This document shows, piece after piece, positions 1 to 64,000 of a stretch of DNA of 64,000 nt; the first letter of the stretch is position 1; the number at the start of each line of letters is the position of its first letter. Source of the DNA: an uncultured Collinsella sp. (GTDB lineage Bacteria; Actinomycetota; Coriobacteriia; Coriobacteriales; Coriobacteriaceae); NCBI GenBank assembly GCA_900556415.1, contig USOU01000003.1:62001-126000 (forward strand). Reading direction: 5' to 3'. The translations under genes and the position numbers were made by a program. The notes under the pieces were generated by a model that saw nothing but the letters and a program-made list of their open reading frames with translations, ran no database searches and had not been told where the DNA came from.

Positions 1-13
1 CAGAGGTGTTTCG

Positions 14-646
14 ATGAGCCAAGAGATGATGGATAAAACCTGTCGCGAGTTTGCCCAGGCGCTTGCCGCGCGTGAGCCGGTTCCCGGCGGCGGTAGCGCG
101 AGCGCCTTTGTGGGTGCGCTGGGTGCCTCGCTTTGCGGGATGGTCGCTCGCTATGGGGCGACCAATCCCGCGCTTTCCGATCGCGCAGACGATCTGACAC
201 GCGCATTTGCCCAAGCAGACGAGTTGGCACAGGAACTTGTCGACTTGGTTGCCGAGGACGTTCGTGCGTACGGACAGGTGTCCGCTGCGTACGGCATTCC
301 GCGTGAGGACTCGGTTCGACCCGCGGCGATTCAGAACGCGTTGCACGTGGCAGCCATTCCACCGTATCGGATCATGGACACCTGCGGGCGCGCACTGGCG
401 CTGCTCGAGGACATGGCGGACAAGGGCTCCCGACAGCTGCTGTCCGATGTGGCCTGCGGCGCCGTATTCTGCCGCGCCGCCATGCAGGGCGCGAGCCTGA
501 CGCTCTTTGCCAATACAACGTCTATGAAAGACCGGGCGCGCGCCGAGGAGCTCGAGGCGGCGTGCGATGAGCTGTTGGATACGTGGTTGCCGCGCGCCGA
601 TGCGCTAGAGCGCCGCGCCGCCGACGCCGCCAGGAAGAGGGGATAG
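14..646 (+). CDS. fchA: Cyclodeaminase/cyclohydrolase family protein (FchA-like methenyl-THF cyclohydrolase)
   Basis: A 210-residue protein of the formiminotransferase-cyclodeaminase C-terminal family, predicted to interconvert 5,10-methenyl-THF and 10-formyl-THF in the cytoplasm. The family signature Pro-Gly-Gly-Gly-Ser is at residues 24-28, followed by a small-residue helix; the rest is predicted all-helical and the length is normal for stand-alone FchA. The ATG has a purine-rich ribosome site (agagg) at the left edge. The stop lies 2 nt before the folD ATG, so the two genes are an operon, and the neighbouring FolD lacks its usual cyclohydrolase lysine, which favours the cyclohydrolase role over histidine-degradation cyclodeaminase. 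Family assignment is confident; the exact reaction is inferred from context. Confidence 0.85.
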   Translation: MSQEMMDKTCREFAQALAAREPVPGGGSASAFVGALGASLCGMVARYGATNPALSDRADDLTRAFAQADELAQELVDLVAEDVRAYGQVSAAYGIPREDSVRPAAIQNALHVAAIPPYRIMDTCGRALALLEDMADKGSRQLLSDVACGAVFCRAAMQGASLTLFANTTSMKDRARAEELEAACDELLDTWLPRADALERRAADAARKRG

Positions 647-648
647 CC

Positions 649-1503
649 ATGGCAGAGCTGCTCAAAGGGGCTTCCGTTGCCCGTGCTTTGACCGAGGAAC
701 TCGCTGCCCGCTGCACCGTGCTGCGCGAGCGCGGTGTTGTGCCGACGCTGGCCATCGTTCGCGTGGGCGAGCGCGAGGACGATCTATCCTACGAGCGTGG
801 CGCCCTCAAGCGCTGCGAGAAGGTTGGCATCGAGGCTCGCCGCGTTTTGCTTCCTGTCGATGTTTCGCAGGACGAGCTGATGGCTGCTATCGAGGGCATC
901 AATGCCGACCCTGCTGTTCATGGCTGCCTGATGTTTCGTCCGTTGCCCGCTGGGCTTGACGAGGATGCGGTTGCCGCGTCGCTTGATCCCGCCAAGGACG
1001 TTGACTCCATGACGCCGGCCTCGCTGCTTACCACGCTTTCTGGGCGAGGCGAGGGCTTTGCTCCTTGCACGGCCGAGGCCGTGTTGACGTTGCTGGACCA
1101 TTATGGCGTTGAGCTGGATGGGGCCAAGGTCGCGGTTGTCGGTCGGTCGCTGGTGATTGGCCGTCCCGTTGCCGCCATGCTTACGGCTCGCAATGCCACG
1201 GTGACGACGTGCCATACGCATACGCGTGACCTGGCTGCCGAGTGCCGTGCGGCTGATATTGTGGTTGCGGCCGTTGGACGCGCGCGCACGATTGGCGCGG
1301 ATGCGGTCCGCGAGGGCCAGACGATCATCGATGTGGGCATTAATTGGGATGAGGCTGCCGGAAAACTGGTCGGCGACGTGGATTTTGATGCTGCGGAGCC
1401 GGTCGTTAACGCCATCACACCCGTGCCGGGCGGCGTGGGGGCTGTAACGACGGCTATCCTTGCCAAACACGTGATTGAGGCGTCGGAGCGTGCATCGAAA
1501 TAG
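649..1503 (+). CDS. folD: FolD-like methylene-THF dehydrogenase with altered active site
   Basis: A 284-residue FolD family protein that should oxidise 5,10-methylene-THF with NAD(P). Start chosen at 649 behind a strong aggaagagggg ribosome site; an in-frame upstream extension would overlap fchA. Recognisable blocks: a PCTA motif near residue 145, the Rossmann segment GRSLVIGRPVAAML, and the C-terminal TPVPGGVGAVT. Unusually, the catalytic Tyr-x-x-x-Lys motif reads Y48-E-R-G-A52: the lysine needed for cyclohydrolase activity in characterised FolD enzymes is alanine (codon 802-804), and the usual Gln before PLP is Phe. I infer a dehydrogenase-only enzyme working with FchA from the gene directly upstream. 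Family is certain, loss of cyclohydrolase activity is inference. Confidence 0.88.
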   Translation: MAELLKGASVARALTEELAARCTVLRERGVVPTLAIVRVGEREDDLSYERGALKRCEKVGIEARRVLLPVDVSQDELMAAIEGINADPAVHGCLMFRPLPAGLDEDAVAASLDPAKDVDSMTPASLLTTLSGRGEGFAPCTAEAVLTLLDHYGVELDGAKVAVVGRSLVIGRPVAAMLTARNATVTTCHTHTRDLAAECRAADIVVAAVGRARTIGADAVREGQTIIDVGINWDEAAGKLVGDVDFDAAEPVVNAITPVPGGVGAVTTAILAKHVIEASERASK

Positions 1504-1540
1504 GCGTTTTGGGCTGTTTGAGGGGTTAGCCATATACCAC

Positions 1541-1770
1541 GTGGTCAAAAAGCGCCAAATATGAGTACTGTTGCCAAGATAGTCACATATGTTTTACGTC
1601 TTTCGGGCTTCCTAACGATATTCATTCTCGTTAGGAAGCCCATTTTATTGAACCTATGGGGAATAACGCTGTCTCACTTTTGGACAAATAGGGATCTTCG
1701 GCACTCATTACAAGGAAATTTGCTGCTACTAAATTGGTGACAGTACTCATATTTGGCATTTTTTGACCAC
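1541..1770. repeat. 230-bp MITE-like element with 30-bp terminal inverted repeats
   Basis: The ends 1541-1570 and 1741-1770 are inverted copies of each other with about two mismatches (outer sequence gtggtcaaaa, inner part caaatatgagtactgt). Inside is a perfect 14-bp hairpin, gggcttcctaacga at 1605-1618 pairing with 1628-1641 and followed by a T-rich run, which can end folD transcription. No convincing coding sequence is present and no clear target duplication directly abuts the arms (a 7-bp aggggtt occurs at 1521 and 1771). It fills the 365-bp gap between folD and the dipeptidase gene. Confidence 0.7.
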
Positions 1771-1868
1771 AGGGGTTCCGAGAGGGTTCCGAGGTGCCGT
1801 GGTTTCGCCCTTTTTCGCTGAAGCGATACACTGTACCCGTTTGATTTCTTCGCTCAAGGAGGATGCGC

Positions 1869-3392
1869 ATGCCGTGCACAACGATTTTGGTTGGTAAGAA
1901 CGCGAGCTACGACGGGTCGACGCTGGTCGCCCGCAACGAGGATTCGTCCAACGGGGTGTTTGAGCCCAAGCGCATGCGCGTGGTGCATCCCGACGAGCAG
2001 CCGCGTGTCTACACGAGTGTCCTGAGCCACCTGACCGTTGAGTTGCCCGATAACCCCATGCGTTACACGAGCGTCCCCGACGTTGTCCCGGGTCATGGCA
2101 TTTGGGCCGAGGCCGGTTTCAACGAGCTCAACGTTGGCATGTCCGCAACCGAGACGCTTACCACCAACGAGCGCGTCCGCGGCGCTGATCCACTCGTGGA
2201 CTACGTGCCCGCCAAGGGTAAAGAAGGCGAGGACGGTTATGTTCCGGCGCAGCCTGGCGGACTGGGCGAGGAGGATATGGTGACCCTGGTGCTGCCGTAC
2301 GCCAAGTCCGCCCGCGATGGCGTGCGTATCCTGGGCGACCTGCTCGAGCGCTACGGCACCTACGAGAACAATGGCATCGCCTTTAGTGACGTTGACGAGA
2401 TCTGGTGGCTCGAGACCATCGGCGGCCACCACTGGATCGCCAAGCGCGTGCCCGATGACGCCTATGTGACCATGCCCAACCAGCTGGGTATCGACAGCTT
2501 TGACCTGGACGATGCCGAGGGCGCCCAGGTCGACCACATGTGCTCCGCCGACCTGCGTTCCTGGATGGCCGAGTGGCATCTGGACCTGACGCTGGGCGTC
2601 GAGGGTGACGGTCCGGCCGCGGTCTTCAACCCGCGCGAGGCCTTTGGCTCGCACAGCGACAGCGATCACGTCTACAACACGCCGCGCGCCTGGTACATGC
2701 AGCGCTGCCTCAACCCCAGCGATGCGTGGGACGGCCCCGACGCCGACTACACGCCCGAGAGCGACGACATCCCCTGGAGCCGCGTGCCCGAGCGCAAGGT
2801 GACCCTCGAGGACATCAAGTACGTGCTTTCGAGCCACTACCAGGGCACGGAGTACGACTGCTACGGCAGCAAGGGTACGCCCGCCACGCGCGGTGCTTAT
2901 CGTCCCATCGGTATCAACCGCAACAGCCAGCTCGCCGTGCTGCAGCTGCGCCCCTATGCGCAGCCGGCGTATCGCGCCGTACAGTGGATGGCGTTTGGCT
3001 CCAACTCGTTTAACGCGCTCGTACCGCTGTACGCCAATGTCGAGACCATGCCCGAGTACTATGCCGACACGCAGGCCCGCGTGACGTCCGAGAATTTCTA
3101 TTGGGCAAATCGCCTGATCGGTGCCTTGGCCGATGTCCGCTTCCGTGAGTGCGGTCGCGCGGTCGAGGATTATCAGGAGAAGGTCGGCGGCATGGGCCAC
3201 AAGCAGATTCACGACGTTGACGCTGTCGTAGCCGCGCTGCCCGAGGCCGAGGTGCCTGCCGAGCTCGCCCGCGCCAACGAGGCCTTTGCCGAGCTCGTGC
3301 GCGTGGAGACCGATGCTCTGTTGGGCAAGGTGCTCTACACCACGAGCTGTGCCATGAAGAACTCCTTCGCGATGAACGACAACGTAAGGTAA
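1869..3392 (+). CDS. C69 family dipeptidase
   Basis: A 507-residue member of peptidase family C69 (PepD-like, N-terminal nucleophile hydrolases), likely a cytoplasmic dipeptidase. Start at 1869 is preferred over the ATG at 1863 because aaggagg ends at 1862, leaving a 6-nt spacer; it places Cys at residue 3 in M-P-C-T-T-I-L-V-G-K, the family's conserved N-terminal nucleophile exposed after processing. The following G-S-T-L-V-A-R-N-E-D segment is also conserved. No signal peptide. It stands alone, followed by a strong terminator. Peptide fermentation fits the M20 peptidases elsewhere in the window. Substrate specificity cannot be read from sequence. Confidence 0.9.
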   Translation: MPCTTILVGKNASYDGSTLVARNEDSSNGVFEPKRMRVVHPDEQPRVYTSVLSHLTVELPDNPMRYTSVPDVVPGHGIWAEAGFNELNVGMSATETLTTNERVRGADPLVDYVPAKGKEGEDGYVPAQPGGLGEEDMVTLVLPYAKSARDGVRILGDLLERYGTYENNGIAFSDVDEIWWLETIGGHHWIAKRVPDDAYVTMPNQLGIDSFDLDDAEGAQVDHMCSADLRSWMAEWHLDLTLGVEGDGPAAVFNPREAFGSHSDSDHVYNTPRAWYMQRCLNPSDAWDGPDADYTPESDDIPWSRVPERKVTLEDIKYVLSSHYQGTEYDCYGSKGTPATRGAYRPIGINRNSQLAVLQLRPYAQPAYRAVQWMAFGSNSFNALVPLYANVETMPEYYADTQARVTSENFYWANRLIGALADVRFRECGRAVEDYQEKVGGMGHKQIHDVDAVVAALPEAEVPAELARANEAFAELVRVETDALLGKVLYTTSCAMKNSFAMNDNVR

Positions 3393-3410
3393 AGACAACC
3401 TTGCAACGAG

Positions 3411-3456
3411 CGAGCGGGGCAAACGCCGTCAAAGGCTTTGCCCCGCTCGATTTCTA
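3411..3456 (+). terminator. Rho-independent terminator after the C69 dipeptidase
   Basis: Perfect 13-bp stem, cgagcggggcaaa (3411-3423) with tttgccccgctcg (3437-3449), then a T-rich tail. Confidence 0.8.
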
Positions 3457-3540
3457 TCTCGGCGGTAAAACGATTTTGTGTCGTTCACCCAATCTTGGGT
3501 ACAAGAAGGCCAATGCAGTTGTTCACGATTGGAGCCAACC

Positions 3541-3957
3541 ATGGTTATGAAATTCGATCAGCTTGTTAACGGTGCCATCAACGTGGGCTTTGGCGCCGCC
3601 GCCGTCGCCGTCGAGGGCGGCAAGAAGGTCCTCGACGACCTCAACACCAAGGGCGAGCAGGTGCGCAAGGACGCCGGCACCCCCGATATCGCCCGCAGCG
3701 TGTCCGACATGTTCGAGCAGGCCGGCGGTACCATCTCCGACCTGACCGAGCGCCTGGGCATGCAGGGCGAGACCGCGGCGCAGCGCGTGCTCGACGAGCT
3801 CATCCTGGCCCGCGTTCGTGTTATGACCGCCCCCGAGCGCACGGCCTTTTTGGCCCATGTGCGCGACATCGTCGATTCGGTCGAGGATAACGTGACCTCG
3901 GTGCCCGTCGAGTCTGTTGGGCCCGACGACGCAGAGGACGCCGAAGAGGCCGAGTAG
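3541..3957 (+). CDS. Small phasin-like helical protein upstream of UbiB-like kinase
   Basis: A 138-residue protein of unknown function. The start at 3541 follows a ggag site by about 6 nt; a GTG at 3478 would add 21 residues with no ribosome site. The protein is predicted helical: an amphipathic Ala/Val/Gly stretch (about residues 10-30), heptad-like helices, and a very acidic C-terminus (DDAEDAEEAE). The composition resembles phasins and other small coiled-coil accessory proteins. Its stop is 8 nt from the start of the ABC1/UbiB gene, so the two are almost certainly co-transcribed, and similar small proteins are known next to AarF-type kinases. A role as partner of the kinase is inference. 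Confidence 0.7.
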   Translation: MVMKFDQLVNGAINVGFGAAAVAVEGGKKVLDDLNTKGEQVRKDAGTPDIARSVSDMFEQAGGTISDLTERLGMQGETAAQRVLDELILARVRVMTAPERTAFLAHVRDIVDSVEDNVTSVPVESVGPDDAEDAEEAE

Positions 3958-3965
3958 CAGCGCAG

Positions 3966-5729
3966 ATGGCAGATTCCACCACCGATTACAACAATCTAGA
4001 TCCCTTGGGTGACGAGACGTCGGTTGTCGATGAGGTTGAGGCCGCTGTCTCGGGCGCTCGCAAGAAGCCGCGCGCTGTCGATATGGTGCCCGAGGAGCCC
4101 GATGCGATGGCGCCGGACGAGGAATACCAGCTCACGCCGGCGGGCCGCCGCGAACGCATCGGTCAGATCGTTCGCCTGATCAAAAAGTATCGCGTGTGGG
4201 ATAACCTCACGCCGGTGCGCCTGCGCCGTCTGCTCGAAGAACTCGGCCCCATGTTCGTCAAAATGGGGCAGATTCTGGCTAACCGCTCCGAGATTTTGCC
4301 GCAGCGGTTTTGCGACGAGCTCCGTCGCCTGCGCTCCGACGTAGAGCCGGTGCCATATGAGGTAGTGCTCCGCTGCCTGGAAGAGGAATACGGCCAGCGC
4401 CTGGGGCAGATGTTCGACGCGATCGACCCCAACCCGCTCGGTAGCGCGTCGCTCGCGCAGGTGCACCGCGCCCGCCTGGTGACCGGCGAGGACGTGGCCG
4501 TTAAGGTGCAGCGCCCCGGCGCGCAACAGGTCATGGCACAGGACATCGACATCATCCGTTCGGTGGTGCGTATCGTTTCCAAGTTCGTCAACACCGATCA
4601 GTTTGTTGACCTGCACGGCGTGGTCGAAGAGCTGTGGACCTCGTTTCGCGAGGAGACCAACTTTTTGGCCGAGGCCAAAAACCTCAACGATTTCTATGAC
4701 TTTCACAAAAGCGTGCATGGCGTGTCGTGTCCCAAATCCTATTTGGAACTTTGCACCGAACACGTCGTGGTTATGGACTACATCGACGGCATCTCCATCG
4801 CCGATCCCGAGCGCCTGGTGGCCGAGGGCTATGACCTGGAAAAGATCGGCTCGGCGATCGTCGAGGACTACTCGACGCAGGTACTCGACGATGGCTTTTT
4901 CCATGCCGACCCGCATGCGGGAAACATCATCCTCAAGGACGGCATCGTCTACTTTATCGACCTGGGCATGGTCGGGCGCATGTCGAGTCACGACCGCGGT
5001 ATCGTCAAGGACATGATCTTTGCCGTGGCCGAGGGCGACGTGCCCAAGCTCAAGGATTCGCTCATGCGCTTTGCCGTGACGCGCGGTGACTCGGCAGAGC
5101 TTGACCATTCGGCCTTTTTGTCCGACTTGGACTTTATCGTCGCCGACTTTGCGGGTCTTGACCTTAAAGACCTGGATATCGGCGAGTTTTTGACCTCGCT
5201 GCTAAACTTGGCGCGCAAGAACGACGTTGAGCTGCCGAGCGTGGTGACGATGTTCGCCCGCGGCATGGTGACGCTCGAGGGCCTGCTGACCGAGTACATG
5301 CCCAACGTCAATATGATCCAGATTATCCAGACGCACATCAAAAACGAGAAAAGCACCTATGCGCGCGTCCGCGAAATGGGGCGCGATCTTGCCGCGAGCA
5401 GCTATCGCGCGGCAAAAGGCTCGCTCGAGGCGGCCGAGTATCTGGGCTTGGCGTCGCGCATGCTCACGCGTGGCCAGCTTAAGGTGAACACTCAGATCAT
5501 GAGCAGCGATAAGGCGCTGCGGCAGCTGGGTGGAATTATCGACCGTATGTCGATGGCAATTGTGATCGCCGGTCTGTTTATCGGTTCGTCGGTGGTGTAC
5601 TACGCACGCATCGAGCCGGTTGTGTTTGGTATCCCTGTCATTGGCTTTATGGGCTACGTGAGCGCGCTGGTGCTGGCGCTGATGCTGGGCCGCGAGATCT
5701 GGCGCAACAGCCACGGCGGCAAGCGTTAA
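3966..5729 (+). CDS. ABC1/UbiB (AarF) family atypical kinase
   Basis: A 587-residue member of the UbiB/COQ8 atypical kinase family. Seen: the KxGQ motif (K99-M-G-Q102), the alanine-loop region GSASLAQVH near residue 160, the catalytic block HADPHAGN near 314-321, and DLG about 12 residues later. Two hydrophobic helices close the protein (about residues 530-575), a common arrangement in bacterial members that fixes them to the membrane. In proteobacteria UbiB supports ubiquinone synthesis; in an anaerobic Gram-positive a role in lipid or quinone handling is only a guess. Sits 8 nt after the phasin-like gene. The N-terminal 45 residues are acidic and probably disordered. Confidence 0.88.
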   Translation: MADSTTDYNNLDPLGDETSVVDEVEAAVSGARKKPRAVDMVPEEPDAMAPDEEYQLTPAGRRERIGQIVRLIKKYRVWDNLTPVRLRRLLEELGPMFVKMGQILANRSEILPQRFCDELRRLRSDVEPVPYEVVLRCLEEEYGQRLGQMFDAIDPNPLGSASLAQVHRARLVTGEDVAVKVQRPGAQQVMAQDIDIIRSVVRIVSKFVNTDQFVDLHGVVEELWTSFREETNFLAEAKNLNDFYDFHKSVHGVSCPKSYLELCTEHVVVMDYIDGISIADPERLVAEGYDLEKIGSAIVEDYSTQVLDDGFFHADPHAGNIILKDGIVYFIDLGMVGRMSSHDRGIVKDMIFAVAEGDVPKLKDSLMRFAVTRGDSAELDHSAFLSDLDFIVADFAGLDLKDLDIGEFLTSLLNLARKNDVELPSVVTMFARGMVTLEGLLTEYMPNVNMIQIIQTHIKNEKSTYARVREMGRDLAASSYRAAKGSLEAAEYLGLASRMLTRGQLKVNTQIMSSDKALRQLGGIIDRMSMAIVIAGLFIGSSVVYYARIEPVVFGIPVIGFMGYVSALVLALMLGREIWRNSHGGKR

Positions 5730-5869
5730 CGAGTCCCCGAGATCAGAGGAAGACGTATCCTTTTGCTCGGCACTCCATCCCCGCCCTTTTCTATCGCAAA
5801 CCATAGCTTTTACCTTGGGCTTCGCCTGTGTGCGGGGCCCTTTTGCGTGCTACCATACTGACAGTAATA

Positions 5870-6055
5870 ATCGATGGCCTAGATGGTGGTGCGGAGACGC
5901 ACGAATGCGCGGCTTTCCTGCGCGTTTGGGAGAATCGGGGTGCAAATCCCCGGCTGTACCAGTAACCGTAATTCCTTATGTCTCGGGAGAATCGTGTCGC
6001 AGATCGGACGACGCGCCCGGGCCGGCAAGGTTAAGTCGGATCGCCTCCCATCTTG
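5870..6055 (+). promoter_or_regulatory. Cobalamin (B12) riboswitch
   Basis: The leader of the 6116 gene matches the cobalamin riboswitch core: gaatcggggtgcaaatcccc at 5932-5951, then ggctgtaccagtaaccgtaa (5952-5971), and a B12-box-like aagtcggatcgcctccc at 6032-6048. Hairpins gcggagacgc and gcgcggctttcctgcgc (5890-5925) fit the peripheral P2-P6 region. The B12 box overlaps a GC-rich stretch just before the Shine-Dalgarno, so control of translation or termination of the downstream surface-protein gene is likely. Core match is direct; corrinoid specificity is by family. The 386-bp gap from 5730 also holds a weak terminator (5816-5845). Confidence 0.86.
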
Positions 6056-6115
6056 CACGCGGCCGCGGCGTATGCCGCCGGTACGCGTTGGGCTCTGGAG
6101 GGAAGGAGGACCCCG

Positions 6116-9100
6116 ATGGGGGAACTCGAGCGCAACATGCGCGATGACGTGGGGCAGCCGCATGGTAACGCCTCAAGTACAGACAATGGGGGACAAATGG
6201 ATATGTTTGAGGACGAGCGCAAGCGCGCCTCGTTGCGTCGCCATGGGGCGATCGCGCGCGGCGTAGCCAAGCGCGGCCTGGTGGCATTCCTGGCCTTCGC
6301 GATGGCATTCAGCACCACGCCGGCCCAGCTTTGGGCCGATGGCGCCGAGGGCATTGCCGAGGCCGTGGCTCAGGCCACAACGCCGAGCGAGGGCGCGCAG
6401 GCCACGGACGGTGCTGCAGATACTACCGCGGCTGCTGCTGACGCAAACGATTCGGCTGCAGGTGGCTCCTCCGAAACTGGGGATACGGGTTCGGCCGCGC
6501 CTGACAACGTGAGCGATGATGCATCGGACGACCCCGCTGCGTCAGACCCTGCTTCGGCCACCCCGGCGAGCGAGGCGTCTGACACCACCGCCGAGACCGG
6601 CGACGCGACTGCGGTGGCCAGCGAGCCCAGTGTTGCCAAGGCCGCGTCTCGTGCCGCTGCTACGTTTTCCTCGAATAATGGTGTCAGCGTCGGAAAGAGC
6701 CAGTCGCCTTCTCGTTGGGCTGGCTCTAACTTCACCGCTTTTATCCAGAGCAATACTACGCTCTATGCGAATGTTTGGACTTCGTCCAGCAAGCGCGCCA
6801 GCGCTTCAGGCTGCACCTATCAGTGGCTTGCTGCCGACATCAGCAACAAGAGCGATGCGGACAATTCCGCGTTTGTTCCTGTCGAGGGTCAGACGGGCGC
6901 ATCGATCGTTTTGGACGATGCCCTGCGCACTCAGCCTAACGGCAAGTGCCTGCGCGTACGCATTACCGATGCCAGCGGTAACGTCATCTACGGCCCGACT
7001 AAGGGCGCCAACAACCAAAAGCTGACAGCGACGAACACCATCAAGGCGCCCGTTCCTACCAAGACGGCACTGGATGCAAAGTCTTATGTCCTCATCCAGT
7101 CTTCGGCAGACGATTCGAGCTCGTATTCGTCTGTTAAGGCCGAGATGCTGAACCCTGGCACTACGCTTTGGGCGAACGCCTACGACGGCGAAGCGGTTCC
7201 CAATAAGCGTATTGCGACACAGGCCGGCTGGACCTATCAGTGGCTTGCGTCTGACGTGCGCGATGCCGAGGATTCCGCCTATCAGGCAATTCCGGGCCAG
7301 ACCGCCCAGTCGCTGACGATCACGGACGAACTCGCTTCGCAACTTGCGGGCAAGTACATTCGCGTTAAGGTTGTCGGCGATGGCCAGGAGCTGTACGGTC
7401 CGAGCAGCTCTTTCGGGACGCCCGCGTCTGTTGGCTACAATACGCCGGGTCCTGTTGCCGCGAGTGACCAGATCGCGTTAGGCCATATCGTTCTCGCCTA
7501 TAACGGCGCCGAATTTGGCGACGATTATGAGAACGTCCCCAACGCTAACGTCGGTGACACGATTAAGGCTGCCGCCTGCTACCTTAACTACGACACGCCG
7601 ACTGACCTCTATGGCTCCGACAAGGTCGATTTTTCTTGGTGGGTGGCCGATTCTGCTGACGGCACGTTCGAGCAGGTTGCAACTGGTGATACCTTCACGG
7701 TTACCAAGGAGTGCGCGAACCGCTACCTCAAGGTGGTCGCTAAGGCCAAGAAGGGTATCCCCGGCTCCGATAGCTGTGAGACCAAGGCGGGCCGCATTCT
7801 GCCCAAGGGCGCGACGACGCTCGATTCAGTTGCATTTACCAATGCGAGCAAGGGCGCCAAGGACACTGGCTCTACGATTGGGGCGTGCGCCTACAAGGCG
7901 GTCGATTACTCGTCTGAGCCGGTTACCGAGGGCGTTACCTACACGTGGCGTTGGTCCTCTGTCGACCCGTCTTCCTCTGCGTTTGATGCGAAGACCGACT
8001 GGCATGTGGTCGAGGGCAAAACCGACAGCAGCTTTACGATTCCCGATGACTACGCCAAGCGCTGGGTGAGCGTGTCGGCCACTGCGGGCGATAACACCGT
8101 AGAGGCGACTACTGCTGTGGCCGTTAAGGCCGCAGGCTCGCACGAGCTGTTCCTGACGTATCTCAAAAAGATCGTCGGCGATCAGAGCGATGACGCCAAG
8201 TTTGTCTACAAGAGTGGCGAAAAGATCGGTGTTACTGCATTCGAGAAGACGTCTGCAGGAACAAAGGGTGCCGAGCTTACATCTGATCAACTGACGTATA
8301 CGTGGCAGATTGCCGATAGCGCCCAGGGTCCGTTCACGACGCTGACGGATGAGAACGCGCACAGGCCGTCGTTCGTAATTTCGCAAAAGTACGTCGGCAA
8401 GTACCTCAAGTGCATCGTCGACGGTGGCTACAACACCGACTATGCCTCCACGCGTTATGCCATCGTCAAGGGCGAAGATGCCAAGGCGTATACCCTGACA
8501 TCGGTTAATGTCGCTTCGAGCGGCAACCTTGCACAGGTCGGCGGAACGCTTACCCCTACTGCCAATTACATGGCAACGGGCGATTGGGGCGATTACGAGA
8601 CGGCACTCCCCGAGGGCTCCCTCGTCGATTACCGCTGGTATCTCGCCGATGACGCTGAGGGCACAAATGCCCACGAGCTGTTTGGCGCCGACGAAACGAC
8701 CGGCGCGATCACGCTTCCCGCCTCGGCTGAGGGCAAATACGCCTATGTCGTGGCAAACGCCGGCAACAACGATGTCAAGAGCACCGCTTGGCTCGTTAAT
8801 TCTTCCGACGAAAAGTCTCTTTCCGTTAACGTCAGGGTTGTAGGCGTAAGCAAGCACGATGTCGGTCAGTCCTATGACCTTGTGGACTGGGTGCCGACGG
8901 CCTCGTTTGAGTGGTCGAGTACCCAAAAAATGTCTGCCTGGGACATCTTTGCCAAGGTGCTTGACGACGCCGGCTATAGCTATAGCACGGACGGCGGCGT
9001 TCCCTATTCGGTTACGAACCCCGATAAGTCCCAGACGCTCGCGATGGAAAACACGGCGTCCGGCTATAAGTACTGGCGTTTTGATATTAATGGCAAGGCT

Positions 9101-12100
9101 GCCAACTCTTATGCCACGGGCTACTACCCGAGCGATGGCGACACGCTCGAGCTGGTGTACGAGGATCCCACGGGCACGGTTTCCACGCAGGTTTCCGCGA
9201 CGTGTTCGGTCGTCGGCACCGACGCCAAGGGTGCTCAGCAGACCTGGGCCGCCGCTCAGAGCATTACGCTGAAGAAGGGCTCGACCGCGGCCGACCTCTC
9301 CGAGCAGCTCTTCAAGCAGACCGGCCTCAAGGCCGACTACGACCCCAACGGCTCCTGGGGCTGGGCGCTCAATTCGATCACGTCGCCCTTCGACTCCGGC
9401 CGCACGCTCGCCTACGACCCGACGACCGAAGCGTACTGGCAGCTGTTCATCAACGGCAAGTCCTCCATGGTCGGCGCCGGCGGCTACACGCTCAAGGCCG
9501 GCGACTCCGTCGTCTGGTACTACTCGAAGTACAACGACCCCGCTCCTGCCGATCAGCTTTCGGTAAGCTGCACCGTTATCGGCCAGGATGCTTCGGGCGC
9601 CCGGCAGACGTGGGCACAGCCTACGACAGCTCTCGTGGACGAGGGAACAACCGCTGCTGACCTTTCCGAGCAGATCTTTAAAAAGTCTGGCATTGGCGCC
9701 AAAACGGGGGAGAGCTCGTTTGGCTGGTATCTCGAGTCGCTGACCTCGCCGTTCGAAAAGAACGTGACCCTCTCGAGCGAGAAGGTTGACGAAAACACCT
9801 GGAAATATTGGCAGTTCTTTGTCAATGGCAAGCCTGTTGATGTTGGTGCGGGCGCCTATACGCTTAAGGCAAGCGACGAGATTGCTTGGGTCTATGGCTC
9901 CGACGGCACCATGCCTGGTCAGGTCTCCGTTTCGATGGAGATCATCGGCAAGAAGGACGATAAGGCTCAGCGCTGGACTGATCCTTCGATGCAGGTGTTC
10001 GTTGAGGGCACGACGATTAAGGATGCATCTGCTGCCTATTTCGATGCCCTGGGCATTGATTCCGTGATGCTCAATGATGGCGGCTATTGGAATGTCCATA
10101 GCCTCGTGTCCCCGCTTGATGGCACAAAGCTGACGGGCTCCTGGTCGTTCTTTGTAAACGGGGACCCCGGGACTCAGCTCGATGGTGACTACGCGCTCAA
10201 GTCGGGCGACAAGATCGTCTGGGCATATGCTGCCGGCGACACGGTGCCCAATCCTGACGAAATCGTCGTGGATCCGAGCGCTTCGCGCCCGACCGATTGG
10301 AAAGCCGACTGGAACGGCAATTCCAATGCGGTGGTCGAGAACGTGTCCACCCCTACGGGCGCGCTGGCAAGCTCTTGGACGTTCGATTGGAAGGCCTACT
10401 CGGGCGCCACGTATCCCAACGCGAGCGAGCCGATTGTCGTAAACGGCAACGTGTATCTCGCCGTCAACAAGCGCTTGCTTAAGATCGACGCAGAGTCGGG
10501 CAAGGTGCTTGCCGAGTCGAACCTTAAGACTACGATTGGCTACACGACGCGTCCGATTTATACGAACGGCTTGGTCATCGTCCCGCTCGATGGCGGTGCG
10601 GTCCAGGCTCTGACGGCCGATACGCTCACGACGGTTTGGGTTACCGACCCTGTGAGCAAAACTGCTCAGTCGAATTCTCAGCTGACGGTCGATGGCAACT
10701 ATCTCTATGTCGGCACCGTTGATGTCGACTATGGTAAGGGCGTGTATAACAACGGCCATCTGACGCGCATCAATATCCTGACCGGTGCCGTTTCCTGGCA
10801 GCACGTCAACGCCGATGAGGGTTATTACTGGACGGGTGCTACCGTGGGTGACGGCTTTATTCTGGTTCCCACCAGCGCCGGTACCGTTGAGATGCTCGGC
10901 AAGTCTTCGGGCGCTGTGCTTGGAAGCGTTTCCGTTGGGGCTATCGTTAACTCCTCCTGTGTGCTCTCCGCCGACGGTAGCCATGCTTATCTGATTTCGC
11001 GCGATGGCAAGCTGCACGTTTTGGCGATTTCTGACGGTAGTTCGCGTGGTGCGGATGCCGCTTCGCGCATTTCCGAAGAGCGCGTCGTCGACCTGGGTCT
11101 TACGGGATGCGCCTGCATGCCTACGCTGTATGGCAACAAGCTGATTGTCGGCGGCGAGGTTTCCGGTGGCTCTGCGCTGGCGATTGTCGACCTTGATAAT
11201 GACTTTGCTACGACGTTGGTTTCGTCTGCTGATGGCTCCGCGCTTCCCATCGGCGGCATCAAGGGTGCACCGCTCGTGAGCGCCCAGGCAGATGGCACGT
11301 ATGTCTACTTCACGGTTAACTACGGTGCGACTTCCGACTATGTGAACTACACCTCGGGCGGCGGTGTCTATCGCTACAAGCTGGGTGACGCGCAGGCGAC
11401 CGGTGCGTTTAGCGCAACGGGACACAACAACTACTGCGACTCGCCGATTGCCTGCGACGCCAAGGGCAACCTCTACTACATCAACGATTCCGGCACGTTG
11501 TTCAAGCTGAATGGTGGCGTTAAGGTCTCGTTCGAGACTGGCGATGGTTCCAAGGTCGATTTCCAGACTACGGCCGACGGCAAGCTGGTTAAGCCTGCCG
11601 ATCCGACGCGTGAGGGCTACACCTTCGGTGGCTGGTACACCGATGAGGCTTGCACGGAGGCGTATGACTTCAGCACGCCGGTGACGGCCGATATGACGCT
11701 GTATGCCAAGTGGACCAAGAACGCCGTTAACCCTGACGGCAATGGCGGTTCTGGCTCTAACGGTGGCAGCGGCTCCGGCACTGGTGCTGGTACCGGCACG
11801 GGCGCTGGCGCGGGCACTGGCTCCGGCTCGAAGGGTGGCGCTGTCGCCCCGGGTCAGAAGCCGGTGACCAAGACGACGGTGTCGACCAAGACCGGGACCA
11901 AGGACAACAAGTCCGACAAGAAGGACTCCGACAAGTCCGACAAGAAGGACGAGAAGAAGTCTGACAAGAAGGACGGCAAGTCCGACAAGAAGTCCGACTC
12001 CAAGTCCGACAAGGCATCCGCTTCCACGACCACTGCCAAGAAGTCCACTGAGGCTTCCGCGCAGGAGTCTGGCCTCAACCCGCTCGCTATTGTCGGCATC

Positions 12101-12181
12101 GCGGCCGGCGTGATCGGCCTCGCGCTCATCGCCGTCTTCATGCTGACCAAGCGCGGCAAGGGTGACGGTAATGCCCGATAA
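6116..12181 (+). CDS. Riboswitch-controlled cell-surface protein with four DUF4430 (transcobalamin-like) repeats, beta-propeller and InlB repeat
   Basis: A 2,021-residue secreted, membrane-anchored protein. The ATG at 6116 lies 5 nt after ggaaggagga; a later ATG at 6197 is the alternative. Layout: basic n-region and signal helix (about 54-75); Ala/Asp/Ser/Thr-rich linker to about 180; six Ig-like repeats (about 190-890) marked by Tyr-x-Trp and G-K-Y-x-x-V; four DUF4430-like repeats (about 903-1022, 1026-1139, 1148-1262, 1271-1375), each ending in a FVNG block and a G-D-x-I-x-W-x-Y strand; a PQQ-type beta-propeller (about 1390-1795); one InlB B-repeat (about 1802-1870); Gly/Ser and Lys/Asp/Ser wall-spanning linkers; C-terminal membrane helix (about 1985-2012) with a basic tail and no LPxTG. 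DUF4430 is related to the transcobalamin C-terminal domain, and the B12 riboswitch upstream makes corrinoid capture the leading inference. Confidence 0.85.
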   Translation: MGELERNMRDDVGQPHGNASSTDNGGQMDMFEDERKRASLRRHGAIARGVAKRGLVAFLAFAMAFSTTPAQLWADGAEGIAEAVAQATTPSEGAQATDGAADTTAAAADANDSAAGGSSETGDTGSAAPDNVSDDASDDPAASDPASATPASEASDTTAETGDATAVASEPSVAKAASRAAATFSSNNGVSVGKSQSPSRWAGSNFTAFIQSNTTLYANVWTSSSKRASASGCTYQWLAADISNKSDADNSAFVPVEGQTGASIVLDDALRTQPNGKCLRVRITDASGNVIYGPTKGANNQKLTATNTIKAPVPTKTALDAKSYVLIQSSADDSSSYSSVKAEMLNPGTTLWANAYDGEAVPNKRIATQAGWTYQWLASDVRDAEDSAYQAIPGQTAQSLTITDELASQLAGKYIRVKVVGDGQELYGPSSSFGTPASVGYNTPGPVAASDQIALGHIVLAYNGAEFGDDYENVPNANVGDTIKAAACYLNYDTPTDLYGSDKVDFSWWVADSADGTFEQVATGDTFTVTKECANRYLKVVAKAKKGIPGSDSCETKAGRILPKGATTLDSVAFTNASKGAKDTGSTIGACAYKAVDYSSEPVTEGVTYTWRWSSVDPSSSAFDAKTDWHVVEGKTDSSFTIPDDYAKRWVSVSATAGDNTVEATTAVAVKAAGSHELFLTYLKKIVGDQSDDAKFVYKSGEKIGVTAFEKTSAGTKGAELTSDQLTYTWQIADSAQGPFTTLTDENAHRPSFVISQKYVGKYLKCIVDGGYNTDYASTRYAIVKGEDAKAYTLTSVNVASSGNLAQVGGTLTPTANYMATGDWGDYETALPEGSLVDYRWYLADDAEGTNAHELFGADETTGAITLPASAEGKYAYVVANAGNNDVKSTAWLVNSSDEKSLSVNVRVVGVSKHDVGQSYDLVDWVPTASFEWSSTQKMSAWDIFAKVLDDAGYSYSTDGGVPYSVTNPDKSQTLAMENTASGYKYWRFDINGKAANSYATGYYPSDGDTLELVYEDPTGTVSTQVSATCSVVGTDAKGAQQTWAAAQSITLKKGSTAADLSEQLFKQTGLKADYDPNGSWGWALNSITSPFDSGRTLAYDPTTEAYWQLFINGKSSMVGAGGYTLKAGDSVVWYYSKYNDPAPADQLSVSCTVIGQDASGARQTWAQPTTALVDEGTTAADLSEQIFKKSGIGAKTGESSFGWYLESLTSPFEKNVTLSSEKVDENTWKYWQFFVNGKPVDVGAGAYTLKASDEIAWVYGSDGTMPGQVSVSMEIIGKKDDKAQRWTDPSMQVFVEGTTIKDASAAYFDALGIDSVMLNDGGYWNVHSLVSPLDGTKLTGSWSFFVNGDPGTQLDGDYALKSGDKIVWAYAAGDTVPNPDEIVVDPSASRPTDWKADWNGNSNAVVENVSTPTGALASSWTFDWKAYSGATYPNASEPIVVNGNVYLAVNKRLLKIDAESGKVLAESNLKTTIGYTTRPIYTNGLVIVPLDGGAVQALTADTLTTVWVTDPVSKTAQSNSQLTVDGNYLYVGTVDVDYGKGVYNNGHLTRINILTGAVSWQHVNADEGYYWTGATVGDGFILVPTSAGTVEMLGKSSGAVLGSVSVGAIVNSSCVLSADGSHAYLISRDGKLHVLAISDGSSRGADAASRISEERVVDLGLTGCACMPTLYGNKLIVGGEVSGGSALAIVDLDNDFATTLVSSADGSALPIGGIKGAPLVSAQADGTYVYFTVNYGATSDYVNYTSGGGVYRYKLGDAQATGAFSATGHNNYCDSPIACDAKGNLYYINDSGTLFKLNGGVKVSFETGDGSKVDFQTTADGKLVKPADPTREGYTFGGWYTDEACTEAYDFSTPVTADMTLYAKWTKNAVNPDGNGGSGSNGGSGSGTGAGTGTGAGAGTGSGSKGGAVAPGQKPVTKTTVSTKTGTKDNKSDKKDSDKSDKKDEKKSDKKDGKSDKKSDSKSDKASASTTTAKKSTEASAQESGLNPLAIVGIAAGVIGLALIAVFMLTKRGKGDGNAR

Positions 12182-13073
12182 GCCCAAGGAGACCAACGGG
12201 CAGCAGCCCGACTCCTCGTTTATCCAGCTCGACGATGCAAAGCAAAAGGGCGCCGCTTCGGCGGCGTCCGCCCCGCGGCGCAAGGCACTTGTCGGCGTTT
12301 TTACGGCTGCTTGCGTTGCCCTGATTGTCGTCTCGCTGGGGTTTGTCCATCCCTCCACAAGCGGTGCCTGGTCCATCGACTGGATCGTTCAGGCCGTGAC
12401 GGGGGAGAGCGTCGTTGCCAACGACGCCAGGGGAGCTGGCTCGGCTGCTGCTTCTGGCAAAGCTGACTCTAAGAACTCCAAGGCTTCGGGCGATGCGAAA
12501 GATAAGTCCAAGGACTCGGGTGACGCCAAGGGCGATTCCGAGTCTTCGAACAAGAGCTCGGATAAAAACTCGGATGGCAAAAAGTCTGAAGACCAGCGTG
12601 GCAAGAAGTCTGGCGATGTATCGGCTGCTCAGAATACCGAAACTGCCGATACTTCTAACACGTCTGGTGGTACCTCTTCGGGCGGCGGCCAATCGTCTGG
12701 CGGCGCCTCTGCTTCTAACGGCGGAACCGCCTCTTCGGGCGGCCAGGGCGGCACGCAGGAGCCCAGTTACGTCACGGTGACGGTTGCGGTCACATCGAGC
12801 GCCGTGGGCAATCCTGTGTCCGCCGGCGGCACCTATACCTTTAACGAAGGTGCCACCGTCTACGACGCCCTATGCGCGCTCGGGCTTTCCGTCAACGCAC
12901 ACGGCTCATCGTACGGCACGTATGTCGCCGCGATCGGCGGTTTGGCCGAGAAGCAGTATGGCGGCACGAGCGGTTGGATGTACTCTGTCAACGGCTCGAC
13001 GCCCATGACGGCCTGCAGCAACTACGTTCTCTCCAACGGCGACAACGTCGTCTGGTATTACGTAACAGGCTAG
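12171..13073 (+). CDS. Membrane-anchored DUF4430 domain protein
   Basis: A 300-residue protein whose start overlaps the end of the large surface gene by 11 nt, with aaggg 8 nt before the ATG, so translation is coupled and it shares the B12 riboswitch. Residues about 40-62 form one membrane helix after a basic segment (R-R-K), giving a type II or uncleaved anchor. A long Lys/Asp/Ser then Gly/Ser linker (about 90-200) reaches to a single C-terminal DUF4430 domain (about 205-300) with the block GWMYSVNGS and a terminal VVWYYVTG strand. It looks like a small partner of the four-repeat protein, possibly handing ligand to a membrane transporter encoded elsewhere. Corrinoid binding is inferred from domain and regulation. 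Confidence 0.82.
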   Translation: MPDKPKETNGQQPDSSFIQLDDAKQKGAASAASAPRRKALVGVFTAACVALIVVSLGFVHPSTSGAWSIDWIVQAVTGESVVANDARGAGSAAASGKADSKNSKASGDAKDKSKDSGDAKGDSESSNKSSDKNSDGKKSEDQRGKKSGDVSAAQNTETADTSNTSGGTSSGGGQSSGGASASNGGTASSGGQGGTQEPSYVTVTVAVTSSAVGNPVSAGGTYTFNEGATVYDALCALGLSVNAHGSSYGTYVAAIGGLAEKQYGGTSGWMYSVNGSTPMTACSNYVLSNGDNVVWYYVTG

Positions 13074-13094
13074 GGATCTCAACATAACGCACGG

Positions 13095-13134
13095 AACGGG
13101 CAGCTCGGACAAACATCCAGGCCGCCCGTTTTTT
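13095..13134 (+). terminator. Terminator of the DUF4430 operon
   Basis: Inverted repeat aacgggc (13095-13101) and gcccgtt (13124-13130) followed by a run of T, 22 nt after the stop of the second DUF4430 gene. Confidence 0.7.
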
Positions 13135-13142
13135 GATGCGAA

Positions 13143-13327
13143 TGGGACGGAGTTTCCCAATCAAGGCTCAACCGGAAAGCGCATCCCACTTTTGAGCTGA
13201 ATTCTGGGATGCACTTTCCGGTTGGAGTTCTATTGGGAAACTGTGTCCCGTTTTGAGGTCCTATTCTGGGATGCGGTTTCCCCGGGGAGGCCCATGGGAA
13301 AGCGTGTCCCATTTCGGCATCGTGATC
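13143..13327. repeat. Three tandem 62-bp units each carrying an inverted repeat
   Basis: Units start at 13143, 13205 and 13267, each with tgggaYg then tttcc, and about 30 bp later ggaaa then tccca, so every unit can pair within itself or with its neighbour (for example ccggaaagcgcatccca at 13172 with tgggatgcactttccgg at 13205). Units 1 and 2 are exactly 62 bp; unit 3 has one base less. The array fills most of the 359-bp gap between the DUF4430 operon and the gtrA gene. No gene is seen in it. Confidence 0.72.
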
Positions 13328-13373
13328 CGTCTCGTGCGCCCTTATCGGCAATTATAGAAAGCTCGGCAAACAA

Positions 13374-13408
13374 AAAACGGGCTGGAACGTGATGTCCCAG
13401 CCCGTTTT
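13374..13408 (-). terminator. Terminator downstream of gtrA-like gene
   Basis: Stem aaacgggctgg with ccagcccgttt flanking a 10-base loop, with A-runs on the left that read as T-run on the minus strand. Confidence 0.65.
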
Positions 13409-13432
13409 GCGTTCAAGCATATGTTCGGCAAT

Positions 13433-13840
13433 CTACGACCTTGCGCCCTCGAGGAAGAAGCGGCGGCTAAAGTAGTTGTACCAGGTGACCAGGAACGTGG
13501 CGATGGCCTTCATGGCCTGGTAGCCGATGCTCAAAAACGTGACGCCCACAAACATGTATAGGTCGTTGAGGCCCAAACCAATCACCGACAGGATGGTGAA
13601 GATCGTGAACTCGCGCTTGCGGCTCATACCCTCGCGATGGTCGAACACGTACTTCATGCTGAGCCAGTAGTTGACCACGACGGACGTGATAAACGAGATC
13701 GTGGTGCTCATCAAAAAGTCGAGATGGAACAGCTCGACGAGCGCAATGAGCATGCCCCAGTCGATGCCAAAGGAGATGAGACCCACGACAGCGAACTTGA
13801 GGAATTGCTTAGTATGAGGTTGTGCCAGTGCCTTGCGCAC
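13433..13840 (-). CDS. GtrA family membrane protein (first of pair)
   Basis: A 135-residue GtrA-like protein with four predicted membrane helices (about 15-35, 40-60, 78-97, 104-122) and a basic C-terminal tail. GtrA proteins are small membrane proteins linked to moving lipid-linked sugars for surface glycans or to teichoic acid modification. The start is a GTG at 13840 with only a weak upstream gga; the N-terminus K-A-L-A-Q-P-H-T-K-Q-F-L-K-F matches the family. A paralogue lies 220 bp upstream on the same strand, sharing the segment M-K-Y-V-F-x-H-x-E-G-M-S-R-x-R-E-F. Which sugar is handled is unknown, since no glycosyltransferase is adjacent. Confidence 0.82.
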   Translation of the reverse strand: MRKALAQPHTKQFLKFAVVGLISFGIDWGMLIALVELFHLDFLMSTTISFITSVVVNYWLSMKYVFDHREGMSRKREFTIFTILSVIGLGLNDLYMFVGVTFLSIGYQAMKAIATFLVTWYNYFSRRFFLEGARS

Positions 13841-14059
13841 GTAATCACATCCAATGCGTTGATGAATCGAGCAGAGGATACTTTAGAGCTTTTGCATGGG
13901 AAACGTAAGGGCTTTGCCAAGAACTATACGAACTCGTCAAATTTGCAAGTGACAATCCGCAAACGCTGCAAATCCATCCGTAAACGAGCAAGGCCCACGA
14001 ACAACACGGTGCTCGACGGGCGTCATCCGTGGGTTCCGTAGTGCAACGAGGAGGCCGAG

Positions 14060-14455
14060 CTACTTGGTCTGCTCGCCCTCCAGGAAAATCTTGCGCGTTA
14101 CAAAGTTATAGACCATGACCAGTGCGGTAGCGCAAATCTTGGCGATATTGGCCTCGAGGCCCAAGTCAGCGTTGAGGGCCAGCACGATACCGTCGTTGAG
14201 CGCCAGGCCAATAACGGACAGCACGACAAAGATAATGAACTCGCGGCGGCGGCTCATGCCCTCCTTGTGTGCAAACACGTACTTCATGCTCGCGACGTAG
14301 TTAAAGATGAGCGAGACGATAAAGCCGCTGGTGTTGGCGATCAGGATGTTGAGGCCCAGACCGTAGTGGAGCAGATTCATGATGCCAAAGTCGATGACAG
14401 TGGCAATGACGCCGACGACGCCAAACTTCATGATCTGCGCAAGGAGCTTTTGCAT
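14060..14455 (-). CDS. GtrA family membrane protein (second of pair)
   Basis: A 131-residue GtrA family protein with four membrane helices, close paralogue of the gene at 13433 and in tandem with it. Start chosen at the ATG at 14455 (M-Q-K-L-L-A-Q-I-M-K-F), which begins like other family members and has a modest agg site; an in-frame TTG at 14518 would add 21 residues without a clear ribosome site. The C-terminus (R-K-I-F-L-E-G) is the usual basic end. Tandem GtrA duplicates suggest hetero-oligomers or different carriers. The 219-bp spacer to the downstream paralogue shows no gene. Confidence 0.82.
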   Translation of the reverse strand: MQKLLAQIMKFGVVGVIATVIDFGIMNLLHYGLGLNILIANTSGFIVSLIFNYVASMKYVFAHKEGMSRRREFIIFVVLSVIGLALNDGIVLALNADLGLEANIAKICATALVMVYNFVTRKIFLEGEQTK

Positions 14456-14533
14456 GGTACCTGCCTTAGGGTGGCGCCGCAGCGCCGTGGGGATGACAAA
14501 CTCAGCAAGTTTAGCCAATCCCCGCAGGCGGGG

Positions 14534-16450
14534 CTAGGCGCGCTCCTCGATAGCACCGTTTCTATATGCGTCGAGCAGCTGGCGCAGGTCCTGGATTTGG
14601 CTGCGGATCTTGGCGCCCGTATCGGTGTCGCTCACCATGCGGCGGCGGTCGGCCTCGTCAAAGCGGTTGGTCTCGCTCTCGATGTCGACATTGCGGGTAA
14701 GCGCCTCGGCAACTGTGGTAAAGGCTTGGTGCGACTTAAGGCGACATCCGCGCGAACTGGAGATAAGCGTGTACCCGGCAATGCCCGTCTTGGGGTGGTA
14801 GGCGCGACAGAAGCCGCCATCGATGACCAGCAGCTTGCCCTCGGCTCGGATGGGTTGCTCGCCCTTGGTCGTCTTGACGGGCGTATGGCCGTTGATGATG
14901 TGCCCCGTCGGCGAGCATGCCATGGGGGTGACGCCAAACTCGTGCATGATGTCGTCGCAGACCGAGGGTGACTTGGTAAGTGTAAAGTACGGGTCCATCG
15001 GCTCGACCCAGGTGCTTTTATCGGCGATGTAGGCGCGTTCGAACGTGCGAACCTCGCGTCCGCTTGCCGGCGACTTCATGCCGATCCAGAGATACCACAT
15101 CCAGTCGAGGGCATCGCGGTCGCCGTTACGCCAGGCGCGGCGGGCGATATGGTCGCAAAAATCGAGGTAGTCGTGACCAGCGTGCCACGTGCCCAGACAG
15201 TTCATGCTGCTAAAGGTGCCGTCCTCGTTGAGCGGCACGCAGCCGTGGAACAGCAGATTGCCGTTGGCGACCTTATACATGGAGCCGTGGGTATAGAGGA
15301 AATCGATGTGGCGATGCAGGTGATCGGCGGTGACAAACTCGGACACGAGCTTGTCCATGATGTGCTGCTCCTCGGGTGTGAGCGTGTAGGGGTCCGCCGG
15401 ATCGACGGTGGGGAAGTCGTTGGTCGTGAGTGGCCACACGCTGCCGTTGGCAAGCGTGACCGTGCCGGGGTCGCGATCGACCTTGTCGAGCAACAGGCGG
15501 TCTGCCATATCGAACTCGGGGTGGCGCTGGATAATCTGGCCCTCGAGCTTAAAGAGCAGGACGTTGATGGCTTTGATCAGCGGGCTGATGGTCTCACCGG
15601 CGGTATAGGTGGCGTCGGCGAAGGCGACAAGCTCGCGCAGCGAGATACCGTAGTCGTTCTCGAGGATCTCGTAGTTGTCATAGCGCAGGTTGTTGCGCAG
15701 CACCGTGGCGATGCAGGCGGGCTCTCCTGCCGCAGCGCCCATCCACAGCAGGTCGTGGTTGCCCCACTGGATGTCGAGTGAATGGTAGGTGAGCAGACGG
15801 TCCATAATCTTTGCCGCGCCGCCACCGCGGTCGAAGATATCGCCAACCAGGTGCAGGTGGTCGACGGCGAGGCGCTTGATGAGCGAGGCGAACGACTCGA
15901 TAAAGTCGTCGGCGCTGGCGGTCTCCAGGATGGACTCAATGATGCGCTCGTGATAGCGCACACGGTAGTTGTTCTCATCCGGATGCGTGTGCAGGAGTTC
16001 GTCGATGATATAGGCGTAATCACGTGGGATGGCCTTGCGCACCTTGGAGCGCGTGTAGCGACTCGAAAGCGAACGCGCCACCATGATGAGCTGGTCGAGC
16101 ATGGTTTTGTACCAGGTGGGTGAGTCCTCGTGCTGGCTGCGGACAAGATCGATCTTCTCGCGCGGATAGTAGATGAGCGTGCACAGTTCGCCCTTCTCAT
16201 CGAAGGAGAGCGTGTCGCCAAAGATTTCGTCGACATGCTCGCGCACGACGCCCGAGCAGTTGTTGAGGATGTGCATGAAGGCTTCGTATTCGCCATGCAG
16301 GTCGCTCATAAAATGCTCGGTGCCCTTGGGCAGGTTGAGGATGGCCGAGAGATTGATGATCTCGGTAAACGCGGATTGCTCGGTGGGGAATTGTCTCGAC
16401 AGCAGGCGCAGATACTTGAAGTCTTGCGGATTGCGATCGAATGCGACCAT
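14534..16450 (-). CDS. fbp: Fructose-1,6-bisphosphatase, class III
   Basis: A 638-residue class III (Bacillus Fbp type) fructose-1,6-bisphosphatase, the calcineurin-like metallophosphatase of gluconeogenesis. Start at 16450 follows ggaaggtg; the first residues (M-V-A-F-D-R-N) and the phosphoesterase motifs SDLHGEYEAF (near 60), GDIFDRGGGA (near 210) and the GNHD block (about 30 residues later) fit the family, which is normally 630-670 residues. The H-G-C-V-P-L-N segment near 420 and G-H-T-P-V-K near 545 complete the metal site. A perfect 10-10-10 palindrome directly upstream (16478-16507) is a likely operator. Cytoplasmic, monocistronic. Confidence 0.92.
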   Translation of the reverse strand: MVAFDRNPQDFKYLRLLSRQFPTEQSAFTEIINLSAILNLPKGTEHFMSDLHGEYEAFMHILNNCSGVVREHVDEIFGDTLSFDEKGELCTLIYYPREKIDLVRSQHEDSPTWYKTMLDQLIMVARSLSSRYTRSKVRKAIPRDYAYIIDELLHTHPDENNYRVRYHERIIESILETASADDFIESFASLIKRLAVDHLHLVGDIFDRGGGAAKIMDRLLTYHSLDIQWGNHDLLWMGAAAGEPACIATVLRNNLRYDNYEILENDYGISLRELVAFADATYTAGETISPLIKAINVLLFKLEGQIIQRHPEFDMADRLLLDKVDRDPGTVTLANGSVWPLTTNDFPTVDPADPYTLTPEEQHIMDKLVSEFVTADHLHRHIDFLYTHGSMYKVANGNLLFHGCVPLNEDGTFSSMNCLGTWHAGHDYLDFCDHIARRAWRNGDRDALDWMWYLWIGMKSPASGREVRTFERAYIADKSTWVEPMDPYFTLTKSPSVCDDIMHEFGVTPMACSPTGHIINGHTPVKTTKGEQPIRAEGKLLVIDGGFCRAYHPKTGIAGYTLISSSRGCRLKSHQAFTTVAEALTRNVDIESETNRFDEADRRRMVSDTDTGAKIRSQIQDLRQLLDAYRNGAIEERA

Positions 16451-16477
16451 GAAACACCTTCCGATGGGGTTGGTAAA

Positions 16478-16507
16478 ACTGATAAACAGCGTCAAACGTT
16501 TATCAGT
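16478..16507. promoter_or_regulatory. Operator-like perfect palindrome upstream of fbp
   Basis: actgataaac (16478-16487), a 10-bp spacer, then gtttatcagt (16498-16507): perfect 10-bp arms 28 bp before the fbp start. A second perfect 14-bp palindrome, ctaaatcgatttag, is at 16566-16579. The 318-bp gap between divergent fbp and degV holds these sites and presumably both promoters. Regulator unknown. Confidence 0.55.
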
Positions 16508-16768
16508 ATGCGACGCCTTTGTTTCAATTTTGCGCTGGCGGCTCAATTGTCGGATGAACGGTTTGCTAAATCGATTTAGTTATGGTAGATATGGCGGTTG
16601 AGTGGAGACGCTGAGGGTGTCTTTGCGGACGATTGCCTATGGTTTGGTGGAGATGATGATGGTAAAGATGTTCTATACAGATGGTTCGATTTGGTAAATA
16701 GTGGACATTTGTACCGTATGCAGGCTCGCTGTGCGATAATTTTCGTAGTAATACGCAAGGAGCCTCAT

Positions 16769-17659
16769 ATGAGTGATTTTGTCCTGACCTGTGAATCCGC
16801 TGCCGACCGAACCCGGGAGTTCTTTGAATCGCGCAATATTCCCGTCGCGTATTTTCATTACGGGATCGATGGCATTGTTTACGACGACGATCTGTATCAG
16901 TCGATTTCGCCGGACGAGTTTTTTGCCAAGGTCGCCGCGGGTGCCATGCCAAAAACGTCGCAGCTGGGCGTGGGCGAGTACGAGGAGTTTTGGGAGCCGT
17001 TTGTTGCCGAGGGTAAAGACGTGCTGCACCTGGCGTTGTCGTCGGGTATTTCGGGCACATATGGATCGGCCTGCGTTGCAGCGCAGATGCTCGCGGATCG
17101 CTATCCCCAGGGCGGCAAGGTGCGCGTCATCGATTCGCTGGCGGCGTCTTCCGGCTTTGGCCTGTTGCTGGAATATGCCGCCGACGTGCGCGATAGCGGG
17201 GCTTCACTCGACGAGACGGCCGCTTGGATCGAGGAGCATAAGCTCAACCTGCACCACTGGTTCTTCTCGACCGATCTGTCGAGCTACCTGCGCGGCGGTC
17301 GTATTTCGGCTGCGAGCGCGATCATCGGCACGGCGCTTAAGATTTGCCCGCTTATGACGGTCGATTGCGAAGGTAAACTGTCGCCACGTGAGAAGATCCG
17401 CACTAAGAAGCGCGCGATATCCGAGATGGCTAAGACCATGATGGTACACGTGCAGGACGGTGCGGATTATTCGGGTAAGTGCATTATGTCCCATTCGGCG
17501 TGCCGCGAGGATGCCGAAGCCGTTGCGGCGCTGATTGAGGAACAGGTTCCGCAGCTCAAAGGTAAGATCGAGATCAATAACATCGGTGCTTTGATCGGTT
17601 CGCATACCGGACCTGGTACGGTGGCGCTCTTCTTTATGGGCGACAAGCGCGTGGATTAA
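16769..17659 (+). CDS. DegV family fatty-acid-binding protein
   Basis: A 296-residue DegV/FakB-type protein; members bind a fatty acid and, with a FakA kinase, supply acyl phosphate for phospholipid synthesis. Start at 16769 has aagga 8 nt upstream, and the N-terminus (S-D-F-V-L-T-C-E-S-A-A-D) is the usual first strand. Lipid-binding hallmarks are the TSQ motif near residue 60-65 (P-K-T-S-Q), the S-S-G-I-S-G-T segment near 95, and the R-G-G-R-I block near 175. No FakA partner is encoded in the window. A second DegV gene lies at 31136 on the minus strand, suggesting different acyl preferences. Confidence 0.9.
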   Translation: MSDFVLTCESAADRTREFFESRNIPVAYFHYGIDGIVYDDDLYQSISPDEFFAKVAAGAMPKTSQLGVGEYEEFWEPFVAEGKDVLHLALSSGISGTYGSACVAAQMLADRYPQGGKVRVIDSLAASSGFGLLLEYAADVRDSGASLDETAAWIEEHKLNLHHWFFSTDLSSYLRGGRISAASAIIGTALKICPLMTVDCEGKLSPREKIRTKKRAISEMAKTMMVHVQDGADYSGKCIMSHSACREDAEAVAALIEEQVPQLKGKIEINNIGALIGSHTGPGTVALFFMGDKRVD

Positions 17660-17698
17660 TTTGCCCCATCACGTCGCTGCATGATCGCTCAAACGAAA

Positions 17699-17729
17699 AC
17701 GGCCCGCCTCACGTTTGTGGGGCGGGCCG
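17699..17729 (-). terminator. Strong terminator between degV and the TIM-barrel gene
   Basis: Stem cggcccgcc / ggcgggccg around an 11-base loop; upstream aaacgaaaa reads as TTTTCGTTT on the minus strand, so it mainly serves the minus-strand gene ending at 17741. Confidence 0.8.
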
Positions 17730-17740
17730 AGATGTTTGGG

Positions 17741-18832
17741 TTAGCGTTTCTTGCCGCGGAAGAAGAAGCCGTGCAGCGAGGGCTTGAGGCCGCGGTTGGC
17801 GCGACGCTCCTCGATATGATCGTGGATCGAGGCGACGCGCTCGATGACTTCGTCGGGAATCGGCACGTCGGGATTCATGTTCTCGACCTGGCTGACCTCG
17901 GCGGCGGCGACCTGGTCGATAATGGGCACGTCGTCGCGCGAGATGACAGGCGTGGCGTCTTCCTTCATCTTGCGATAGCGCTTCATCATGTCGGTCTGCA
18001 GCTGCTGGGCCGAAGGCGGCGTCCAGATGATGGCGTTGGCGCCGGCGGCGATGGTTTCACGGATGCTCTCGGGCGTCTTGCCGCCCGGTGCGATGAGCGG
18101 CAGGTTGGGATAGTGCTCGCGCAGTTCACGCAGGACCTGGGGCGTGTTTTTGCCGGCGGCGATGTTGAGAATCTTGGCTCCGGCGCGCACTTTTGCGTGA
18201 GCATCGTCGTCGCAGCGAACGACCGTGGCGATGACAGGGATGTCGGCGATGTTGGTGATGTGTTCGACCATCTCGGCAGTAGCGGGGGAATTGACCACGC
18301 AGCCCGCCGCGCCCTGCATCTCGGAGACGGCCGCCATCTGCACGGAACGCTTGCCGGTGGTGGTGCCACCGCCAACGCCCACAAAGACCGGGCACTCGGC
18401 AACGGTCAGCAGCGCCTGCGTAATGGCGGGTTGCGGCGTGAATGGGTAGACGGCAAACACGGCGTCGGCATTGGAGTTGCGGATGACCGCCACGTCGGTG
18501 GTGTAGATGAGCGACTTGATGCGGCGGCCAAAGAGCGTAAAGCCGCTGGCCTCTTCGATCTCATCAGGCATGCGGAGGGCCGCCTTGCGCAGACGCCCGT
18601 CGATGGGCAGCGGCTCCATGGGGAGCAGTCCGTTGGGGGTCACGGCTACCTGGGGCTCGGTGAACTCGTCTGCGAGCTCGACCTCGGAAAAATCGACCGA
18701 GGCGACGATGTCCTCGTGAACCTCGGCGGGAACATCGATGGGGGCTTGGTCGTTCGTCGCGGCGGGCGTATCGAAGGAGCTCGTGGCGACAAAGGCGTCG
18801 ACGCGCTCGTTTAGATCGTTGAGAGTATCCAT
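17741..18832 (-). CDS. TIM-barrel-like protein of unknown function
   Basis: A 363-residue protein I cannot assign to a characterised enzyme. After an acidic N-terminal region of about 75 residues, the central part (about 95-290) alternates beta strands and helices as in phosphate-binding TIM barrels: F-V-G-V-G-G-G-T-T-T-G-K-R near 150, a strand A-K-I-L-N-I-A-A-G near 220, and a late L-I-A-P-G-G-K-T-P-E-S-I near 245 that resembles the phosphate-gripping turn of NanE- or KDPG-aldolase-like barrels. The C-terminus is basic. Single gene with its own terminator, convergent with degV. Homologues have been named only 'hydrolase' as far as I recall; I would keep it unknown. Confidence 0.6.
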   Translation of the reverse strand: MDTLNDLNERVDAFVATSSFDTPAATNDQAPIDVPAEVHEDIVASVDFSEVELADEFTEPQVAVTPNGLLPMEPLPIDGRLRKAALRMPDEIEEASGFTLFGRRIKSLIYTTDVAVIRNSNADAVFAVYPFTPQPAITQALLTVAECPVFVGVGGGTTTGKRSVQMAAVSEMQGAAGCVVNSPATAEMVEHITNIADIPVIATVVRCDDDAHAKVRAGAKILNIAAGKNTPQVLRELREHYPNLPLIAPGGKTPESIRETIAAGANAIIWTPPSAQQLQTDMMKRYRKMKEDATPVISRDDVPIIDQVAAAEVSQVENMNPDVPIPDEVIERVASIHDHIEERRANRGLKPSLHGFFFRGKKR

Positions 18833-19021
18833 TGCGGTCCGTTTCTATGTTGTGCGGCCGGCAGTGCACAACCGGCGCTACGTTGCTAAATCGTTTGACG
18901 AGTTGATTTTTCCCCGCTGCGCCATTCGTTAGACCGAACGCCCGTCGAACGTGAAGGAGCTGTGGTGGCGGGTATTGAGGTGCTATCTTGAATGTCCCGT
19001 TTAAAAGAGAGGTGACGCGGT

Positions 19022-19189
19022 ATGGAATTAACGGCAATGTTGGGCTCGATTGGCCTATGCGTGGGCGCAATCGTAGCCGCCGCGGTCATCTACTTTGTGG
19101 TTACGGCCATTAAGGGCAAAAGGGCCGAGCGCAAGGAACGCGAGGCACTTAAGCAACACCGTGACCAGCAGGACAAGCGCGCACGGTAA
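19022..19189 (+). CDS. Small single-pass membrane protein (55 aa)
   Basis: A 55-residue open frame with a good ribosome site (agagaggtga, 6-7 nt spacing). Residues about 6-30 form one hydrophobic helix (A-M-L-G-S-I-G-L-C-V-G-A-I-V-A-A-A-V-I-Y) and the rest is a strongly charged Lys/Arg/Glu/Gln tail. This hydrophobic-then-basic plan is typical of small FtsL/AtpI-like or SecE-like size proteins, but no family motif is visible. Convergent with the RNA methylase gene. Support comes from ribosome site, composition and the tidy stop; function unknown. Confidence 0.6.
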   Translation: MELTAMLGSIGLCVGAIVAAAVIYFVVTAIKGKRAERKEREALKQHRDQQDKRAR

Positions 19190-19216
19190 TAGCTTGCTGA
19201 GTTTTGGGTCCGTGCG

Positions 19217-20320
19217 CTAGCTGCGTTTTCGGATCAGGGCGATGTAGAAGCCCTCAAAGTCGCGGCTGGGCGGGATGGTGAGCGTGCCGGGCATGCCGTT
19301 GGTGATGGCCGATACCTGACCCGCGGCGATTGCCTCGGTGAGAGCGTTGGACTCGATGCGCGGCTCCTCACCGGCTTCCTGGGCGCGGCGTGCTTCGCTT
19401 TCACTCGGCGTGCCGTCGAGGGGGATGAGCTCGCAGTCCATATGCTTGTCGAGGGCCTCTTGTAGGGCGTCCTCGTTTTCCTGCGGCATAATCGAACAGG
19501 TGGAATAGACGAGCGTGCCGCCCGGCTTGAGGGCGCCCATGGCGCGGTCCAGAAGCGCGCGCTGCGAGCGGGCACACTTGCCAAGCAGCTGCTCGGTCAG
19601 GCCGCGCAGGCTCTTTTCGTTGCCGCTGATGACGGTGCCCGTGCCGGTGCAGGGGGCGTCGAGCAGGATGCGGTCAAAGCGGAAGAATTCGTCGAGCTCG
19701 CGTGCGTCGATGCGCATGATGGGCACGTTTTTGGCGCCCTGGCGGTGGAGGTTGGACTCAAGCTTTTCGGCGCGGGGAATGCTCATCTCGCAGGCCGTGA
19801 GGTGTGCCTGGCCCTGGGTGAGGGCGGCGATCTGCGTCGTCTTGCCGCCGGGGGCCGCGCACATGTCCAGGATGTCCTCGCCGGCCTGAGCGCCCAACAC
19901 CAAAGGCGGCATCATGGACGACAGGCTCTGCAGATAGATTTTGCCGTCGCAGTAGATGTCGAGATCCCACAGATCGGATACCTGGGCCTCGGGCAGGATG
20001 AAAGCGTCCGGGTACCATGCGACGGGGCGGTGGGCGATGCCGGCTGCGTCGAGCGCGGCGGCGATGTCCTCGGCGGTCGCCTTGAGCGTGTTGGCGCGCA
20101 GCGTGACCGGGCGAGTGGCAGCGGCGCCGAAGCCCTCGATCATGAGCTGAGCATCGGCGGGTGCATAGGCGCCGGCGACCGTGTCGACCATAAAGCGCGG
20201 CAGGTCGGCGGCGGAGTGTTGGGCGGCAAGCTGGTCGGAAAGCTCGGTGGCGGCAAACTGCCTGAGCTTGAGCTCGGGCTTAACCTGCTTTTTCTGCTTA
20301 CGACGACGCGGCTTGGACAT
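19217..20320 (-). CDS. RsmB/NOP-family RNA m5C methyltransferase
   Basis: A 367-residue S-adenosylmethionine-dependent RNA cytosine-C5 methyltransferase. Motif I is L-D-M-C-A-A-P-G-G-K-T near 170; the catalytic cysteine pair is visible in D-A-P-C-T-G near 222 and in S-T-C-S near 276. The N-terminal 130 residues correspond to the RNA-binding part; no C-terminal PUA domain is present, so it is a short RsmF/YebU-like or RsmB-like type lacking the NusB domain. ATG at 20320 with aaggaaag upstream. It lies 59 nt after the MetRS-like gene on the same strand, so the two may be co-transcribed. Target base (16S or 23S rRNA, or tRNA) not determinable. Confidence 0.85.
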   Translation of the reverse strand: MSKPRRRKQKKQVKPELKLRQFAATELSDQLAAQHSAADLPRFMVDTVAGAYAPADAQLMIEGFGAAATRPVTLRANTLKATAEDIAAALDAAGIAHRPVAWYPDAFILPEAQVSDLWDLDIYCDGKIYLQSLSSMMPPLVLGAQAGEDILDMCAAPGGKTTQIAALTQGQAHLTACEMSIPRAEKLESNLHRQGAKNVPIMRIDARELDEFFRFDRILLDAPCTGTGTVISGNEKSLRGLTEQLLGKCARSQRALLDRAMGALKPGGTLVYSTCSIMPQENEDALQEALDKHMDCELIPLDGTPSESEARRAQEAGEEPRIESNALTEAIAAGQVSAITNGMPGTLTIPPSRDFEGFYIALIRKRS

Positions 20321-20379
20321 CCGTCTTTCCTTCCCGTCCCAAATTGACTAGTTTCCGGGCACGCCGCTGCTGGCGTGCT

Positions 20380-22530
20380 TTAGTACTGGCTCTCGTGCTT
20401 GCTAAAGAAGTCAAAGCGCGGGGGCAGCGGCTTTACGCGGTGCTCGCCGGGCTTCTCGCCCAAGCTCTCCACAAACTCATCCGTGGAGGCAAAGATGTTA
20501 TCCCAGCTAAAGAAGGCGACCGGGTCAACGTCGAAGTACTCGCAGATGAGCTCGCAGCCGGCCGGCACGATGCCGTGCATGAGCACGGTCGCCACGCGCA
20601 GCTCGGTGAAGGCGTCGACCAAGGCCTGCGTCATCGCGGTATTGGCTGGCTCGCCCTCAAGCTTGTTGGCGGCCTTGGAGGCGTCGCTCCAGCGCTTGTT
20701 GGCGGCGCGCAGGTAGTCGTCGCACACGGCGAGCGCGTGGTGCGTCTCGAACTTGTACATGGCTTGCTCAAAGGCAAGGGCGGCCTGCTCGGCGGCCTCC
20801 ACCACGGTGGCCGAGGCGGCGCCGGCGGGGATGCAACCGTTGCGACAGGGGCTCTCGTCGCCCTCCTTGACGGCGACGCCGTAGAAGCAGCTGCGGGCCA
20901 GGCGGTTGAAGACGCCGGTCAAAAGGGCGCTTTCCTTAAGGGCCGGATCGATGACGCGCTTGTCGTCGCAGGCGTGCACCTCGTTGCCGTCCTTGTCCTT
21001 GCCGGTCACGCGGGTGTCGTATGCCTTGGGGCTAAAGCTCACCGGCTTCTCGGACAGGCCGAGCGACAGCCAGTGCGCGCGCATCTGCTCGCAGGTGTAG
21101 TGGTTGAGCAGGTCGTCTGCCGGCGGGGGAGGCGTCTGCGAGGACGAGCTTGCTTTTTTGCCCATGTAGAGCAGGTGGTAGCAGGCGCTGACGGTGCTCT
21201 GCGTGAGGTTCCAACCCAGGGCCTCCCACATGGCGGTCTGCGCGATGCAGTAGAAGTAGATGTTGTCCTGGCCAATGAACTGGTAGATCTGTGCGTCATC
21301 CGAGCACCACCAGTCGCGCCAGTCGAGCGAGCTGTGCTGGTAGGTGGGAGCGGGGACCTGCGTGGAATCGGCGGCGGGCTCGCCCATAAGGGCGGCATCC
21401 TGGGCGGCGACACCCTCGGTCACGCCGGCGGCCTTGGCATCGCGTGCGAGCACGGTGCGGGTGTAGCTGATGGGTGCCCACAGGCTCTCGGGCCAGCACC
21501 AGCAGGTGACGTCGGAGACGCCGTCGACCTCGGGCACCGGAACGCCCCAGTCGATGTTGCCGGTGATGCGGAAGGGCACGAGCGCCTTGCCGCTGCGGAA
21601 GCGTACGCCACCGTTGGCGAGCACTGCGTGAGCGTCGTCGCGCTCCTTCCAGCTGGGGAAGGTGACGGTAAAGCTGCTCTTGTTGCCCTCGGGCTCCAGC
21701 ACAGTGTGCTCGGGCAGCTGGTCCTCGACGGCGTCGAAGGCCTCGCGGAACTTGTTCTGAATATAGAGCTGTGCCGGCAGCAGCCACTCCTCCATGGTCT
21801 TGGAGACCACGGAGCGAACCTGCGGGTTCTGGGCGAGCTTGGCGGTGTAGGTCTTCATAAAGTCGAGGTAGGCCGGCAGGTCAAAGTAGAGGTTGTCGAC
21901 CGGGCGCAGCTCGGGCACCTCGCCGGTGAGCTGGCTCTTGGGCGCGATGAGCTCCTCGGGCTCAAACTGGTGACCCAGGTCGCACTCGTCGGCATAAGCC
22001 TTCTCGGACTTGCAGCCTTGGATGGGGCAGCGGCCGATGACCTGGCGGCCATTGAGGAACGTGCCGGCCTTGGCGTCGTAGAACTGCAGCGTGGAGCGCT
22101 TGGAGATGGTGCCCTGCTCGTGCAGGCGCTCGATAATCTCGGCGGTCACCTCGTTGTGGATCTGAGCTGCCGGCTCAAGGCCCGAGCCGCCGTAGATGTC
22201 GCAGCTGATGTTGTAGTTGTTGAGGGTCGCGGCCTGGCGGGAGTGATTGGACTCGACATACTCGCCGATGGACTTGTCGTAGCCTTCGTTCTCCTTGAGC
22301 TTACGGTAGCTCTCCATGATGGGCGAGCCATAGCAGTCGGTGCCCGAGGTGAAGATGACGTTCTCGCGGCCCAGACGGTCGCGCAGGAAACGGGCGAAGA
22401 AGTCGGCCGGGACAAAGACGCCGCCAACGTGGCCAAAGTGAAGGCCCTTGTTGCCGTAGGGCTCGCCGGCGGTAACGATGGCGCGGCGAGGCCAGCTGGG
22501 ACGGTCGTTCATGGAGTATTTGGATGCCAT
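20380..22530 (-). CDS. metG: Divergent methionyl-tRNA synthetase-like class I enzyme with degenerate KMSKS
   Basis: A 716-residue class I synthetase of MetRS type. Start at 22530 with aaggag upstream; the HIGH motif is H31-F-G-H34. The zinc-knuckle insert (C-P-x-x-G-C then D-E-C-D, near 165-185) is MetRS-like and the anticodon-binding helical domain is present. Several catalytic positions are unusual: the conserved G-T-D-E-H-G region reads G-T-D-C-Y-G, and the KMSKS loop reads K459-A-S-S-S463, then a Ser/Pro-rich insert (about 465-475). Loss of the second KMSKS lysine would normally cripple adenylate formation, so this may be a paralogue with another role or a compensated lineage-specific MetRS. 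Whether a canonical MetRS exists elsewhere is unknown. Confidence 0.78.
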   Translation of the reverse strand: MASKYSMNDRPSWPRRAIVTAGEPYGNKGLHFGHVGGVFVPADFFARFLRDRLGRENVIFTSGTDCYGSPIMESYRKLKENEGYDKSIGEYVESNHSRQAATLNNYNISCDIYGGSGLEPAAQIHNEVTAEIIERLHEQGTISKRSTLQFYDAKAGTFLNGRQVIGRCPIQGCKSEKAYADECDLGHQFEPEELIAPKSQLTGEVPELRPVDNLYFDLPAYLDFMKTYTAKLAQNPQVRSVVSKTMEEWLLPAQLYIQNKFREAFDAVEDQLPEHTVLEPEGNKSSFTVTFPSWKERDDAHAVLANGGVRFRSGKALVPFRITGNIDWGVPVPEVDGVSDVTCWCWPESLWAPISYTRTVLARDAKAAGVTEGVAAQDAALMGEPAADSTQVPAPTYQHSSLDWRDWWCSDDAQIYQFIGQDNIYFYCIAQTAMWEALGWNLTQSTVSACYHLLYMGKKASSSSQTPPPPADDLLNHYTCEQMRAHWLSLGLSEKPVSFSPKAYDTRVTGKDKDGNEVHACDDKRVIDPALKESALLTGVFNRLARSCFYGVAVKEGDESPCRNGCIPAGAASATVVEAAEQAALAFEQAMYKFETHHALAVCDDYLRAANKRWSDASKAANKLEGEPANTAMTQALVDAFTELRVATVLMHGIVPAGCELICEYFDVDPVAFFSWDNIFASTDEFVESLGEKPGEHRVKPLPPRFDFFSKHESQY

Positions 22531-22662
22531 GGGACTCCTTCGCATATGGTGAGAGCGCGGCCGGGCGCGGGGCTCGGCGACGCGGTGGTCAATTCGTGCA
22601 TATCGTTCGACATTATCGCACATGCGGGCGGGTGCGTGACGGGGGCGCTATCCTAAGATGCT

Positions 22663-23232
22663 ATGAATGAGATTTCCAACATACATGCGTTTGAAGACGA
22701 GGATTTCCTGCACGCCTGCTTTGTGTGGGGGATGGCCGTGCTTGGCGCATTTGCCGTGTGCCTGGCGCCGGTGTTTATGCTGCTGGGCGGGCCTGCGGAC
22801 TTGGATGCGGCGGACGTGGGCGGCTGGACGGCCGTCTTGGGCTGGATAGTCGGCTTGGCTGCGGTGTCGGCGGCGTCATTTGCCGTGCACGAGCTGGTGC
22901 ACGCGGTGTTCTTTAAGCTGTTTGCGCCCGCCGGTGCTCGGGTGACCTTTGGGGCAAATTTCGAAACCTGCATGATTTACGCCTGCGCCGAGGGCGTTGT
23001 GTATTCGCGCCGGCGGTACATGGCGGTTTGCCTGGCGCCGACGGTTGTTGTGACGGCGTTGTTTGCCCTGGGGTTTGCATGTTCGGGCTATCCGCTGCTG
23101 TGCTACCTGGCGGCCGGCTTGCATTTGTCGGGCTGTGTGGGCGATTGGTATTACGTGCGGACCATTCTGCGCGACCGTCGCATTGTCGCCTGCGAGGACG
23201 CATCCTTTGGCGTGCGCTTTTTCGCAAGGTAG
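22663..23232 (+). CDS. DUF3267-type membrane metalloprotease-like protein
   Basis: A 189-residue membrane protein with four predicted helices. It carries the zinc-protease motif H76-E-L-V-H80 at the end of the second hydrophobic region and a later G-D-W-Y-Y segment near 162 that could give the third ligand, the plan of DUF3267/Site-2-protease-like proteins. ATG start, upstream purines are weak. Divergent from the MetRS-like gene (132 bp apart) and 62 nt before queH on the same strand. No substrate is suggested by the neighbours; intramembrane proteolysis is a family-based guess. Confidence 0.75.
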   Translation: MNEISNIHAFEDEDFLHACFVWGMAVLGAFAVCLAPVFMLLGGPADLDAADVGGWTAVLGWIVGLAAVSAASFAVHELVHAVFFKLFAPAGARVTFGANFETCMIYACAEGVVYSRRRYMAVCLAPTVVVTALFALGFACSGYPLLCYLAAGLHLSGCVGDWYYVRTILRDRRIVACEDASFGVRFFAR

Positions 23233-23294
23233 TCTTTTTGAGATGATTTTTCTGGGACGGGGATTAAAAAATCATTGCAGGGGAGGAGTTGTTG

Positions 23295-23870
23295 ATGAAG
23301 CCGTTGCTGCTGCATGCTTGCTGCGCGCCGTGCTCGCTGGAGCCGGTTCGCCTGCTGCGCGAGGAAGGGTTTGAGCCCACGATTTGCTGGACCAACCCTA
23401 ATATTCAACCGCGCGATGAATGGCAGCGTCGCTTGGACGAGCTGCGCCGGTGGTGTGCCGATGGCGACATCGAGCTCATCGAGGCAGGGGAGGACCGCGA
23501 TCACTGGGAGACCGGCGTGGCACCGCTGGGTGCCGATCGGCCCCGTCGCTGTCGCGCGTGCTATGCCTTGCGCTTGGCCGAGGCGTGCCGCGTGGCCCAG
23601 GAGCGCGGGTTCGAATATGTGGGTACGACGCTCGCCGTCTCGCCGTATCAGTTGTTCGATACCTGTAATGACGTGTTGGAGCGCCTGGCTACCGCCCGCG
23701 GTCTCACCCCGGTCATTCGCGATTTTCGCCCGTATTATCCCGAGGCCACGCGTCGTTCGCGCGAGCTGGGCATGTATCGGCAGAATTATTGCGGCTGCCG
23801 ATTCTCGGCCGTCGAGGCGGCCATGGACCGCGCTCGCATCCGTGACGAGCGCAAAGCCGCCAAAAAGTAG
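23295..23870 (+). CDS. queH: Epoxyqueuosine reductase QueH
   Basis: A 191-residue QueH (DUF208) protein, the cobalamin-independent iron-sulphur enzyme that reduces epoxyqueuosine to queuosine in tRNA. The hallmark cysteines are seen: C9-C10-x-x-C13 at the N-terminus, C86-x-x-C89, and the C-terminal Y-C-G-C segment. Start at 23295 follows gggaggag; two TTG codons just upstream are unlikely. It lies 64 nt before queA, with tgt at 28860, so the last steps of queuosine synthesis are clustered. Use of QueH rather than B12-dependent QueG avoids spending corrinoid here. Confidence 0.92.
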   Translation: MKPLLLHACCAPCSLEPVRLLREEGFEPTICWTNPNIQPRDEWQRRLDELRRWCADGDIELIEAGEDRDHWETGVAPLGADRPRRCRACYALRLAEACRVAQERGFEYVGTTLAVSPYQLFDTCNDVLERLATARGLTPVIRDFRPYYPEATRRSRELGMYRQNYCGCRFSAVEAAMDRARIRDERKAAKK

Positions 23871-23934
23871 TTCATTTGGGACGTCAGCCTGCTAGGATGT
23901 AGAGCGGACTTTAGCAATATAAGGAGTATCCGAC

Positions 23935-25152
23935 GTGTCTATGCGTACCGATGATTTTGACTATAACCTGCCCGAAGAGCTCATCGCCCAGGCGCCTGCC
24001 GAGCCGCGCGACTCCTGCCGCCTGCTGGTGGTGGATCGCAAGGGCTCTCAGGCGGGAACGCCGCTGGAGCACGGCGGTACCGTTGAGCACCGCATCTTCC
24101 GCGACATCATCGACTATATCGAGCCGGGCGATGTGCTCGTCATCAACAAGACGCGCGTGATGCCGGCCCGCCTGATCGGTCGCAAAGCCGGCTCGGGTGG
24201 CGTGGTCGAGACGCTGCTGCTCAAGCGCCGCGAGGACGTGGATCCGCTGGGCCATGTTTGGGAGTGCCTGGTCAAGCCGGGCAAGCGCCTGAAGCCCGGT
24301 GCTCAGATTGAGTATCGCGCCGGTGGCGCCCATGCGCCCGAGGGGGCTCCCGTGGTACTGACGGCCGAGGTCATCGACTTTGTCACCGATAGCCGCGGTG
24401 GCCGTCTGGTGCGCTTTGAGCCGGCCGGTTGCAATGCCGCCGGCGAGCCGCGCACGCTCGACGAGGCCATCCATGCCGCCGGTCACGTGCCGCTGCCGCC
24501 CTACATTACCGATTACGAGGGCGATCCCGAGAAGTACCAGACCGTCTACGCCATGAAGGAGGAGCACTCGGCTGCCGCTCCCACAGCGGGTCTGCACTTT
24601 ACCTCCGAGCTTATGGCCGCTATAGAGGCCAAGGGTGCGAAGTTTGCCGCCGTCGAGCTCGAGGTGGGCATCGATACCTTCCGTCTGGTGGAGGAGGACG
24701 ACCCCACGCAGCACGTCATGCACACCGAGCGCTACCACGTGTCGCAGGAGGTTGTCGACGCCGTGCATAAGGCGAAGGCCGAGGGCCATCGTGTGATCGC
24801 TGTCGGTACCACGGCAGTGCGCTCGCTCGAGAGTGCGTTTGACGCCGATGCGCCGGTGTTCGATCCGGCCGTGACGGCGCGCTATTTTGAGGGCCGTGAG
24901 GACGGGGCCGATACGCTCGGCCGCGGCGACATCGTGGTACGCGAGAACGCTACGACGCAGCTCTACCTCATGCCCGGCTCGACCTATCACGTGGTCGACG
25001 CGCTGATCACGAACTTCCACGTGCCGCGCTCCACGCTCATGATGCTCGTGAGTGCGCTTGCCACCCGCGACCAGATCATGGATGCCTACGCTGCCGCCAT
25101 CGAGGAGCGCTATCGCTTCTTCAGCTTTGGTGATGCGATGCTCATTCAGTAG
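23935..25152 (+). CDS. queA: S-adenosylmethionine:tRNA ribosyltransferase-isomerase QueA
   Basis: A 405-residue QueA, which transfers and isomerises the ribosyl group of SAM onto 7-aminomethyl-deazaguanine in tRNA, giving epoxyqueuosine. The N-terminal F-D-Y-N-L-P-E-E-L-I-A-Q-x-P and the central segment A-A-P-T-A-G-L-H-F-T near 215 are diagnostic. The GTG at 23935 is preferred to the ATG at 23941 because aaggag lies 8 nt before it. It is longer than the usual 340-350 residues owing to inserts near residues 25-45 and 285-305. Runs directly after queH and before a structured spacer whose first hairpin abuts the stop codon. Confidence 0.93.
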   Translation: MSMRTDDFDYNLPEELIAQAPAEPRDSCRLLVVDRKGSQAGTPLEHGGTVEHRIFRDIIDYIEPGDVLVINKTRVMPARLIGRKAGSGGVVETLLLKRREDVDPLGHVWECLVKPGKRLKPGAQIEYRAGGAHAPEGAPVVLTAEVIDFVTDSRGGRLVRFEPAGCNAAGEPRTLDEAIHAAGHVPLPPYITDYEGDPEKYQTVYAMKEEHSAAAPTAGLHFTSELMAAIEAKGAKFAAVELEVGIDTFRLVEEDDPTQHVMHTERYHVSQEVVDAVHKAKAEGHRVIAVGTTAVRSLESAFDADAPVFDPAVTARYFEGREDGADTLGRGDIVVRENATTQLYLMPGSTYHVVDALITNFHVPRSTLMMLVSALATRDQIMDAYAAAIEERYRFFSFGDAMLIQ

Positions 25153-25318
25153 GTTACGGCGTTTTACAAACGCCGTAACCGGTCGACGCTGCAAACGCCC
25201 CTAAGCGGCAATCTGACGTTCAATCGTCGGGCATGACCAGAAGGTCAATGCCCTCCTCTTTCACGTCACCTTGCTCGCTTAGGGGCGTTTTCGCTGTCCG
25301 CGCCAAAACATCGGCGTT
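25153..25318 (+). repeat. Three-hairpin element, copy 1 (downstream of queA)
   Basis: A perfect hairpin ggttacggcgttt / aaacgccgtaacc (25153-25180) is followed by gtcgacgctgc, a 15-bp arm aaacgcccctaagcg (25193-25207) that pairs with 25276-25290, and inside the loop a third hairpin gggcatgacc-agaa-ggtcaatgccc (25230-25254). It ends near catcggcgtt (25309-25318). A second copy at 28423 shares the unpaired core words but has different stems that still pair. Could be a terminator-linked structured RNA or a hairpin repeat. Confidence 0.7.
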
Positions 25319-25328
25319 GCCGTGATTC

Positions 25329-25522
25329 AACCTGCCAAAAAGGGACAGGTTTATTTTGGCAGGTTTTATCTGGGCAAACGTTGTTGGTGCAAGGGGAACA
25401 GGTTACTTTGCATCAGGTTGGTGCATGTTAACCTGACCCCTTTGCACCAATTAAAAAGTTGCGGTGAGATAGTTCTTGAATTGGCCTTTTTGAGGGCTAA
25501 ACAGGAACTATCTCACCGCAAC
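25329..25522. repeat. Cluster of three REP-like palindromes
   Basis: Three separate stem-loops: aacctgccaaaa (25329-25340) with 25354-25365; ttggtgcaaggggaacaggt (25384-25403) with the arm ending at 25450; and a perfect 18-bp stem gttgcggtgagatagttc (25458-25475) with 25505-25522. Related palindromes recur at 31057 (gttgcggtg type) and 38609 (acctgcc type). Together with the three-hairpin element they fill the 397-bp gap between queA and the coiled-coil gene; no gene is seen here. Confidence 0.75.
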
Positions 25523-25549
25523 TGCGTTGAGCGTTTTTTGGCGGCTGGT

Positions 25550-27313
25550 TTATTTGCTTGCGAACAGCCAGACCAGGATGATCACTAGAATCACGGCGAC
25601 AATGCAGACGATAGCGCCGGTGAATTTGATGCGTGAGTCGCGGGTGCGCTCTCGTACGTCATCCTCGGTAGCCTCGAGCTGGGCCACTTCGCGCTCGGTT
25701 TCGGCGTGTTCGGCCTTATCGCGCGCCAAGGATCCGGCGAGCGACTCGGTGATCTCGGGATGGTCGTGCACCTCGGTCGCCTGTTCGATAATCGACTGCG
25801 CATGTGCGGCGTCCGCCTGGGCGTTGGCGATGGCCTGCTCCTGCTCGCGACGAGCCTTGTCCTGCGCGGCGAACTTCTCGCGCAGTTCGCGCTGACGCGT
25901 CGCAGCGGCGGTCTTAGCCGTCTGGAGTTCGTCGCGTGCGGCATCCGCCTCGGTCGTCACGGCCTGGTGTGCGCGCTTGGCATCGGCGATGGGGGCCTGT
26001 GCCTGTTCGACGGCCTGCTCGGCTGCGGCAAGCGAGTGCTCAAGGTCGGCGGTCACGCGCGGAATGTCTTCCTCGGCCTTGCGCAGGGCGTCGGCGGCAT
26101 CGGAAATCTGCATCGAGAGCTCGCTGGTGCGCACGGTGTAATTGGCGGGGTTCGCCGAAGGATTGCGCTGCAGCTCGGCATACTCGCGTCGCAACGTTTC
26201 GAGCTGTGCTCGCGTTGCGTTTGCAGTTTGCTGCGCGGCGGCGACACCTGCGTCGCGCTCGGCCTTCACCTTGTCGCGAATGCGCTTGGAATCTTCGAGT
26301 CGACGAACCAGGCGGTTGCCGGTTTCGCGTGAACTCGCCTCGCGAGCCTCGACGGCATCGAGTGCAGCCTTGAGGCGACGCTCGGCTGCATCATCTTCTG
26401 CCTTCATTTGCTCGAGCTGGCTCTTGAGCTCAGTCGCTTTGGTGGCGTGGGCGTCACGGTCAATCTCGGCGGCCGCGGCGGTCTTTTGTGCCGTGGCGAT
26501 TGCCTGGCGCTGGTCGGCGACAATCTGGTCGTACCGCCCCGCGATATCCTGTCGCGTCTCGAGCTCCTCGGCCTGATCGGAAATGCGCTGCTCCAGCTCT
26601 GCCAGGTGGTCGCGGGCATCGGCGAGCGCCTTTTTCGCGGCGTTCATCTCGCGCATGGCCGAGGCTCCCTGCGCGATAAAGGCGCCCACGGCGTTCGCAG
26701 TGTTCGAGACGGCAGTTCCCAGGTCGCGGCTCGCGGCGGAGGCGTGCGGGGCGATCGGGCGATCGGTTTCAGCAGCGTCCGCATCGGTCGTTTGCGGCGC
26801 GGCGATATTGCCGGTGCCGCCTTCGATCACAGAAAAGCCCGCTGCATGCGGGTCGACGGCGTCCGCGCCAATCGTGGGATGTTCGAGCTGCAGAAACGAG
26901 GGCATAGTGCTGCCCTGATCGGCAACGGGGGTCTCGCCGGGCACAAAGGTCGAGGCGGCCTCGGCGGCCTCTTCTTCCTCGGCGTCAACGTCGGCATCGG
27001 CGACAGCGTCCTTCATCGCTTTGACGGCATCCATCATGGAATCCATGACAGCATCGAGTTCTTCTTCCGAAGACACCTCGATGGGGCCTGCTGCTTGCGG
27101 GGCGGCGTCCTTTTCGGCGGCGTCGTCCTGAGCGGCCGAATTGTCGTTTTGCTCGTCGACATCTGCGGCCGTAGGGGTTTCCGTCGCAGCGTCGTTATCC
27201 AGAGTGGCGTCGTCGACGTCGGTATCATTGCAGGTCGCAGCACCAGTCTCCGCGACGACGTCTGCTGAATCATCAATATGCTGTTGAGTCTGGGGGTCCA
27301 GCTCGTCTGTCAT
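25550..27313 (-). CDS. Tail-anchored coiled-coil protein
   Basis: A 587-residue protein of unknown function. The first 170 residues are Asp/Glu/Ala-rich and probably disordered; about 220-560 is almost continuous Ala/Glu/Gln/Arg heptads predicted to form a long coiled coil; the last 24 residues are one hydrophobic helix ending in Ala-Ser-Lys, so the protein should be anchored by its tail with the coil in the cytoplasm. Two ATGs six bases apart (27319 and 27313) compete; gaggag lies 9 nt before the second, which I chose. No neighbour suggests a partner. A scaffold or cell-shape/chromosome role is possible but unproven. Confidence 0.75.
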   Translation of the reverse strand: MTDELDPQTQQHIDDSADVVAETGAATCNDTDVDDATLDNDAATETPTAADVDEQNDNSAAQDDAAEKDAAPQAAGPIEVSSEEELDAVMDSMMDAVKAMKDAVADADVDAEEEEAAEAASTFVPGETPVADQGSTMPSFLQLEHPTIGADAVDPHAAGFSVIEGGTGNIAAPQTTDADAAETDRPIAPHASAASRDLGTAVSNTANAVGAFIAQGASAMREMNAAKKALADARDHLAELEQRISDQAEELETRQDIAGRYDQIVADQRQAIATAQKTAAAAEIDRDAHATKATELKSQLEQMKAEDDAAERRLKAALDAVEAREASSRETGNRLVRRLEDSKRIRDKVKAERDAGVAAAQQTANATRAQLETLRREYAELQRNPSANPANYTVRTSELSMQISDAADALRKAEEDIPRVTADLEHSLAAAEQAVEQAQAPIADAKRAHQAVTTEADAARDELQTAKTAAATRQRELREKFAAQDKARREQEQAIANAQADAAHAQSIIEQATEVHDHPEITESLAGSLARDKAEHAETEREVAQLEATEDDVRERTRDSRIKFTGAIVCIVAVILVIILVWLFASK

Positions 27314-27608
27314 AGGCATGTGCTCCTCATCGTTGTTCGTCACCCTATGATAAAGTCTCGCGCCGACATCCCGCGCCCTGCAGCAAAGTTTCAAAACGTG
27401 TTCGATGACTCGTTTGGGTGACAAAAAATTCGGCCTCTTTGTCCAGTTCGTGCTTGACATTCCCTTCGCCGAAAGACGTTGCACCGTTCGCCTGCCATGG
27501 GCTTTATTTTTCACTCGAACCCGCTAAAGTTGCATTTCAGCTTTTGGCGCGTGAAGTTGGATGCGCGCAGTCGGCGGGCGGGCCCGTCGCGATTTGAAAG
27601 GACTTCGT

Positions 27609-28409
27609 ATGGGACTTTTCACTGGTAAGACCGTAATCGTTACCGGCGGCGGCAAGGCCACGCTTAAGGACGGTTCCGCTGGCTCCATCGGCTACGGCAT
27701 CGATATCGCTTTTGCCAAAGAGGGTGCAAACCTCGTCATCACCGGTCGTAACGTCGCCAAGCTCGAGGCTGCCAAGGAGTCTCTTGAGGCTGAGTACGGC
27801 GTCAAAGTTCTGCCTGTTCAGGCCGACGTTTCTGCCGGTCAGGACAACGAGGCTGTCGTCCAGAACGTTATCGACAAGGCGATTGAGGAGTTCGGTCGCA
27901 TCGACGCCGTCGTCAACAACGCCCAGGCCAGCGCCTCGGGCGTGACCATCGCCGACCACACTATGGACCAGTTTAACCTGGCCATTTACTCTGGCCTGTA
28001 TGCCACCTACCTGTACATGCAGAAGGCCTATCCGCACCTGAAGGAGACCAAGGGCTCCGTGGTCAACTTTGCTTCGGGCGCCGGCCTGTTTGGCAACTAC
28101 GGCCAGTGCAGCTACGCCGCCGCCAAGGAAGGCATCCGCGGTCTGACCCGCGTCGCCGCCAACGAGTGGGGCAAGGATGGCATCAACGTCAACATCGTGT
28201 GCCCGCTTGCCTGGACTGCTGCGCTCGAGAACTTCCAGGATGCCTATCCCGAGGCGTTCAAGGCCAACGTTCACATGCCGCCGGCGGGCCATTACGGCGA
28301 TGTCGAGAAGGAAATCGGCCGCGTGGTCGTTCAGCTCTGCGGCCCCGACTTTAAGTATATGAACGGCGAGACTGTCACCCTCGAGGGCGGCATGGGCCAG
28401 CGGCCTTAG
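27609..28409 (+). CDS. Short-chain dehydrogenase/reductase (SDR)
   Basis: A 266-residue classical SDR oxidoreductase. The nucleotide-binding start V-I-V-T-G-G-G is followed by an insert (K-A-T-L-K-D-G-S-A) before G-S-I-G-Y-G, so the glycine-rich loop is about nine residues longer than the usual T-G-x-x-x-G-x-G. N-N-A-Q near 107 and the catalytic Ser and Y-A-A-A-K near 155-170 are present. ATG at 27609 with aaagga upstream. Substrate unknown; gut Coriobacteriia use SDRs on bile acids and steroids, but this protein does not match the 7-beta-HSDH sequence I remember, so no such claim is made. Confidence 0.85.
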   Translation: MGLFTGKTVIVTGGGKATLKDGSAGSIGYGIDIAFAKEGANLVITGRNVAKLEAAKESLEAEYGVKVLPVQADVSAGQDNEAVVQNVIDKAIEEFGRIDAVVNNAQASASGVTIADHTMDQFNLAIYSGLYATYLYMQKAYPHLKETKGSVVNFASGAGLFGNYGQCSYAAAKEGIRGLTRVAANEWGKDGINVNIVCPLAWTAALENFQDAYPEAFKANVHMPPAGHYGDVEKEIGRVVVQLCGPDFKYMNGETVTLEGGMGQRP

Positions 28410-28422
28410 GGGTTACGTCTCA

Positions 28423-28588
28423 GGTTCCGCCGTTCTAACGAACGGCGGACCAGTCGACGCTGCGCGGTCACCAGGGCGACAACTTGTCATTCAAAGAGGG
28501 TGGCATGACCAGAAGGTCTATGCCGCCCTCTTTTCATGCCAATTTGTTCGCCCTGGTGACCGCTCGCTGACGTTGTCAGAGCATCGGC
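28423..28588 (+). repeat. Three-hairpin element, copy 2 (downstream of SDR)
   Basis: Same plan as the copy at 25153: hairpin ggttccgccgttc / gaacggcggacc (28423-28452), core gtcgacgctgc, a long arm gcggtcaccagggcgacaa (28463-28481) pairing with 28544-28563, the central ggcatgacc-agaa-ggtctatgcc hairpin (28502-28524), and catcggcgtt (28582-28591). Stem bases differ from copy 1 while pairing is kept. Confidence 0.7.
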
Positions 28589-28607
28589 GTTACCTTGGCT
28601 GTTGTGT

Positions 28608-28775
28608 AGTCGTTGGGGACGTTCTTAAACGACTGGTCGAAAGGGACACTCTTGCCGGCACTTGGGGACAGTCCCTAAGTGCCGGCAGATTGGGACATTC
28701 CTTCGCAAGGTAGCGCTGAAGACTGTCCCCGACGGCTAGACGTTAAGAACGTCCCCAACGACTAGTCGTTTAATG
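28608..28775. repeat. Palindromes of the ggggacgttc / tgccggca family upstream of tgt
   Basis: Includes agtcgttggggacgttc with aaacgact, a 17-bp stem tgccggcacttggggac / gtccctaagtgccggca around 28651-28686, and the perfect palindrome aacgactagtcgtt at 28757-28770. Similar words recur at 34448-34632 and 41436-41482. With the element before it, this fills the 450-bp gap before tgt; the tgt promoter must lie within or right after it. Confidence 0.65.
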
Positions 28776-28859
28776 CCCCAGTTTCTGTCGAGTCGGTGCG
28801 GTTTGCTGGTTGCTCGTATAATGGTTTGCGTATGAACCGCAACCAAGGAGTTCCAGTTT

Positions 28860-29999
28860 ATGGACCAGAGCCTTTTTAAATTCGACCTGATCGCCGAGGA
28901 TCCGACCACGCACGCGCGCGCCGGCGTGCTGCATACCCCGCACGGCGACATCGAGACGCCGATCTTTATGCCCGTGGGCACCAAGGCAAACGTCAAGGGC
29001 ATTCCTACCGAGACCGTCAAGCAGCTCGGCGCCCAGATCGTGCTTGCCAATACCTATCACCTGTCCATGCGCCCCGGCGAGGACACCATCGCCGAGCTGG
29101 GCGGCCTGCACAAGTTTATGAATTGGCACGGCCCCATCCTCACCGACTCGGGCGGCTTCCAGGTCTTTAGCCATAACGACGCCGTTAAGCTTACCGACGA
29201 GGGCGTGCGCTTTATCGTCAATGACTACGACGGCCGCCACGTGTTCTGGACGCCCGAGGACAACATGGAAATCGCCATGAAGCTCGGCTCCGACATCTGC
29301 ATGCAGCTCGACCAATGCCCCGGCTATCCTGCCACGCGCGCCTACGTCGAGCGCGCCGTTGAGCTGTCGAGCATGTGGGCCGAGCGCTGCTACAAGGCTC
29401 ACACCCGCGATGACCAGGCGCTCTTTGGTATCGTCCAGGGCGGCATGCATCTGGACCTGCGCCTGCGCTCGCTGCGCCATCTGGAGGAGTGCGGTGACTT
29501 CCCCGGTTACGGCATCGGCGGCTACTCGGTGGGCGAGGACCACGAGACCATGTTCGAGACGCTGGCACCGCTTGTGAGCGAGTACATGCCCAAGCACAAG
29601 CCGCGCTACCTGATGGGCGTCGGCAACCCGACGACGCTCGTGCGCGGCGTGGGCGTGGGCATCGACATGTTCGACTGCGTGCTGCCGACGCGCACCGGCC
29701 GCATGGGCACGGCATTTTCCAGCGAGGGTCGCCTCAACTTCCGCAACGCGCGCTTTGCGCACGACGACGGTCCCATCGATCCCACCTGCACCTGCCCGGT
29801 GTGCACGGGCGGTTACAGCCGTGCGCTCATCCGTCACATGGTCACGCAGAAGGAGATGCTCGGCGGCATTCTGCTTTCGATGCACAATATCTACTACCTG
29901 CTCAACTTGATGCAGCGTGCCCGCCAGGCCATTATCGAGGGCCGCTACGGTGCGTTCGTGAGCGACTGGATGAACAGCCCCGCGGCGGTGGATTACTAA
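28860..29999 (+). CDS. tgt: tRNA-guanine transglycosylase
   Basis: A 379-residue bacterial Tgt, which swaps guanine-34 of GUN anticodon tRNAs for the queuosine precursor preQ1. Seen: the D-S-G-G-F-Q nucleophile-region motif near 98, G-I-V-Q-G-G near 198, the catalytic aspartate in G-I-D-M-F-D-C-V-L-P-T-R near 270, and the zinc site C-x-C-x-x-C with a following His (near 308-340). ATG with aaggagtt upstream. With queA and queH it completes the late queuosine pathway; no preQ1 synthesis genes (queD/E/C/F) are in the window, so precursor salvage is plausible. Confidence 0.95.
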   Translation: MDQSLFKFDLIAEDPTTHARAGVLHTPHGDIETPIFMPVGTKANVKGIPTETVKQLGAQIVLANTYHLSMRPGEDTIAELGGLHKFMNWHGPILTDSGGFQVFSHNDAVKLTDEGVRFIVNDYDGRHVFWTPEDNMEIAMKLGSDICMQLDQCPGYPATRAYVERAVELSSMWAERCYKAHTRDDQALFGIVQGGMHLDLRLRSLRHLEECGDFPGYGIGGYSVGEDHETMFETLAPLVSEYMPKHKPRYLMGVGNPTTLVRGVGVGIDMFDCVLPTRTGRMGTAFSSEGRLNFRNARFAHDDGPIDPTCTCPVCTGGYSRALIRHMVTQKEMLGGILLSMHNIYYLLNLMQRARQAIIEGRYGAFVSDWMNSPAAVDY

Positions 30000-30148
30000 G
30001 AGCCGCGGGCGCGCTTGCGGGGCGTGAGCAACGGCAAAGGCCAAGCGGCGATTGGTCGTCGCGTTCGCTAGCACTATCTGCACGACCGCTGACCGATAGC
30101 TTGCAAGCGCTTGATGTATCGTGGGTACCATACCGAATGGTTGATGTT

Positions 30149-30186
30149 CGGGCGGGTGTTTGGCGCATGGCGTCGACCCCGCCCGT
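30149..30186 (+). terminator. Hairpin between tgt and the LOG-family gene
   Basis: cgggcgggtg near 30149 pairs with the ccccgcccg block near 30178-30186, followed by tttctgttttc. It may act as a terminator or attenuator before the gene at 30210. Confidence 0.5.
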
Positions 30187-30209
30187 TTCTGTTTTCGATA
30201 GGAGTACCC

Positions 30210-30968
30210 ATGATTAAGAATGAGAACGTCGAGGGCGAGCCGGCCTACGATGAGACGTACCGCCGCGGCCCCGTGGTCATGCGCGGCCCCATGATTCCCA
30301 AGGACAACACCTACGCCAACTTGCTGGCGCCCGAGGATTCGACCGACTGGTTACACGCCGACCCGTGGCGCGTGCTGCGCATCCAGGCCGAGTTTGTCGA
30401 TGGCTTTGGCGCGCTTGCCGAGCTCGGGCCCGCGGTGACTATCTTCGGGAGCGCCCGCACGCCCAAGACCGATCCGCTCTACAAGGCGGCGCGCACGGTC
30501 GGCCGCAAGATCGCCCAGCGCGGCGTGGCGGTTATCACCGGCGGCGGCCCTGGCATCATGGAGGCAGCCAACAGGGGAGCGGCGAGCGCCAACGGCAAGT
30601 CGGTCGGGTTGGGTATCGAACTGCCGCACGAGCAGGGGCTTAACAAATATGTGAACCTGGGCATGGACTTCCGCTACTTCTTTGTGCGCAAGACCATGTT
30701 CGTTAAGTACAGCTCGGGTGCCATCGTGTTTCCCGGCGGCTTTGGCACGCTCGACGAGATGTTCGAGGTGCTCACGCTGGTGCAGACGCACAAGGTCAAG
30801 CGTATGCCGCTCGTTTTGGTGGGCACCGAGTACTGGCAGGGCCTGTTCGACTGGCTCAACGGCCCGGTGATGGAAGCCGGTATGATCAGCCCGCTCGATC
30901 CGGAGCTGGTGCATATCACCGATGACCTCAACGAGGCCGTCGACATCGCCCTGAGCGGGCTGATGTAG
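30210..30968 (+). CDS. LOG-family (TIGR00730) Rossmann-fold protein
   Basis: A 252-residue member of the LOG / cytokinin riboside 5'-monophosphate phosphoribohydrolase family. The diagnostic P-G-G-F-G-T-L-D-E motif is near residue 177, preceded by V-I-T-G-G-G-P-G-I-M-E-A-A-N near 112; both contact the nucleotide monophosphate. Start at 30210 has aggag upstream. Bacterial members cleave AMP-like nucleotides to base and ribose-5-phosphate, or are nucleotide pyrophosphohydrolases; the actual substrate is unknown. The N-terminal 45 residues form the extension often seen in actinobacterial members. Confidence 0.88.
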   Translation: MIKNENVEGEPAYDETYRRGPVVMRGPMIPKDNTYANLLAPEDSTDWLHADPWRVLRIQAEFVDGFGALAELGPAVTIFGSARTPKTDPLYKAARTVGRKIAQRGVAVITGGGPGIMEAANRGAASANGKSVGLGIELPHEQGLNKYVNLGMDFRYFFVRKTMFVKYSSGAIVFPGGFGTLDEMFEVLTLVQTHKVKRMPLVLVGTEYWQGLFDWLNGPVMEAGMISPLDPELVHITDDLNEAVDIALSGLM

Positions 30969-30979
30969 GGTAGCTAAAA

Positions 30980-31122
30980 TGGGACGGGGCAAAAAGACTG
31001 ATCTGAAACGTTTAATACCAGTCTTTTTTGCCCCGTCCCAAATGAACTGCTTCTAAGTTGCGGTGGAATAGGGATTGATTTGCGGCTAATAAGCCAAAAA
31101 CAGTCCCTATTCCACCGCAAGT
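30980..31122. repeat. Two REP-like stem-loops after the LOG gene
   Basis: First: tgggacggggcaaaaagact (30980-30999) pairs with the block 31019-31040, forming a terminator-like structure with T-runs. Second: ttgcggtggaataggga (31058-31074) pairs perfectly with 31104-31120; it shares the gttgcggtg start and caccgcaa end with the palindrome at 25458 but has a different middle. These fill the 167-bp convergent gap to the degV gene. Confidence 0.72.
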
Positions 31123-31135
31123 GGTAAAGGTGCCC

Positions 31136-31996
31136 CTAGTGGATGGGCTGATAGCGGGGGCAGTAGCTGATGGCGATGGCGTCGACGCCTACGTGGGTGG
31201 CGATGGTGCAGCCGATGGGGCCGGTGCCGGCGTCTACGTAGTTCTGGCCTGCGAGCGCTTGGTTGACGAGCTCCTGCTCCTCGGCGGCGCCGGTTGTGAG
31301 CACGCGAACGCTGGAGCCCGGGTGCTCGGTCAAAAATGCGAGGCAATCAGCCATGGTGTTGGTGACGATGCGCTTGGCTCCGCGGCCCTTCTTGATGGCC
31401 TTGATCTCGCCCGATTTCCACTCCGGCGAAACGGCCAGGCGAATGTTGAGCATTTGGGTGAGCTGGCCGGCGAGTTTAGGTGCGCGGCCGTTCTTAACGA
31501 GGTTCTCGAGCGTGCGGGGAATCAGCAGCAGGTGTGCGTCGGGCAGCGTCGCGCGGATCTGCACCTCGGTCTCGTCCAAGCTGCGACCGTCCTCGCGCAT
31601 GGCGAGCGCGTACTCCACCAGCAAGCCCTCGGCGCCCGAGCCGGTGCGCGAGTCGATGCAGCGCACGTCGAGCTCGTGCGTTTCGGCCGTCAGACTGGCG
31701 TTGGCATAGCAGGCGGACCACTCGCTGCACAGCGAGATAAAGATGGCGCTGTCGTGGCCGTCGGCGAGCACGCGGTCAAAGAGCGCCTTGAACTCGCCGG
31801 CGCTCGGCTGCGAGGTGTGCGGCAGCTGCTCGGAGCCGGCCATGCGGGCGACGTACTCCTGGGCGGTAATCTGCACCTGGTCGAGCAGATCCTCGCCCTC
31901 GATAATCACATGCAGCGGAATCACGTAAATGCCGAGCTCTTGGGCACGGGCGGGGGAGATGTCCGACGTGGAGTCGGTTATGATGGCAAAAGACAT
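31136..31996 (-). CDS. DegV family fatty-acid-binding protein (second copy)
   Basis: A 286-residue DegV/FakB-like protein. N-terminus S-F-A-I-I-T-D-S-T-S-D-I is typical; the fatty-acid head-group motif T-S-Q-P near 60 and the K-N-G-R-A-P block near 165 are present. ATG at 31996 with a gaaaggtg ribosome site. It is only distantly similar to the DegV at 16769, so the two probably bind different acyl chains for an acyl-phosphate route into phospholipids. Convergent with the LOG gene, divergent from the HAD phosphatase gene. Confidence 0.88.
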   Translation of the reverse strand: MSFAIITDSTSDISPARAQELGIYVIPLHVIIEGEDLLDQVQITAQEYVARMAGSEQLPHTSQPSAGEFKALFDRVLADGHDSAIFISLCSEWSACYANASLTAETHELDVRCIDSRTGSGAEGLLVEYALAMREDGRSLDETEVQIRATLPDAHLLLIPRTLENLVKNGRAPKLAGQLTQMLNIRLAVSPEWKSGEIKAIKKGRGAKRIVTNTMADCLAFLTEHPGSSVRVLTTGAAEEQELVNQALAGQNYVDAGTGPIGCTIATHVGVDAIAISYCPRYQPIH

Positions 31997-32152
31997 AATT
32001 GCACCTTTCGTTGGGACGCCTGCGCGCCGCCTTCAGAGAGCAAAGTGCGTCAAGTATAGTGGAGTTGCTCTACATTGCTAGGTTCAATTGTTGAATAGTC
32101 AACAGTTTGAAGCGGTGGTGTGGAAATCGTCAATTGGGGAAGAGGGACGCCG

Positions 32153-32815
32153 ATGGCGGCATTACAACTATGTGATCGGCCGGTCGTGTTGTTCGATTTT
32201 GACGGCACGGTGGCCGATACGGGTCGGGCGGTGATGACCTCGACGCGCAAGACGCTGGCTGCGCGCGGGTTTTCGGGGGCGCAGATGGGTGATTTGCGCC
32301 GTATGATCGGGCCTCCGCTGTGGAAAAGCTTCCACGACTTTTACGGCTTCTCGCGCGAGGAGTCGCTGGTGGTGGCAGACGAGTATCGTGCCTTTTTTGA
32401 TGAGCTGGGACCGGAGGAGTATCCCGTGTTCGATGGAATCCCTGAGCTGCTGGATGGGTTGGCCGCTCAGGGCAAACGTATGGCCGTGGCGACGTCGCGC
32501 ATGGAAGCAAAGTGCATTGACATGGTGCATGAGCTGGGGCTTTCTCAGTTCGATGCGGTGGTCGGCATGAATCCGCCGCGGGGACGCGAGACTAAGGCGG
32601 ATTCGGTCCGCGATGCGCTGGCGGCGCTCGGCGCGACGGCCGACGAGGCCGTGATGATCGGCGACCGCTTTAACGATGTGGAGGGCGCGCACGCGATGGG
32701 CGTGCCGTGCGTCGGCATTTATTCGGGCGCGGCGGCGCCGGGCGAGCACGAGGCCGCGGGCGCCGATGCGGTGGTGCATTCGGTGGCCGAGCTTGCTAAA
32801 CTTTTCGCTATATAA
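32153..32815 (+). CDS. HAD-superfamily phosphatase (phosphoglycolate phosphatase-like)
   Basis: A 220-residue HAD hydrolase of the Gph/beta-phosphoglucomutase-like subfamily. Motif I is D-F-D-G-T-V near residue 16 with the nucleophile aspartate; motif II Thr/Ser in V-A-T-S-R near 106; motif IV G-D-R-F-N-D near 170. The helical cap (about 25-85) is the C1 type. Start at 32153 behind aagaggga. Substrate unknown; phosphoglycolate or sugar phosphates are the usual candidates. It is followed 53 nt later by pepV on the same strand. Confidence 0.85.
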   Translation: MAALQLCDRPVVLFDFDGTVADTGRAVMTSTRKTLAARGFSGAQMGDLRRMIGPPLWKSFHDFYGFSREESLVVADEYRAFFDELGPEEYPVFDGIPELLDGLAAQGKRMAVATSRMEAKCIDMVHELGLSQFDAVVGMNPPRGRETKADSVRDALAALGATADEAVMIGDRFNDVEGAHAMGVPCVGIYSGAAAPGEHEAAGADAVVHSVAELAKLFAI

Positions 32816-32868
32816 GTACTTGATGTGAGGGGCGGTACGCTTGCCCCTTATTGGTAAGGAGGTCGTCC

Positions 32869-34305
32869 ATGAATCAGGTGGAGCAGAGCGTTACCGAGTA
32901 TGTCGACGAGGTCTGGGAAGATGTCGTCGCCGATATCGAGCGGCTGGTGAGCTATCCGTCCGTGGCGGTTTCTGCCAATGCGGAGCCCGGCGCGCCGTTT
33001 GGCCGTCCGGTTCGTGACGCGCTCGGCTGCGCGCTCGGCATCGCGCAGAAGCTCGGCTACCAGACAAGTGACGACGAGGGTTACGTGGGCATTGCCGATA
33101 TCCCGGGTCGCGGCGATAAGCAGCTCGCGACCATCTGCCACGTGGACGTGGTGCCCGCCGGCCCTGGCTGGAACACCGACCCGTTTGCGATGGAGCGTCG
33201 CGAGGGCTGGCTGCTCGGTCGCGGCGTTATCGACGACAAGGGTCCAGCCGTGCTGTCGCTCTACGCCGGCGCCTATCTGCTCAAGCACGGTATTACCCCG
33301 CGCTATACCTTCCGCGCGCTGTTGGGCTGCGATGAGGAGGTGAGTATGTCCGACGTCCACCATTATCTGGAGAACCACGCGAACCCCGACTTTCTGTTTA
33401 CGCCCGATGCCGAGTTCCCGGTCTGCAATGCCGAGAAGGGTCAGTTTGGAGCGACGTTTGTGAGCTCCAAGATCGACGGCGGGCGCATTGTGTCCTGGAG
33501 CGGTGCCGAGGCGAGCAACGCCATTCCTTCGCAGTCTATCTGCGAGCTTGCGATTGCTGCCGACGAGCTGCCTGCACCGGTTGAGAACGCCGACCGACTG
33601 GAGATTACAGCGCTCGATAACGGGCATGCGCAGATTTTCGCCCACGGTATTGGTGGCCATGCTTCGATGCCCGAGGGCACTATCAACGCCGTCGGCCTGA
33701 TTGTGGCGTATCTGCGCGAGGCCGAGGACGCGTTTGGTGCCCGCGGCGAGCGCCTGCTGACGCCTGCCGAGCACGAGTTTGTCAAATTCCTGGCCTTTGT
33801 GCACGCGGATGCCTATGGCCGCGGCCTGGGTATCGATGCGACGAGCCCCGCGTTTGGCCCGCTCACCTGCAACCCCGGTGTCATCCGTGTGGTGGATGGC
33901 CATATCGAGCAGGTCATCGACGTGCGCTTCCCCGACAGCACGAGCGCCGATACCATCCGCGAGCAGCTCGAGCCGCTCGTGGGGCGCTTTGACGTGACGT
34001 GTCGCGTGGGTCATGCAAAGGTGCCGTTCTCGGTCTCTGCCGATGATCCGGCCGTGAAGGCGCTTATTGATACCTATAACGAGTTTACGGGCAAGCATGC
34101 TGAGCCTTTTGCCATGGGCGGTGGCACCTATGCGCGAAACTTTGCCCGCGCCGTATCGTTTGGCCCCGAGGAGACCGGTCTGGAGTTGCCCGCGTGGGGC
34201 GGCCAGATGCACGGCCCCAACGAGTGCGCCAACGAGGAACAGCTCAAGCAGGCGCTCAAGATTTATATCGTGGCAATCCTGCGCCTCAACGAACTCGAAC
34301 TGTAG
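32869..34305 (+). CDS. pepV: M20 family dipeptidase PepV
   Basis: A 478-residue M20 metallopeptidase of the PepV/Xaa-His dipeptidase type, cytoplasmic, two-zinc. Metal and catalytic residues appear in C-H-V-D-V-V-P near 92 (His, Asp), the second aspartate of D-D-K-G-P near 125, the E-E pair in C-D-E-E-V near 160, and the late G-G-x-Y-A-R segment near 420. The lid domain (about 195-385) has the expected G-H-A-S-M-P-E-G motif. Strong aaggagg ribosome site 7 nt before the ATG. Likely cleaves unbranched dipeptides taken up during peptide fermentation. Confidence 0.9.
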   Translation: MNQVEQSVTEYVDEVWEDVVADIERLVSYPSVAVSANAEPGAPFGRPVRDALGCALGIAQKLGYQTSDDEGYVGIADIPGRGDKQLATICHVDVVPAGPGWNTDPFAMERREGWLLGRGVIDDKGPAVLSLYAGAYLLKHGITPRYTFRALLGCDEEVSMSDVHHYLENHANPDFLFTPDAEFPVCNAEKGQFGATFVSSKIDGGRIVSWSGAEASNAIPSQSICELAIAADELPAPVENADRLEITALDNGHAQIFAHGIGGHASMPEGTINAVGLIVAYLREAEDAFGARGERLLTPAEHEFVKFLAFVHADAYGRGLGIDATSPAFGPLTCNPGVIRVVDGHIEQVIDVRFPDSTSADTIREQLEPLVGRFDVTCRVGHAKVPFSVSADDPAVKALIDTYNEFTGKHAEPFAMGGGTYARNFARAVSFGPEETGLELPAWGGQMHGPNECANEEQLKQALKIYIVAILRLNELEL

Positions 34306-34447
34306 GGCTTCCCCAGGCACCCGACCTTGCCCCTCAAACCGCAAAGTACGCGGCGCTCCTCTTTCGGGGCAATCTCGGGCACCTGGGAAACCCCTATATC
34401 CTGCTTGGATACAAACCTGTATTACGAGCCCGGTGCTTTTGCCCGGG

Positions 34448-34632
34448 CTTTTTGCGTCACTTGGGGACGCTCCTTTTGTGCCGGCAGATAAAGAACGTCC
34501 CCAAAAGCCGGCAGATTGACTTTGTCAAAACATCGGCGTTGCTGGGGTAGTCATTGGGGACGCTCTTAAATGACTAGTCAAACAAGAACGTCCCCAACGA
34601 CTAGTCGTTTAAGAACGTCCCCAATGACTACT
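34448..34632. repeat. Intergenic palindromes (ggggacgctc / gactagtc family)
   Basis: In the 527-bp gap between pepV and pstS: gtgccggcag with agccggcaga (34477-34515), a partial three-hairpin tail catcggcgttgctgg (34533-34547), then gtcattggggacgctctt with variants of aagaacgtccccaatgac (34551-34629), able to fold on each other in several ways around two gactagtc words. The last 200 bp before pstS look free of repeats and should hold its promoter; I could not define a Pho box. Confidence 0.6.
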
Positions 34633-34832
34633 TCGCTCTGGTGTAAAAAGCGTGCCATGCTTGGGTGGGGATTGTTATCCGTTTGTAAAGGCTGAGCAGA
34701 GCTTGCGGTAAGGGTCTATCAAATGACCGTAAGAAACCGCAGATAAGGCGGTCGTCGCCCGATCGAGGCCGTATCTTTCCAAACAGCAAAGCGGGCAGGG
34801 TGTCCGCGAGTCGCATGTATGAAAGGAAGATC

Positions 34833-35771
34833 ATGCTCGATCAGGCTTATTCTCGTCGTCAGTTCCTCGGCCTCGCTGGTGGTCTCGCCAGCATCGTCGG
34901 TCTCGGCCTCGTTGGTTGCGGCGGCTCAGGTGCCTCCGGCACCGCCGACAAGGGTAGCGCCGCCGCTGCCGAGTCCGTCTCCGGTGAGGTGACCTACGAC
35001 GGTGCCTCCTCGTTCCAGGCTCTCGTCGAGGCTGCTGCCGAGAAGTTCATGGACGCCAACCCGGACGTCTCCGTCTCCGGCTCGGGCAACGGTTCGGGCA
35101 AGGGCCTGACCGCTGTTGCCGCCGGCACCGTCACCGTCGGTAACTCCGACGTCTTCGCCGAGACCAAGCTCGAGGCCGACCAGGTCAAGAACCTCGTCGA
35201 CCACGAGGTCGCTGTCGTGGGCATGGGCCCCGTCGTCTCCAAGAACGTGACGGTCGATGACCTGTCCCTCGAGCAGCTCAAGGGCATCTTCTCTGGCCAG
35301 ATCACCAACTGGAAGGAGGTCGGCGGCGACGACGCCACCATCGTCGTTCTCAACCGCAAGGCCGGCTCCGGTACCCGCGCCACCTTCGAGGCCGCCGTCT
35401 TTGGCGACGAGGCCGTCGACTTTAAGGGCGACGCCGAGCTCGACAAGTCCGGCGATGTCCAGACTCAGATGGGCAGCACCGACAACGCCATCTCCTACCT
35501 CGACTTCTCGCACTTCGACGACTCCAAGTTCAACGCCGTTAAGGTCGAGGGTGTCGAGCCCAAGAGCGCAAACGTCACCGACGACTCCTTCAAGATCTGG
35601 GCGACCGAGCACATGTACTGCGCAAAGGACGCCGACGACGCCACCAAGGCCTTCCTGGAATTCATGCTTTCCGACGACGTCCAGGGCAAGCTCGTCGAGG
35701 AGCAGGGCTTTATCCCCGTCTCTGCCATGAAGGTCGTCAAGGATGCCAGCGGCAAGGTCTCCGCTAAATAA
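34833..35771 (+). CDS. pstS: Phosphate ABC transporter substrate-binding lipoprotein PstS
   Basis: A 312-residue phosphate-binding lipoprotein. The N-terminus has a twin-arginine signal (S7-R-R-Q-F-L-G13) and a lipobox ending at Cys29 (L-V-G-C), so export through Tat and lipid anchoring are both predicted. Phosphate-site segments S-S-F-Q-A near 57, G-S-G-N-G-S-G near 86-92 and R-K-A-G-S-G-T-R near 175-182 are present. Codon use is extreme (almost all C-ending), as expected for a highly expressed protein. Start at 34833 with aaggaag upstream. First gene of pstSCAB. Confidence 0.94.
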   Translation: MLDQAYSRRQFLGLAGGLASIVGLGLVGCGGSGASGTADKGSAAAAESVSGEVTYDGASSFQALVEAAAEKFMDANPDVSVSGSGNGSGKGLTAVAAGTVTVGNSDVFAETKLEADQVKNLVDHEVAVVGMGPVVSKNVTVDDLSLEQLKGIFSGQITNWKEVGGDDATIVVLNRKAGSGTRATFEAAVFGDEAVDFKGDAELDKSGDVQTQMGSTDNAISYLDFSHFDDSKFNAVKVEGVEPKSANVTDDSFKIWATEHMYCAKDADDATKAFLEFMLSDDVQGKLVEEQGFIPVSAMKVVKDASGKVSAK

Positions 35772-35795
35772 GTAATCGCCCCGGAAAGGTTTGCA

Positions 35796-36704
35796 ATGGC
35801 AAAACAGCTGCCAAAGCGCGACCTTGAGAACGTGGGCCTGGGCGTCACGGGCGCGTGCGTAGCGCTCGTGACGCTTGTCGTTGCCGCGCTCATCTTTATG
35901 GTCGCCCAAAAGGGCCTCTCGGCTTTTTTCAAGGATGGCGTTTCGGTCGTCGAGTTCTTCACCGACACCAAGTGGGACCTGGCCAACACAGCCGAAAACG
36001 GTCTGCCTTACACCGGCGCCCTGCCTCTGATCGTCACCTCGTTTGCGGTCATGGTGCTCTCCACGCTCATCGCGCTGCCCATCGCCATCGGCTCTGCCAT
36101 CTTTGCGGTCGAGATTAGCCCTAAGTTTGGTTCCAAGGTCTTTCAGCCGCTCATTGAGCTTTTGACCGGTATTCCCTCGGTCGTCTTTGGCCTGATCGGT
36201 TTTCACGTGGTCGTCGGCCTTATGAAGAGCGTTTTCCACGTGAGTACGGGCCTGGGCATCCTGCCTGGCGCCATCGTGCTGGCCGTCATGATCCTGCCGA
36301 CGATGACCACCCTTTCGGTCGATGGCCTGCGCGCCGTGCCCGACAGCTACCGTCAGGGTTCGCTTGCTCTGGGCTATACCCGCTGGCAGACCATCTGGCA
36401 CGTGGTACTCAAGTCTGCCATGCCGTCGCTCATGACCGCGGTCATCCTCGGTATGACCCGCGCCTTTGGCGAAACGCTCGCTGTGCGCATGGTTATCGGC
36501 GGCATCGAGGCCATGCCGACGTCGCTGCTGTCGCCGGCGTCCACCATCACCACCACGCTCACCACGTCCATGGCGGTCTATGCCGAGGGCTCGGCGCAGG
36601 ACGACGTCCTGTGGGCGCTTGGTCTGCTGCTGATGGGCATGAGCCTCATCTTCATCCTGATCATCCACCTTATCGGCCGCAAGGGGGCGAAGGCTCGTGG
36701 CTAG
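35796..36704 (+). CDS. pstC: Phosphate ABC transporter permease PstC
   Basis: A 302-residue inner-membrane permease with six predicted helices, the first at about 18-42. The permease-ATPase coupling loop is S-L-A-L-G-Y-T-R-W-Q-T near 190 (EAA-type). Start at 35796 is 24 nt after pstS with ggaaagg upstream. The stop overlaps the GTG of pstA by 8 nt, showing translational coupling. Forms the channel with PstA and is powered by PstB. Confidence 0.93.
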   Translation: MAKQLPKRDLENVGLGVTGACVALVTLVVAALIFMVAQKGLSAFFKDGVSVVEFFTDTKWDLANTAENGLPYTGALPLIVTSFAVMVLSTLIALPIAIGSAIFAVEISPKFGSKVFQPLIELLTGIPSVVFGLIGFHVVVGLMKSVFHVSTGLGILPGAIVLAVMILPTMTTLSVDGLRAVPDSYRQGSLALGYTRWQTIWHVVLKSAMPSLMTAVILGMTRAFGETLAVRMVIGGIEAMPTSLLSPASTITTTLTTSMAVYAEGSAQDDVLWALGLLLMGMSLIFILIIHLIGRKGAKARG

Positions 36705-37623
36705 CACGCGCATCCATATCGACGAGACGAGACTCGGGCGGGTCCAAAGGCAGGACCGCATCGCCACGGGCGTGCTGACGGCAATCGTCGCCATCGTCAT
36801 GCTCATCGTCATCTCCATGGTGGCCTATATCCTGTTCGAGGGCGTCTCGATGCTGTTCCAGCCGGGGTTTCTCACGCAGCCCGCGCGCGCCAACGGAACC
36901 CAAGGCGGCGTGCTCTACCAGCTATTCGACTCGTTCTACCTGCTGCTGATCACTCTGGTCATCTCGGTGCCCATCAGTCTGGGCGGAGCGGTCTTTCTGG
37001 TTGAGTACGCGCCGAACGGCCCTATCCGCGACATCGCCTCCACCGCCATCGAGACACTGTCCTCGCTGCCGTCCATCGTCGTCGGCATGTTCGGCTTTCT
37101 GGTGTTCTCGGTGCAGCTGGGCTGGAAGTACTCCATCATCTCCGGCGCCGTCGCGCTCACCATGTTCAACATCCCCATTCTGGTGCGCGTGATTCAGCAG
37201 GCGCTCGAGGACGTGCCGCAGGCCCAGCGCGATGCGTGCCTGGCCATGGGCCTTACCCGCTGGGAGGCCACGCTGCACATCCTGATCCCCGAGGCCATGC
37301 CTGCCATCGTGACCGGCATCGTGCTTTCGGCCGGCCGCGTGTTTGGTGAGGCCGCGGCGCTGCTCTTTACCTCGGGCATGAGCTCGCCGGTGCGCCTGAA
37401 CTTCTTGAGCTTTAACCTGTCGAGTCCCACCTGCGCCTGGAACGTGTTCCGCCCCGGTGAGTCGCTCGCCGTGCACATCTACAAGATTTACGGCGAGGGG
37501 ATCCCCGAGGCACAGCAGATCGTTTGGGGCACCGCGGCGCTGCTGATGATTTGCGTGCTGCTGTTTAACGTAGTCGCCCGTATCGTGGGCAAGCAACTGG
37601 CAAGGAGGATGACGGCCGAATGA
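36697..37623 (+). CDS. pstA: Phosphate ABC transporter permease PstA
   Basis: A 308-residue six-helix permease, partner of PstC. It begins at a GTG (36697) that overlaps the pstC stop and ends in an ATGA overlap with pstB. The coupling loop C-L-A-M-G-L-T-R-W-E-A is near 185. The larger periplasmic-side loop after the first helix (about 55-75) is normal for PstA. Length and position leave little doubt. Confidence 0.93.
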   Translation: MASTRIHIDETRLGRVQRQDRIATGVLTAIVAIVMLIVISMVAYILFEGVSMLFQPGFLTQPARANGTQGGVLYQLFDSFYLLLITLVISVPISLGGAVFLVEYAPNGPIRDIASTAIETLSSLPSIVVGMFGFLVFSVQLGWKYSIISGAVALTMFNIPILVRVIQQALEDVPQAQRDACLAMGLTRWEATLHILIPEAMPAIVTGIVLSAGRVFGEAAALLFTSGMSSPVRLNFLSFNLSSPTCAWNVFRPGESLAVHIYKIYGEGIPEAQQIVWGTAALLMICVLLFNVVARIVGKQLARRMTAE

Positions 37624-38492
37624 GCGAGATAAATGCAACGCCCGCAACCGAGGCGGCCGCGTCCGAGACCCAGGACTTTTTGTCGAGCGTGGGGGAGAGC
37701 GAGAAGCGCGTTCGCGTGAGCGGCAAGGCCGTGAGCGACGAGGTCGTGCTCTCCACCAAGGACGTCAATGTGTACTATGGCGACCACCATGCGCTGCACA
37801 ACACGTCGCTCGACTTCCACAAGGGTGAGATCACAGCGCTCATCGGGCCTTCGGGCTGCGGCAAGTCGACCTTTTTGCGCAGCCTCAACCTTATGAATCG
37901 CGAGATTCGCGGCTGCCGCGTGGAGGGCGAGATCAACTACCGTGGGCGCAACGTGAACACCAGGACCGAAAACACCTACGAGCTGCGTCGCTCTATTGGC
38001 ATGGTGTTCCAGCAGCCCAATCCTTTCCGCAAGTCCATTCGCGACAACATCACGTTTGCGCCTAAGCGCCACGGCATCACCGACCGCGACGAGCTCGACC
38101 GCATGGTCGAGGAGAGCCTACGCGGCGCGGCGCTGTGGGACGAGGTCAAGGACAAGCTCGACAAGAGCGCCTACGCGCTTTCGGGCGGTCAGCAGCAACG
38201 TCTGTGCATTGCGCGCACGCTGGCGCTCAACCCCGACGTGATCCTGTTTGACGAGCCCTGCTCGGCGCTCGACCCCATCTCGACGCTGGCGATTGAGGAC
38301 CTGATGTCATCGATCGTTGCCGACCGCGCCATCGTCATCGTGACGCACAACATGGAACAGGCATCGCGTGTGTCCAACCGCACGGCGTTCTTCTACATGG
38401 GCGATATGGTCGAGTACGACGAGACCGACGAGATTTTCCAACGGCCCAAGGATAAGCGGCTGAATGATTACCTCACCGGCATGTTCTCCTAG
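37620..38492 (+). CDS. pstB: Phosphate ABC transporter ATPase PstB
   Basis: A 290-residue ABC ATPase. Walker A G-P-S-G-C-G-K-S-T is near 80, signature L-S-G-G-Q-Q-Q-R near 186, Walker B V-I-L-F-D-E-P near 208 and the switch histidine in V-T-H-N near 241. It has a 45-residue N-terminal extension before the usual PstB start, rich in Ala/Glu/Ser. Its ATG overlaps the pstA stop. In many genomes phoU follows directly; here a double hairpin and an unrelated gene follow instead. Confidence 0.94.
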   Translation: MSEINATPATEAAASETQDFLSSVGESEKRVRVSGKAVSDEVVLSTKDVNVYYGDHHALHNTSLDFHKGEITALIGPSGCGKSTFLRSLNLMNREIRGCRVEGEINYRGRNVNTRTENTYELRRSIGMVFQQPNPFRKSIRDNITFAPKRHGITDRDELDRMVEESLRGAALWDEVKDKLDKSAYALSGGQQQRLCIARTLALNPDVILFDEPCSALDPISTLAIEDLMSSIVADRAIVIVTHNMEQASRVSNRTAFFYMGDMVEYDETDEIFQRPKDKRLNDYLTGMFS

Positions 38493-38547
38493 TCCGGGAC
38501 ATGCTTGAGGCCCGCGGCGGCCACGGTTGCCGCGGGACTGATTGGAG

Positions 38548-38586
38548 AGGCGGGTCATCTCTTTTGCGAGATGGCCCGCCTTTTTG
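38548..38586 (+). terminator. Terminator of the pst operon
   Basis: aggcgggtcatct (38548-38560) pairs with agatggcccgcct (38569-38581), then TTTTT. A second GC-rich hairpin, cccgcggcggcca / ggttgccgcggg, lies just before it at about 38511-38537. Confidence 0.82.
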
Positions 38587-38608
38587 TGTCGTGTGCGGCC
38601 GTTGACCT

Positions 38609-38731
38609 GCCAAAAAGGGACAGGTTTATTTTGGCAGGTTTAACGTTTTACCACGGAGTGCCCTTGGACTGCTCCGGCGTTTGCCCAGATAAAACCTGCC
38701 AAAATAAACCTGTCCCTATTTGGTAGGTTTT
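38609..38731. repeat. Long inverted repeat of the acctgccaaaa family
   Basis: acctgccaaaaagggacagg (38609-38628) continues to ggcaggttt (38645); the reverse complement occupies about 38693-38731 (aaacctgccaaaataaacct and on), so the outer arms of about 37 bp enclose a 47-bp loop, and each arm is itself a hairpin. The left arm is nearly identical to 25330-25366. The element occupies the gap between pstB and the ABC-F gene. Confidence 0.75.
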
Positions 38732-38789
38732 GGGGTGGGGCTCGCTGCTATCATGGACAACGTTGAATTTCTACGAAGGAGCAGGGCAT

Positions 38790-40649
38790 ATGGCGATTCT
38801 TTTGGGATGCGATTCCATCAGCCTAGAGTTTCCCACCAAGCATATTTTCGATAGCGTGACGCTCGGCGTGGGCGAGGGCGACCGCATTGGCATTGTCGGT
38901 AAAAACGGCGACGGCAAGTCGACGCTGCTGAGCGTGCTTGCCGGCACGCTGGAGCCCGATGACGGACGCGTGACGCACCGCCGCGGCACGACGATCGGTC
39001 TGCTCGGCCAAAAGGACAATCTGGTCGATACCGACACCGTGCATCATGCCGTCGTGGGCGACACACCCGAGTATGAGTGGGCCTCGAGTCCGCGTACGCG
39101 CCAGATTCTGGCCGGCCTTATCAGCGATGTGCCCTGGGAGGGCACGGTGGGCGAGCTTTCGGGCGGCCAGCGCCGTCGCGTGGACCTCGCGCGCCTGCTG
39201 ATCGGCGACTACGACGTGCTCATGCTCGACGAGCCCACCAACCACCTGGACATGCGTACCATCAACTGGCTTGCACGCCATCTTAAGGCTCGCTGGCAGC
39301 GCGGTCAGGGCGCCATGCTCGTGGTCACGCACGATCGCTGGTTCTTGGACGAGGTCTGCACCAGCATGTGGGAGGTCCACGACGGCCAGGTCGATCCCTT
39401 CGAGGGCGGCTACTCGGCATACATCCTGCAGCGCGTGGAGCGCGACCGCATGGCCGCCGTCACCGAGGAGCGCCGCCGCAACATGGCGCGCAAGGAGCTC
39501 GCGTGGCTGAGCCGCGGCGCCCAGGCTCGTTCCACCAAGCCCAAGTTTCGCGTGGATGCCGCTCGTGAGCTGATCGCCGACGTGCCGCCCGTGCGTGACG
39601 AGCTGGAGCTCAAGCGCCTGGCCGTGAGCCGCCTGGGCAAGCAGGTTATCGATGTAATCGACGTGGACGCCGGCTATGCGGATGCCGATGGCACGTCCAA
39701 ACAGGTGCTCACCGATGTGACCTGGCTCATTGGTGCGGGCGACCGCTATGGTCTTTTGGGCGAGAACGGCGCCGGCAAGTCGACACTGCTCGACGTGATT
39801 CAGGGCAAGATCGCGCCCCTGCGCGGCCGCGTGAAGATTGGCCAGACGGTGCGCTTTGGCGTGCTGTCGCAGCAGCTCGAGGAGCTCGAGCCCTACATGG
39901 GCGACACGATCCGCGAGGTGCTCAGCAACTATAAGAAGTACTACGTCATCGACGGCAAGGAGACTTCGCCCGAGAAGCTTTGCGAGCGCCTGGGCTTTAC
40001 GACGCAGCAGCTCTGGAGCCGCATCGGTGATCTTTCGGGCGGCCAGCGCCGTCGCCTGTCGCTGCTGCTGACGATCTTGGACGAACCCAACGTGCTTATC
40101 CTGGACGAGCCCGGCAACGACCTGGATACCGATATGCTCGCGATTGTCGAGGACCTGCTCGACGGCTGGCCCGGCACGCTGATCCTGGTGACACACGACC
40201 GCTTTTTGATGGAGCGCGTGACCGACCAGCAGTGGGCGCTGCTCGACGGTCACCTGACGCATATGCCCGGCGGCGTCGACCAGTACCTGCGCCTGTGCAA
40301 CGCCACCGCCGAGGGCGAGCCCGTGGGTGCGCCGAGCGCCAAGACCGGCACGTTCGACACCGGTGCCGCGGCTGCGGCGGCCGATAAGCCCAAGGCCAGC
40401 GGCCAGCCCAATGGCCTTTCCAACGCCGAACGCCAGAAGCTCCGCCGCGAGGTGAGCTCGCTCGAGCGCAAGATGGAAACGCAACGCGCCCGCGTGGAGG
40501 AGGCCGAGACCGCCATGGCCCAGGTCGACCCCACCAATTACACGGCGCTCGGCGAGCAGCAGGCAAAGATCGACGAGGCCCACGCCGTCATGGACGAGCT
40601 GGAGATGGCGTGGCTCGAGGCGAGCGAGAAACTTGAGGGCGAGGAGTAG
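38790..40649 (+). CDS. ABC-F family ATPase (Uup-like)
   Basis: A 619-residue soluble protein with two ABC ATPase domains and no membrane segment. Walker A sites G-K-N-G-D-G-K-S-T (near 37) and G-E-N-G-A-G-K-S-T (near 328); signatures L-S-G-G-Q-R-R-R near 122 and 420; Walker B V-L-M-L-D-E-P-T-N and V-L-I-L-D-E-P-G-N. A C-terminal coiled coil (about 555-615) follows a Pro/Ala linker, as in Uup. ABC-F proteins act on the ribosome in translation or resistance, or in DNA processing for Uup. Start at 38790 with cgaagga upstream. The next gene begins 6 nt after its stop. Confidence 0.88.
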   Translation: MAILLGCDSISLEFPTKHIFDSVTLGVGEGDRIGIVGKNGDGKSTLLSVLAGTLEPDDGRVTHRRGTTIGLLGQKDNLVDTDTVHHAVVGDTPEYEWASSPRTRQILAGLISDVPWEGTVGELSGGQRRRVDLARLLIGDYDVLMLDEPTNHLDMRTINWLARHLKARWQRGQGAMLVVTHDRWFLDEVCTSMWEVHDGQVDPFEGGYSAYILQRVERDRMAAVTEERRRNMARKELAWLSRGAQARSTKPKFRVDAARELIADVPPVRDELELKRLAVSRLGKQVIDVIDVDAGYADADGTSKQVLTDVTWLIGAGDRYGLLGENGAGKSTLLDVIQGKIAPLRGRVKIGQTVRFGVLSQQLEELEPYMGDTIREVLSNYKKYYVIDGKETSPEKLCERLGFTTQQLWSRIGDLSGGQRRRLSLLLTILDEPNVLILDEPGNDLDTDMLAIVEDLLDGWPGTLILVTHDRFLMERVTDQQWALLDGHLTHMPGGVDQYLRLCNATAEGEPVGAPSAKTGTFDTGAAAAAADKPKASGQPNGLSNAERQKLRREVSSLERKMETQRARVEEAETAMAQVDPTNYTALGEQQAKIDEAHAVMDELEMAWLEASEKLEGEE

Positions 40650-40655
40650 GCGAGG

Positions 40656-41426
40656 ATGATCAAGGCTGCGTTTTTCGATATCGACGGCACGCTGCTGAGC
40701 TTTGAGACGCACCGGATTCCGGCGTCGGCACAGCAGGTGCTCGACAGCTTTCACGAGCAGGGGATTGCGTGCGTGATCGCCACGGGTCGCCCGACCTACC
40801 AGATGCCCGATTGGCTGCTCGATTTGGGTTGGGATGCGTACATTACGCTTTCGGGCCAGCACTGTTTTGATGCCAAGGGCGTTTACCGCAGCTGCCCGAT
40901 CGATCCGGACGACGTCGCGGTGATTGTGGACCAGGTGGCGCAGGGGCGCTACGACTCGCTGTGCATGCAGGGCGAGAATTCGTTTGTGAACCGCCTGTCC
41001 GAGCGCGTGGTGACAGCCGGCAGCAACGCGGGAATCGTCTACCACGAGGAGCCGTTTGAGCACGCCTTTGACGCGCCGGTCTACCAGTTCTGCGCCTTTG
41101 TGGATTCGGCCGACGAGCATATCGTGACCGATGCGGTGTCGCATTCGCTCACTACGCGCTGGTGCGACCTGTTCTGCGACATTATCCCTGCCAACGGCGG
41201 CAAGGACCTGGGTGTTGCGGCGACGCTGGAGCGCTTGGGTATCGACGCGAGCGAGGCGATCGCCTTTGGCGACGGCGAGAACGACCTGTCGATGTTTTCC
41301 GCCGTGGGCACGAGCGTGGCCATGGGCAACGCGCAGGACACGGTGAAGGCCGCGGCGACCTACGTGACGACCGCCGTGGACGACGACGGAATCTACAACG
41401 CCGCAAAGCACTTTGGACTGCTATAG
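40656..41426 (+). CDS. Cof-type HAD-IIB phosphatase
   Basis: A 256-residue HAD hydrolase of the Cof/IIB subfamily. Motif I F-F-D-I-D-G-T-L-L near 7, motif II V-I-A-T-G-R near 44, and motif IV G-D-G-E-N-D near 207-212 are clear; the alpha/beta cap lies between (about 85-180). The ATG lies 6 nt after the ABC-F stop, so they form an operon. Such enzymes dephosphorylate sugar phosphates, pyridoxal phosphate or flavins; the substrate cannot be told. Confidence 0.88.
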   Translation: MIKAAFFDIDGTLLSFETHRIPASAQQVLDSFHEQGIACVIATGRPTYQMPDWLLDLGWDAYITLSGQHCFDAKGVYRSCPIDPDDVAVIVDQVAQGRYDSLCMQGENSFVNRLSERVVTAGSNAGIVYHEEPFEHAFDAPVYQFCAFVDSADEHIVTDAVSHSLTTRWCDLFCDIIPANGGKDLGVAATLERLGIDASEAIAFGDGENDLSMFSAVGTSVAMGNAQDTVKAAATYVTTAVDDDGIYNAAKHFGLL

Positions 41427-41435
41427 TTGCGGCTC

Positions 41436-41482
41436 GGCACCTGGGGACGTTCCTTTTCTGCCGGCAGTTGGGGACACTCCTT
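41436..41482. repeat. Short repeat of the ggggacgttcctt / tgccggca family
   Basis: cacctggggacgttcctttt, ctgccggcag and ttggggacactccttgc occur in series, matching words at 28640-28690 and 34448-34500. Confidence 0.5.
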
Positions 41483-41638
41483 GCGCGGTTCGTGCCGTGT
41501 CGCCTTGCTTGCCCGCGCATTTTGTGAAACACGGCTAACTTTTTAAACAACGTAGTAAGACATGGGCAACTTTTGCGGTAAAGTAAATCAGGCAAAAGTA
41601 TCCAAAGGCTAACTAGAAGCCATCGCGAAAGGCGGCCC

Positions 41639-42028
41639 ATGGCCCTGCGTGAATCTGGGGAAGACTATCTCGAATCTATTTATGTGCTCTCGGAGCGCCA
41701 GGGCATCGTTCGGTCGATTGACGTTGCCGAATACCTCGGCGTAACTAAGGCGAGCGTGTCTAAAGCCATGGCGGTCTTGGAGAGCAACGGCTACGTGGAG
41801 ATGGGCAAACGCGATGTGCATCTGACGGAACGCGGTCTTGAGGTTGCTCGTTAAATGTGGGAGCGCCACTGCTTTTTCGTGCGGTTGCTCGAGGAAGCCG
41901 GTGTTTCGGCGGATGTCGCGTCGCAAGAGGGCTGCCACATGGAGCACTGCCTGAGTGAGGAGAGCTTTGAGAAGCTGAGATCGATGCTGGGACGGGGCGA
42001 GACGACGGATCCAACACCGGAATCCTAA
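41639..42028 (+). pseudogene. DtxR/MntR-type metal-dependent regulator split by an in-frame stop
   Basis: One reading frame encodes a complete small MntR-like regulator interrupted by TAA at 41852-41854. The first part (71 residues) is the winged helix: Y-L-E-S-I-Y-V-L near 10, D-V-A-E-Y-L-G-V-T-K-A-S-V-S near 28-41, and the wing ending L-T-E-R-G-L-E-V-A-R. The second part continues in frame directly after the stop with M-W-E-R-H-C-F-F and has the dimer/metal-site pattern E-x-x-x-M-E-H-x-L-S-E-E-S-F. Sequence TAAATG means the second half begins with an ATG touching the stop, so two separate polypeptides by re-initiation are possible. Either a fresh nonsense mutation or a split regulator; a sequencing error cannot be excluded. 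Confidence 0.75.
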
Positions 42029-42162
42029 CGGGTCCTCAGTAGCGCGGAGTTCGCGCAAAGCGCGAACCAGCGACCGGGACGAAAGGTCCTGCCAACTATG
42101 TCCAACTCAGGCAAGGAACCCCGCCAGCAAGCGATGCCCAAGAACCACCAGCAACGTCGCCG

Positions 42163-42297
42163 CAGGCCGGGACCGGACTTGGTTTTGAAAACATTCCGCA
42201 GCGCGAGGCCCGCCTTTCCGTTGCTCCGTAGGAGCAGGAAAGACGGGCCTCATGCGCGAGGACGTTTTCAAAACCAAGCCCGGCCCCGGCCGGAGGG
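42163..42297. repeat. About 135-bp imperfect palindrome
   Basis: Outer arms ggccgggaccggacttggtt (from 42163) and its near-perfect complement ending at 42297 (gttttcaaaaccaagc and on) match at about 26 of 28 positions; inner arms gaggcccgcctttcc and ggaaagacgggcctc also pair around the apical gctccgtaggagc. It sits between the split regulator and the end of the metal ATPase gene and may serve as a bidirectional terminator. A smaller hairpin gttcgcgc-aaa-gcgcgaac is at 42049-42067. Confidence 0.72.
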
Positions 42298-42307
42298 ACC
42301 ACGAGTG

Positions 42308-44260
42308 CTACAGGTTCTTGACACCCATCGCGCGCATGGCGTTCAGGATGGCGATGATTGCCACGCCCACGTCGCCAAAGACGGCAAGCCACATATTGGC
42401 GATGCCGAACGCTGCCAGCACCAGGATCAGCAGCTTAATCCCTAGTGCAAAGATGATGTTCTGCCAGACGATCGCCATGGTCTTGCGCGCCACGCGGATC
42501 GCACGGGAGATGTTGGACGGCTTGTCATCCATCAACACGACATCCGCCGCCTCGATCGCGGCGTCGGACCCCATGGCGCCCATGGCAATGCCCACATCGG
42601 CGCGGGTGAGCACGGGTGCATCGTTGATGCCGTCGCCCACAAAGGCGAGCTTACCCTTGCTGCTTTCGGCCGCGAGCAACGCCTCAACACGTTCGACCTT
42701 GTCGCCCGGCAGGAGCTGCGCGTGGAACTCGTCGAGTCCCAGCTGCTCGGCAACGGCGGCCGCCACTTCCTCGCGGTCGCCTGTGAGCATGACGGTACGT
42801 TTGATGCCAGCGGTGTGCAGGTCACGGATCGTCTGTGCGGCATCGGCCTTTACGGTGTCGGCAATCACGATGTGGCCGGCATACATGCCGTCCACGAGCA
42901 CGTGGAGGATCGTGCCGACAACCTCACAGTCCGGTGCTTCAACGCCGGCCGCGGCGAGCATCTTGGCGTTGCCGACGACGACATACTTGCCGTCGATGGT
43001 CGCCGACACGCCGTGGCCTGCGTCATTAGCGGAATCCGTCACGTGCTTGGGGTCGAGTTCGCCCTGATAGGCGGCGCGCACCGACTGCGCGATAGGGTGA
43101 TCGGAGAACGACTCGGCAAGGGCAGCGACCTCGAGCAGCGATTGCTCGGTATGGCCGGCCTCGGGGTGCACCGCGACGACCGAGAACGTGCCGTTGGTGA
43201 GCGTGCCCGTTTTGTCGAAGACGACGGTGTCCACGTCGGCGAGCGTTTCGAGGTAGTTTGAGCCCTTGATGAGAACGCCCAGCCTGGACGCGCCGCCGAT
43301 GCCGCCAAAGAAGCTCAACGGTACGCTGATCACGAGAGCGCACGGGCAACTGACGACCAGGAAGGTCAGACCGCGCAGAATCCAGTCGGACCAGGCACCG
43401 GTGACCAGGCCGCCGCCGAGCGCGAGCACCGCGGCCGCGCCGGTGACGGCGGGGGTGTAGACGCGGGCAAAGCGCGTGATGAAGTTCTCGGTGCGCGCCT
43501 TCTTTTCGCTGGCATTCTCCACGAGCTCCAGGACGCGTGCGACGGTGGACTCGCCAAACGGCTTGGTGGTGCGCACGTGGATGAGGCCCGTCATGTTGAT
43601 GCAGCCGCTGATGATATCGTCGCCGGAGTTGGCGGGGCGGGGGACCGACTCACCGGTAAGGGCAGCGGTATCGAGCTGTGTCTCGCCTTCGACGATGATG
43701 CCGTCGATGGGCACGCGCTCGCCGGGCTTGACCACGATTACGGTGCCGACGGCGATATCATCGGGAAAGACCTGTTCGAGCGTGCCGTCGGCTTGCTCGA
43801 CGTTGGCGTAGTCAGGCGCGATGTCCATCATGGCACTGATCGACTTGCGGCTCTTGCCCACGGCGTATGCCTGGAACAGCTCGCCGACCTGGTAGAACAG
43901 CATGACGGCGGCGCCTTCGGCCATGTGCGGGTCGGTATCGGGGAAGAGCACCATGGCAAACGCGCCGATGGTCGCGACTGCCATAAGGAAACTCTCGTCG
44001 AAGGCCTTGTCGCGGCGGATGTTATTGAATGCCTTTTGCAATACGTCGTATCCGGCAATCAAAAACGGCACGAGGAACAGCACAAAGCTGGCGTAGATGT
44101 CGCCCGGGGTGCCGAATGCGGCGACGAGGGCGCCGAGCTCATCGAGGGCGTACACCACGGCAAAAGCGCCCAGCGCTACCAGGATGCGGTTGCGCTTATG
44201 CTCCAGTGACTCTTTTTTCTTGCGCTTCTTCTTTTTCTTCTTGGGGTCGGTGGTGGCCAT
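42308..44260 (-). CDS. Zn/Cd-type P1B heavy-metal ATPase without N-terminal HMA domain
   Basis: A 650-residue heavy-metal translocating P-type ATPase. The metal-site motif C305-P-C307, phosphorylation site D349-K-T-G-T, and G-D-G-I-N-D near 560 are present; the last helix has the G-D-V-G aspartate typical of zinc/cadmium/lead exporters (ZntA/CadA class). The N-terminus begins with a Lys-rich tract instead of the usual HMA domain, which is supplied as a separate gene upstream. Start at 44260 with gggagga 8 nt before. An operator matching those of the repressor gene lies 24 bp upstream (44284-44303), so zinc-type induction is expected. Inner membrane. Confidence 0.92.
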   Translation of the reverse strand: MATTDPKKKKKKRKKKESLEHKRNRILVALGAFAVVYALDELGALVAAFGTPGDIYASFVLFLVPFLIAGYDVLQKAFNNIRRDKAFDESFLMAVATIGAFAMVLFPDTDPHMAEGAAVMLFYQVGELFQAYAVGKSRKSISAMMDIAPDYANVEQADGTLEQVFPDDIAVGTVIVVKPGERVPIDGIIVEGETQLDTAALTGESVPRPANSGDDIISGCINMTGLIHVRTTKPFGESTVARVLELVENASEKKARTENFITRFARVYTPAVTGAAAVLALGGGLVTGAWSDWILRGLTFLVVSCPCALVISVPLSFFGGIGGASRLGVLIKGSNYLETLADVDTVVFDKTGTLTNGTFSVVAVHPEAGHTEQSLLEVAALAESFSDHPIAQSVRAAYQGELDPKHVTDSANDAGHGVSATIDGKYVVVGNAKMLAAAGVEAPDCEVVGTILHVLVDGMYAGHIVIADTVKADAAQTIRDLHTAGIKRTVMLTGDREEVAAAVAEQLGLDEFHAQLLPGDKVERVEALLAAESSKGKLAFVGDGINDAPVLTRADVGIAMGAMGSDAAIEAADVVLMDDKPSNISRAIRVARKTMAIVWQNIIFALGIKLLILVLAAFGIANMWLAVFGDVGVAIIAILNAMRAMGVKNL

Positions 44261-44283
44261 GACTCGTATCCTCCCATTTGAAT

Positions 44284-44303
44284 GTATGAACACTCGCTCA
44301 TAC
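44284..44303 (-). promoter_or_regulatory. ArsR/SmtB-type operator O3 upstream of the ATPase
   Basis: gtatgaacactcgctcatac is an imperfect inverted repeat matching the two operators before the repressor gene (consensus atatgaRc...gYtcatat). Confidence 0.75.
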
Positions 44304-44360
44304 AATTTCGCGAGCAAAGGCCGCGGCAAGCGCGGCCTTGCAGGTTGGCGTTAACCTGGG

Positions 44361-44579
44361 CTAGAGAATGATCTCGCAGTCCGGTTCGGCGTCGGCGGTG
44401 AATTCCACGACGCGGTTGAGCACCTCGTCGAACTCGGCGTCATCGGCCTCGAGCGTCAGCTTCTGGGTCATAAAGTTGACGGACACGGCCTTGACGCCCT
44501 CGAGCTTGGCCAGCTCGTCCTGAAGCTCGCGCGCACAGTTGGCGCAGTCGATCTCGTCGAGCTTAAACTGCTTTTTCAT
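44361..44579 (-). CDS. Stand-alone HMA-domain metal chaperone
   Basis: A 72-residue ferredoxin-like heavy-metal-associated domain. The metal-binding motif is D11-C12-A-N-C15, the D-C-x-x-C variant common in zinc/cadmium ATPases rather than the M-x-C-x-x-C of copper chaperones. Length fits one HMA domain. It is encoded just upstream of the ATPase on the same strand, which lacks such a domain, so it probably delivers metal to it or senses it. ATG at 44579 with ggaaagg upstream. Confidence 0.88.
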   Translation of the reverse strand: MKKQFKLDEIDCANCARELQDELAKLEGVKAVSVNFMTQKLTLEADDAEFDEVLNRVVEFTADAEPDCEIIL

Positions 44580-44641
44580 GGTGGGTTCCTTTCCCTGTTT
44601 TGCGGCTTGGGTGCAGGCCGCGCTGGTACCGTGGTTGGTTG

Positions 44642-45007
44642 CTATTCGCAGATATGACTCATGCCCTGGTTGAGCATGGTGTAGACGTGATCGTCGGCAA
44701 GCGAGTAGAGGATGTTGCGGCCGTCGCGACGGAACTTGACCAGGTGCGACTGCTTAAGCGTGCGCAGCTGGTGCGAGACCGCGGACTGCGAGGTCTCGGT
44801 CGCTTCGGCGATGTCGGCCACGCAGAGCTCGCGGCCCATGAGGGCATAGAGAATCTTGATGCGCGTGGTGTCGCTGAAGACCTTGAACAGGTCGGCGAGG
44901 TCGTAGAGAAGCTCCTCGTCGGGAAGGTCCTCGGGCGAGCAGGTGGTGGGGATTGCGGGCTCGGTGGCCTCGATGTCGGGTTTCGTTTCATCAACGCGGA
45001 TGCTCAT
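44642..45007 (-). CDS. ArsR/SmtB-family zinc-type metalloregulator
   Basis: A 121-residue winged-helix repressor. Recognition helix T-S-Q-S-A-V-S-H-Q-L is near 72-81. The C-terminal helix carries D105-x-H107-x10-H118-x2-E121, the alpha-5 zinc site of SmtB/CzrA/NmtR-type sensors; the alpha-3 helix has only one cysteine (E-L-C62-V-A-D), so the CadC-type site is incomplete. It should leave DNA when zinc (or cadmium/cobalt) binds. Two operators lie directly upstream and a third before the ATPase, giving a self-regulated efflux cassette. Confidence 0.9.
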   Translation of the reverse strand: MSIRVDETKPDIEATEPAIPTTCSPEDLPDEELLYDLADLFKVFSDTTRIKILYALMGRELCVADIAEATETSQSAVSHQLRTLKQSHLVKFRRDGRNILYSLADDHVYTMLNQGMSHICE

Positions 45008-45021
45008 TGCAATATCCTTTC

Positions 45022-45076
45022 ATATGAACATGCGCTCATATAACTTACCTTCGATTATATGAGCGAATGTTCATAT
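45022..45076 (-). promoter_or_regulatory. Two ArsR/SmtB-type operators (O1, O2)
   Basis: atatgaacatgcgctcatat at 45022-45041 and atatgagcgaatgttcatat at 45057-45076, each an imperfect 20-bp palindrome of the type bound by SmtB/CzrA proteins. Spaced 35 bp centre to centre, they cover the promoter of the repressor gene that starts at 45007. Confidence 0.82.
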
Positions 45077-45396
45077 GTCAATACAATTTGCGATAATTTC
45101 GATGACTGCATGCTGCCTCTACGATTTTCTGTGGGTTGGGATGCGTCGATGCAATGCTCGCCAACATATTTCGAGATGTTCGGCCAGCATGCTAAGAAAG
45201 CCGCCTCGAGAAGCATTAGAACTGTTCATATTTGTACTTAATCTTGTTAAATACCGTGAGAATCAGTTCTTTCTCTACGGGAATTCCTGCAGAATCAGTT
45301 TTATCTAAAGTTATATTGAGCATTGCTGCAGCCAATCAGGCACATCGGTGGCCGAATAAGTCGAAAAATGTAGGTGGACATCCGCAGAGGCCGCCT
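45077..45396. other. AT-richer intergenic stretch
   Basis: About 320 bp, clearly lower in GC than the genes around it. I see no convincing gene or RNA. It contains the left copy (45349-45377) of a 29-bp direct repeat whose other copy is at 46982. Confidence 0.5.
45349..45377 (+). repeat. Direct repeat, left copy, flanking the orphan nuclease-like gene
   Basis: tggccgaataagtcgaaaaa then tgtaggtgg. It matches 46982-47010 at 26 of 29 positions in the same orientation, about 1.6 kb away. Confidence 0.65.
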
Positions 45397-46875
45397 TTAA
45401 AAGAGCGAATTCTCAATTAGATCAATAATCGTGTCGTCTTCCGTGCGGTTTTCATCGATTTTTGCGGACATGTCGCATTCCCATGGCCCATTGATTTCTT
45501 CAGCAAGGGCCCCGACGTGTTGCATGTCGTCGGGTTCGGGCACATCGTTGATACTCGGGTCATCAGCTTGCGGATATTGGCTTGCAATTTCGCGCTTGGT
45601 GGCCTCTTCTTCTTTGCGCGCCTCCAGGATGCGGCGACCGTATTCGAAGTAGCGCCGCAAGACAAATTGACGAAGAGTTTCTTGCAGGATGGCGAAGTTA
45701 TCCGGGAGTCGACCGGGCCAGATCTTCTCGCGAATGCGAATTGCTTCCATGACCCGCCTAAAAGCGGACTGCTTGAAAAACGAATGACGACTAACTGTGA
45801 TAACGGCATATCCCATGTTTCGCAGCGTGTTTCGGCGCTCCTCGTCAATTGATTGCTGCTCGGGCTCGTCGTGGTAAAAGCCGTTGTATTCGATATCAGT
45901 CATCGAATTTTCGAGTAGCGCATCGAGGTAGAAAACCGTCCGTCGCGTTAGGGCGGCGTATCTTTTGGGGACTGGGATCGGATAATCCGTTTTGATAGCG
46001 CGTATGGCTAAGCCACCCATTGACTTGGGCATCGTCAGCATCATGACAAACGCCGTTTCGAGTGGGGAACGACAACCATCGCGTACATAAGAAAGTGCCT
46101 TAAGGGCTTTATTGGATCCACGATACCCCGATGCCTCTGAAAAGAAGGCTCTGAGCTCTTCAACGCTGGTTAGGGCTGGGCGCTTGCGATATTGAGTTTC
46201 GTCGGACGTTTCAAGCGCGTAGGAGCCGCAGATTTCAAAGTAATACTCAACGAGCTCCCAAAGGTTGAGATCGGCTGTTGCTTCTAACGCGCACAGCTTG
46301 ATATCGACGACGTAGACGTTCGGTTCGAGTTCTAGGTAGCTTTCTGCATCAAACGTATAGCGCGTGCAGTGGCAGATGCAACCCTTGCGGTGCCTATTTG
46401 CATTATTGGAAAACGTCAGCACATGGATGCTTTCAGAATTGACATTCTTTCTGTTGAGCCATGCTCGTGCCGCTTCCAGGTCGGACGTGGTCGGCGCAGA
46501 CACCCTGATCTTTTCCATAGGTATGGGATCGGTCGCATAGCTTGCGAGCGAGTTGGCTGTTTGGTATACAGCGCGTGCCGTGGTATGTGACAGAACGATT
46601 CCCATACGCGCATGATGGCATAGCGAACGCCACATACGCCCGAAACTTCGGGCAACGGTATTGGAGCGTGGCTTATCTTCTGTGAACGGTGGGTATTTGA
46701 GCTGTCGTATTGGGGGGGGCAGCTTCGGCTGGGGAGGTTTCTGCCAGCTGCGCCTTTTTTGGTGAACTTTAGTTGCGGATTCGTAGCTTCTAAGCGTTTT
46801 TGCCGACCGCCCAGATACCCCACCAACATAATTTGAGTTATTCGGCCTTAACCTATACGAATAGTGCGAACGCAT
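45397..46875 (-). CDS. Orphan protein with PD-(D/E)XK-like motif, member 1
   Basis: A protein of up to 492 residues, related to the one at 55088. The far ATG at 46875 has a short ggac site; ATGs at 46635 and 46605 (M-G-I-V-L-S-H-T-T-A) align better with the relative's start, so the basic first 80-90 residues may be untranslated. Shared blocks: a helical C-G-S-Y-A-L region, P-A-L-T-S-V-E-E-L near 230, S-P-L-E273, then a nuclease-like core with D318 and E329-Y-N331-G-x-x-H and a following D-E-E-R-R helix ending in G-Y-A-V-I-T-V, as in DUF559/Vsr-fold endonucleases. Codon use and GC are lower than neighbours, and direct repeats flank it, suggesting transfer. Function unknown; nuclease activity is inference. 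Confidence 0.65.
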   Translation of the reverse strand: MRSHYSYRLRPNNSNYVGGVSGRSAKTLRSYESATKVHQKRRSWQKPPQPKLPPPIRQLKYPPFTEDKPRSNTVARSFGRMWRSLCHHARMGIVLSHTTARAVYQTANSLASYATDPIPMEKIRVSAPTTSDLEAARAWLNRKNVNSESIHVLTFSNNANRHRKGCICHCTRYTFDAESYLELEPNVYVVDIKLCALEATADLNLWELVEYYFEICGSYALETSDETQYRKRPALTSVEELRAFFSEASGYRGSNKALKALSYVRDGCRSPLETAFVMMLTMPKSMGGLAIRAIKTDYPIPVPKRYAALTRRTVFYLDALLENSMTDIEYNGFYHDEPEQQSIDEERRNTLRNMGYAVITVSRHSFFKQSAFRRVMEAIRIREKIWPGRLPDNFAILQETLRQFVLRRYFEYGRRILEARKEEEATKREIASQYPQADDPSINDVPEPDDMQHVGALAEEINGPWECDMSAKIDENRTEDDTIIDLIENSLF

Positions 46876-46981
46876 GCGTCCTATTCGAATTAATTCAGGT
46901 AGATTAATGGGACTTGGTTGCGAAATTAAGGCGACTACAGCGCTCGATTGCGGTTCAATGGGCCTTGACTAGTGGCTCAGC

Positions 46982-47010
46982 TGGCCGAACAACTCGAATA
47001 ATGTAGGTGG
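46982..47010 (+). repeat. Direct repeat, right copy
   Basis: tggccgaacaactcgaataa then tgtaggtgg; three mismatches to 45349-45377. Confidence 0.65.
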
Positions 47011-47061
47011 GGCAACCTGTCGACTGTGTGAAGCATGCATATTTGCTCGTTTTGATGAAAC

Positions 47062-47097
47062 CTAGGGAGCAGCCATAAGGCTGCGCCCTAGGTTACT
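47062..47097 (-). terminator. Hairpin after the exonuclease gene
   Basis: aacctaggg-agcagcc-ataa-ggctgcg-ccctaggtt forms a nearly perfect 16-bp stem in the 284-bp gap. No T-run follows on either strand, so termination is likely but not certain. Confidence 0.55.
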
Positions 47098-47159
47098 GCG
47101 TGCCGGTGCGCCCAGACGGATTGCGCTGTGCCTGGCAGGCGCTCCCGCAGATGGATCGG

Positions 47160-48128
47160 TTATTTCGCGAACAGGTTCTTGAGGTTGAACTCGGCCTGCA
47201 CCGTGCGGAGCATGAGGTCGGTGTCGTCCAGGCCCAGGTGCTGCTCGTTGGCGTCGGCGGCGAGGGTGCCGCGTCGGCGGGCCCAGTTTTCGAGCGCGGC
47301 GGGCGCGGACTCGCGGGGGAGCGAGCGCACGTCGGCGTCCAGGCTGCGGCAGATCTGGCGCGAGTCGATGACGATGATCTTGCCGGCACGGCGCGCTTCG
47401 GCGTAGCCGTCCAGGTGGATCTTGAACCAGCTGTCCTCAAAGGCGGCGTTGTGCGCCATGTACGGATACTTCTTCATGAGCTTGAGCAGCTGCTTCTGCA
47501 GCTCCTTATCCTCGCGGAAGGGCTTTTTGCCGTCGATGTCGTCCCAGGTGATGTGGTGGATATTCGACAGCGGCACGTCCTCGCCGCGATAGATATCGGG
47601 CAGACCGCAGTAGTGCGCCTCGGCGTCGTGCGGGACGGCGTCGCTGGTGAGTTCCATGATCTCCCAGCCCACGTTGATGATATAGCCGCGCTCAGGCGCA
47701 CGCCCGGTGGTCTCGATGTCGATGCCCAGCACGGTGCCCTGGATGGGCTTGCGGGCGTAGGCCACGCCGAGTGCGTCGCGGTCGCCGCGGATCTCGCGCA
47801 TGACCGATGCGGCGGTACGCTTTTGCATCTTGCCGATGGCCGCGCAGGTGTCGGCATCGGACAGACCACGCGAAAGCGTCGCGGGCGTCACGTTGCGCAG
47901 GCGCGCCTCGCCGATCTGGTCGCACAGGTCGCGGTTGCGGTCGGCCAGGTCGCGCACGGTGGCAAAGTCGAAGCCGGGGTCGCCCTCGGCGGTAAAGTAC
48001 TCGGTCTCAAGCACCTTGAGGGCCTCTTCGCCCTTCTGGCGCTCGGATTCCATGGCGCCGTGGTCGCCATAGATAAACATGGGGATAAACGGCTGGCGCT
48101 CGTATTCGAGTGCTTGCGATACGTTCAT
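47160..48128 (-). CDS. DEDD-family 3'-5' exonuclease domain protein
   Basis: A 322-residue protein with a DnaQ/RNase-T-like exonuclease domain. Exo I is G-I-D-I-E-T-T-G near 137-145 (Asp, Glu), Exo II the H-N-A-A-F-E-D segment near 230, and Exo III the late H-L-G-L-D-D-T-D near 300, though its spacing is not the textbook H-x4-D. The first 130 residues are a charged helical region of unknown role. Start at 48128 with aaggag upstream; the ATG at 48206 is less likely. Single gene. It could be a proofreading-type or RNA-trimming enzyme. Confidence 0.78.
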   Translation of the reverse strand: MNVSQALEYERQPFIPMFIYGDHGAMESERQKGEEALKVLETEYFTAEGDPGFDFATVRDLADRNRDLCDQIGEARLRNVTPATLSRGLSDADTCAAIGKMQKRTAASVMREIRGDRDALGVAYARKPIQGTVLGIDIETTGRAPERGYIINVGWEIMELTSDAVPHDAEAHYCGLPDIYRGEDVPLSNIHHITWDDIDGKKPFREDKELQKQLLKLMKKYPYMAHNAAFEDSWFKIHLDGYAEARRAGKIIVIDSRQICRSLDADVRSLPRESAPAALENWARRRGTLAADANEQHLGLDDTDLMLRTVQAEFNLKNLFAK

Positions 48129-48299
48129 ATGCTGCTCCTTGGACGGGCCGCGTCGTGCGGCTCGGATTTGTCGAGTTATGGCGAGATGATAGTTTACCAT
48201 GGGCAACTATTGGCATCGCGCCTGGGACAACTACAATACCCTAGTTGACCGCTAGGACTTTTACAATGCTGCCGAAAGACACGAAAGGTTCCATCCGTC

Positions 48300-49388
48300 A
48301 TGGATTTGATGATTGATATTCTGCTCGACGCCGGCAAGGACACGTTGTCGCTGGTGCCGTTTTTGTTGGTGACGTATTTAGCTCTTGAAACCCTTGAGCA
48401 CGTTGCAGGCGACCGCGTTAACGGGGCCATCAAGCGCGCCGGCGCCGCGGGCCCCGTGGTTGGCTCGCTGCTGGGCATGGTGCCGCAGTGCGGATTTTCG
48501 GCCATGGCGGCAACGCTGTACGCCGGCCGTGTCGTGACGCTGGGCACGCTGGTCGCCGTGTTCCTCTCGACCTCCGACGAGATGTTGCCGCTGTTGCTCG
48601 CCGAGCAAGTTCCCGTGCAGACCATGGCGATGCTGCTCGCCTCGAAGGCGCTGATCGCTCTGGTCACGGGCTTTATCGTGGATGCGGCTATCCGCGGCCT
48701 TCGTCGGAATGTCCGCGCGCATGCGGCGATTCGCCGTACCGTGCTGGGGACCGCTGCCAATCCGGCTCATGTGAACTGCGCGCACGACGACCATACCGGG
48801 GGCGACATCATTGACGAAGTGGCCGAGGCGGGCGTAAGCGCCGATCACATCCACGAGCTGTGCGAGCGCGACCATTGTGGTTGTGATGAAGATGAGGATG
48901 AGGACGATCACGGACATGGCCACGACCACGGACACGAGGGCGAGCATGAACACCATCATGACCACGGTCACTCCCACTCACACGAAGGTGCACCCGTCCT
49001 GTCGATTATCCGCAGCGCCATTTCGCACACCGTGCAGGTATCGGTATTCATTTTCCTGGTGACGCTGATACTGGTCGCTGTGCTCGAGACTTTTGGCGAG
49101 TCCGCAATCGAGCAGTTCCTGCGCGGCAACGAAACGCTCGCTGTCCTGGGTTCGGCGCTTGTCGGGCTGATTCCCAATTGCTCGGCCAGCGTGGTCATCA
49201 CGCAGCTGTACCTGGAGGGCGCGCTACAGCTTGCGCCGATGCTCGCCGGCACGCTCATTTCCGCCGGCGTGGGCTACCTGGTCCTGTTCCGCACCAACCG
49301 CAGCGCTCGCGAAAACGCCGTGTTCCTGGTCATGATGTACGTCATCGGCGCCGGCTGGGGCCTCATCCTATCCGCCTTCGGCCTCTAA
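48300..49388 (+). CDS. ArsP_2-type putative heavy-metal exporter with His-rich loop
   Basis: A 362-residue membrane protein of the putative 10-TM heavy-metal/manganese exporter family (PF11449-like). Two homologous halves are visible: G-S-L-L-G-M-V-P-Q-C-G-F-S near 55 and G-S-A-L-V-G-L-I-P-N-C-S-A-S near 283, each with a Pro-x-Cys in a helix. Between them (about 165-240) is a cytoplasmic loop with Asp/Glu and some twenty His, an obvious metal-collecting segment. ATG at 48300; the upstream gaaaggttcc is the ribosome site. It lies near the zinc cassette but has no matching operator, so its metal and regulation are unknown. Confidence 0.8.
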   Translation: MDLMIDILLDAGKDTLSLVPFLLVTYLALETLEHVAGDRVNGAIKRAGAAGPVVGSLLGMVPQCGFSAMAATLYAGRVVTLGTLVAVFLSTSDEMLPLLLAEQVPVQTMAMLLASKALIALVTGFIVDAAIRGLRRNVRAHAAIRRTVLGTAANPAHVNCAHDDHTGGDIIDEVAEAGVSADHIHELCERDHCGCDEDEDEDDHGHGHDHGHEGEHEHHHDHGHSHSHEGAPVLSIIRSAISHTVQVSVFIFLVTLILVAVLETFGESAIEQFLRGNETLAVLGSALVGLIPNCSASVVITQLYLEGALQLAPMLAGTLISAGVGYLVLFRTNRSARENAVFLVMMYVIGAGWGLILSAFGL

Positions 49389-49399
49389 GTAGGGCTAAC

Positions 49400-49474
49400 A
49401 AAACGGGCTTCAAAATAGCCATGTTCGGCGCCTGCACAATGCGGCGACGCATGGCATTTTGAAGCCCGTTTTTT
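49400..49474 (+). terminator. Terminator after the metal exporter
   Basis: aaaacgggcttcaaaat (49400-49416) pairs perfectly with attttgaagcccgtttt (49456-49472), then more T. Confidence 0.8.
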
Positions 49475-49516
49475 GCTGAGCCATGGATCCTGAGCGCTCA
49501 CACCGGTCAGAACAAA

Positions 49517-49553
49517 AAGGCAGATTTCCGGGTATATCCCAAAAATCTGCCTT
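49517..49553 (-). terminator. Terminator of the hdeD-yaiI operon
   Basis: aaggcagattt with aaatctgcctt; on the minus strand the stem is followed by TTTTTGTT. Confidence 0.75.
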
Positions 49554-49555
49554 GG

Positions 49556-50038
49556 TTAGCGCAGCAGCTCGGTGAGGTTGCGCTTAAAGCGCGCGCGGTC
49601 TTCGCTGGTGAAGGCTGCCGGTCCGCGGGTGCGACCGCCGGCGCGACGTACCTTCTTTTCCTCGTGACGAATAAACAGCTGCATGTCGAGGGTTGTCTTG
49701 TCGTACACACGCCCGCGCACGCCGATTGCGGCGGCATCGCGGCCGAGCACCATGCTCGCCAGGCCAATATCCTGCGTCACGACCACGTCGCCCGCCTGCA
49801 GGCGTTCGACAATGGCAAAGTCGGCACTATCGGCACCCACGCTCACATCGAGCGTGGTGACCCAAAAGCCGCGGCGCGCGTGCTCGGCATCGCGCGGGTC
49901 GTCGCGGCGAATGTGGCGTTCCAGGTTTTGCGTGCTGTTGCCGGCAATCACCACGGCAACGCCTGCCCGCCGCGCACAGTCAATCGACTCGCGCGTAACC
50001 GGGCAGGCGTCAGCATCAATAAAGAGCGTTCGTGGCAT
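49556..50038 (-). CDS. YaiI/YqxD family (DUF188) PIN-like protein
   Basis: A 160-residue UPF0178/DUF188 protein. The start L-F-I-D-A-D-A-C-P-V is the family signature, with further acidic residues in D-S-A-D-F-A-I-V and V-V-T-Q-D-I-G-L-A that form a PIN-like nuclease centre; D-K-T-T-L-D near 118 is also conserved. The ATG directly abuts the stop of the HdeD-like gene upstream, so they are translationally coupled. Biochemical role is unestablished for the family; nuclease is a structural inference. Confidence 0.87.
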   Translation of the reverse strand: MPRTLFIDADACPVTRESIDCARRAGVAVVIAGNSTQNLERHIRRDDPRDAEHARRGFWVTTLDVSVGADSADFAIVERLQAGDVVVTQDIGLASMVLGRDAAAIGVRGRVYDKTTLDMQLFIRHEEKKVRRAGGRTRGPAAFTSEDRARFKRNLTELLR

Positions 50039-50641
50039 CTAGTGCACCAGTTTGCCAAACTGAATGGCGCGGACAATGAGCGTCACGCCAAACACCAGGA
50101 GCGCGGCGCCGCTAAAGATGACGAGCATCTTTGCCGACCACAGCGGATAGATAAACACGAACATGCCGGCGATGATGGAGAGCGCGCCGCTCAGGATGGC
50201 GAGAGCGCGGTTAGACGAAAGCTCGGACTCCAGAATTGACATGACGCCTTCGACGATCCAGCCAAAGCCAGCCACGACCACCACGAGTGTGGTGAGCGTC
50301 GCGGTCGAGAAGGCCTGATTGCGCAGGATTATGACGCCGCCCAGAATAATGAGCAGGTTAGAGATGATGCTCGTCACGCGCCAGCCGGCGGGCAACAGCG
50401 GCTCAAAAATGGCGGTGAACAGCCTAATGGCTGCCGTGATTATAAAGTAGAAGCCCAGGACAGTTGTCAGGAAGACGAGGGACTTGAAGGGCGCAAACAG
50501 CAGCGCGATGCCGGCGATGAGCGCGATGACACCCGTGATGGCGTAGATCCAGCGCACGGCCTTGATTGCCTTGCCTGCCATGCTTTTCTCGTCAAATCCA
50601 AACAGGTTCGACTGCTGGTCATCGTTCTTAAAGATGCCCAT
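50039..50641 (-). CDS. HdeD-like DUF308 membrane protein
   Basis: A 200-residue membrane protein with six predicted helices in three hairpins, the DUF308/HdeD plan. Start at 50641 is preceded by ggaaaggag; an earlier frame start is weak. The N-terminal 25 residues are soluble and charged. In E. coli HdeD helps with acid stress at high density; elsewhere the role is unknown. First gene of a two-gene operon with the YaiI protein. Confidence 0.82.
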   Translation of the reverse strand: MGIFKNDDQQSNLFGFDEKSMAGKAIKAVRWIYAITGVIALIAGIALLFAPFKSLVFLTTVLGFYFIITAAIRLFTAIFEPLLPAGWRVTSIISNLLIILGGVIILRNQAFSTATLTTLVVVVAGFGWIVEGVMSILESELSSNRALAILSGALSIIAGMFVFIYPLWSAKMLVIFSGAALLVFGVTLIVRAIQFGKLVH

Positions 50642-50903
50642 AATGTCTCCTTTCCGTGTGGCGTTTGCCGTCATTGTCGTTTTTGCGGCGTATGCCGCAG
50701 TTGCTGCAACAAGTATCGCCCAAGGGCGCCGGTGCGTGGGGCGGGGAGGGCGAATTGCCGCCCCTTCTTCCCGAATCGTTACTTTTGTCCCCGCTTTGGC
50801 GGGGGAGTATTCAACAGCTGTGGAACATTAAGCCGTTGAGTGTAATTGCATACGTTTTGGGTTAGATTCTCCTAAGAACAATTGCCTTTTATTGGGGGTC
50901 CCT

Positions 50904-51575
50904 ATGAACGAAGCTGTTCCCGCGGCGCCGGTAAGCGCGGAGTCGATGGCAAAGCAGGGTTGCGAAAAGCTTGGCTTGGACGCGTTTGATGCGCTGGTCC
51001 GCCGCGCCCGCACATGCCGCCGTTTTGATGAGTCCATGCGCGTGCCACGCGAGTTTTTGCTCGAGTTGGCAGAACTGGCGCACCTGACCCCGTGTGGTGC
51101 CAATGCTCAGCGCCTGCGTTTTCATGTGGTGAGCGGTGCCGAGGACTGCGCGCGCGTGTTTGACGAGCTTGCATGGGCCGGCGCGCTTAAGGATTGGCCG
51201 GGTCCTGCCGAGGGCGAGCGCCCGACCGGCTACATCGCGATTCTGGCCGAGCGCGCCGTTCCGGGCAAGCCTGCCGCTCCCATTACCGAGGTCGACACGG
51301 GCATTGCCGCGCAGACGATGATGCTCGCCGCCCGCAGTGCCACGCCCGAGGTGGCAGCCTGCATGTTCAAGGCCTTTACGCCCCGCGCGATCGATGCCAT
51401 GGGGCTCGATAACGACAAGTATGAGCTCAAGCTGATCATGGCGTTTGGCGTTCCGGCTGAGACGCAGGTGATCGATGCAATCGATTCCAACCCCGACGGC
51501 TCAATTAATTACTGGCGTGACGAGGCACAGGTGCACCACGTACCCAAGCGTCCGCTTGCCGACGTGCTGGTGTAG
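50904..51575 (+). CDS. Nitroreductase family flavoprotein
   Basis: A 223-residue nitroreductase-fold protein. The FMN-phosphate motif R-R-A-R-T-C-R-R-F is near 32-40 and T-P-C-G-A-N-A-Q-R-L near 61-70, both classical. The central part A-A-R-S-A-T-P-E-V-A-A-C-M-F replaces the usual G-L-G-T-C-W region. ATG at 50904 after a ggggg site; upstream Met-like codons lack support. Probably a homodimeric NAD(P)H-dependent reductase of unknown substrate; such proteins are common in gut anaerobes. Confidence 0.85.
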   Translation: MNEAVPAAPVSAESMAKQGCEKLGLDAFDALVRRARTCRRFDESMRVPREFLLELAELAHLTPCGANAQRLRFHVVSGAEDCARVFDELAWAGALKDWPGPAEGERPTGYIAILAERAVPGKPAAPITEVDTGIAAQTMMLAARSATPEVAACMFKAFTPRAIDAMGLDNDKYELKLIMAFGVPAETQVIDAIDSNPDGSINYWRDEAQVHHVPKRPLADVLV

Positions 51576-51607
51576 TTGAACGTATCCGCGGCGTGATCCG
51601 GCGGTAA

Positions 51608-51642
51608 ACCACCACAAAGGTGCCTGTCCCCTTTGTGGTGGT
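51608..51642. repeat. REP-like hairpin upstream of the phosphatase pair
   Basis: accaccacaaag (51608-51619) pairs perfectly with ctttgtggtggt (51631-51642); loop gtgcctgtccc carries the same gtccc word as the other palindromes. It ends 15 bp before the GTG start of the next gene. Confidence 0.7.
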
Positions 51643-51657
51643 ACGAGGGGAGGGCGT

Positions 51658-52200
51658 GTGGCAGATCTGTATTTGGTGCGGCATGGGCAGACTAAGCTCA
51701 ATGTGCAGAACATTTTGCAGGGCTGGCACGATTCGCCGCTTACGGAGCGCGGGTGCGAGCAGGCGCTGGCGACGCGTGCGGCGTTTGCGGCGCGCGGCGT
51801 GGCCTTTGATCATGTGTATTCCTCGCCGTTGGGTCGGGCGCGGCGGACGGCCGAGCTTATCGTTGGCGAGGGCCGTTCCATTGAGCTGGTCGACGAGCTG
51901 CGCGAGTGGCATTTGGGCTCGCTGGAAGGTACATCAAATCGCAAGATGCCGCCGCAGCCCTGGGGTGATTATCCGGTGGCCTTTGGTGGCGAGTCGGAAG
52001 CGCAGCTCCGGGCGCGTATGGTCGCGGCGCTGTCCCGCATTATGGCCCGTCCGCAGCACAACTGCGTGTTGGCAGTCTCCCACGGATCTGCCTGCCAGGA
52101 GTTTCTTGAGTATGTGACTGGCGGGGGAGAGCAACCCGACAACGGTGCCGTGCTTCATTTTGGCTATTTCGACGAGGCGTTTTCGCTCTTGGGTTGGTAA
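51658..52200 (+). CDS. Histidine phosphatase family protein, copy 1
   Basis: A 180-residue phosphoglycerate-mutase-like phosphatase. The catalytic R-H-G motif is at residues 8-10 (L-V-R-H-G-Q-T) and the second histidine is in V-S-H-G-S near 143; the general acid Glu lies in L-R-E-W-H near 83. Start is GTG at 51658 with gaggggaggg upstream. A related gene follows 18 nt later. Likely acts on small phosphate esters; substrate unknown. Confidence 0.87.
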   Translation: MADLYLVRHGQTKLNVQNILQGWHDSPLTERGCEQALATRAAFAARGVAFDHVYSSPLGRARRTAELIVGEGRSIELVDELREWHLGSLEGTSNRKMPPQPWGDYPVAFGGESEAQLRARMVAALSRIMARPQHNCVLAVSHGSACQEFLEYVTGGGEQPDNGAVLHFGYFDEAFSLLGW

Positions 52201-52218
52201 CAAACGAAAGGAGCCCCC

Positions 52219-52854
52219 ATGAATAAAGACCTGTATCTGGTCCGTCATGGACAGACGATATTTAACCTCAAGCGCATTATTCAGGGCTGGAGCGACTCGC
52301 CGCTCACGCAGCTGGGTTGCGACCAGGCGGCGCGCGCCGGCATGTTTTTGCGTGCACGTGGCATTGAGCCCGACCACGCCTACACTTCGACGCTGCATCG
52401 CACCGAGCAGACTATCGCCAACCTGTGGCCGGGCCTTGCCTACGGGCGCCTAGACGGTCTGCGCGAGTGGTTCTTTGGCGACTTTGAGGCCGAGCGCGTG
52501 ATGCTGATGCCCGAGCGCCCGTGGCGCGATTTCTATCGCCAGTTTGGCGGCGAGGGTCAGATGCAGGTACGCGAGCGCATGGTGGCGACGTTGACCGATC
52601 TTATGCGACGCCCGGACCACGAGTGCGTGCTCGCGGTGAGCCACGGATCGGCCATCAAGGAGTTCATGGACCATACCAAGGGCGCGGCGGCCGATGAACG
52701 CGATCGCGTTCCGGGCAACTGCTCGGTGCTGCACTTTGCGTTTGACAACGAATCCGATACGTTTGAGCTGGTCGAAGTCTTTACGCAGGAAGATTATGCG
52801 CGCGAACTGGGCCTAGAGCCGCTCGTCGCGGCGGCAGGTCCGCAGCGTGGATAA
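52219..52854 (+). CDS. Histidine phosphatase family protein, copy 2
   Basis: A 211-residue paralogue of the preceding gene, with R-H-G-Q-T near 9-13, L-R-E-W-F-F-G near 80 and V-S-H-G-S near 142. It has an aaaggag site and follows the first copy by 18 nt. The C-terminal 40 residues extend beyond copy 1. Tandem duplication has allowed the two to diverge (for example in the region between residues 85 and 110), so different substrates are likely. Confidence 0.87.
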   Translation: MNKDLYLVRHGQTIFNLKRIIQGWSDSPLTQLGCDQAARAGMFLRARGIEPDHAYTSTLHRTEQTIANLWPGLAYGRLDGLREWFFGDFEAERVMLMPERPWRDFYRQFGGEGQMQVRERMVATLTDLMRRPDHECVLAVSHGSAIKEFMDHTKGAAADERDRVPGNCSVLHFAFDNESDTFELVEVFTQEDYARELGLEPLVAAAGPQRG

Positions 52855-52898
52855 CGCTGGCGTTGCGGCGCGGTTTGCCGACATAATTGTTTGATGCG

Positions 52899-52948
52899 AA
52901 AGGGGCGGAGGTGCATGCGTTTGCTGCATCTCCGCCCCTTGTTTGTTT
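52899..52948 (+). terminator. Terminator after the phosphatase pair
   Basis: aaaggggcggaggtgca (52899-52915) with tgcatctccgcccctt (52925-52940), followed by gtttgtttgg. Confidence 0.78.
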
Positions 52949-52983
52949 GGATGCTGGGTTTTCCCGCTTCGCGTTTGAGTCCG

Positions 52984-53673
52984 CTAGAATCGTGAGATCT
53001 GGTGAGTGAGCAGACCCGTCGGAACCTGCGGCGCGCCGCCGCTGACCTGCGCGGCGGGGAACAGCACGGCTACAGCAAAGTTGAACGGCTCTTTGCCAGA
53101 GTAGGCGCCGGCGGCGCGGGCCTCGTCGGCCAGAATCTGCGATGCTCCAGCCAGTGCGGCGGCATAGGCGGAGTCACCGGCGAACACCGGGTCGGGCGCC
53201 TGATCGAGCATGGCGCGGATGGCGGCAACGGCGTCCTCGCGCTTGACCTCCCACACGCGATGCGTGACGCCCGCGGGATCGGTGACGGCGTAGAGCGATG
53301 CACCCTCTTTGGCAGCGCCCAGGATGATATCCATGACGGGCGACGCCTTGTAGGCGAGCGACACGGGGCGCGGCTGCACCTTGAGCTCGGCGATCGCGCG
53401 CGCGGCGGCGAGTGCGTCGACGCTCTCGGTGGCGGCCTCGTCGCTACCCGTCAGCACGTTAACCGGGCAGATCGCCACGACACCCGTTACGCGTCCCGGC
53501 TCTCCCGAGCACTCGTACACGTAGTATGCCGCGCCCGGATCCCTGACCATGAGTCCATCGGCAATCGCGCCGCGCAGGGCTTCGTTGTCACTCAGAATGC
53601 TGCCCATCGCGGGCAGCGCCTCGAGCACGCGGTCCTGAGCCGGGCGGATGCAGGGAAACGGAAGAGCTTTCAT
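52984..53673 (-). CDS. Shortened DUF1015-like protein
   Basis: A 229-residue protein resembling the N-terminal half of DUF1015 proteins, which are usually about 400 residues and often sit beside serA/serC. Similar features: the opening P-F-P-C-I-R-P, the Y-Y-V-Y-E-C-S-G segment near 50, the strand R-P-V-S-L-A-Y near 105, and H-R-V-W-E-V near 143. The normal D-G-H-H-R block near the middle is replaced by F-A-G-D-S-A-Y, and the second half is missing, with the stop following normally. It may be a degenerate or specialised form. The serA-serC pair lies 3 kb away. Assignment is by eye and moderate. Confidence 0.6.
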   Translation of the reverse strand: MKALPFPCIRPAQDRVLEALPAMGSILSDNEALRGAIADGLMVRDPGAAYYVYECSGEPGRVTGVVAICPVNVLTGSDEAATESVDALAAARAIAELKVQPRPVSLAYKASPVMDIILGAAKEGASLYAVTDPAGVTHRVWEVKREDAVAAIRAMLDQAPDPVFAGDSAYAAALAGASQILADEARAAGAYSGKEPFNFAVAVLFPAAQVSGGAPQVPTGLLTHQISRF

Positions 53674-53712
53674 GGACGGTCCTAACGTGCGAGTCGGTTT
53701 GTTCGCGGCTTA

Positions 53713-54933
53713 TTATGCCCCAACTTGGCCGGTTGCGTCCCAGAGCGCGTTGTCAGCGAGCGCGATGAGTACGTTCTGGCAGCGAACGATATCGGTATGG
53801 GACACATACTCGTTGGGCTTGTGCACGAGCGTGAGCGAGCCTGGGCCATAGCTCATGCAGTTGTTGTTACCCATCTTGCCGGCAATAACGGCGGTGTCGG
53901 TGTAGCCGGTAAAGAAGCCGACGGTCGTGTCCGTGTCCGTCGCATCGTCTGCCGCGCGCTTAAGTGCAGCTAGAAGGGGAGAGCTCGGGTCGCGCTCGAT
54001 GGCGGGGCGGTCGCCTGTCACGGTATAGCTTCCGCGGCAGCCGGGGACCGCGGCCTCGGCGGCGGCGATGGCCTGCTCTACCATGCGCGTCGCGGCGGCC
54101 GTATCAGTTGGCGGGGTCAGGCGCATATCGACCCAGACCTTGGCGTGGTCGGGCACGACATAGGGACGGTAGCCACCCTCGATCTGTCCAAACGTGATGG
54201 TCGAAGGACCCAGCTCCTCATGCACGGGCAGCGCCGCGAACGCATGGCGCAGCGCGCAGATGACCTCGGCCATGGCGGCGACGGCATCCGCGCCCTTCCA
54301 GGGCTGGCTCGCGTGCGCCGTGACGCCGGTCATCTCGATCTCGAACCACGTGCGACCCTTGTGCGCCACCTGGATCTGCCCGTCGGTGGGCTCGGTGTCC
54401 AGCACCCATTCGCGCGAGCCGATCCAGCCGGCATTGATGGCCGCCTCGGAGCCGCGCATAAAGTCCTCCTCGTCGACCGAGCAGATGAGCGAGAAGCCGC
54501 GTCGGGGCAGCGCGCCATCCGCCGCCACGCGCTCGAGCGTATGGACCAGTGCGGCAATGGCGCAGGCCAGGCCACCCTTCATGTCGCAGGCGCCGCGGCC
54601 ATAAAGCTTGTCGTCCCGCACAATCGCCCCGAGCGGCGGAGTGTCCGCGTCCCAGCCATCGCCCAAGGTAACGGTATCCATATGGCAGATATAGACCAGC
54701 CGCGGCTCGTCGCTCAGTCCCGGCACGGTAACCATAAGGTTGCGGCGCCCGGGGAGTACTTCAAGCTCCTCAATCTGCACGGCATCAAGCGCAGGACAAT
54801 CAAACTGTGCCAGCCGCTGCTCAACGAGCCTCTTAATGAAGTGCTCGATCTCGCCCTCATATGCGCCGGGGTCCGAGCTGTCAATCTTCACAAGGTCCTG
54901 CGCAAGCCGCCAGGCAAAGTCCTCATCAACCAT
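53713..54933 (-). CDS. M20 family metallopeptidase (ArgE/DapE-like)
   Basis: A 406-residue M20 peptidase or deacylase. Zinc ligands and catalytic residues appear in I-C-H-M-D-T-V near 80, G-A-C-D-M-K-G-G near 110, and the C-S-V-D-E-E pair near 145; the dimerisation domain begins at G-R-T-W-F-E-I near 185 with T-A-H-A-S-Q-P. A late histidine in V-H-K-P-N-E near 375 completes the site. ATG at 54933 with gagg upstream. Convergence with no partner; the substrate could be an acyl-amino acid, succinyl-diaminopimelate or a peptide. Confidence 0.86.
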   Translation of the reverse strand: MVDEDFAWRLAQDLVKIDSSDPGAYEGEIEHFIKRLVEQRLAQFDCPALDAVQIEELEVLPGRRNLMVTVPGLSDEPRLVYICHMDTVTLGDGWDADTPPLGAIVRDDKLYGRGACDMKGGLACAIAALVHTLERVAADGALPRRGFSLICSVDEEDFMRGSEAAINAGWIGSREWVLDTEPTDGQIQVAHKGRTWFEIEMTGVTAHASQPWKGADAVAAMAEVICALRHAFAALPVHEELGPSTITFGQIEGGYRPYVVPDHAKVWVDMRLTPPTDTAAATRMVEQAIAAAEAAVPGCRGSYTVTGDRPAIERDPSSPLLAALKRAADDATDTDTTVGFFTGYTDTAVIAGKMGNNNCMSYGPGSLTLVHKPNEYVSHTDIVRCQNVLIALADNALWDATGQVGA

Positions 54934-55087
54934 ATGCAACCTCACAATCAGTCTGCTTTCCAAACCGATTGTAAGCTTCCCAAGAGATCTGCGACGCGCG
55001 CACAGCAGCATTTACCGTTCGCAGGCCGAGCCAGCGCGTTTGCCGTCCGGGCGGGTTTGCAAACGACGCAGTGGGTACGTACCCTTC

Positions 55088-56137
55088 ATGGACGACATGC
55101 TGTGCGACATATCTGCCTTTCGGTATCACCGGATACCCCCACAGGTTTTGGCGATAATGCCGGACCTGCCCGATTCTGCGGACGATCCGCGCAGGGAGCA
55201 TCTTTGTGAGCACCCGCTTGTCAAGTATTTCCTGGGCACCCCGTTACACGTGTTGGCGCAGGGCGTCTGCGGGCGCAAGGGCGATCGCATTGTCAGGCAT
55301 GTTTGGAACGGGGAGAGGCCGTTTGATTCCGTGCGGCAGACAGAGTTTGGTCTCGATGTCGCGTCCCCGCTCTTTACCCTGCTGACCCTGGCTTCCTCGG
55401 TTTCAAACGAACGTCTGATCATGTGCATGTATGAGATGTGCGGCACCTTTGCCGTGTGCAAGATTGCGCCTCAGGTAAAGTTGGCACTTGAGCAGGCGTA
55501 TGGGAGCCGGTGGGGTGACGCACGGTCGGGCTGGGAAAACGTAAAGGATACCTCGGGGAATCCAACGGACTTGTGGAAACGACCTCCCTTGATTGAGCTC
55601 TCTGAACTTACGGAGTACGTCGATAAGATCCCGGGGCTCCGCGGCGCTAAATCGTTCACGCGTGCTGCGAAGTGCATTACGGGGGTGGCGGCATCGCCGC
55701 TCGAGGTCCAGGCTTCGATGCTGTTTGGCCTTACAAGATTGCGCGGTGGCGAAGGGCTGTGCCTCACCAATAACGTTGAGATCCGCATGACGCGCAGTGC
55801 CCGCCTGATTTCGGGACTCGATAGGCGCTATGCCGATATTCTGCTGGCAAATAAGGACGGCAGCCGAGAGTGCCTGGTTGAATGCCAAGGTAAAGCCATT
55901 CACGGATCCATAGAATCCAAGATTTCGGACTCCGATCGAACAACGGCGCTGCAAGCGATGGGATATCCCGCCGTTCTGATGACCTATGGTCAGCTGGCCG
56001 ACCCCGATGCCTTCCGCGTGGTGATGGAGCTCATCATGTCCTATCTCGATGTGCCGCTAAAAGACAAGACGCCGCGGCAGCAGGAGCTCGAACGGCGGCT
56101 TCGTGAGGAGATTTTTATCGATTGGGCGGGAATATAG
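55088..56137 (+). CDS. Orphan protein with PD-(D/E)XK-like motif, member 2
   Basis: A 349-residue relative of the gene at 45397. The ATG at 55088 has no Shine-Dalgarno; a perfect 12-bp palindrome gggtacgtaccc lies just before it (55073-55084). Shared blocks: M-C-G-T-F-A-V near 120, P-P-L-I-E-L-S-E-L-T near 165, S-P-L-E206, then D250 in a strand and E265-C-Q267-G-K-x-x-H, followed by a helix and the strand G-Y-P-A-V-L-M-T. The spacing E-D-ExQ/N is that of PD-(D/E)XK folds such as DUF559/AbiEi-linked endonuclease domains, although the catalytic lysine is Gln. Divergent from the M20 gene. Nuclease activity is not proven. Confidence 0.65.
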   Translation: MDDMLCDISAFRYHRIPPQVLAIMPDLPDSADDPRREHLCEHPLVKYFLGTPLHVLAQGVCGRKGDRIVRHVWNGERPFDSVRQTEFGLDVASPLFTLLTLASSVSNERLIMCMYEMCGTFAVCKIAPQVKLALEQAYGSRWGDARSGWENVKDTSGNPTDLWKRPPLIELSELTEYVDKIPGLRGAKSFTRAAKCITGVAASPLEVQASMLFGLTRLRGGEGLCLTNNVEIRMTRSARLISGLDRRYADILLANKDGSRECLVECQGKAIHGSIESKISDSDRTTALQAMGYPAVLMTYGQLADPDAFRVVMELIMSYLDVPLKDKTPRQQELERRLREEIFIDWAGI

Positions 56138-56485
56138 TCACACGGGTGGAAAACGGTCGCGCGAACTAGAGTTTTGGCCGCAAAAAAGGCTTCAATTTTG
56201 CCTTGGAGGGGTCTTAAAAATGCTATCTAGAATAAGTTGTTTCGGAAAATAGACAGTCAACTTACATTCGGCACATAGAGATCGATTTTTACCTACTAAA
56301 GTCCCTGATAAAGCTGTTTATCAAAGCGGGTGCGCTGAGTGGTTTGGGTCTTACCGTCGATTATCCGAAAAAACTTGTTCTGTGTATCATTTTAAAGTCG
56401 TCCGGAGCAACGTAATCGGCCCCCGTTTCGTGAAAACAGGGGCCGAATGTGCTTCGCGGCCTGTCTGGCAGGCTTGGCGCCGGCG
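56138..56485. other. AT-richer gap with serA terminator
   Basis: About 350 bp. No gene seen. A hairpin tcggcccc (56416-56423) with ggggccga (56439-56446) and inner gttt/aaac pairs should end serA transcription from the right; the rest, including ttttgccttgg and gataaagctgtttatc words, is unassigned. Confidence 0.6.
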
Positions 56486-57649
56486 CTATTTAATCACGCG
56501 CACGCGATACATCGACGGAATCTGCTTAAGCGCCTCGATCGTGCTGCTGTTCAGGTGCTCGTCGGTGTCGAACATGGTGTAGGCGTTCTCGCCGGCAGAC
56601 TCGTTGGTCATGCGCTGCACGTTGGCGTTGTCCTTGGCCAGGATGGCTGTGATCTGGCCGATCATGTTGGGCACGTTGGCGTGCAGGCAGGCGATGCGGC
56701 TTGCAGCTCGCGCCTTGCCCATGCTGCAGGCAGGGTAGTTGACGCTGTGCGCGATATTGCCGTTCTCCAGGTAATCCTTGAGCTCGCTGATGGCCATATC
56801 GGCGCAGTTGGCCTCGGCCTCGCCAGTGCCGGCGCCCGAGTGCGTGGTGATAAACGTGTTGGGCATCTTGACGGTCTTGGGCGTGGCAAAGTCGCAGCTA
56901 AACCAGCTCAGCTTGCCCTCGCGTAGGGCAGCGTCGACGGCGTCCTCGTCAATGATGGTTTCGCGCGCGTAGTTGATGAGCACGGCGTCGGGTGCCAGCA
57001 GGTTAATCTGTTCGGTGCTGATCATGCCGATGGTGTCGGCCTTGCTGGGCACGTGCACGGTGAGGTAGTCGCAGCCGCGGCACAGATCCTCGAGCGTGCC
57101 CACGCGCTGCACCTCGCGGCTCAGCACCCACGCGTGCTCAACAGAAATGAACGGATCGTAGCCGTAGACGTCCATGCCCAGATCGACGCAGGCGTTGGCG
57201 ACCTTGGAGCCTACGTTGCCCAGACCGATGACGCCGATGCGCTTGCCCTTGAGCTCGCGGCCCACAAAGGCCTTCTTGGCCTTCTCGGCGTCGACCTGGA
57301 TCTCGGGGTCGTCGGCGTTGTCGCGCACCCAGTTCATCGATTGCACCACGCCGCGGCTCGAGAGCACCAGCATGCCTAGGACGAGCTCCTTAACGGCGTT
57401 GCTGTTGGCACCGGGGGAGTTAAAGACGACGACGCCCTTCTTGGCGTACTCCTCGACGGGGATGTTGTTGACGCCGGCGCCGCAGCGGGCGATGGCGCGG
57501 ATGCCCTCGGGCAGCTCGTAGCCGTGTAGGTCGGTGGAGCGCATCAGGATGGCGTCGGCCTCCTCGGCGGTGCTTACAAACTCATAGCCCTCGCCAAACT
57601 CGACTTTGCCGTCTTTGGTAATGTCGTCGATGGTTTTAATCTTGCGCAT
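56486..57649 (-). CDS. serA: D-3-phosphoglycerate dehydrogenase
   Basis: A 387-residue SerA of the short type with one C-terminal ACT domain, the first enzyme of serine synthesis. The NAD-binding motif G-V-I-G-L-G-N-V-G is near 140-148; the catalytic Arg lies in the N-Y-A-R-E block near 227; the usual Glu-His relay shows as H-S-G-A-G near 280. The ACT domain (about 320-387) starts I-A-C-L-H-A-N-V-P-N-M-I-G, where serine feedback may bind. ATG with aggagtttt upstream. It follows serC on the same strand with about 70 bp between. Confidence 0.93.
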   Translation of the reverse strand: MRKIKTIDDITKDGKVEFGEGYEFVSTAEEADAILMRSTDLHGYELPEGIRAIARCGAGVNNIPVEEYAKKGVVVFNSPGANSNAVKELVLGMLVLSSRGVVQSMNWVRDNADDPEIQVDAEKAKKAFVGRELKGKRIGVIGLGNVGSKVANACVDLGMDVYGYDPFISVEHAWVLSREVQRVGTLEDLCRGCDYLTVHVPSKADTIGMISTEQINLLAPDAVLINYARETIIDEDAVDAALREGKLSWFSCDFATPKTVKMPNTFITTHSGAGTGEAEANCADMAISELKDYLENGNIAHSVNYPACSMGKARAASRIACLHANVPNMIGQITAILAKDNANVQRMTNESAGENAYTMFDTDEHLNSSTIEALKQIPSMYRVRVIK

Positions 57650-57718
57650 GAAAAACTCCTTAGCAGGTTTGCTTAAAACAAGTGGTTTGAAGTGGCTGGT
57701 CGGCCCGCGGGTTGCGGG

Positions 57719-58843
57719 CTAGTTAGATCGCGGAGTCAAACTATGCTGCGCTTCGAAGTCCTTCATGTACGAGGCCAGTGCCTGCACGTCTTCCATGGTC
57801 ACGGCGTTGTAGACGCTGGCGCGCATACCGCCCACCAGGCGATGGCCCTTGACGTTTTGAATCTGGTGCTCGGCCGCGCCCGCAACAAAGGCGGCGTCGA
57901 GGCCGGCATCGTCGGTGCGGAAGGTGACGTTGGCGATGGAGCGGCTGTCCTCCTGCGCGGTGCCATGGAACAGCTCGCTTTGCTCGAGCAGGTCGTAGAG
58001 TAGGTTGGCCTTGGCCCAGTTGCGCTCGGCCATGGCGGCAAGTCCGCCGGTCTGCTCAACCCAACGGAACACCTTGCCGCACACATAGATGCCAAAGGTG
58101 TTAGGCGTGTTGAGCATGGAGCCCTTGGCGGCCTGGGTCTTAAGGTCCAGGTACTGCGGCGTCTGCGCAAAGGCGGGGCCGTCTGCGATGAGGTCGTCGC
58201 GCACGATGACCACGGTCACGCCCGCGGCACCGGCGTTTTTCTGCGCGCCGGCGTAAATGAGCCCGTAGCGCTCGACGTCGAGCGGCTGCGACAGAAAGCA
58301 GCTCGAGACATCGGCGACCAGCGGCACGTCGCCGCAATCGGGCAGCTCGCGGTACATGGTGCCAAAGACGGTGTTGTTCTGGCAGATGTAGACGTAGTCG
58401 AGCCCGTCGCCCGCGGCCTCGGCGGCAATGCACGCGTTGATGTCGGCCATGTCGGGGATACGGTCGAAGTTGGTGTCCTCGGAGCTCGCGAGCAGCACGG
58501 CATCGCCGTACTTGGCGGCCTCCTTGTACGCCTTGTTGGCAAAGTTGCCGGTTACGACGTAGCCGGCGCGGCCGCGGCGCATAAGATTCATGGGGATGCC
58601 CGCAAACTGCAGCGTGGCGCCGCCCTGCAATAACAGGACACGGTAGTTGTCGGGGATGCTCAGCAGACGGCGCAGGGTTGCCTCGGCGTCATCGATGATC
58701 TGCTGGTACATGCTAGATCGATGGCTCATCTCGAGCACGGACATGCCGCAACCGCGGTAGTCCATCATCTCATCGGCGATCTCGGCGAGCACGTTTGTAG
58801 GCAGCGCTGCCGGGCCAGCTGAGAAGTTGTGCACACGTGCCAT
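57719..58843 (-). CDS. serC: Phosphoserine aminotransferase
   Basis: A 374-residue class V pyridoxal-phosphate aminotransferase, the second step of serine synthesis. The opening H-N-F-S-A-G-P-A-A-L-P and M-S-H-R-S near 40 are diagnostic, L-Q-G-G-A-T near 75 binds the cofactor phosphate, and the cofactor lysine is in Y-A-G-A-Q-K-N near 197. ATG at 58843 has a gggg-rich site. Together with serA it feeds serine, glycine and C1 units into the folate pathway at the left end. No serB phosphatase is evident nearby. Confidence 0.94.
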   Translation of the reverse strand: MARVHNFSAGPAALPTNVLAEIADEMMDYRGCGMSVLEMSHRSSMYQQIIDDAEATLRRLLSIPDNYRVLLLQGGATLQFAGIPMNLMRRGRAGYVVTGNFANKAYKEAAKYGDAVLLASSEDTNFDRIPDMADINACIAAEAAGDGLDYVYICQNNTVFGTMYRELPDCGDVPLVADVSSCFLSQPLDVERYGLIYAGAQKNAGAAGVTVVIVRDDLIADGPAFAQTPQYLDLKTQAAKGSMLNTPNTFGIYVCGKVFRWVEQTGGLAAMAERNWAKANLLYDLLEQSELFHGTAQEDSRSIANVTFRTDDAGLDAAFVAGAAEHQIQNVKGHRLVGGMRASVYNAVTMEDVQALASYMKDFEAQHSLTPRSN

Positions 58844-58958
58844 CTTCTGGTTCCCCCTCGTAGTCGTTTGAACGTTCGGGATACTTTAGCACAGTGGAGC
58901 GCCAGGCGCGACCGTATCACGGTAATACTCGACTGCGCCGCTATGATTTACAGGATGG

Positions 58959-61928
58959 TTACATAGGGGAGGGGCGTTGCGAGCACCCTTGCTCCTCCGG
59001 CAAATCCAGTTCCGCGAGCGAGGGCATGAGACTTTCTAGGCGTTTGATCTCTTCGTCGAACATGGCGTTGAGCTGCTCTTGTTTGACCTCGAGCTCGTTT
59101 TGCATGTCGATTTCGGCGGCGGTGGACTTGTCTGCAAAGGCGTCAAAGTCCCCCTGCTTGCGACCGAGGATCGACATGATGCGCTCGTCGATCGTGTCCT
59201 TGCACAACAGGCGATAGACCAGCACGTTGCGCGACTGGCCCATGCGGTACGCGCGCGAAATGGCCTGGTTTTCGATCGAGGGCTTGTACTGTGGCTCGCA
59301 CAGCACGACGACGCTTGCCGACTGAATATTCAGTCCCGTGCCGCCCGACTGGATCTGCGCCACCAGCACAGAGCCCGCGGGCGCGGCGTCAAACGAGTCG
59401 ATAATCTGCTGGCGTTTATTGAGCGGGGTAGAGCCGCAAATGGGGCCGTAGCACGCGCTGCCAAAGGCGTCCCGCACCACGCTGATGGTATCGAGGAAAA
59501 ACGAAAACACCAGGACCTTGCGGTTTTCGTCCTTGGCATCGGCGACAATCTCGCGCAGGCGTTTGAGCTTGGACGAGTCGCTGGGGTCTGGGGCATTCCA
59601 CGAAAGCCGTCGGATCTGCATCGGGTTTCGCATCCGCAGGGTTAGATAGTACTGCTGGAGTTCCGAAGATCCCATCTGGCACCACTCGCTATTTTCGATA
59701 AGGTCGGGCAGCTCCGAGAGCACGTCCTCGCGCTTGCGGCGGTAGTAAACCGGCGCCAGGGCATCTCTAAACTCCGCCGACCTAAATATGCTGGCGTATT
59801 TGCCCGCTTCACGCGCGGCCTTTTTGTTGAGGTGCGACACAAGCCCGACCATCTCGTCGACCTTGTTTTCGAGCGGCGTGCCCGACATAAACAGAACGCG
59901 CTTGGCCTGCTTGCACAAGTTGAGCGTGTTGATGCTTCGCTTGGCGCTCGGGTTTTTAATGTAATGGGCCTCGTCGACGACGACCAGGTCGAGCTTTCTC
60001 GGAGGATCCAGTTCAATATAGCTTGTGCTCTCATAGTTGGTGACGCCCACATCCAGACCGTCCAGCCATGTCCTTGCTTGGAGATCCTTTGCGGGCCCGT
60101 GGATTTTAATGCACGTAAGGTCGCTGTGCTTGCGTACCTCGCGTACCCAGTTTTCGAGAACGCTGGCGGGGCAGACGACCAAAAACTTCTTGGCGCCCTT
60201 GTTTTTGAGTGCGGTCATCGTGGCGATTGCCTGGACCGTCTTGCCCAGACCCATCTCGTCGCCCAGCAGCGCATTGCCCTGGTGCAGGATATAGCGAACA
60301 CCCCACGTTTGGTACGTACGGAGCTCACACTTAAGTCCCGTGGTATCAAACGTCGTCGTTTTAATCTGGTTGGCGAGCTTCTCGGGCAGGCCGTAGCCGT
60401 TGGAGGTCGAAGAAAACGCTTCGGGAATGATTTTCTCGAGCAGGTTATAGACGCGGATAGGGTCGGCTTCGAAGAGCTTCCACACTGTTTTCTCGTCCGG
60501 CTCTATGAGGTCGCGCTTAGCGTAACCGTTAATCCTTTTGAGCTCTGCGCCGGTTGTAAGATCGTTGAGTTTTTCGTATGCGCTGTAAACAGCATCGTGA
60601 TCCTTACAAATAAGCCAGCTATACGCATCGAGCGCCGGCATGAGCTGGTCTTGCAGTTCCGAAAATTCTTGGGCAATGCGCGCCGACGCGGCCTTAGTCT
60701 CGTTGAGCAGATCTTCGAGCTCAAAGTGTTTATAGACTTCCTGAAGAAGTGCCGTGTCCTCTGGCTTTTTATTATCGGGGTTCAGCTTGATCTTGCCGCT
60801 TTTTGCAAGCATGTCGACCTGCTGCTCAATGGCCTCAACGATTCTGCCGGCAGCGCCCTCGCTAATGCCGTTGATGCGGCTCAAGCGGGAGCGTAGCCAA
60901 TAGCCTTCCATAAGCTGCTTTCCAGGGCCAAATCCTCTTTCATATATGATCTGGCCGAGCGTCGTATACCCAGCATCCTTGATGCACTTGACGCGAACGC
61001 CTGGAACCAAGTCCTTGAGGATGTCGACCGATTGCTCGGAAACGTAGCACAAAGCATCGGCGTGGCGAACCTTGTTTGCTTGCTTGCGGATCGGGGGCTC
61101 GCTGCGTCTAAGCTCTTTTTCCAGTTTAGAAATTGCGCTTCCGGGAATTTTGCCTTCAGCGTTATAGACGGCAGCTTCAATTTCGTCCCTGTTGGGCTTT
61201 GCGTCGGCTGCAAAGAGGTTCTCGCCGGCGTCCTCGGCGATAACCCTTATGGCCCTTTGCTTGGTTTCCGGTCCAAGTGGGATGCTTGGGTCCATGCCGA
61301 GGATACCGTTCGCCTGAAGACGGCCATCCTTTATAAACTTACTATTGGAGTTGTCCGTAAATTGCACGAGGCGTCGATACGCCGCTTCCGTCGTCTGCTT
61401 ATCGGCGGCATTCAGCAGAAGCCAGCGGAGTCTGCCACTGTTTTGTCCTACAAGGCTGCAGGCATTCGGAATGTCGTGGGCGTCACGTATTGCGGATTCG
61501 TAGAGTTCGGCAAGCAAGGCGGACTTATAGTAGCGGGCGGCTAAAAAGAGCGCTTTGCGCATGTGGGTACTCTTCGGCTTGGGTCGATAGAGCTCGCGGA
61601 TTGCGTCGGCGCATTCATTCGCCACGCGTACGAGCTTTTTAACGTGTTGGTCGTCTTCTGCCAATTCGCCACGACAGTAGAGGTCGTATGCCGTCTTGAT
61701 CTTCTGGTCTGCCAACTTCTTTTGCGTGCTCGCCGTTGTTGGAAGGTCGGAGATTTTAATCCGTCGAAGTTCTTTGTTCAACGTTTCCGTCTTGGCTTGC
61801 GCGATCGCATTCCTAAAGTTGTCGGGTCCGTATATCGTGGCCTTCGAAATAACCTCGATGTCGCCCAACAGCTCTTGAGCTTTCGCGACGACTGCTTTTG
61901 CTTCACTGGGACTAAACGGTCTGGCCAT
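58959..61928 (-). CDS. SNF2-family helicase with long unknown N-terminal region
   Basis: A 989-residue protein. The C-terminal 450 residues are a SNF2/DEAD-like ATPase: Q-T-W-G-V-R-Y near 525, Walker A G-D-E-M-G-L-G-K-T near 554, D-E-A-H near 648, M-S-G-T-P-L near 675, and motifs V-VI in S-G-G-T-G-L-N and Q-A-I-S-R-A-Y-R-M-G-Q near 880-910. The first 480 residues match nothing I know; they contain two helix-hairpin-helix-like segments (about 45-65 and 290-350) resembling alpha-CTD folds. ATG at 61928 with aggag. Divergent from a large partial protein at 62236 that also carries an alpha-CTD-like segment. A DNA-translocating role in defence or repair is possible but unproven. Confidence 0.85.
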   Translation of the reverse strand: MARPFSPSEAKAVVAKAQELLGDIEVISKATIYGPDNFRNAIAQAKTETLNKELRRIKISDLPTTASTQKKLADQKIKTAYDLYCRGELAEDDQHVKKLVRVANECADAIRELYRPKPKSTHMRKALFLAARYYKSALLAELYESAIRDAHDIPNACSLVGQNSGRLRWLLLNAADKQTTEAAYRRLVQFTDNSNSKFIKDGRLQANGILGMDPSIPLGPETKQRAIRVIAEDAGENLFAADAKPNRDEIEAAVYNAEGKIPGSAISKLEKELRRSEPPIRKQANKVRHADALCYVSEQSVDILKDLVPGVRVKCIKDAGYTTLGQIIYERGFGPGKQLMEGYWLRSRLSRINGISEGAAGRIVEAIEQQVDMLAKSGKIKLNPDNKKPEDTALLQEVYKHFELEDLLNETKAASARIAQEFSELQDQLMPALDAYSWLICKDHDAVYSAYEKLNDLTTGAELKRINGYAKRDLIEPDEKTVWKLFEADPIRVYNLLEKIIPEAFSSTSNGYGLPEKLANQIKTTTFDTTGLKCELRTYQTWGVRYILHQGNALLGDEMGLGKTVQAIATMTALKNKGAKKFLVVCPASVLENWVREVRKHSDLTCIKIHGPAKDLQARTWLDGLDVGVTNYESTSYIELDPPRKLDLVVVDEAHYIKNPSAKRSINTLNLCKQAKRVLFMSGTPLENKVDEMVGLVSHLNKKAAREAGKYASIFRSAEFRDALAPVYYRRKREDVLSELPDLIENSEWCQMGSSELQQYYLTLRMRNPMQIRRLSWNAPDPSDSSKLKRLREIVADAKDENRKVLVFSFFLDTISVVRDAFGSACYGPICGSTPLNKRQQIIDSFDAAPAGSVLVAQIQSGGTGLNIQSASVVVLCEPQYKPSIENQAISRAYRMGQSRNVLVYRLLCKDTIDERIMSILGRKQGDFDAFADKSTAAEIDMQNELEVKQEQLNAMFDEEIKRLESLMPSLAELDLPEEQGCSQRPSPM

Positions 61929-62235
61929 TACGGACTCCTGGAAACGTGCGGACATGTTGAAACGTGAGGGGCGCGTGCCATGGTCGCGCGCAGTAGGCTC
62001 ATTTTAATTGTCACGGCGCCAAGGAAAATAAAATGGGTTCCGATCGCTTGCGATTACCGTTCACCGATTAAAACTACCGCTCATCTGCATATACACAGTT
62101 GAGTTGTTGCACAACAAAATGTTGCTAAACAAAAACGTTCGAAAGTGGCGTATGAAGTATTCATAAACAATCATCTTCCTTATTTCCCGACGTAGCCGGT
62201 GGGTTGCGGCGTGGATTCTTGGGGGTCGTTTCTGT
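61929..62235. other. Divergent control region
   Basis: About 307 bp, AT-richer, between the SNF2 gene and the acidic-repeat protein. It contains ttgttg-ca-caacaa (62104-62117) and atcgc-tt-gcgat (62043-62054), both operator-like. No gene seen. Promoters for both directions should lie here. Confidence 0.5.
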
Positions 62236-64000
62236 ATGAATAACAATGGCACGAGTGCAACAAACGATTCGATGAACATAGACGCGTATTTCGAGTCGCT
62301 CATTCTGGATGCGGTCGGGCAGGCCGATGCTCCGTTGCACGAAGCGTTGGTGCGCTCGAACGTGTATCGCATCATTAATGACTCATACGAGCGCGCGCTC
62401 GCACAATTAGTTATATCTGGGAAACTTTTGTACGCCAATGGCGAGTACGGCTTGGCGTCTGACGCGGCCAAGCCCGCAGAGCTTGAGGCCGTTGAGTGCG
62501 ATGCCAAAGAGCCCGAAGCCACAGAGGCTGAGACGCTTGAGCGCGCGGCGGCGCCGTGGGCCGACGAGGCCGATATTGCAGAATCCGAAGCCACAGAGAC
62601 TGAGACACTTGAGCGCGCAGCGGCGGCGCCGTGGGCAGATGAGGCCGATATTGCAGAGCCCGATGCCGTTGAGTGCGATACCGCGGAACCTGAGGCTGTC
62701 GAGGTCGCAGCTGAGGAGCCCGTGACGGCTGAGCCCACCACGCTCGAGGCCTCCGCGGGCGACGCGACGGAAGCCGAAGCGGTGGAGCCTGTGGCCGCAG
62801 AGCCCGAAGCGGTTGAATCCGTTACTCCTGAGGACCCTGCACCAATGGCTTTTGGCCCCATTTCGTTGCGTGCAGATTCGACCCTTGTGCAGTTGAAGGT
62901 TAATGGGCGCAGCTGGCCTATCCCTGTTGCCGTGGGTGTTTCATATGACAAGAAGCCGGCCGACGGCTTGTCGCTCATGGGATACGAACTGCCGGCGGAG
63001 TCTGCAGGGGTGGCGGACGAGCAGCAGGAGTCGGCACAGGTCGAGCAGCAGGAAGCCGTTCACCCCGAGCGTTCCGAGCTTGCGCTGTCCTCTGAGCCCC
63101 AGCAGCTGGTCATTTCCTTCTCTGACAACATTGAGACTGCGAAGGCTGTCGCTGAGCCCGAGTCCGCCTCCGGGCCCGCGCAGCCTGGGCTCGCGCTCGA
63201 ACCCGAGCCAGAGGCTGAGCCCGTTGAAGCCTCCGTCAGCAAACTCGAGCGCCCCAAGTACCTGAGCTGTTGGGACGACCCGCGTTGTGTGTTTGATACT
63301 GAGACCCAGGTTGCCTTCCTCAACAAGCAAGAGATTCACGATGTATTTGACCTTGTGCGCAAGTTGGGCAAGGCTGAGGACGAGGCCTTGCGCACTGCTT
63401 TCGAAAAGCGGCTCACCGCCTATGCTTTGCCGCTATCTCCGCAGTATCGCGCGCAAGTGCCGGAGCTCGGCAAGCTCTCGGGTAATGCGAGATTTGTGTT
63501 TGACGTGTTTGGCAATTTGCGCAAGGTCGGGCGCGAATGCTGCGCGTTTGCGGACGCTAAGGGGCCGGCGATTGAACCACTTTGCAGTGTTTATTCAAGT
63601 GGCGGCGAACCGCTCTCGCTGTGGAATCTTTCGATTTCTCCGGCATTGCAACGCATATTGACATGTAACTGCAAAATCCACAACATGCCCGAGTTGCTCG
63701 CGTGCAGCTGGAAGGTACTTCAAGAAAAGGGCCTTGCCTCGGTTGAGGTGAGTTCAATTGTTTCCGCATTGAACGATTGGCCTGCGGGGCGCTTGCTGCT
63801 GGGGAGAACCAAATCTGAACTGGAGCTCGCCCGTCAGGCGGCGATAGGGGGCTGGTATCCTCCGGTCAATACGCCTGTTGAGCGCATCAAAAGGGTAAAC
63901 GGGCTTGCTGACGAAGCTGTCCTGCAGTTGCGCAGGGAGCGCTTGTCTGTGCATGAACCTTCATTCCGCTTGCTTTTTTGTACCAGGTTGGCGGCTAAAC
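62236..64000 (+). CDS. Large acidic-repeat protein with alpha-CTD-like segment (3' end outside window)
   Basis: An open frame of at least 588 residues from an ATG at 62236 (ggggg site about 10 nt upstream) to the window edge with no stop. Residues 15-75 look like a winged-helix/helical DNA-binding domain; 80-205 is a Glu/Ala/Pro-rich linker containing two near-identical 24-25-residue repeats; 210-265 is a small beta-rich domain; a second acidic linker follows; from 350 on it is folded, with cysteines and a segment near 480-530 (S-P-A-L-Q-R-I-L, then M-P-E-L-L) that resembles the RNA polymerase alpha-CTD/helix-hairpin-helix fold. No known family recognised. Divergent from the SNF2 helicase, so a functional pair is plausible. 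Confidence 0.72.
   Translation, partial: MNNNGTSATNDSMNIDAYFESLILDAVGQADAPLHEALVRSNVYRIINDSYERALAQLVISGKLLYANGEYGLASDAAKPAELEAVECDAKEPEATEAETLERAAAPWADEADIAESEATETETLERAAAAPWADEADIAEPDAVECDTAEPEAVEVAAEEPVTAEPTTLEASAGDATEAEAVEPVAAEPEAVESVTPEDPAPMAFGPISLRADSTLVQLKVNGRSWPIPVAVGVSYDKKPADGLSLMGYELPAESAGVADEQQESAQVEQQEAVHPERSELALSSEPQQLVISFSDNIETAKAVAEPESASGPAQPGLALEPEPEAEPVEASVSKLERPKYLSCWDDPRCVFDTETQVAFLNKQEIHDVFDLVRKLGKAEDEALRTAFEKRLTAYALPLSPQYRAQVPELGKLSGNARFVFDVFGNLRKVGRECCAFADAKGPAIEPLCSVYSSGGEPLSLWNLSISPALQRILTCNCKIHNMPELLACSWKVLQEKGLASVEVSSIVSALNDWPAGRLLLGRTKSELELARQAAIGGWYPPVNTPVERIKRVNGLADEAVLQLRRERLSVHEPSFRLLFCTRLAAK
62515..62661 (+). repeat. 72/75-bp in-frame tandem repeat
   Basis: Copy 1 is 62515-62586, copy 2 is 62587-62661 with one extra gcg codon. 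Each encodes a 24-25-residue acidic segment ending in W-A-D-E-A-D-I-A-E. High identity suggests a recent slippage duplication. Confidence 0.8.

Follow-up and report, generated by a model that had tools for sequence, protein, structure and literature searches.

The locus occupies the forward strand of the window, the whole 64,000-nucleotide stretch of DNA that was analysed, and comprises a leader RNA followed by two overlapping genes, here called p1 and p2. The p1 reading frame (6116..12181) starts at the ATG at 6116, preceded by ggaaggagg, and encodes a predicted surface protein of 2,021 aa. An earlier note on this DNA had described it as a protein of this length with four DUF4430 domains, and the reading frame and Pfam agree: DUF4430 (PF14478) scores in four stretches at 112.7 bits vs the Pfam cut-off of 23.8. 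From the N-terminus, p1 consists of a hydrophobic segment (6275..6331, by hydropathy a probable signal peptide), six Ig-like repeats forming a putative stalk (6683..8785), the four DUF4430 domains, a propeller and an InlB-type repeat. A charged linker then leads to a C-terminal membrane segment (12083..12145), at which an LPXTG motif is absent.

DUF4430 domain 1 (8822..9160) was located by hmmsearch, and domains 2 (9191..9526), 3 (9560..9895) and 4 (9923..10228) by both Pfam and hmmsearch; domain 4 was also modelled. The Ig-like repeats were aligned internally by eye, where all six show a W...GKY-type pattern. To this extent the earlier description stands, but no Pfam Ig family scores in this p1; aBig_2 is present, by Pfam, in the p1 of one relative. 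Despite a Pfam propeller match far under the cut-off (26.9 vs 133), the previously proposed beta-propeller is confirmed by the predicted structure (10352..11518; AlphaFold model mad8d8b467675, residues 149-537), which is of BamB/YxaL type and probably eight-bladed. Structure comparison of this model places it nearest to YxaL and BamB among the matches listed. A BtuG-type propeller was considered as well; BtuG does not occur among the 50 matches listed. The InlB-type repeat, also named before, was found as Flg_new at p1 residues 1803-1865 (11522..11710; Pfam 69.1 bits), with internalin B structures as matches. The length of p1 varies across the window and 15 homologues, from 1,312 aa (L151 2097-6035) to 2,452 aa (L138 2223-9581).

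The listed p2 reading frame opens at a GTG at 12162. We place the start at the ATG at 12171 (p2, 12171..13073), which yields 300 aa, because this is also the length in 120 of the 120 best database matches listed. The overlap with p1 is therefore 11 bases, which suggests coupled translation. The protein has an N-terminal membrane anchor (12285..12347, by hydropathy), a low-complexity linker and one DUF4430 domain (domain 5, 12771..13064; 67.4 bits vs 23.8), matching the earlier account of an overlapping membrane-anchored protein with a single such domain. It is 72-82% identical at the protein level to its counterparts at 13 loci in the genome collection, all from Collinsella, which assigns the window to this genus, and a p2 with 100% identity exists that is labelled C. 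aerofaciens by its source.

Fold of the DUF4430 domains

DUF4430 is still labelled as of unknown function in Pfam; in InterPro, PF14478 is presumably the entry named 'transcobalamin-like, C-terminal'. The predicted structure of the p2 domain (pLDDT 96.6) gave 19 Foldseek matches at E 0.001 or better, all of them haptocorrin, intrinsic factor, transcobalamin or RUMGNA_00854; further down the list stand other beta-grasp proteins of different function. The modelled p2 domain has the beta-domain fold of the transcobalamin/intrinsic factor family. Structure prediction against transcobalamin was a check that the earlier note had proposed, and its outcome supports the claimed relationship of DUF4430 to the C-terminal domain of these carriers. 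With the p2 sequence alone there was no match among solved structures, and a profile was required. The p1 domains are tied to the beta-domain family via Pfam and profile comparison only: p1-type domains on their own have haptocorrin as sole match, at a non-significant E of 0.86, and their profile comparison with other DUF4430 domains is partly circular, as A2 includes the four p1 domains.

At E 0.1, Pfam shows the alpha-helical barrel of the transcobalamin family in neither p1 nor p2, so the two proteins would work like transcobalamin and yet are not transcobalamin. The isolated beta domain of transcobalamin has been crystallised with cyanocobalamin and with cobinamide (PMC5599065). For bacterial DUF4430 in B12 uptake, no paper was found in the open-access library searched, in which six papers name the domain in any context.

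Conserved pairing in the leader RNA

The leader and its expression platform (5875..6112) were delimited by a covariance model, R1, and by pairing counts, and we class the element as a probable, AdoCbl-II-like cobalamin riboswitch. Across the whole window, no Rfam family scores at or above its gathering threshold. The AdoCbl-II family (RF01689) matches at 5929..6045 with 30.2 bits (E 6.1e-5 in 801 bases), under its gathering score of 36.5 bits. The cobalamin riboswitch that the earlier note had called 'clear' is thus not clear by this score, but comparison with the leaders of relatives favours it. The empty whole-window scan might have ended the riboswitch claim, which the same leaders restored. 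When six named Collinsella genomes were searched whole, the top AdoCbl-II match of each fell on the leader that precedes its p1 orthologue (E 8.7e-6 to 3.5e-4, every one under the cut-off), and a match above the gathering score occurs in 6 of 59 genomes of the family. The classical Cobalamin family (RF00174) was rejected as an assignment, having only sub-threshold matches, in six genomes, and none above its cut-off.

R1 was built from 23 leaders and searched with default filters. The leader set comprised 38 of 46 family matches plus the window (39 sequences), from which 16 near-duplicates were removed to leave 23; one cut-off locus was dropped. The window's own leader is among them, and its 200.8 bits against R1 follow by construction. 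In the 27-pair structure 96.1% of cells are paired across the 23 leaders, vs 32-44% in controls in which the partners were slid by one to three columns. Thirteen of the 27 pairs are changed on both sides; counted by further pair types, covariation shows no excess over shuffles (97/500). The closing helix P1 joins AGATGG (5881..5886; columns 7-12 of leader alignment A3) to CCATCT (6048..6053; columns 213-218). It is paired in all 23 leaders, in 100% of cells. Two registers, one base apart between two leader types, account for part of the P1 count, but the alignment does show exchanges, among them GACGG/CCGTC and GATGC/GCATC. As in RF01689, the leader has conserved helices with compensatory change.

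Two short motifs are invariant in 23 of 23 leaders and show no covariation: ACCAG (5958..5962), in a loop that we take to be L5, and CTGG (6095..6098), its presumed partner directly before the ribosome site. We infer that they pair and that control is translational. Over 12 of 13 Collinsella loci (L001 begins inside p1), leader DNA is 89-94% identical to that of the window; identity over the longest p1 segments is 43-87% at 12 of the same 13 loci, L003 having only a 92-residue segment reported.

Linkage of leader, DUF4430 genes and importer genes in relatives

Linkage was counted in two overlapping samples, namely 59 genomes from the family of G001, a C. aerofaciens, and 119 genomes of the class, which we take to be Coriobacteriia. 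Genes were called by a simple composition rule rather than a gene finder, and the counts use one or more DUF4430 positions per gene, further domain rows of the same proteins being left out. DUF4430 is found in 52 of the 59 family genomes. An AdoCbl-II match at E 0.01 or better occurs in 46 of the 59, all of them among these 52, and 45 of the 46 matches have a DUF4430 gene within 5.4 kb downstream in the same orientation; per match, we roughly estimate the chance of this as 0.0016 within 6 kb and 0.0027 within 10 kb. In the exception, G044, the match points toward a contig end some 4.4 kb away. Six DUF4430 genomes remained, and R1 recovers a leader in five of them (G013, G016, G019, G028 and G033) and none in G034.

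At the class level, 31 AdoCbl-II matches occur in 29 of 119 genomes, with DUF4430 downstream for 29 of the 31, and the proportion is 15 of 17 in class genomes outside the 59. The two class exceptions are G142, where the match lies upstream of an ABC-type gene and no DUF4430 was found, and G084, where match and DUF4430 are on different contigs. DUF4430 itself is present in 57 of the 119 genomes vs an AdoCbl-II match in 29. Of 50-137 first-pass riboswitch candidates per family genome at most 63 were scored, and of 30-172 per class genome among those listed at most 34, so misses in either screen are not evidence of absence.

A few further occurrences were noted. G010 carries, in addition to its p1-p2 locus, a second leader copy (L102 8458-8657, minus strand; R1, 160.8 bits) before a short DUF4430 gene and ECF genes. 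A leader-like match at L156 7414-7557 (minus strand; R1, 29.2 bits) precedes an ABC-type gene in a genome in which no DUF4430 was found. A relative of the p1-p2 locus is borne by a PLSDB 'plasmid' of C. aerofaciens (NZ_OY725717.1, 899,693 bases), which may be a mislabelled piece of chromosome, and distant DUF4430 domains occur on two unannotated faecal records labelled phage, including the human faecal MT835727.1 (L169 4001-4234). A plasmid or phage origin was considered on the basis of this one replicon and these two records and leaves our reading unchanged.

The earlier note had inferred a link to an importer, and in relatives a CbrT-type ECF transporter is indeed encoded right after p1-p2. 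The one significant PDB match of a profile of 13 S components from relatives (A1) is 6fnp, CbrT of Lactobacillus delbrueckii (E 2.1e-12). CbrT has been shown to transport cobalamin and cobinamide (PMC5997447), in a paper whose main text does not contain the words 'riboswitch' or 'lipoprotein'. Thirteen class loci, all from genomes outside the 59, have DUF4430 in an open reading frame longer than 900 aa. In 12 of them p1, p2, ATPases and S component follow in this order on one strand; the thirteenth, L187, lies near a contig end and is without p2 and S component. R1 marks a leader in seven of these 13 loci, with G123 added via L163, and has no match in the other five. In G123, two AdoCbl-II-like matches stand in tandem (L163 687-783 and 962-1036) upstream of a single p1-p2-ECF row. 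An S component is present in 11 of 13 further class loci scanned for one; L163 ends early, and L153 has a leader and DUF4430 and no S component in 9 kb. No ECF gene was found at L167.

A minimal arrangement occurs in ten family genomes, where a short DUF4430 gene is followed by an S component within 3 kb. In L084 this short protein carries a signal segment containing LGGC, which we regard as a lipobox-like motif; its neighbour is a fused gene whose product matches an ECF S component and includes two ABC ATPase domains. DUF4430 and the S component are on different contigs in all six named Collinsella genomes, and R1 found no leader at 20 S-component loci (L116-L135, two of them from named Collinsella).

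The 52 DUF4430 genomes contain an S component in 51 cases, a FecCD permease in 33, CbiD in 15 and a B12-binding enzyme domain in 48, the last not being found in the other four. Because all 19 genomes without FecCD are among the 51 with an S component, the ECF type is the sole near-universal one of the two importer types tested. Four genomes have an S component without DUF4430; G022 and perhaps G035 among them may be contig truncations. C. aerofaciens is reported to require B12 for growth despite synthesis genes (PMC6593275), and the CbiD result in C. aerofaciens-type genomes fits that statement. Between FecCD and CbiD of one Collinsella (L148 7638-7748, minus strand) lies a very weak RF00174 match (16 bits, E 0.4), possibly a second, degenerate B12 switch.

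A proposed corrinoid capture module

We read the anatomy of p1-p2, the conserved pairing of the leader, the linkage and the fold as those of what is very probably a corrinoid capture module working with the CbrT-type ECF importer class. This was in essence the main reading of the earlier note, and it is supported as the best one, the gene order in relatives tying the surface proteins to a B12 importer; cobalamin control and surface placement are likewise favoured by comparative genomics and the predicted fold. At low intracellular cobalamin the leader would permit translation of p1 and p2, and at high cobalamin it would bind the vitamin, the L5 ACCAG would pair with CTGG, and translation would stop. 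Once exported, p1 would use the Ig-like stalk to hold its propeller and DUF4430 domains clear of the membrane, and p2 would keep one DUF4430 domain on a flexible tether. The domains may bind corrinoids as the lone transcobalamin beta domain does and hand them over to the CbrT-type importer.

The importer partner in Collinsella might instead be BtuFCD, which we consider unlikely. In C. aerofaciens-type genomes some 4-6 kb separate FecCD from CbiD, in one of them with the weak Cobalamin match in between, and the 33 DUF4430 genomes with FecCD could use it as partner. FecCD serves other substrates too, however, and this alternative sits poorly with the 19 of 52 DUF4430 genomes that lack FecCD, all with a CbrT-like S component, and with the joining of p1-p2 to ECF genes in relatives. 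It is very unlikely that p1 and p2 are a general adhesin pair under B12 control, with DUF4430 binding another ligand, for example a peptide or heme. Adhesins often contain Ig-like, InlB and propeller parts, and the functionally different beta-grasp proteins lower in the fold list would suit this explanation. Against it speaks how closely the DUF4430 genes, even in their minimal lipoprotein-like form, are linked to a CbrT-type importer and a B12 riboswitch-like leader.

The size and variable length of p1 would also suit a protein that takes hold of host carriers loaded with B12, or removes the B12 from them, with the propeller or the Ig-like stalk as docking site, and there is a precedent in BtuG2 of Bacteroides, a surface propeller that strips B12 from intrinsic factor in vitro (PMC6977713). 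We consider this alternative, which the earlier note had named beside free corrinoids, unlikely. Likeness of the propeller to BamB and YxaL is uninformative about host proteins, and host docking is unlikely as the core function because the short one-domain lipoprotein-like form, which has neither stalk nor propeller, adjoins the same importer type.

Returning to corrinoid capture by p1-p2, a broader proposal, to which we give an even chance, is that Coriobacteriia have a Gram-positive counterpart of the intrinsic factor/transcobalamin relay, in which corrinoids are caught beyond the wall by stalked tandem arrays of beta domains, ferried across it by p2 and taken up by the CbrT-type ECF importer. 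If so, an ECF transporter would be served by capture proteins of its own outside the cell, the beta domain of human B12 carriers would have a common ancestor with a bacterial domain for B12 scavenging, and the bacterial domain might compete with the human carriers in the gut. Extracellular B12 capture by Gram-positive gut bacteria is little described; according to a review, some of these bacteria at least must use variants of the known B12 machinery (PMC6977713). For a genus of the human gut, the present analysis names a domain, a cognate importer and a probable regulator of such capture. A function is also suggested for DUF4430, with animals and gut bacteria using the same fold for the same vitamin.

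Several known systems resemble parts of this one. The leader shares core sequence and helices with AdoCbl-II riboswitches (RF01689), but unlike members of that family it scores under the gathering score in the window and is therefore filed as AdoCbl-II-like. Transcobalamin, haptocorrin and intrinsic factor are 14-21% identical to DUF4430, which differs from them in being membrane-anchored, with one to four tandem copies in p1 and one on p2. RUMGNA_00854 of Ruminococcus gnavus (3u7z) was deposited as a putative metal-binding protein. The S component of relatives is homologous to that of ECF-CbrT (6fnp), with two ATPase domains encoded alongside; unlike ECF-CbrT, the relatives' system is linked with a cobalamin riboswitch-like leader and with DUF4430 proteins that would act outside the cell. 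BtuG/BtuB of Bacteroides, as is proposed for p1, uses a surface protein with a propeller to capture B12 for an importer (PMC6977713), but it is a Gram-negative outer-membrane system, whereas the p1 propeller is closest to YxaL and BamB among the matches listed.
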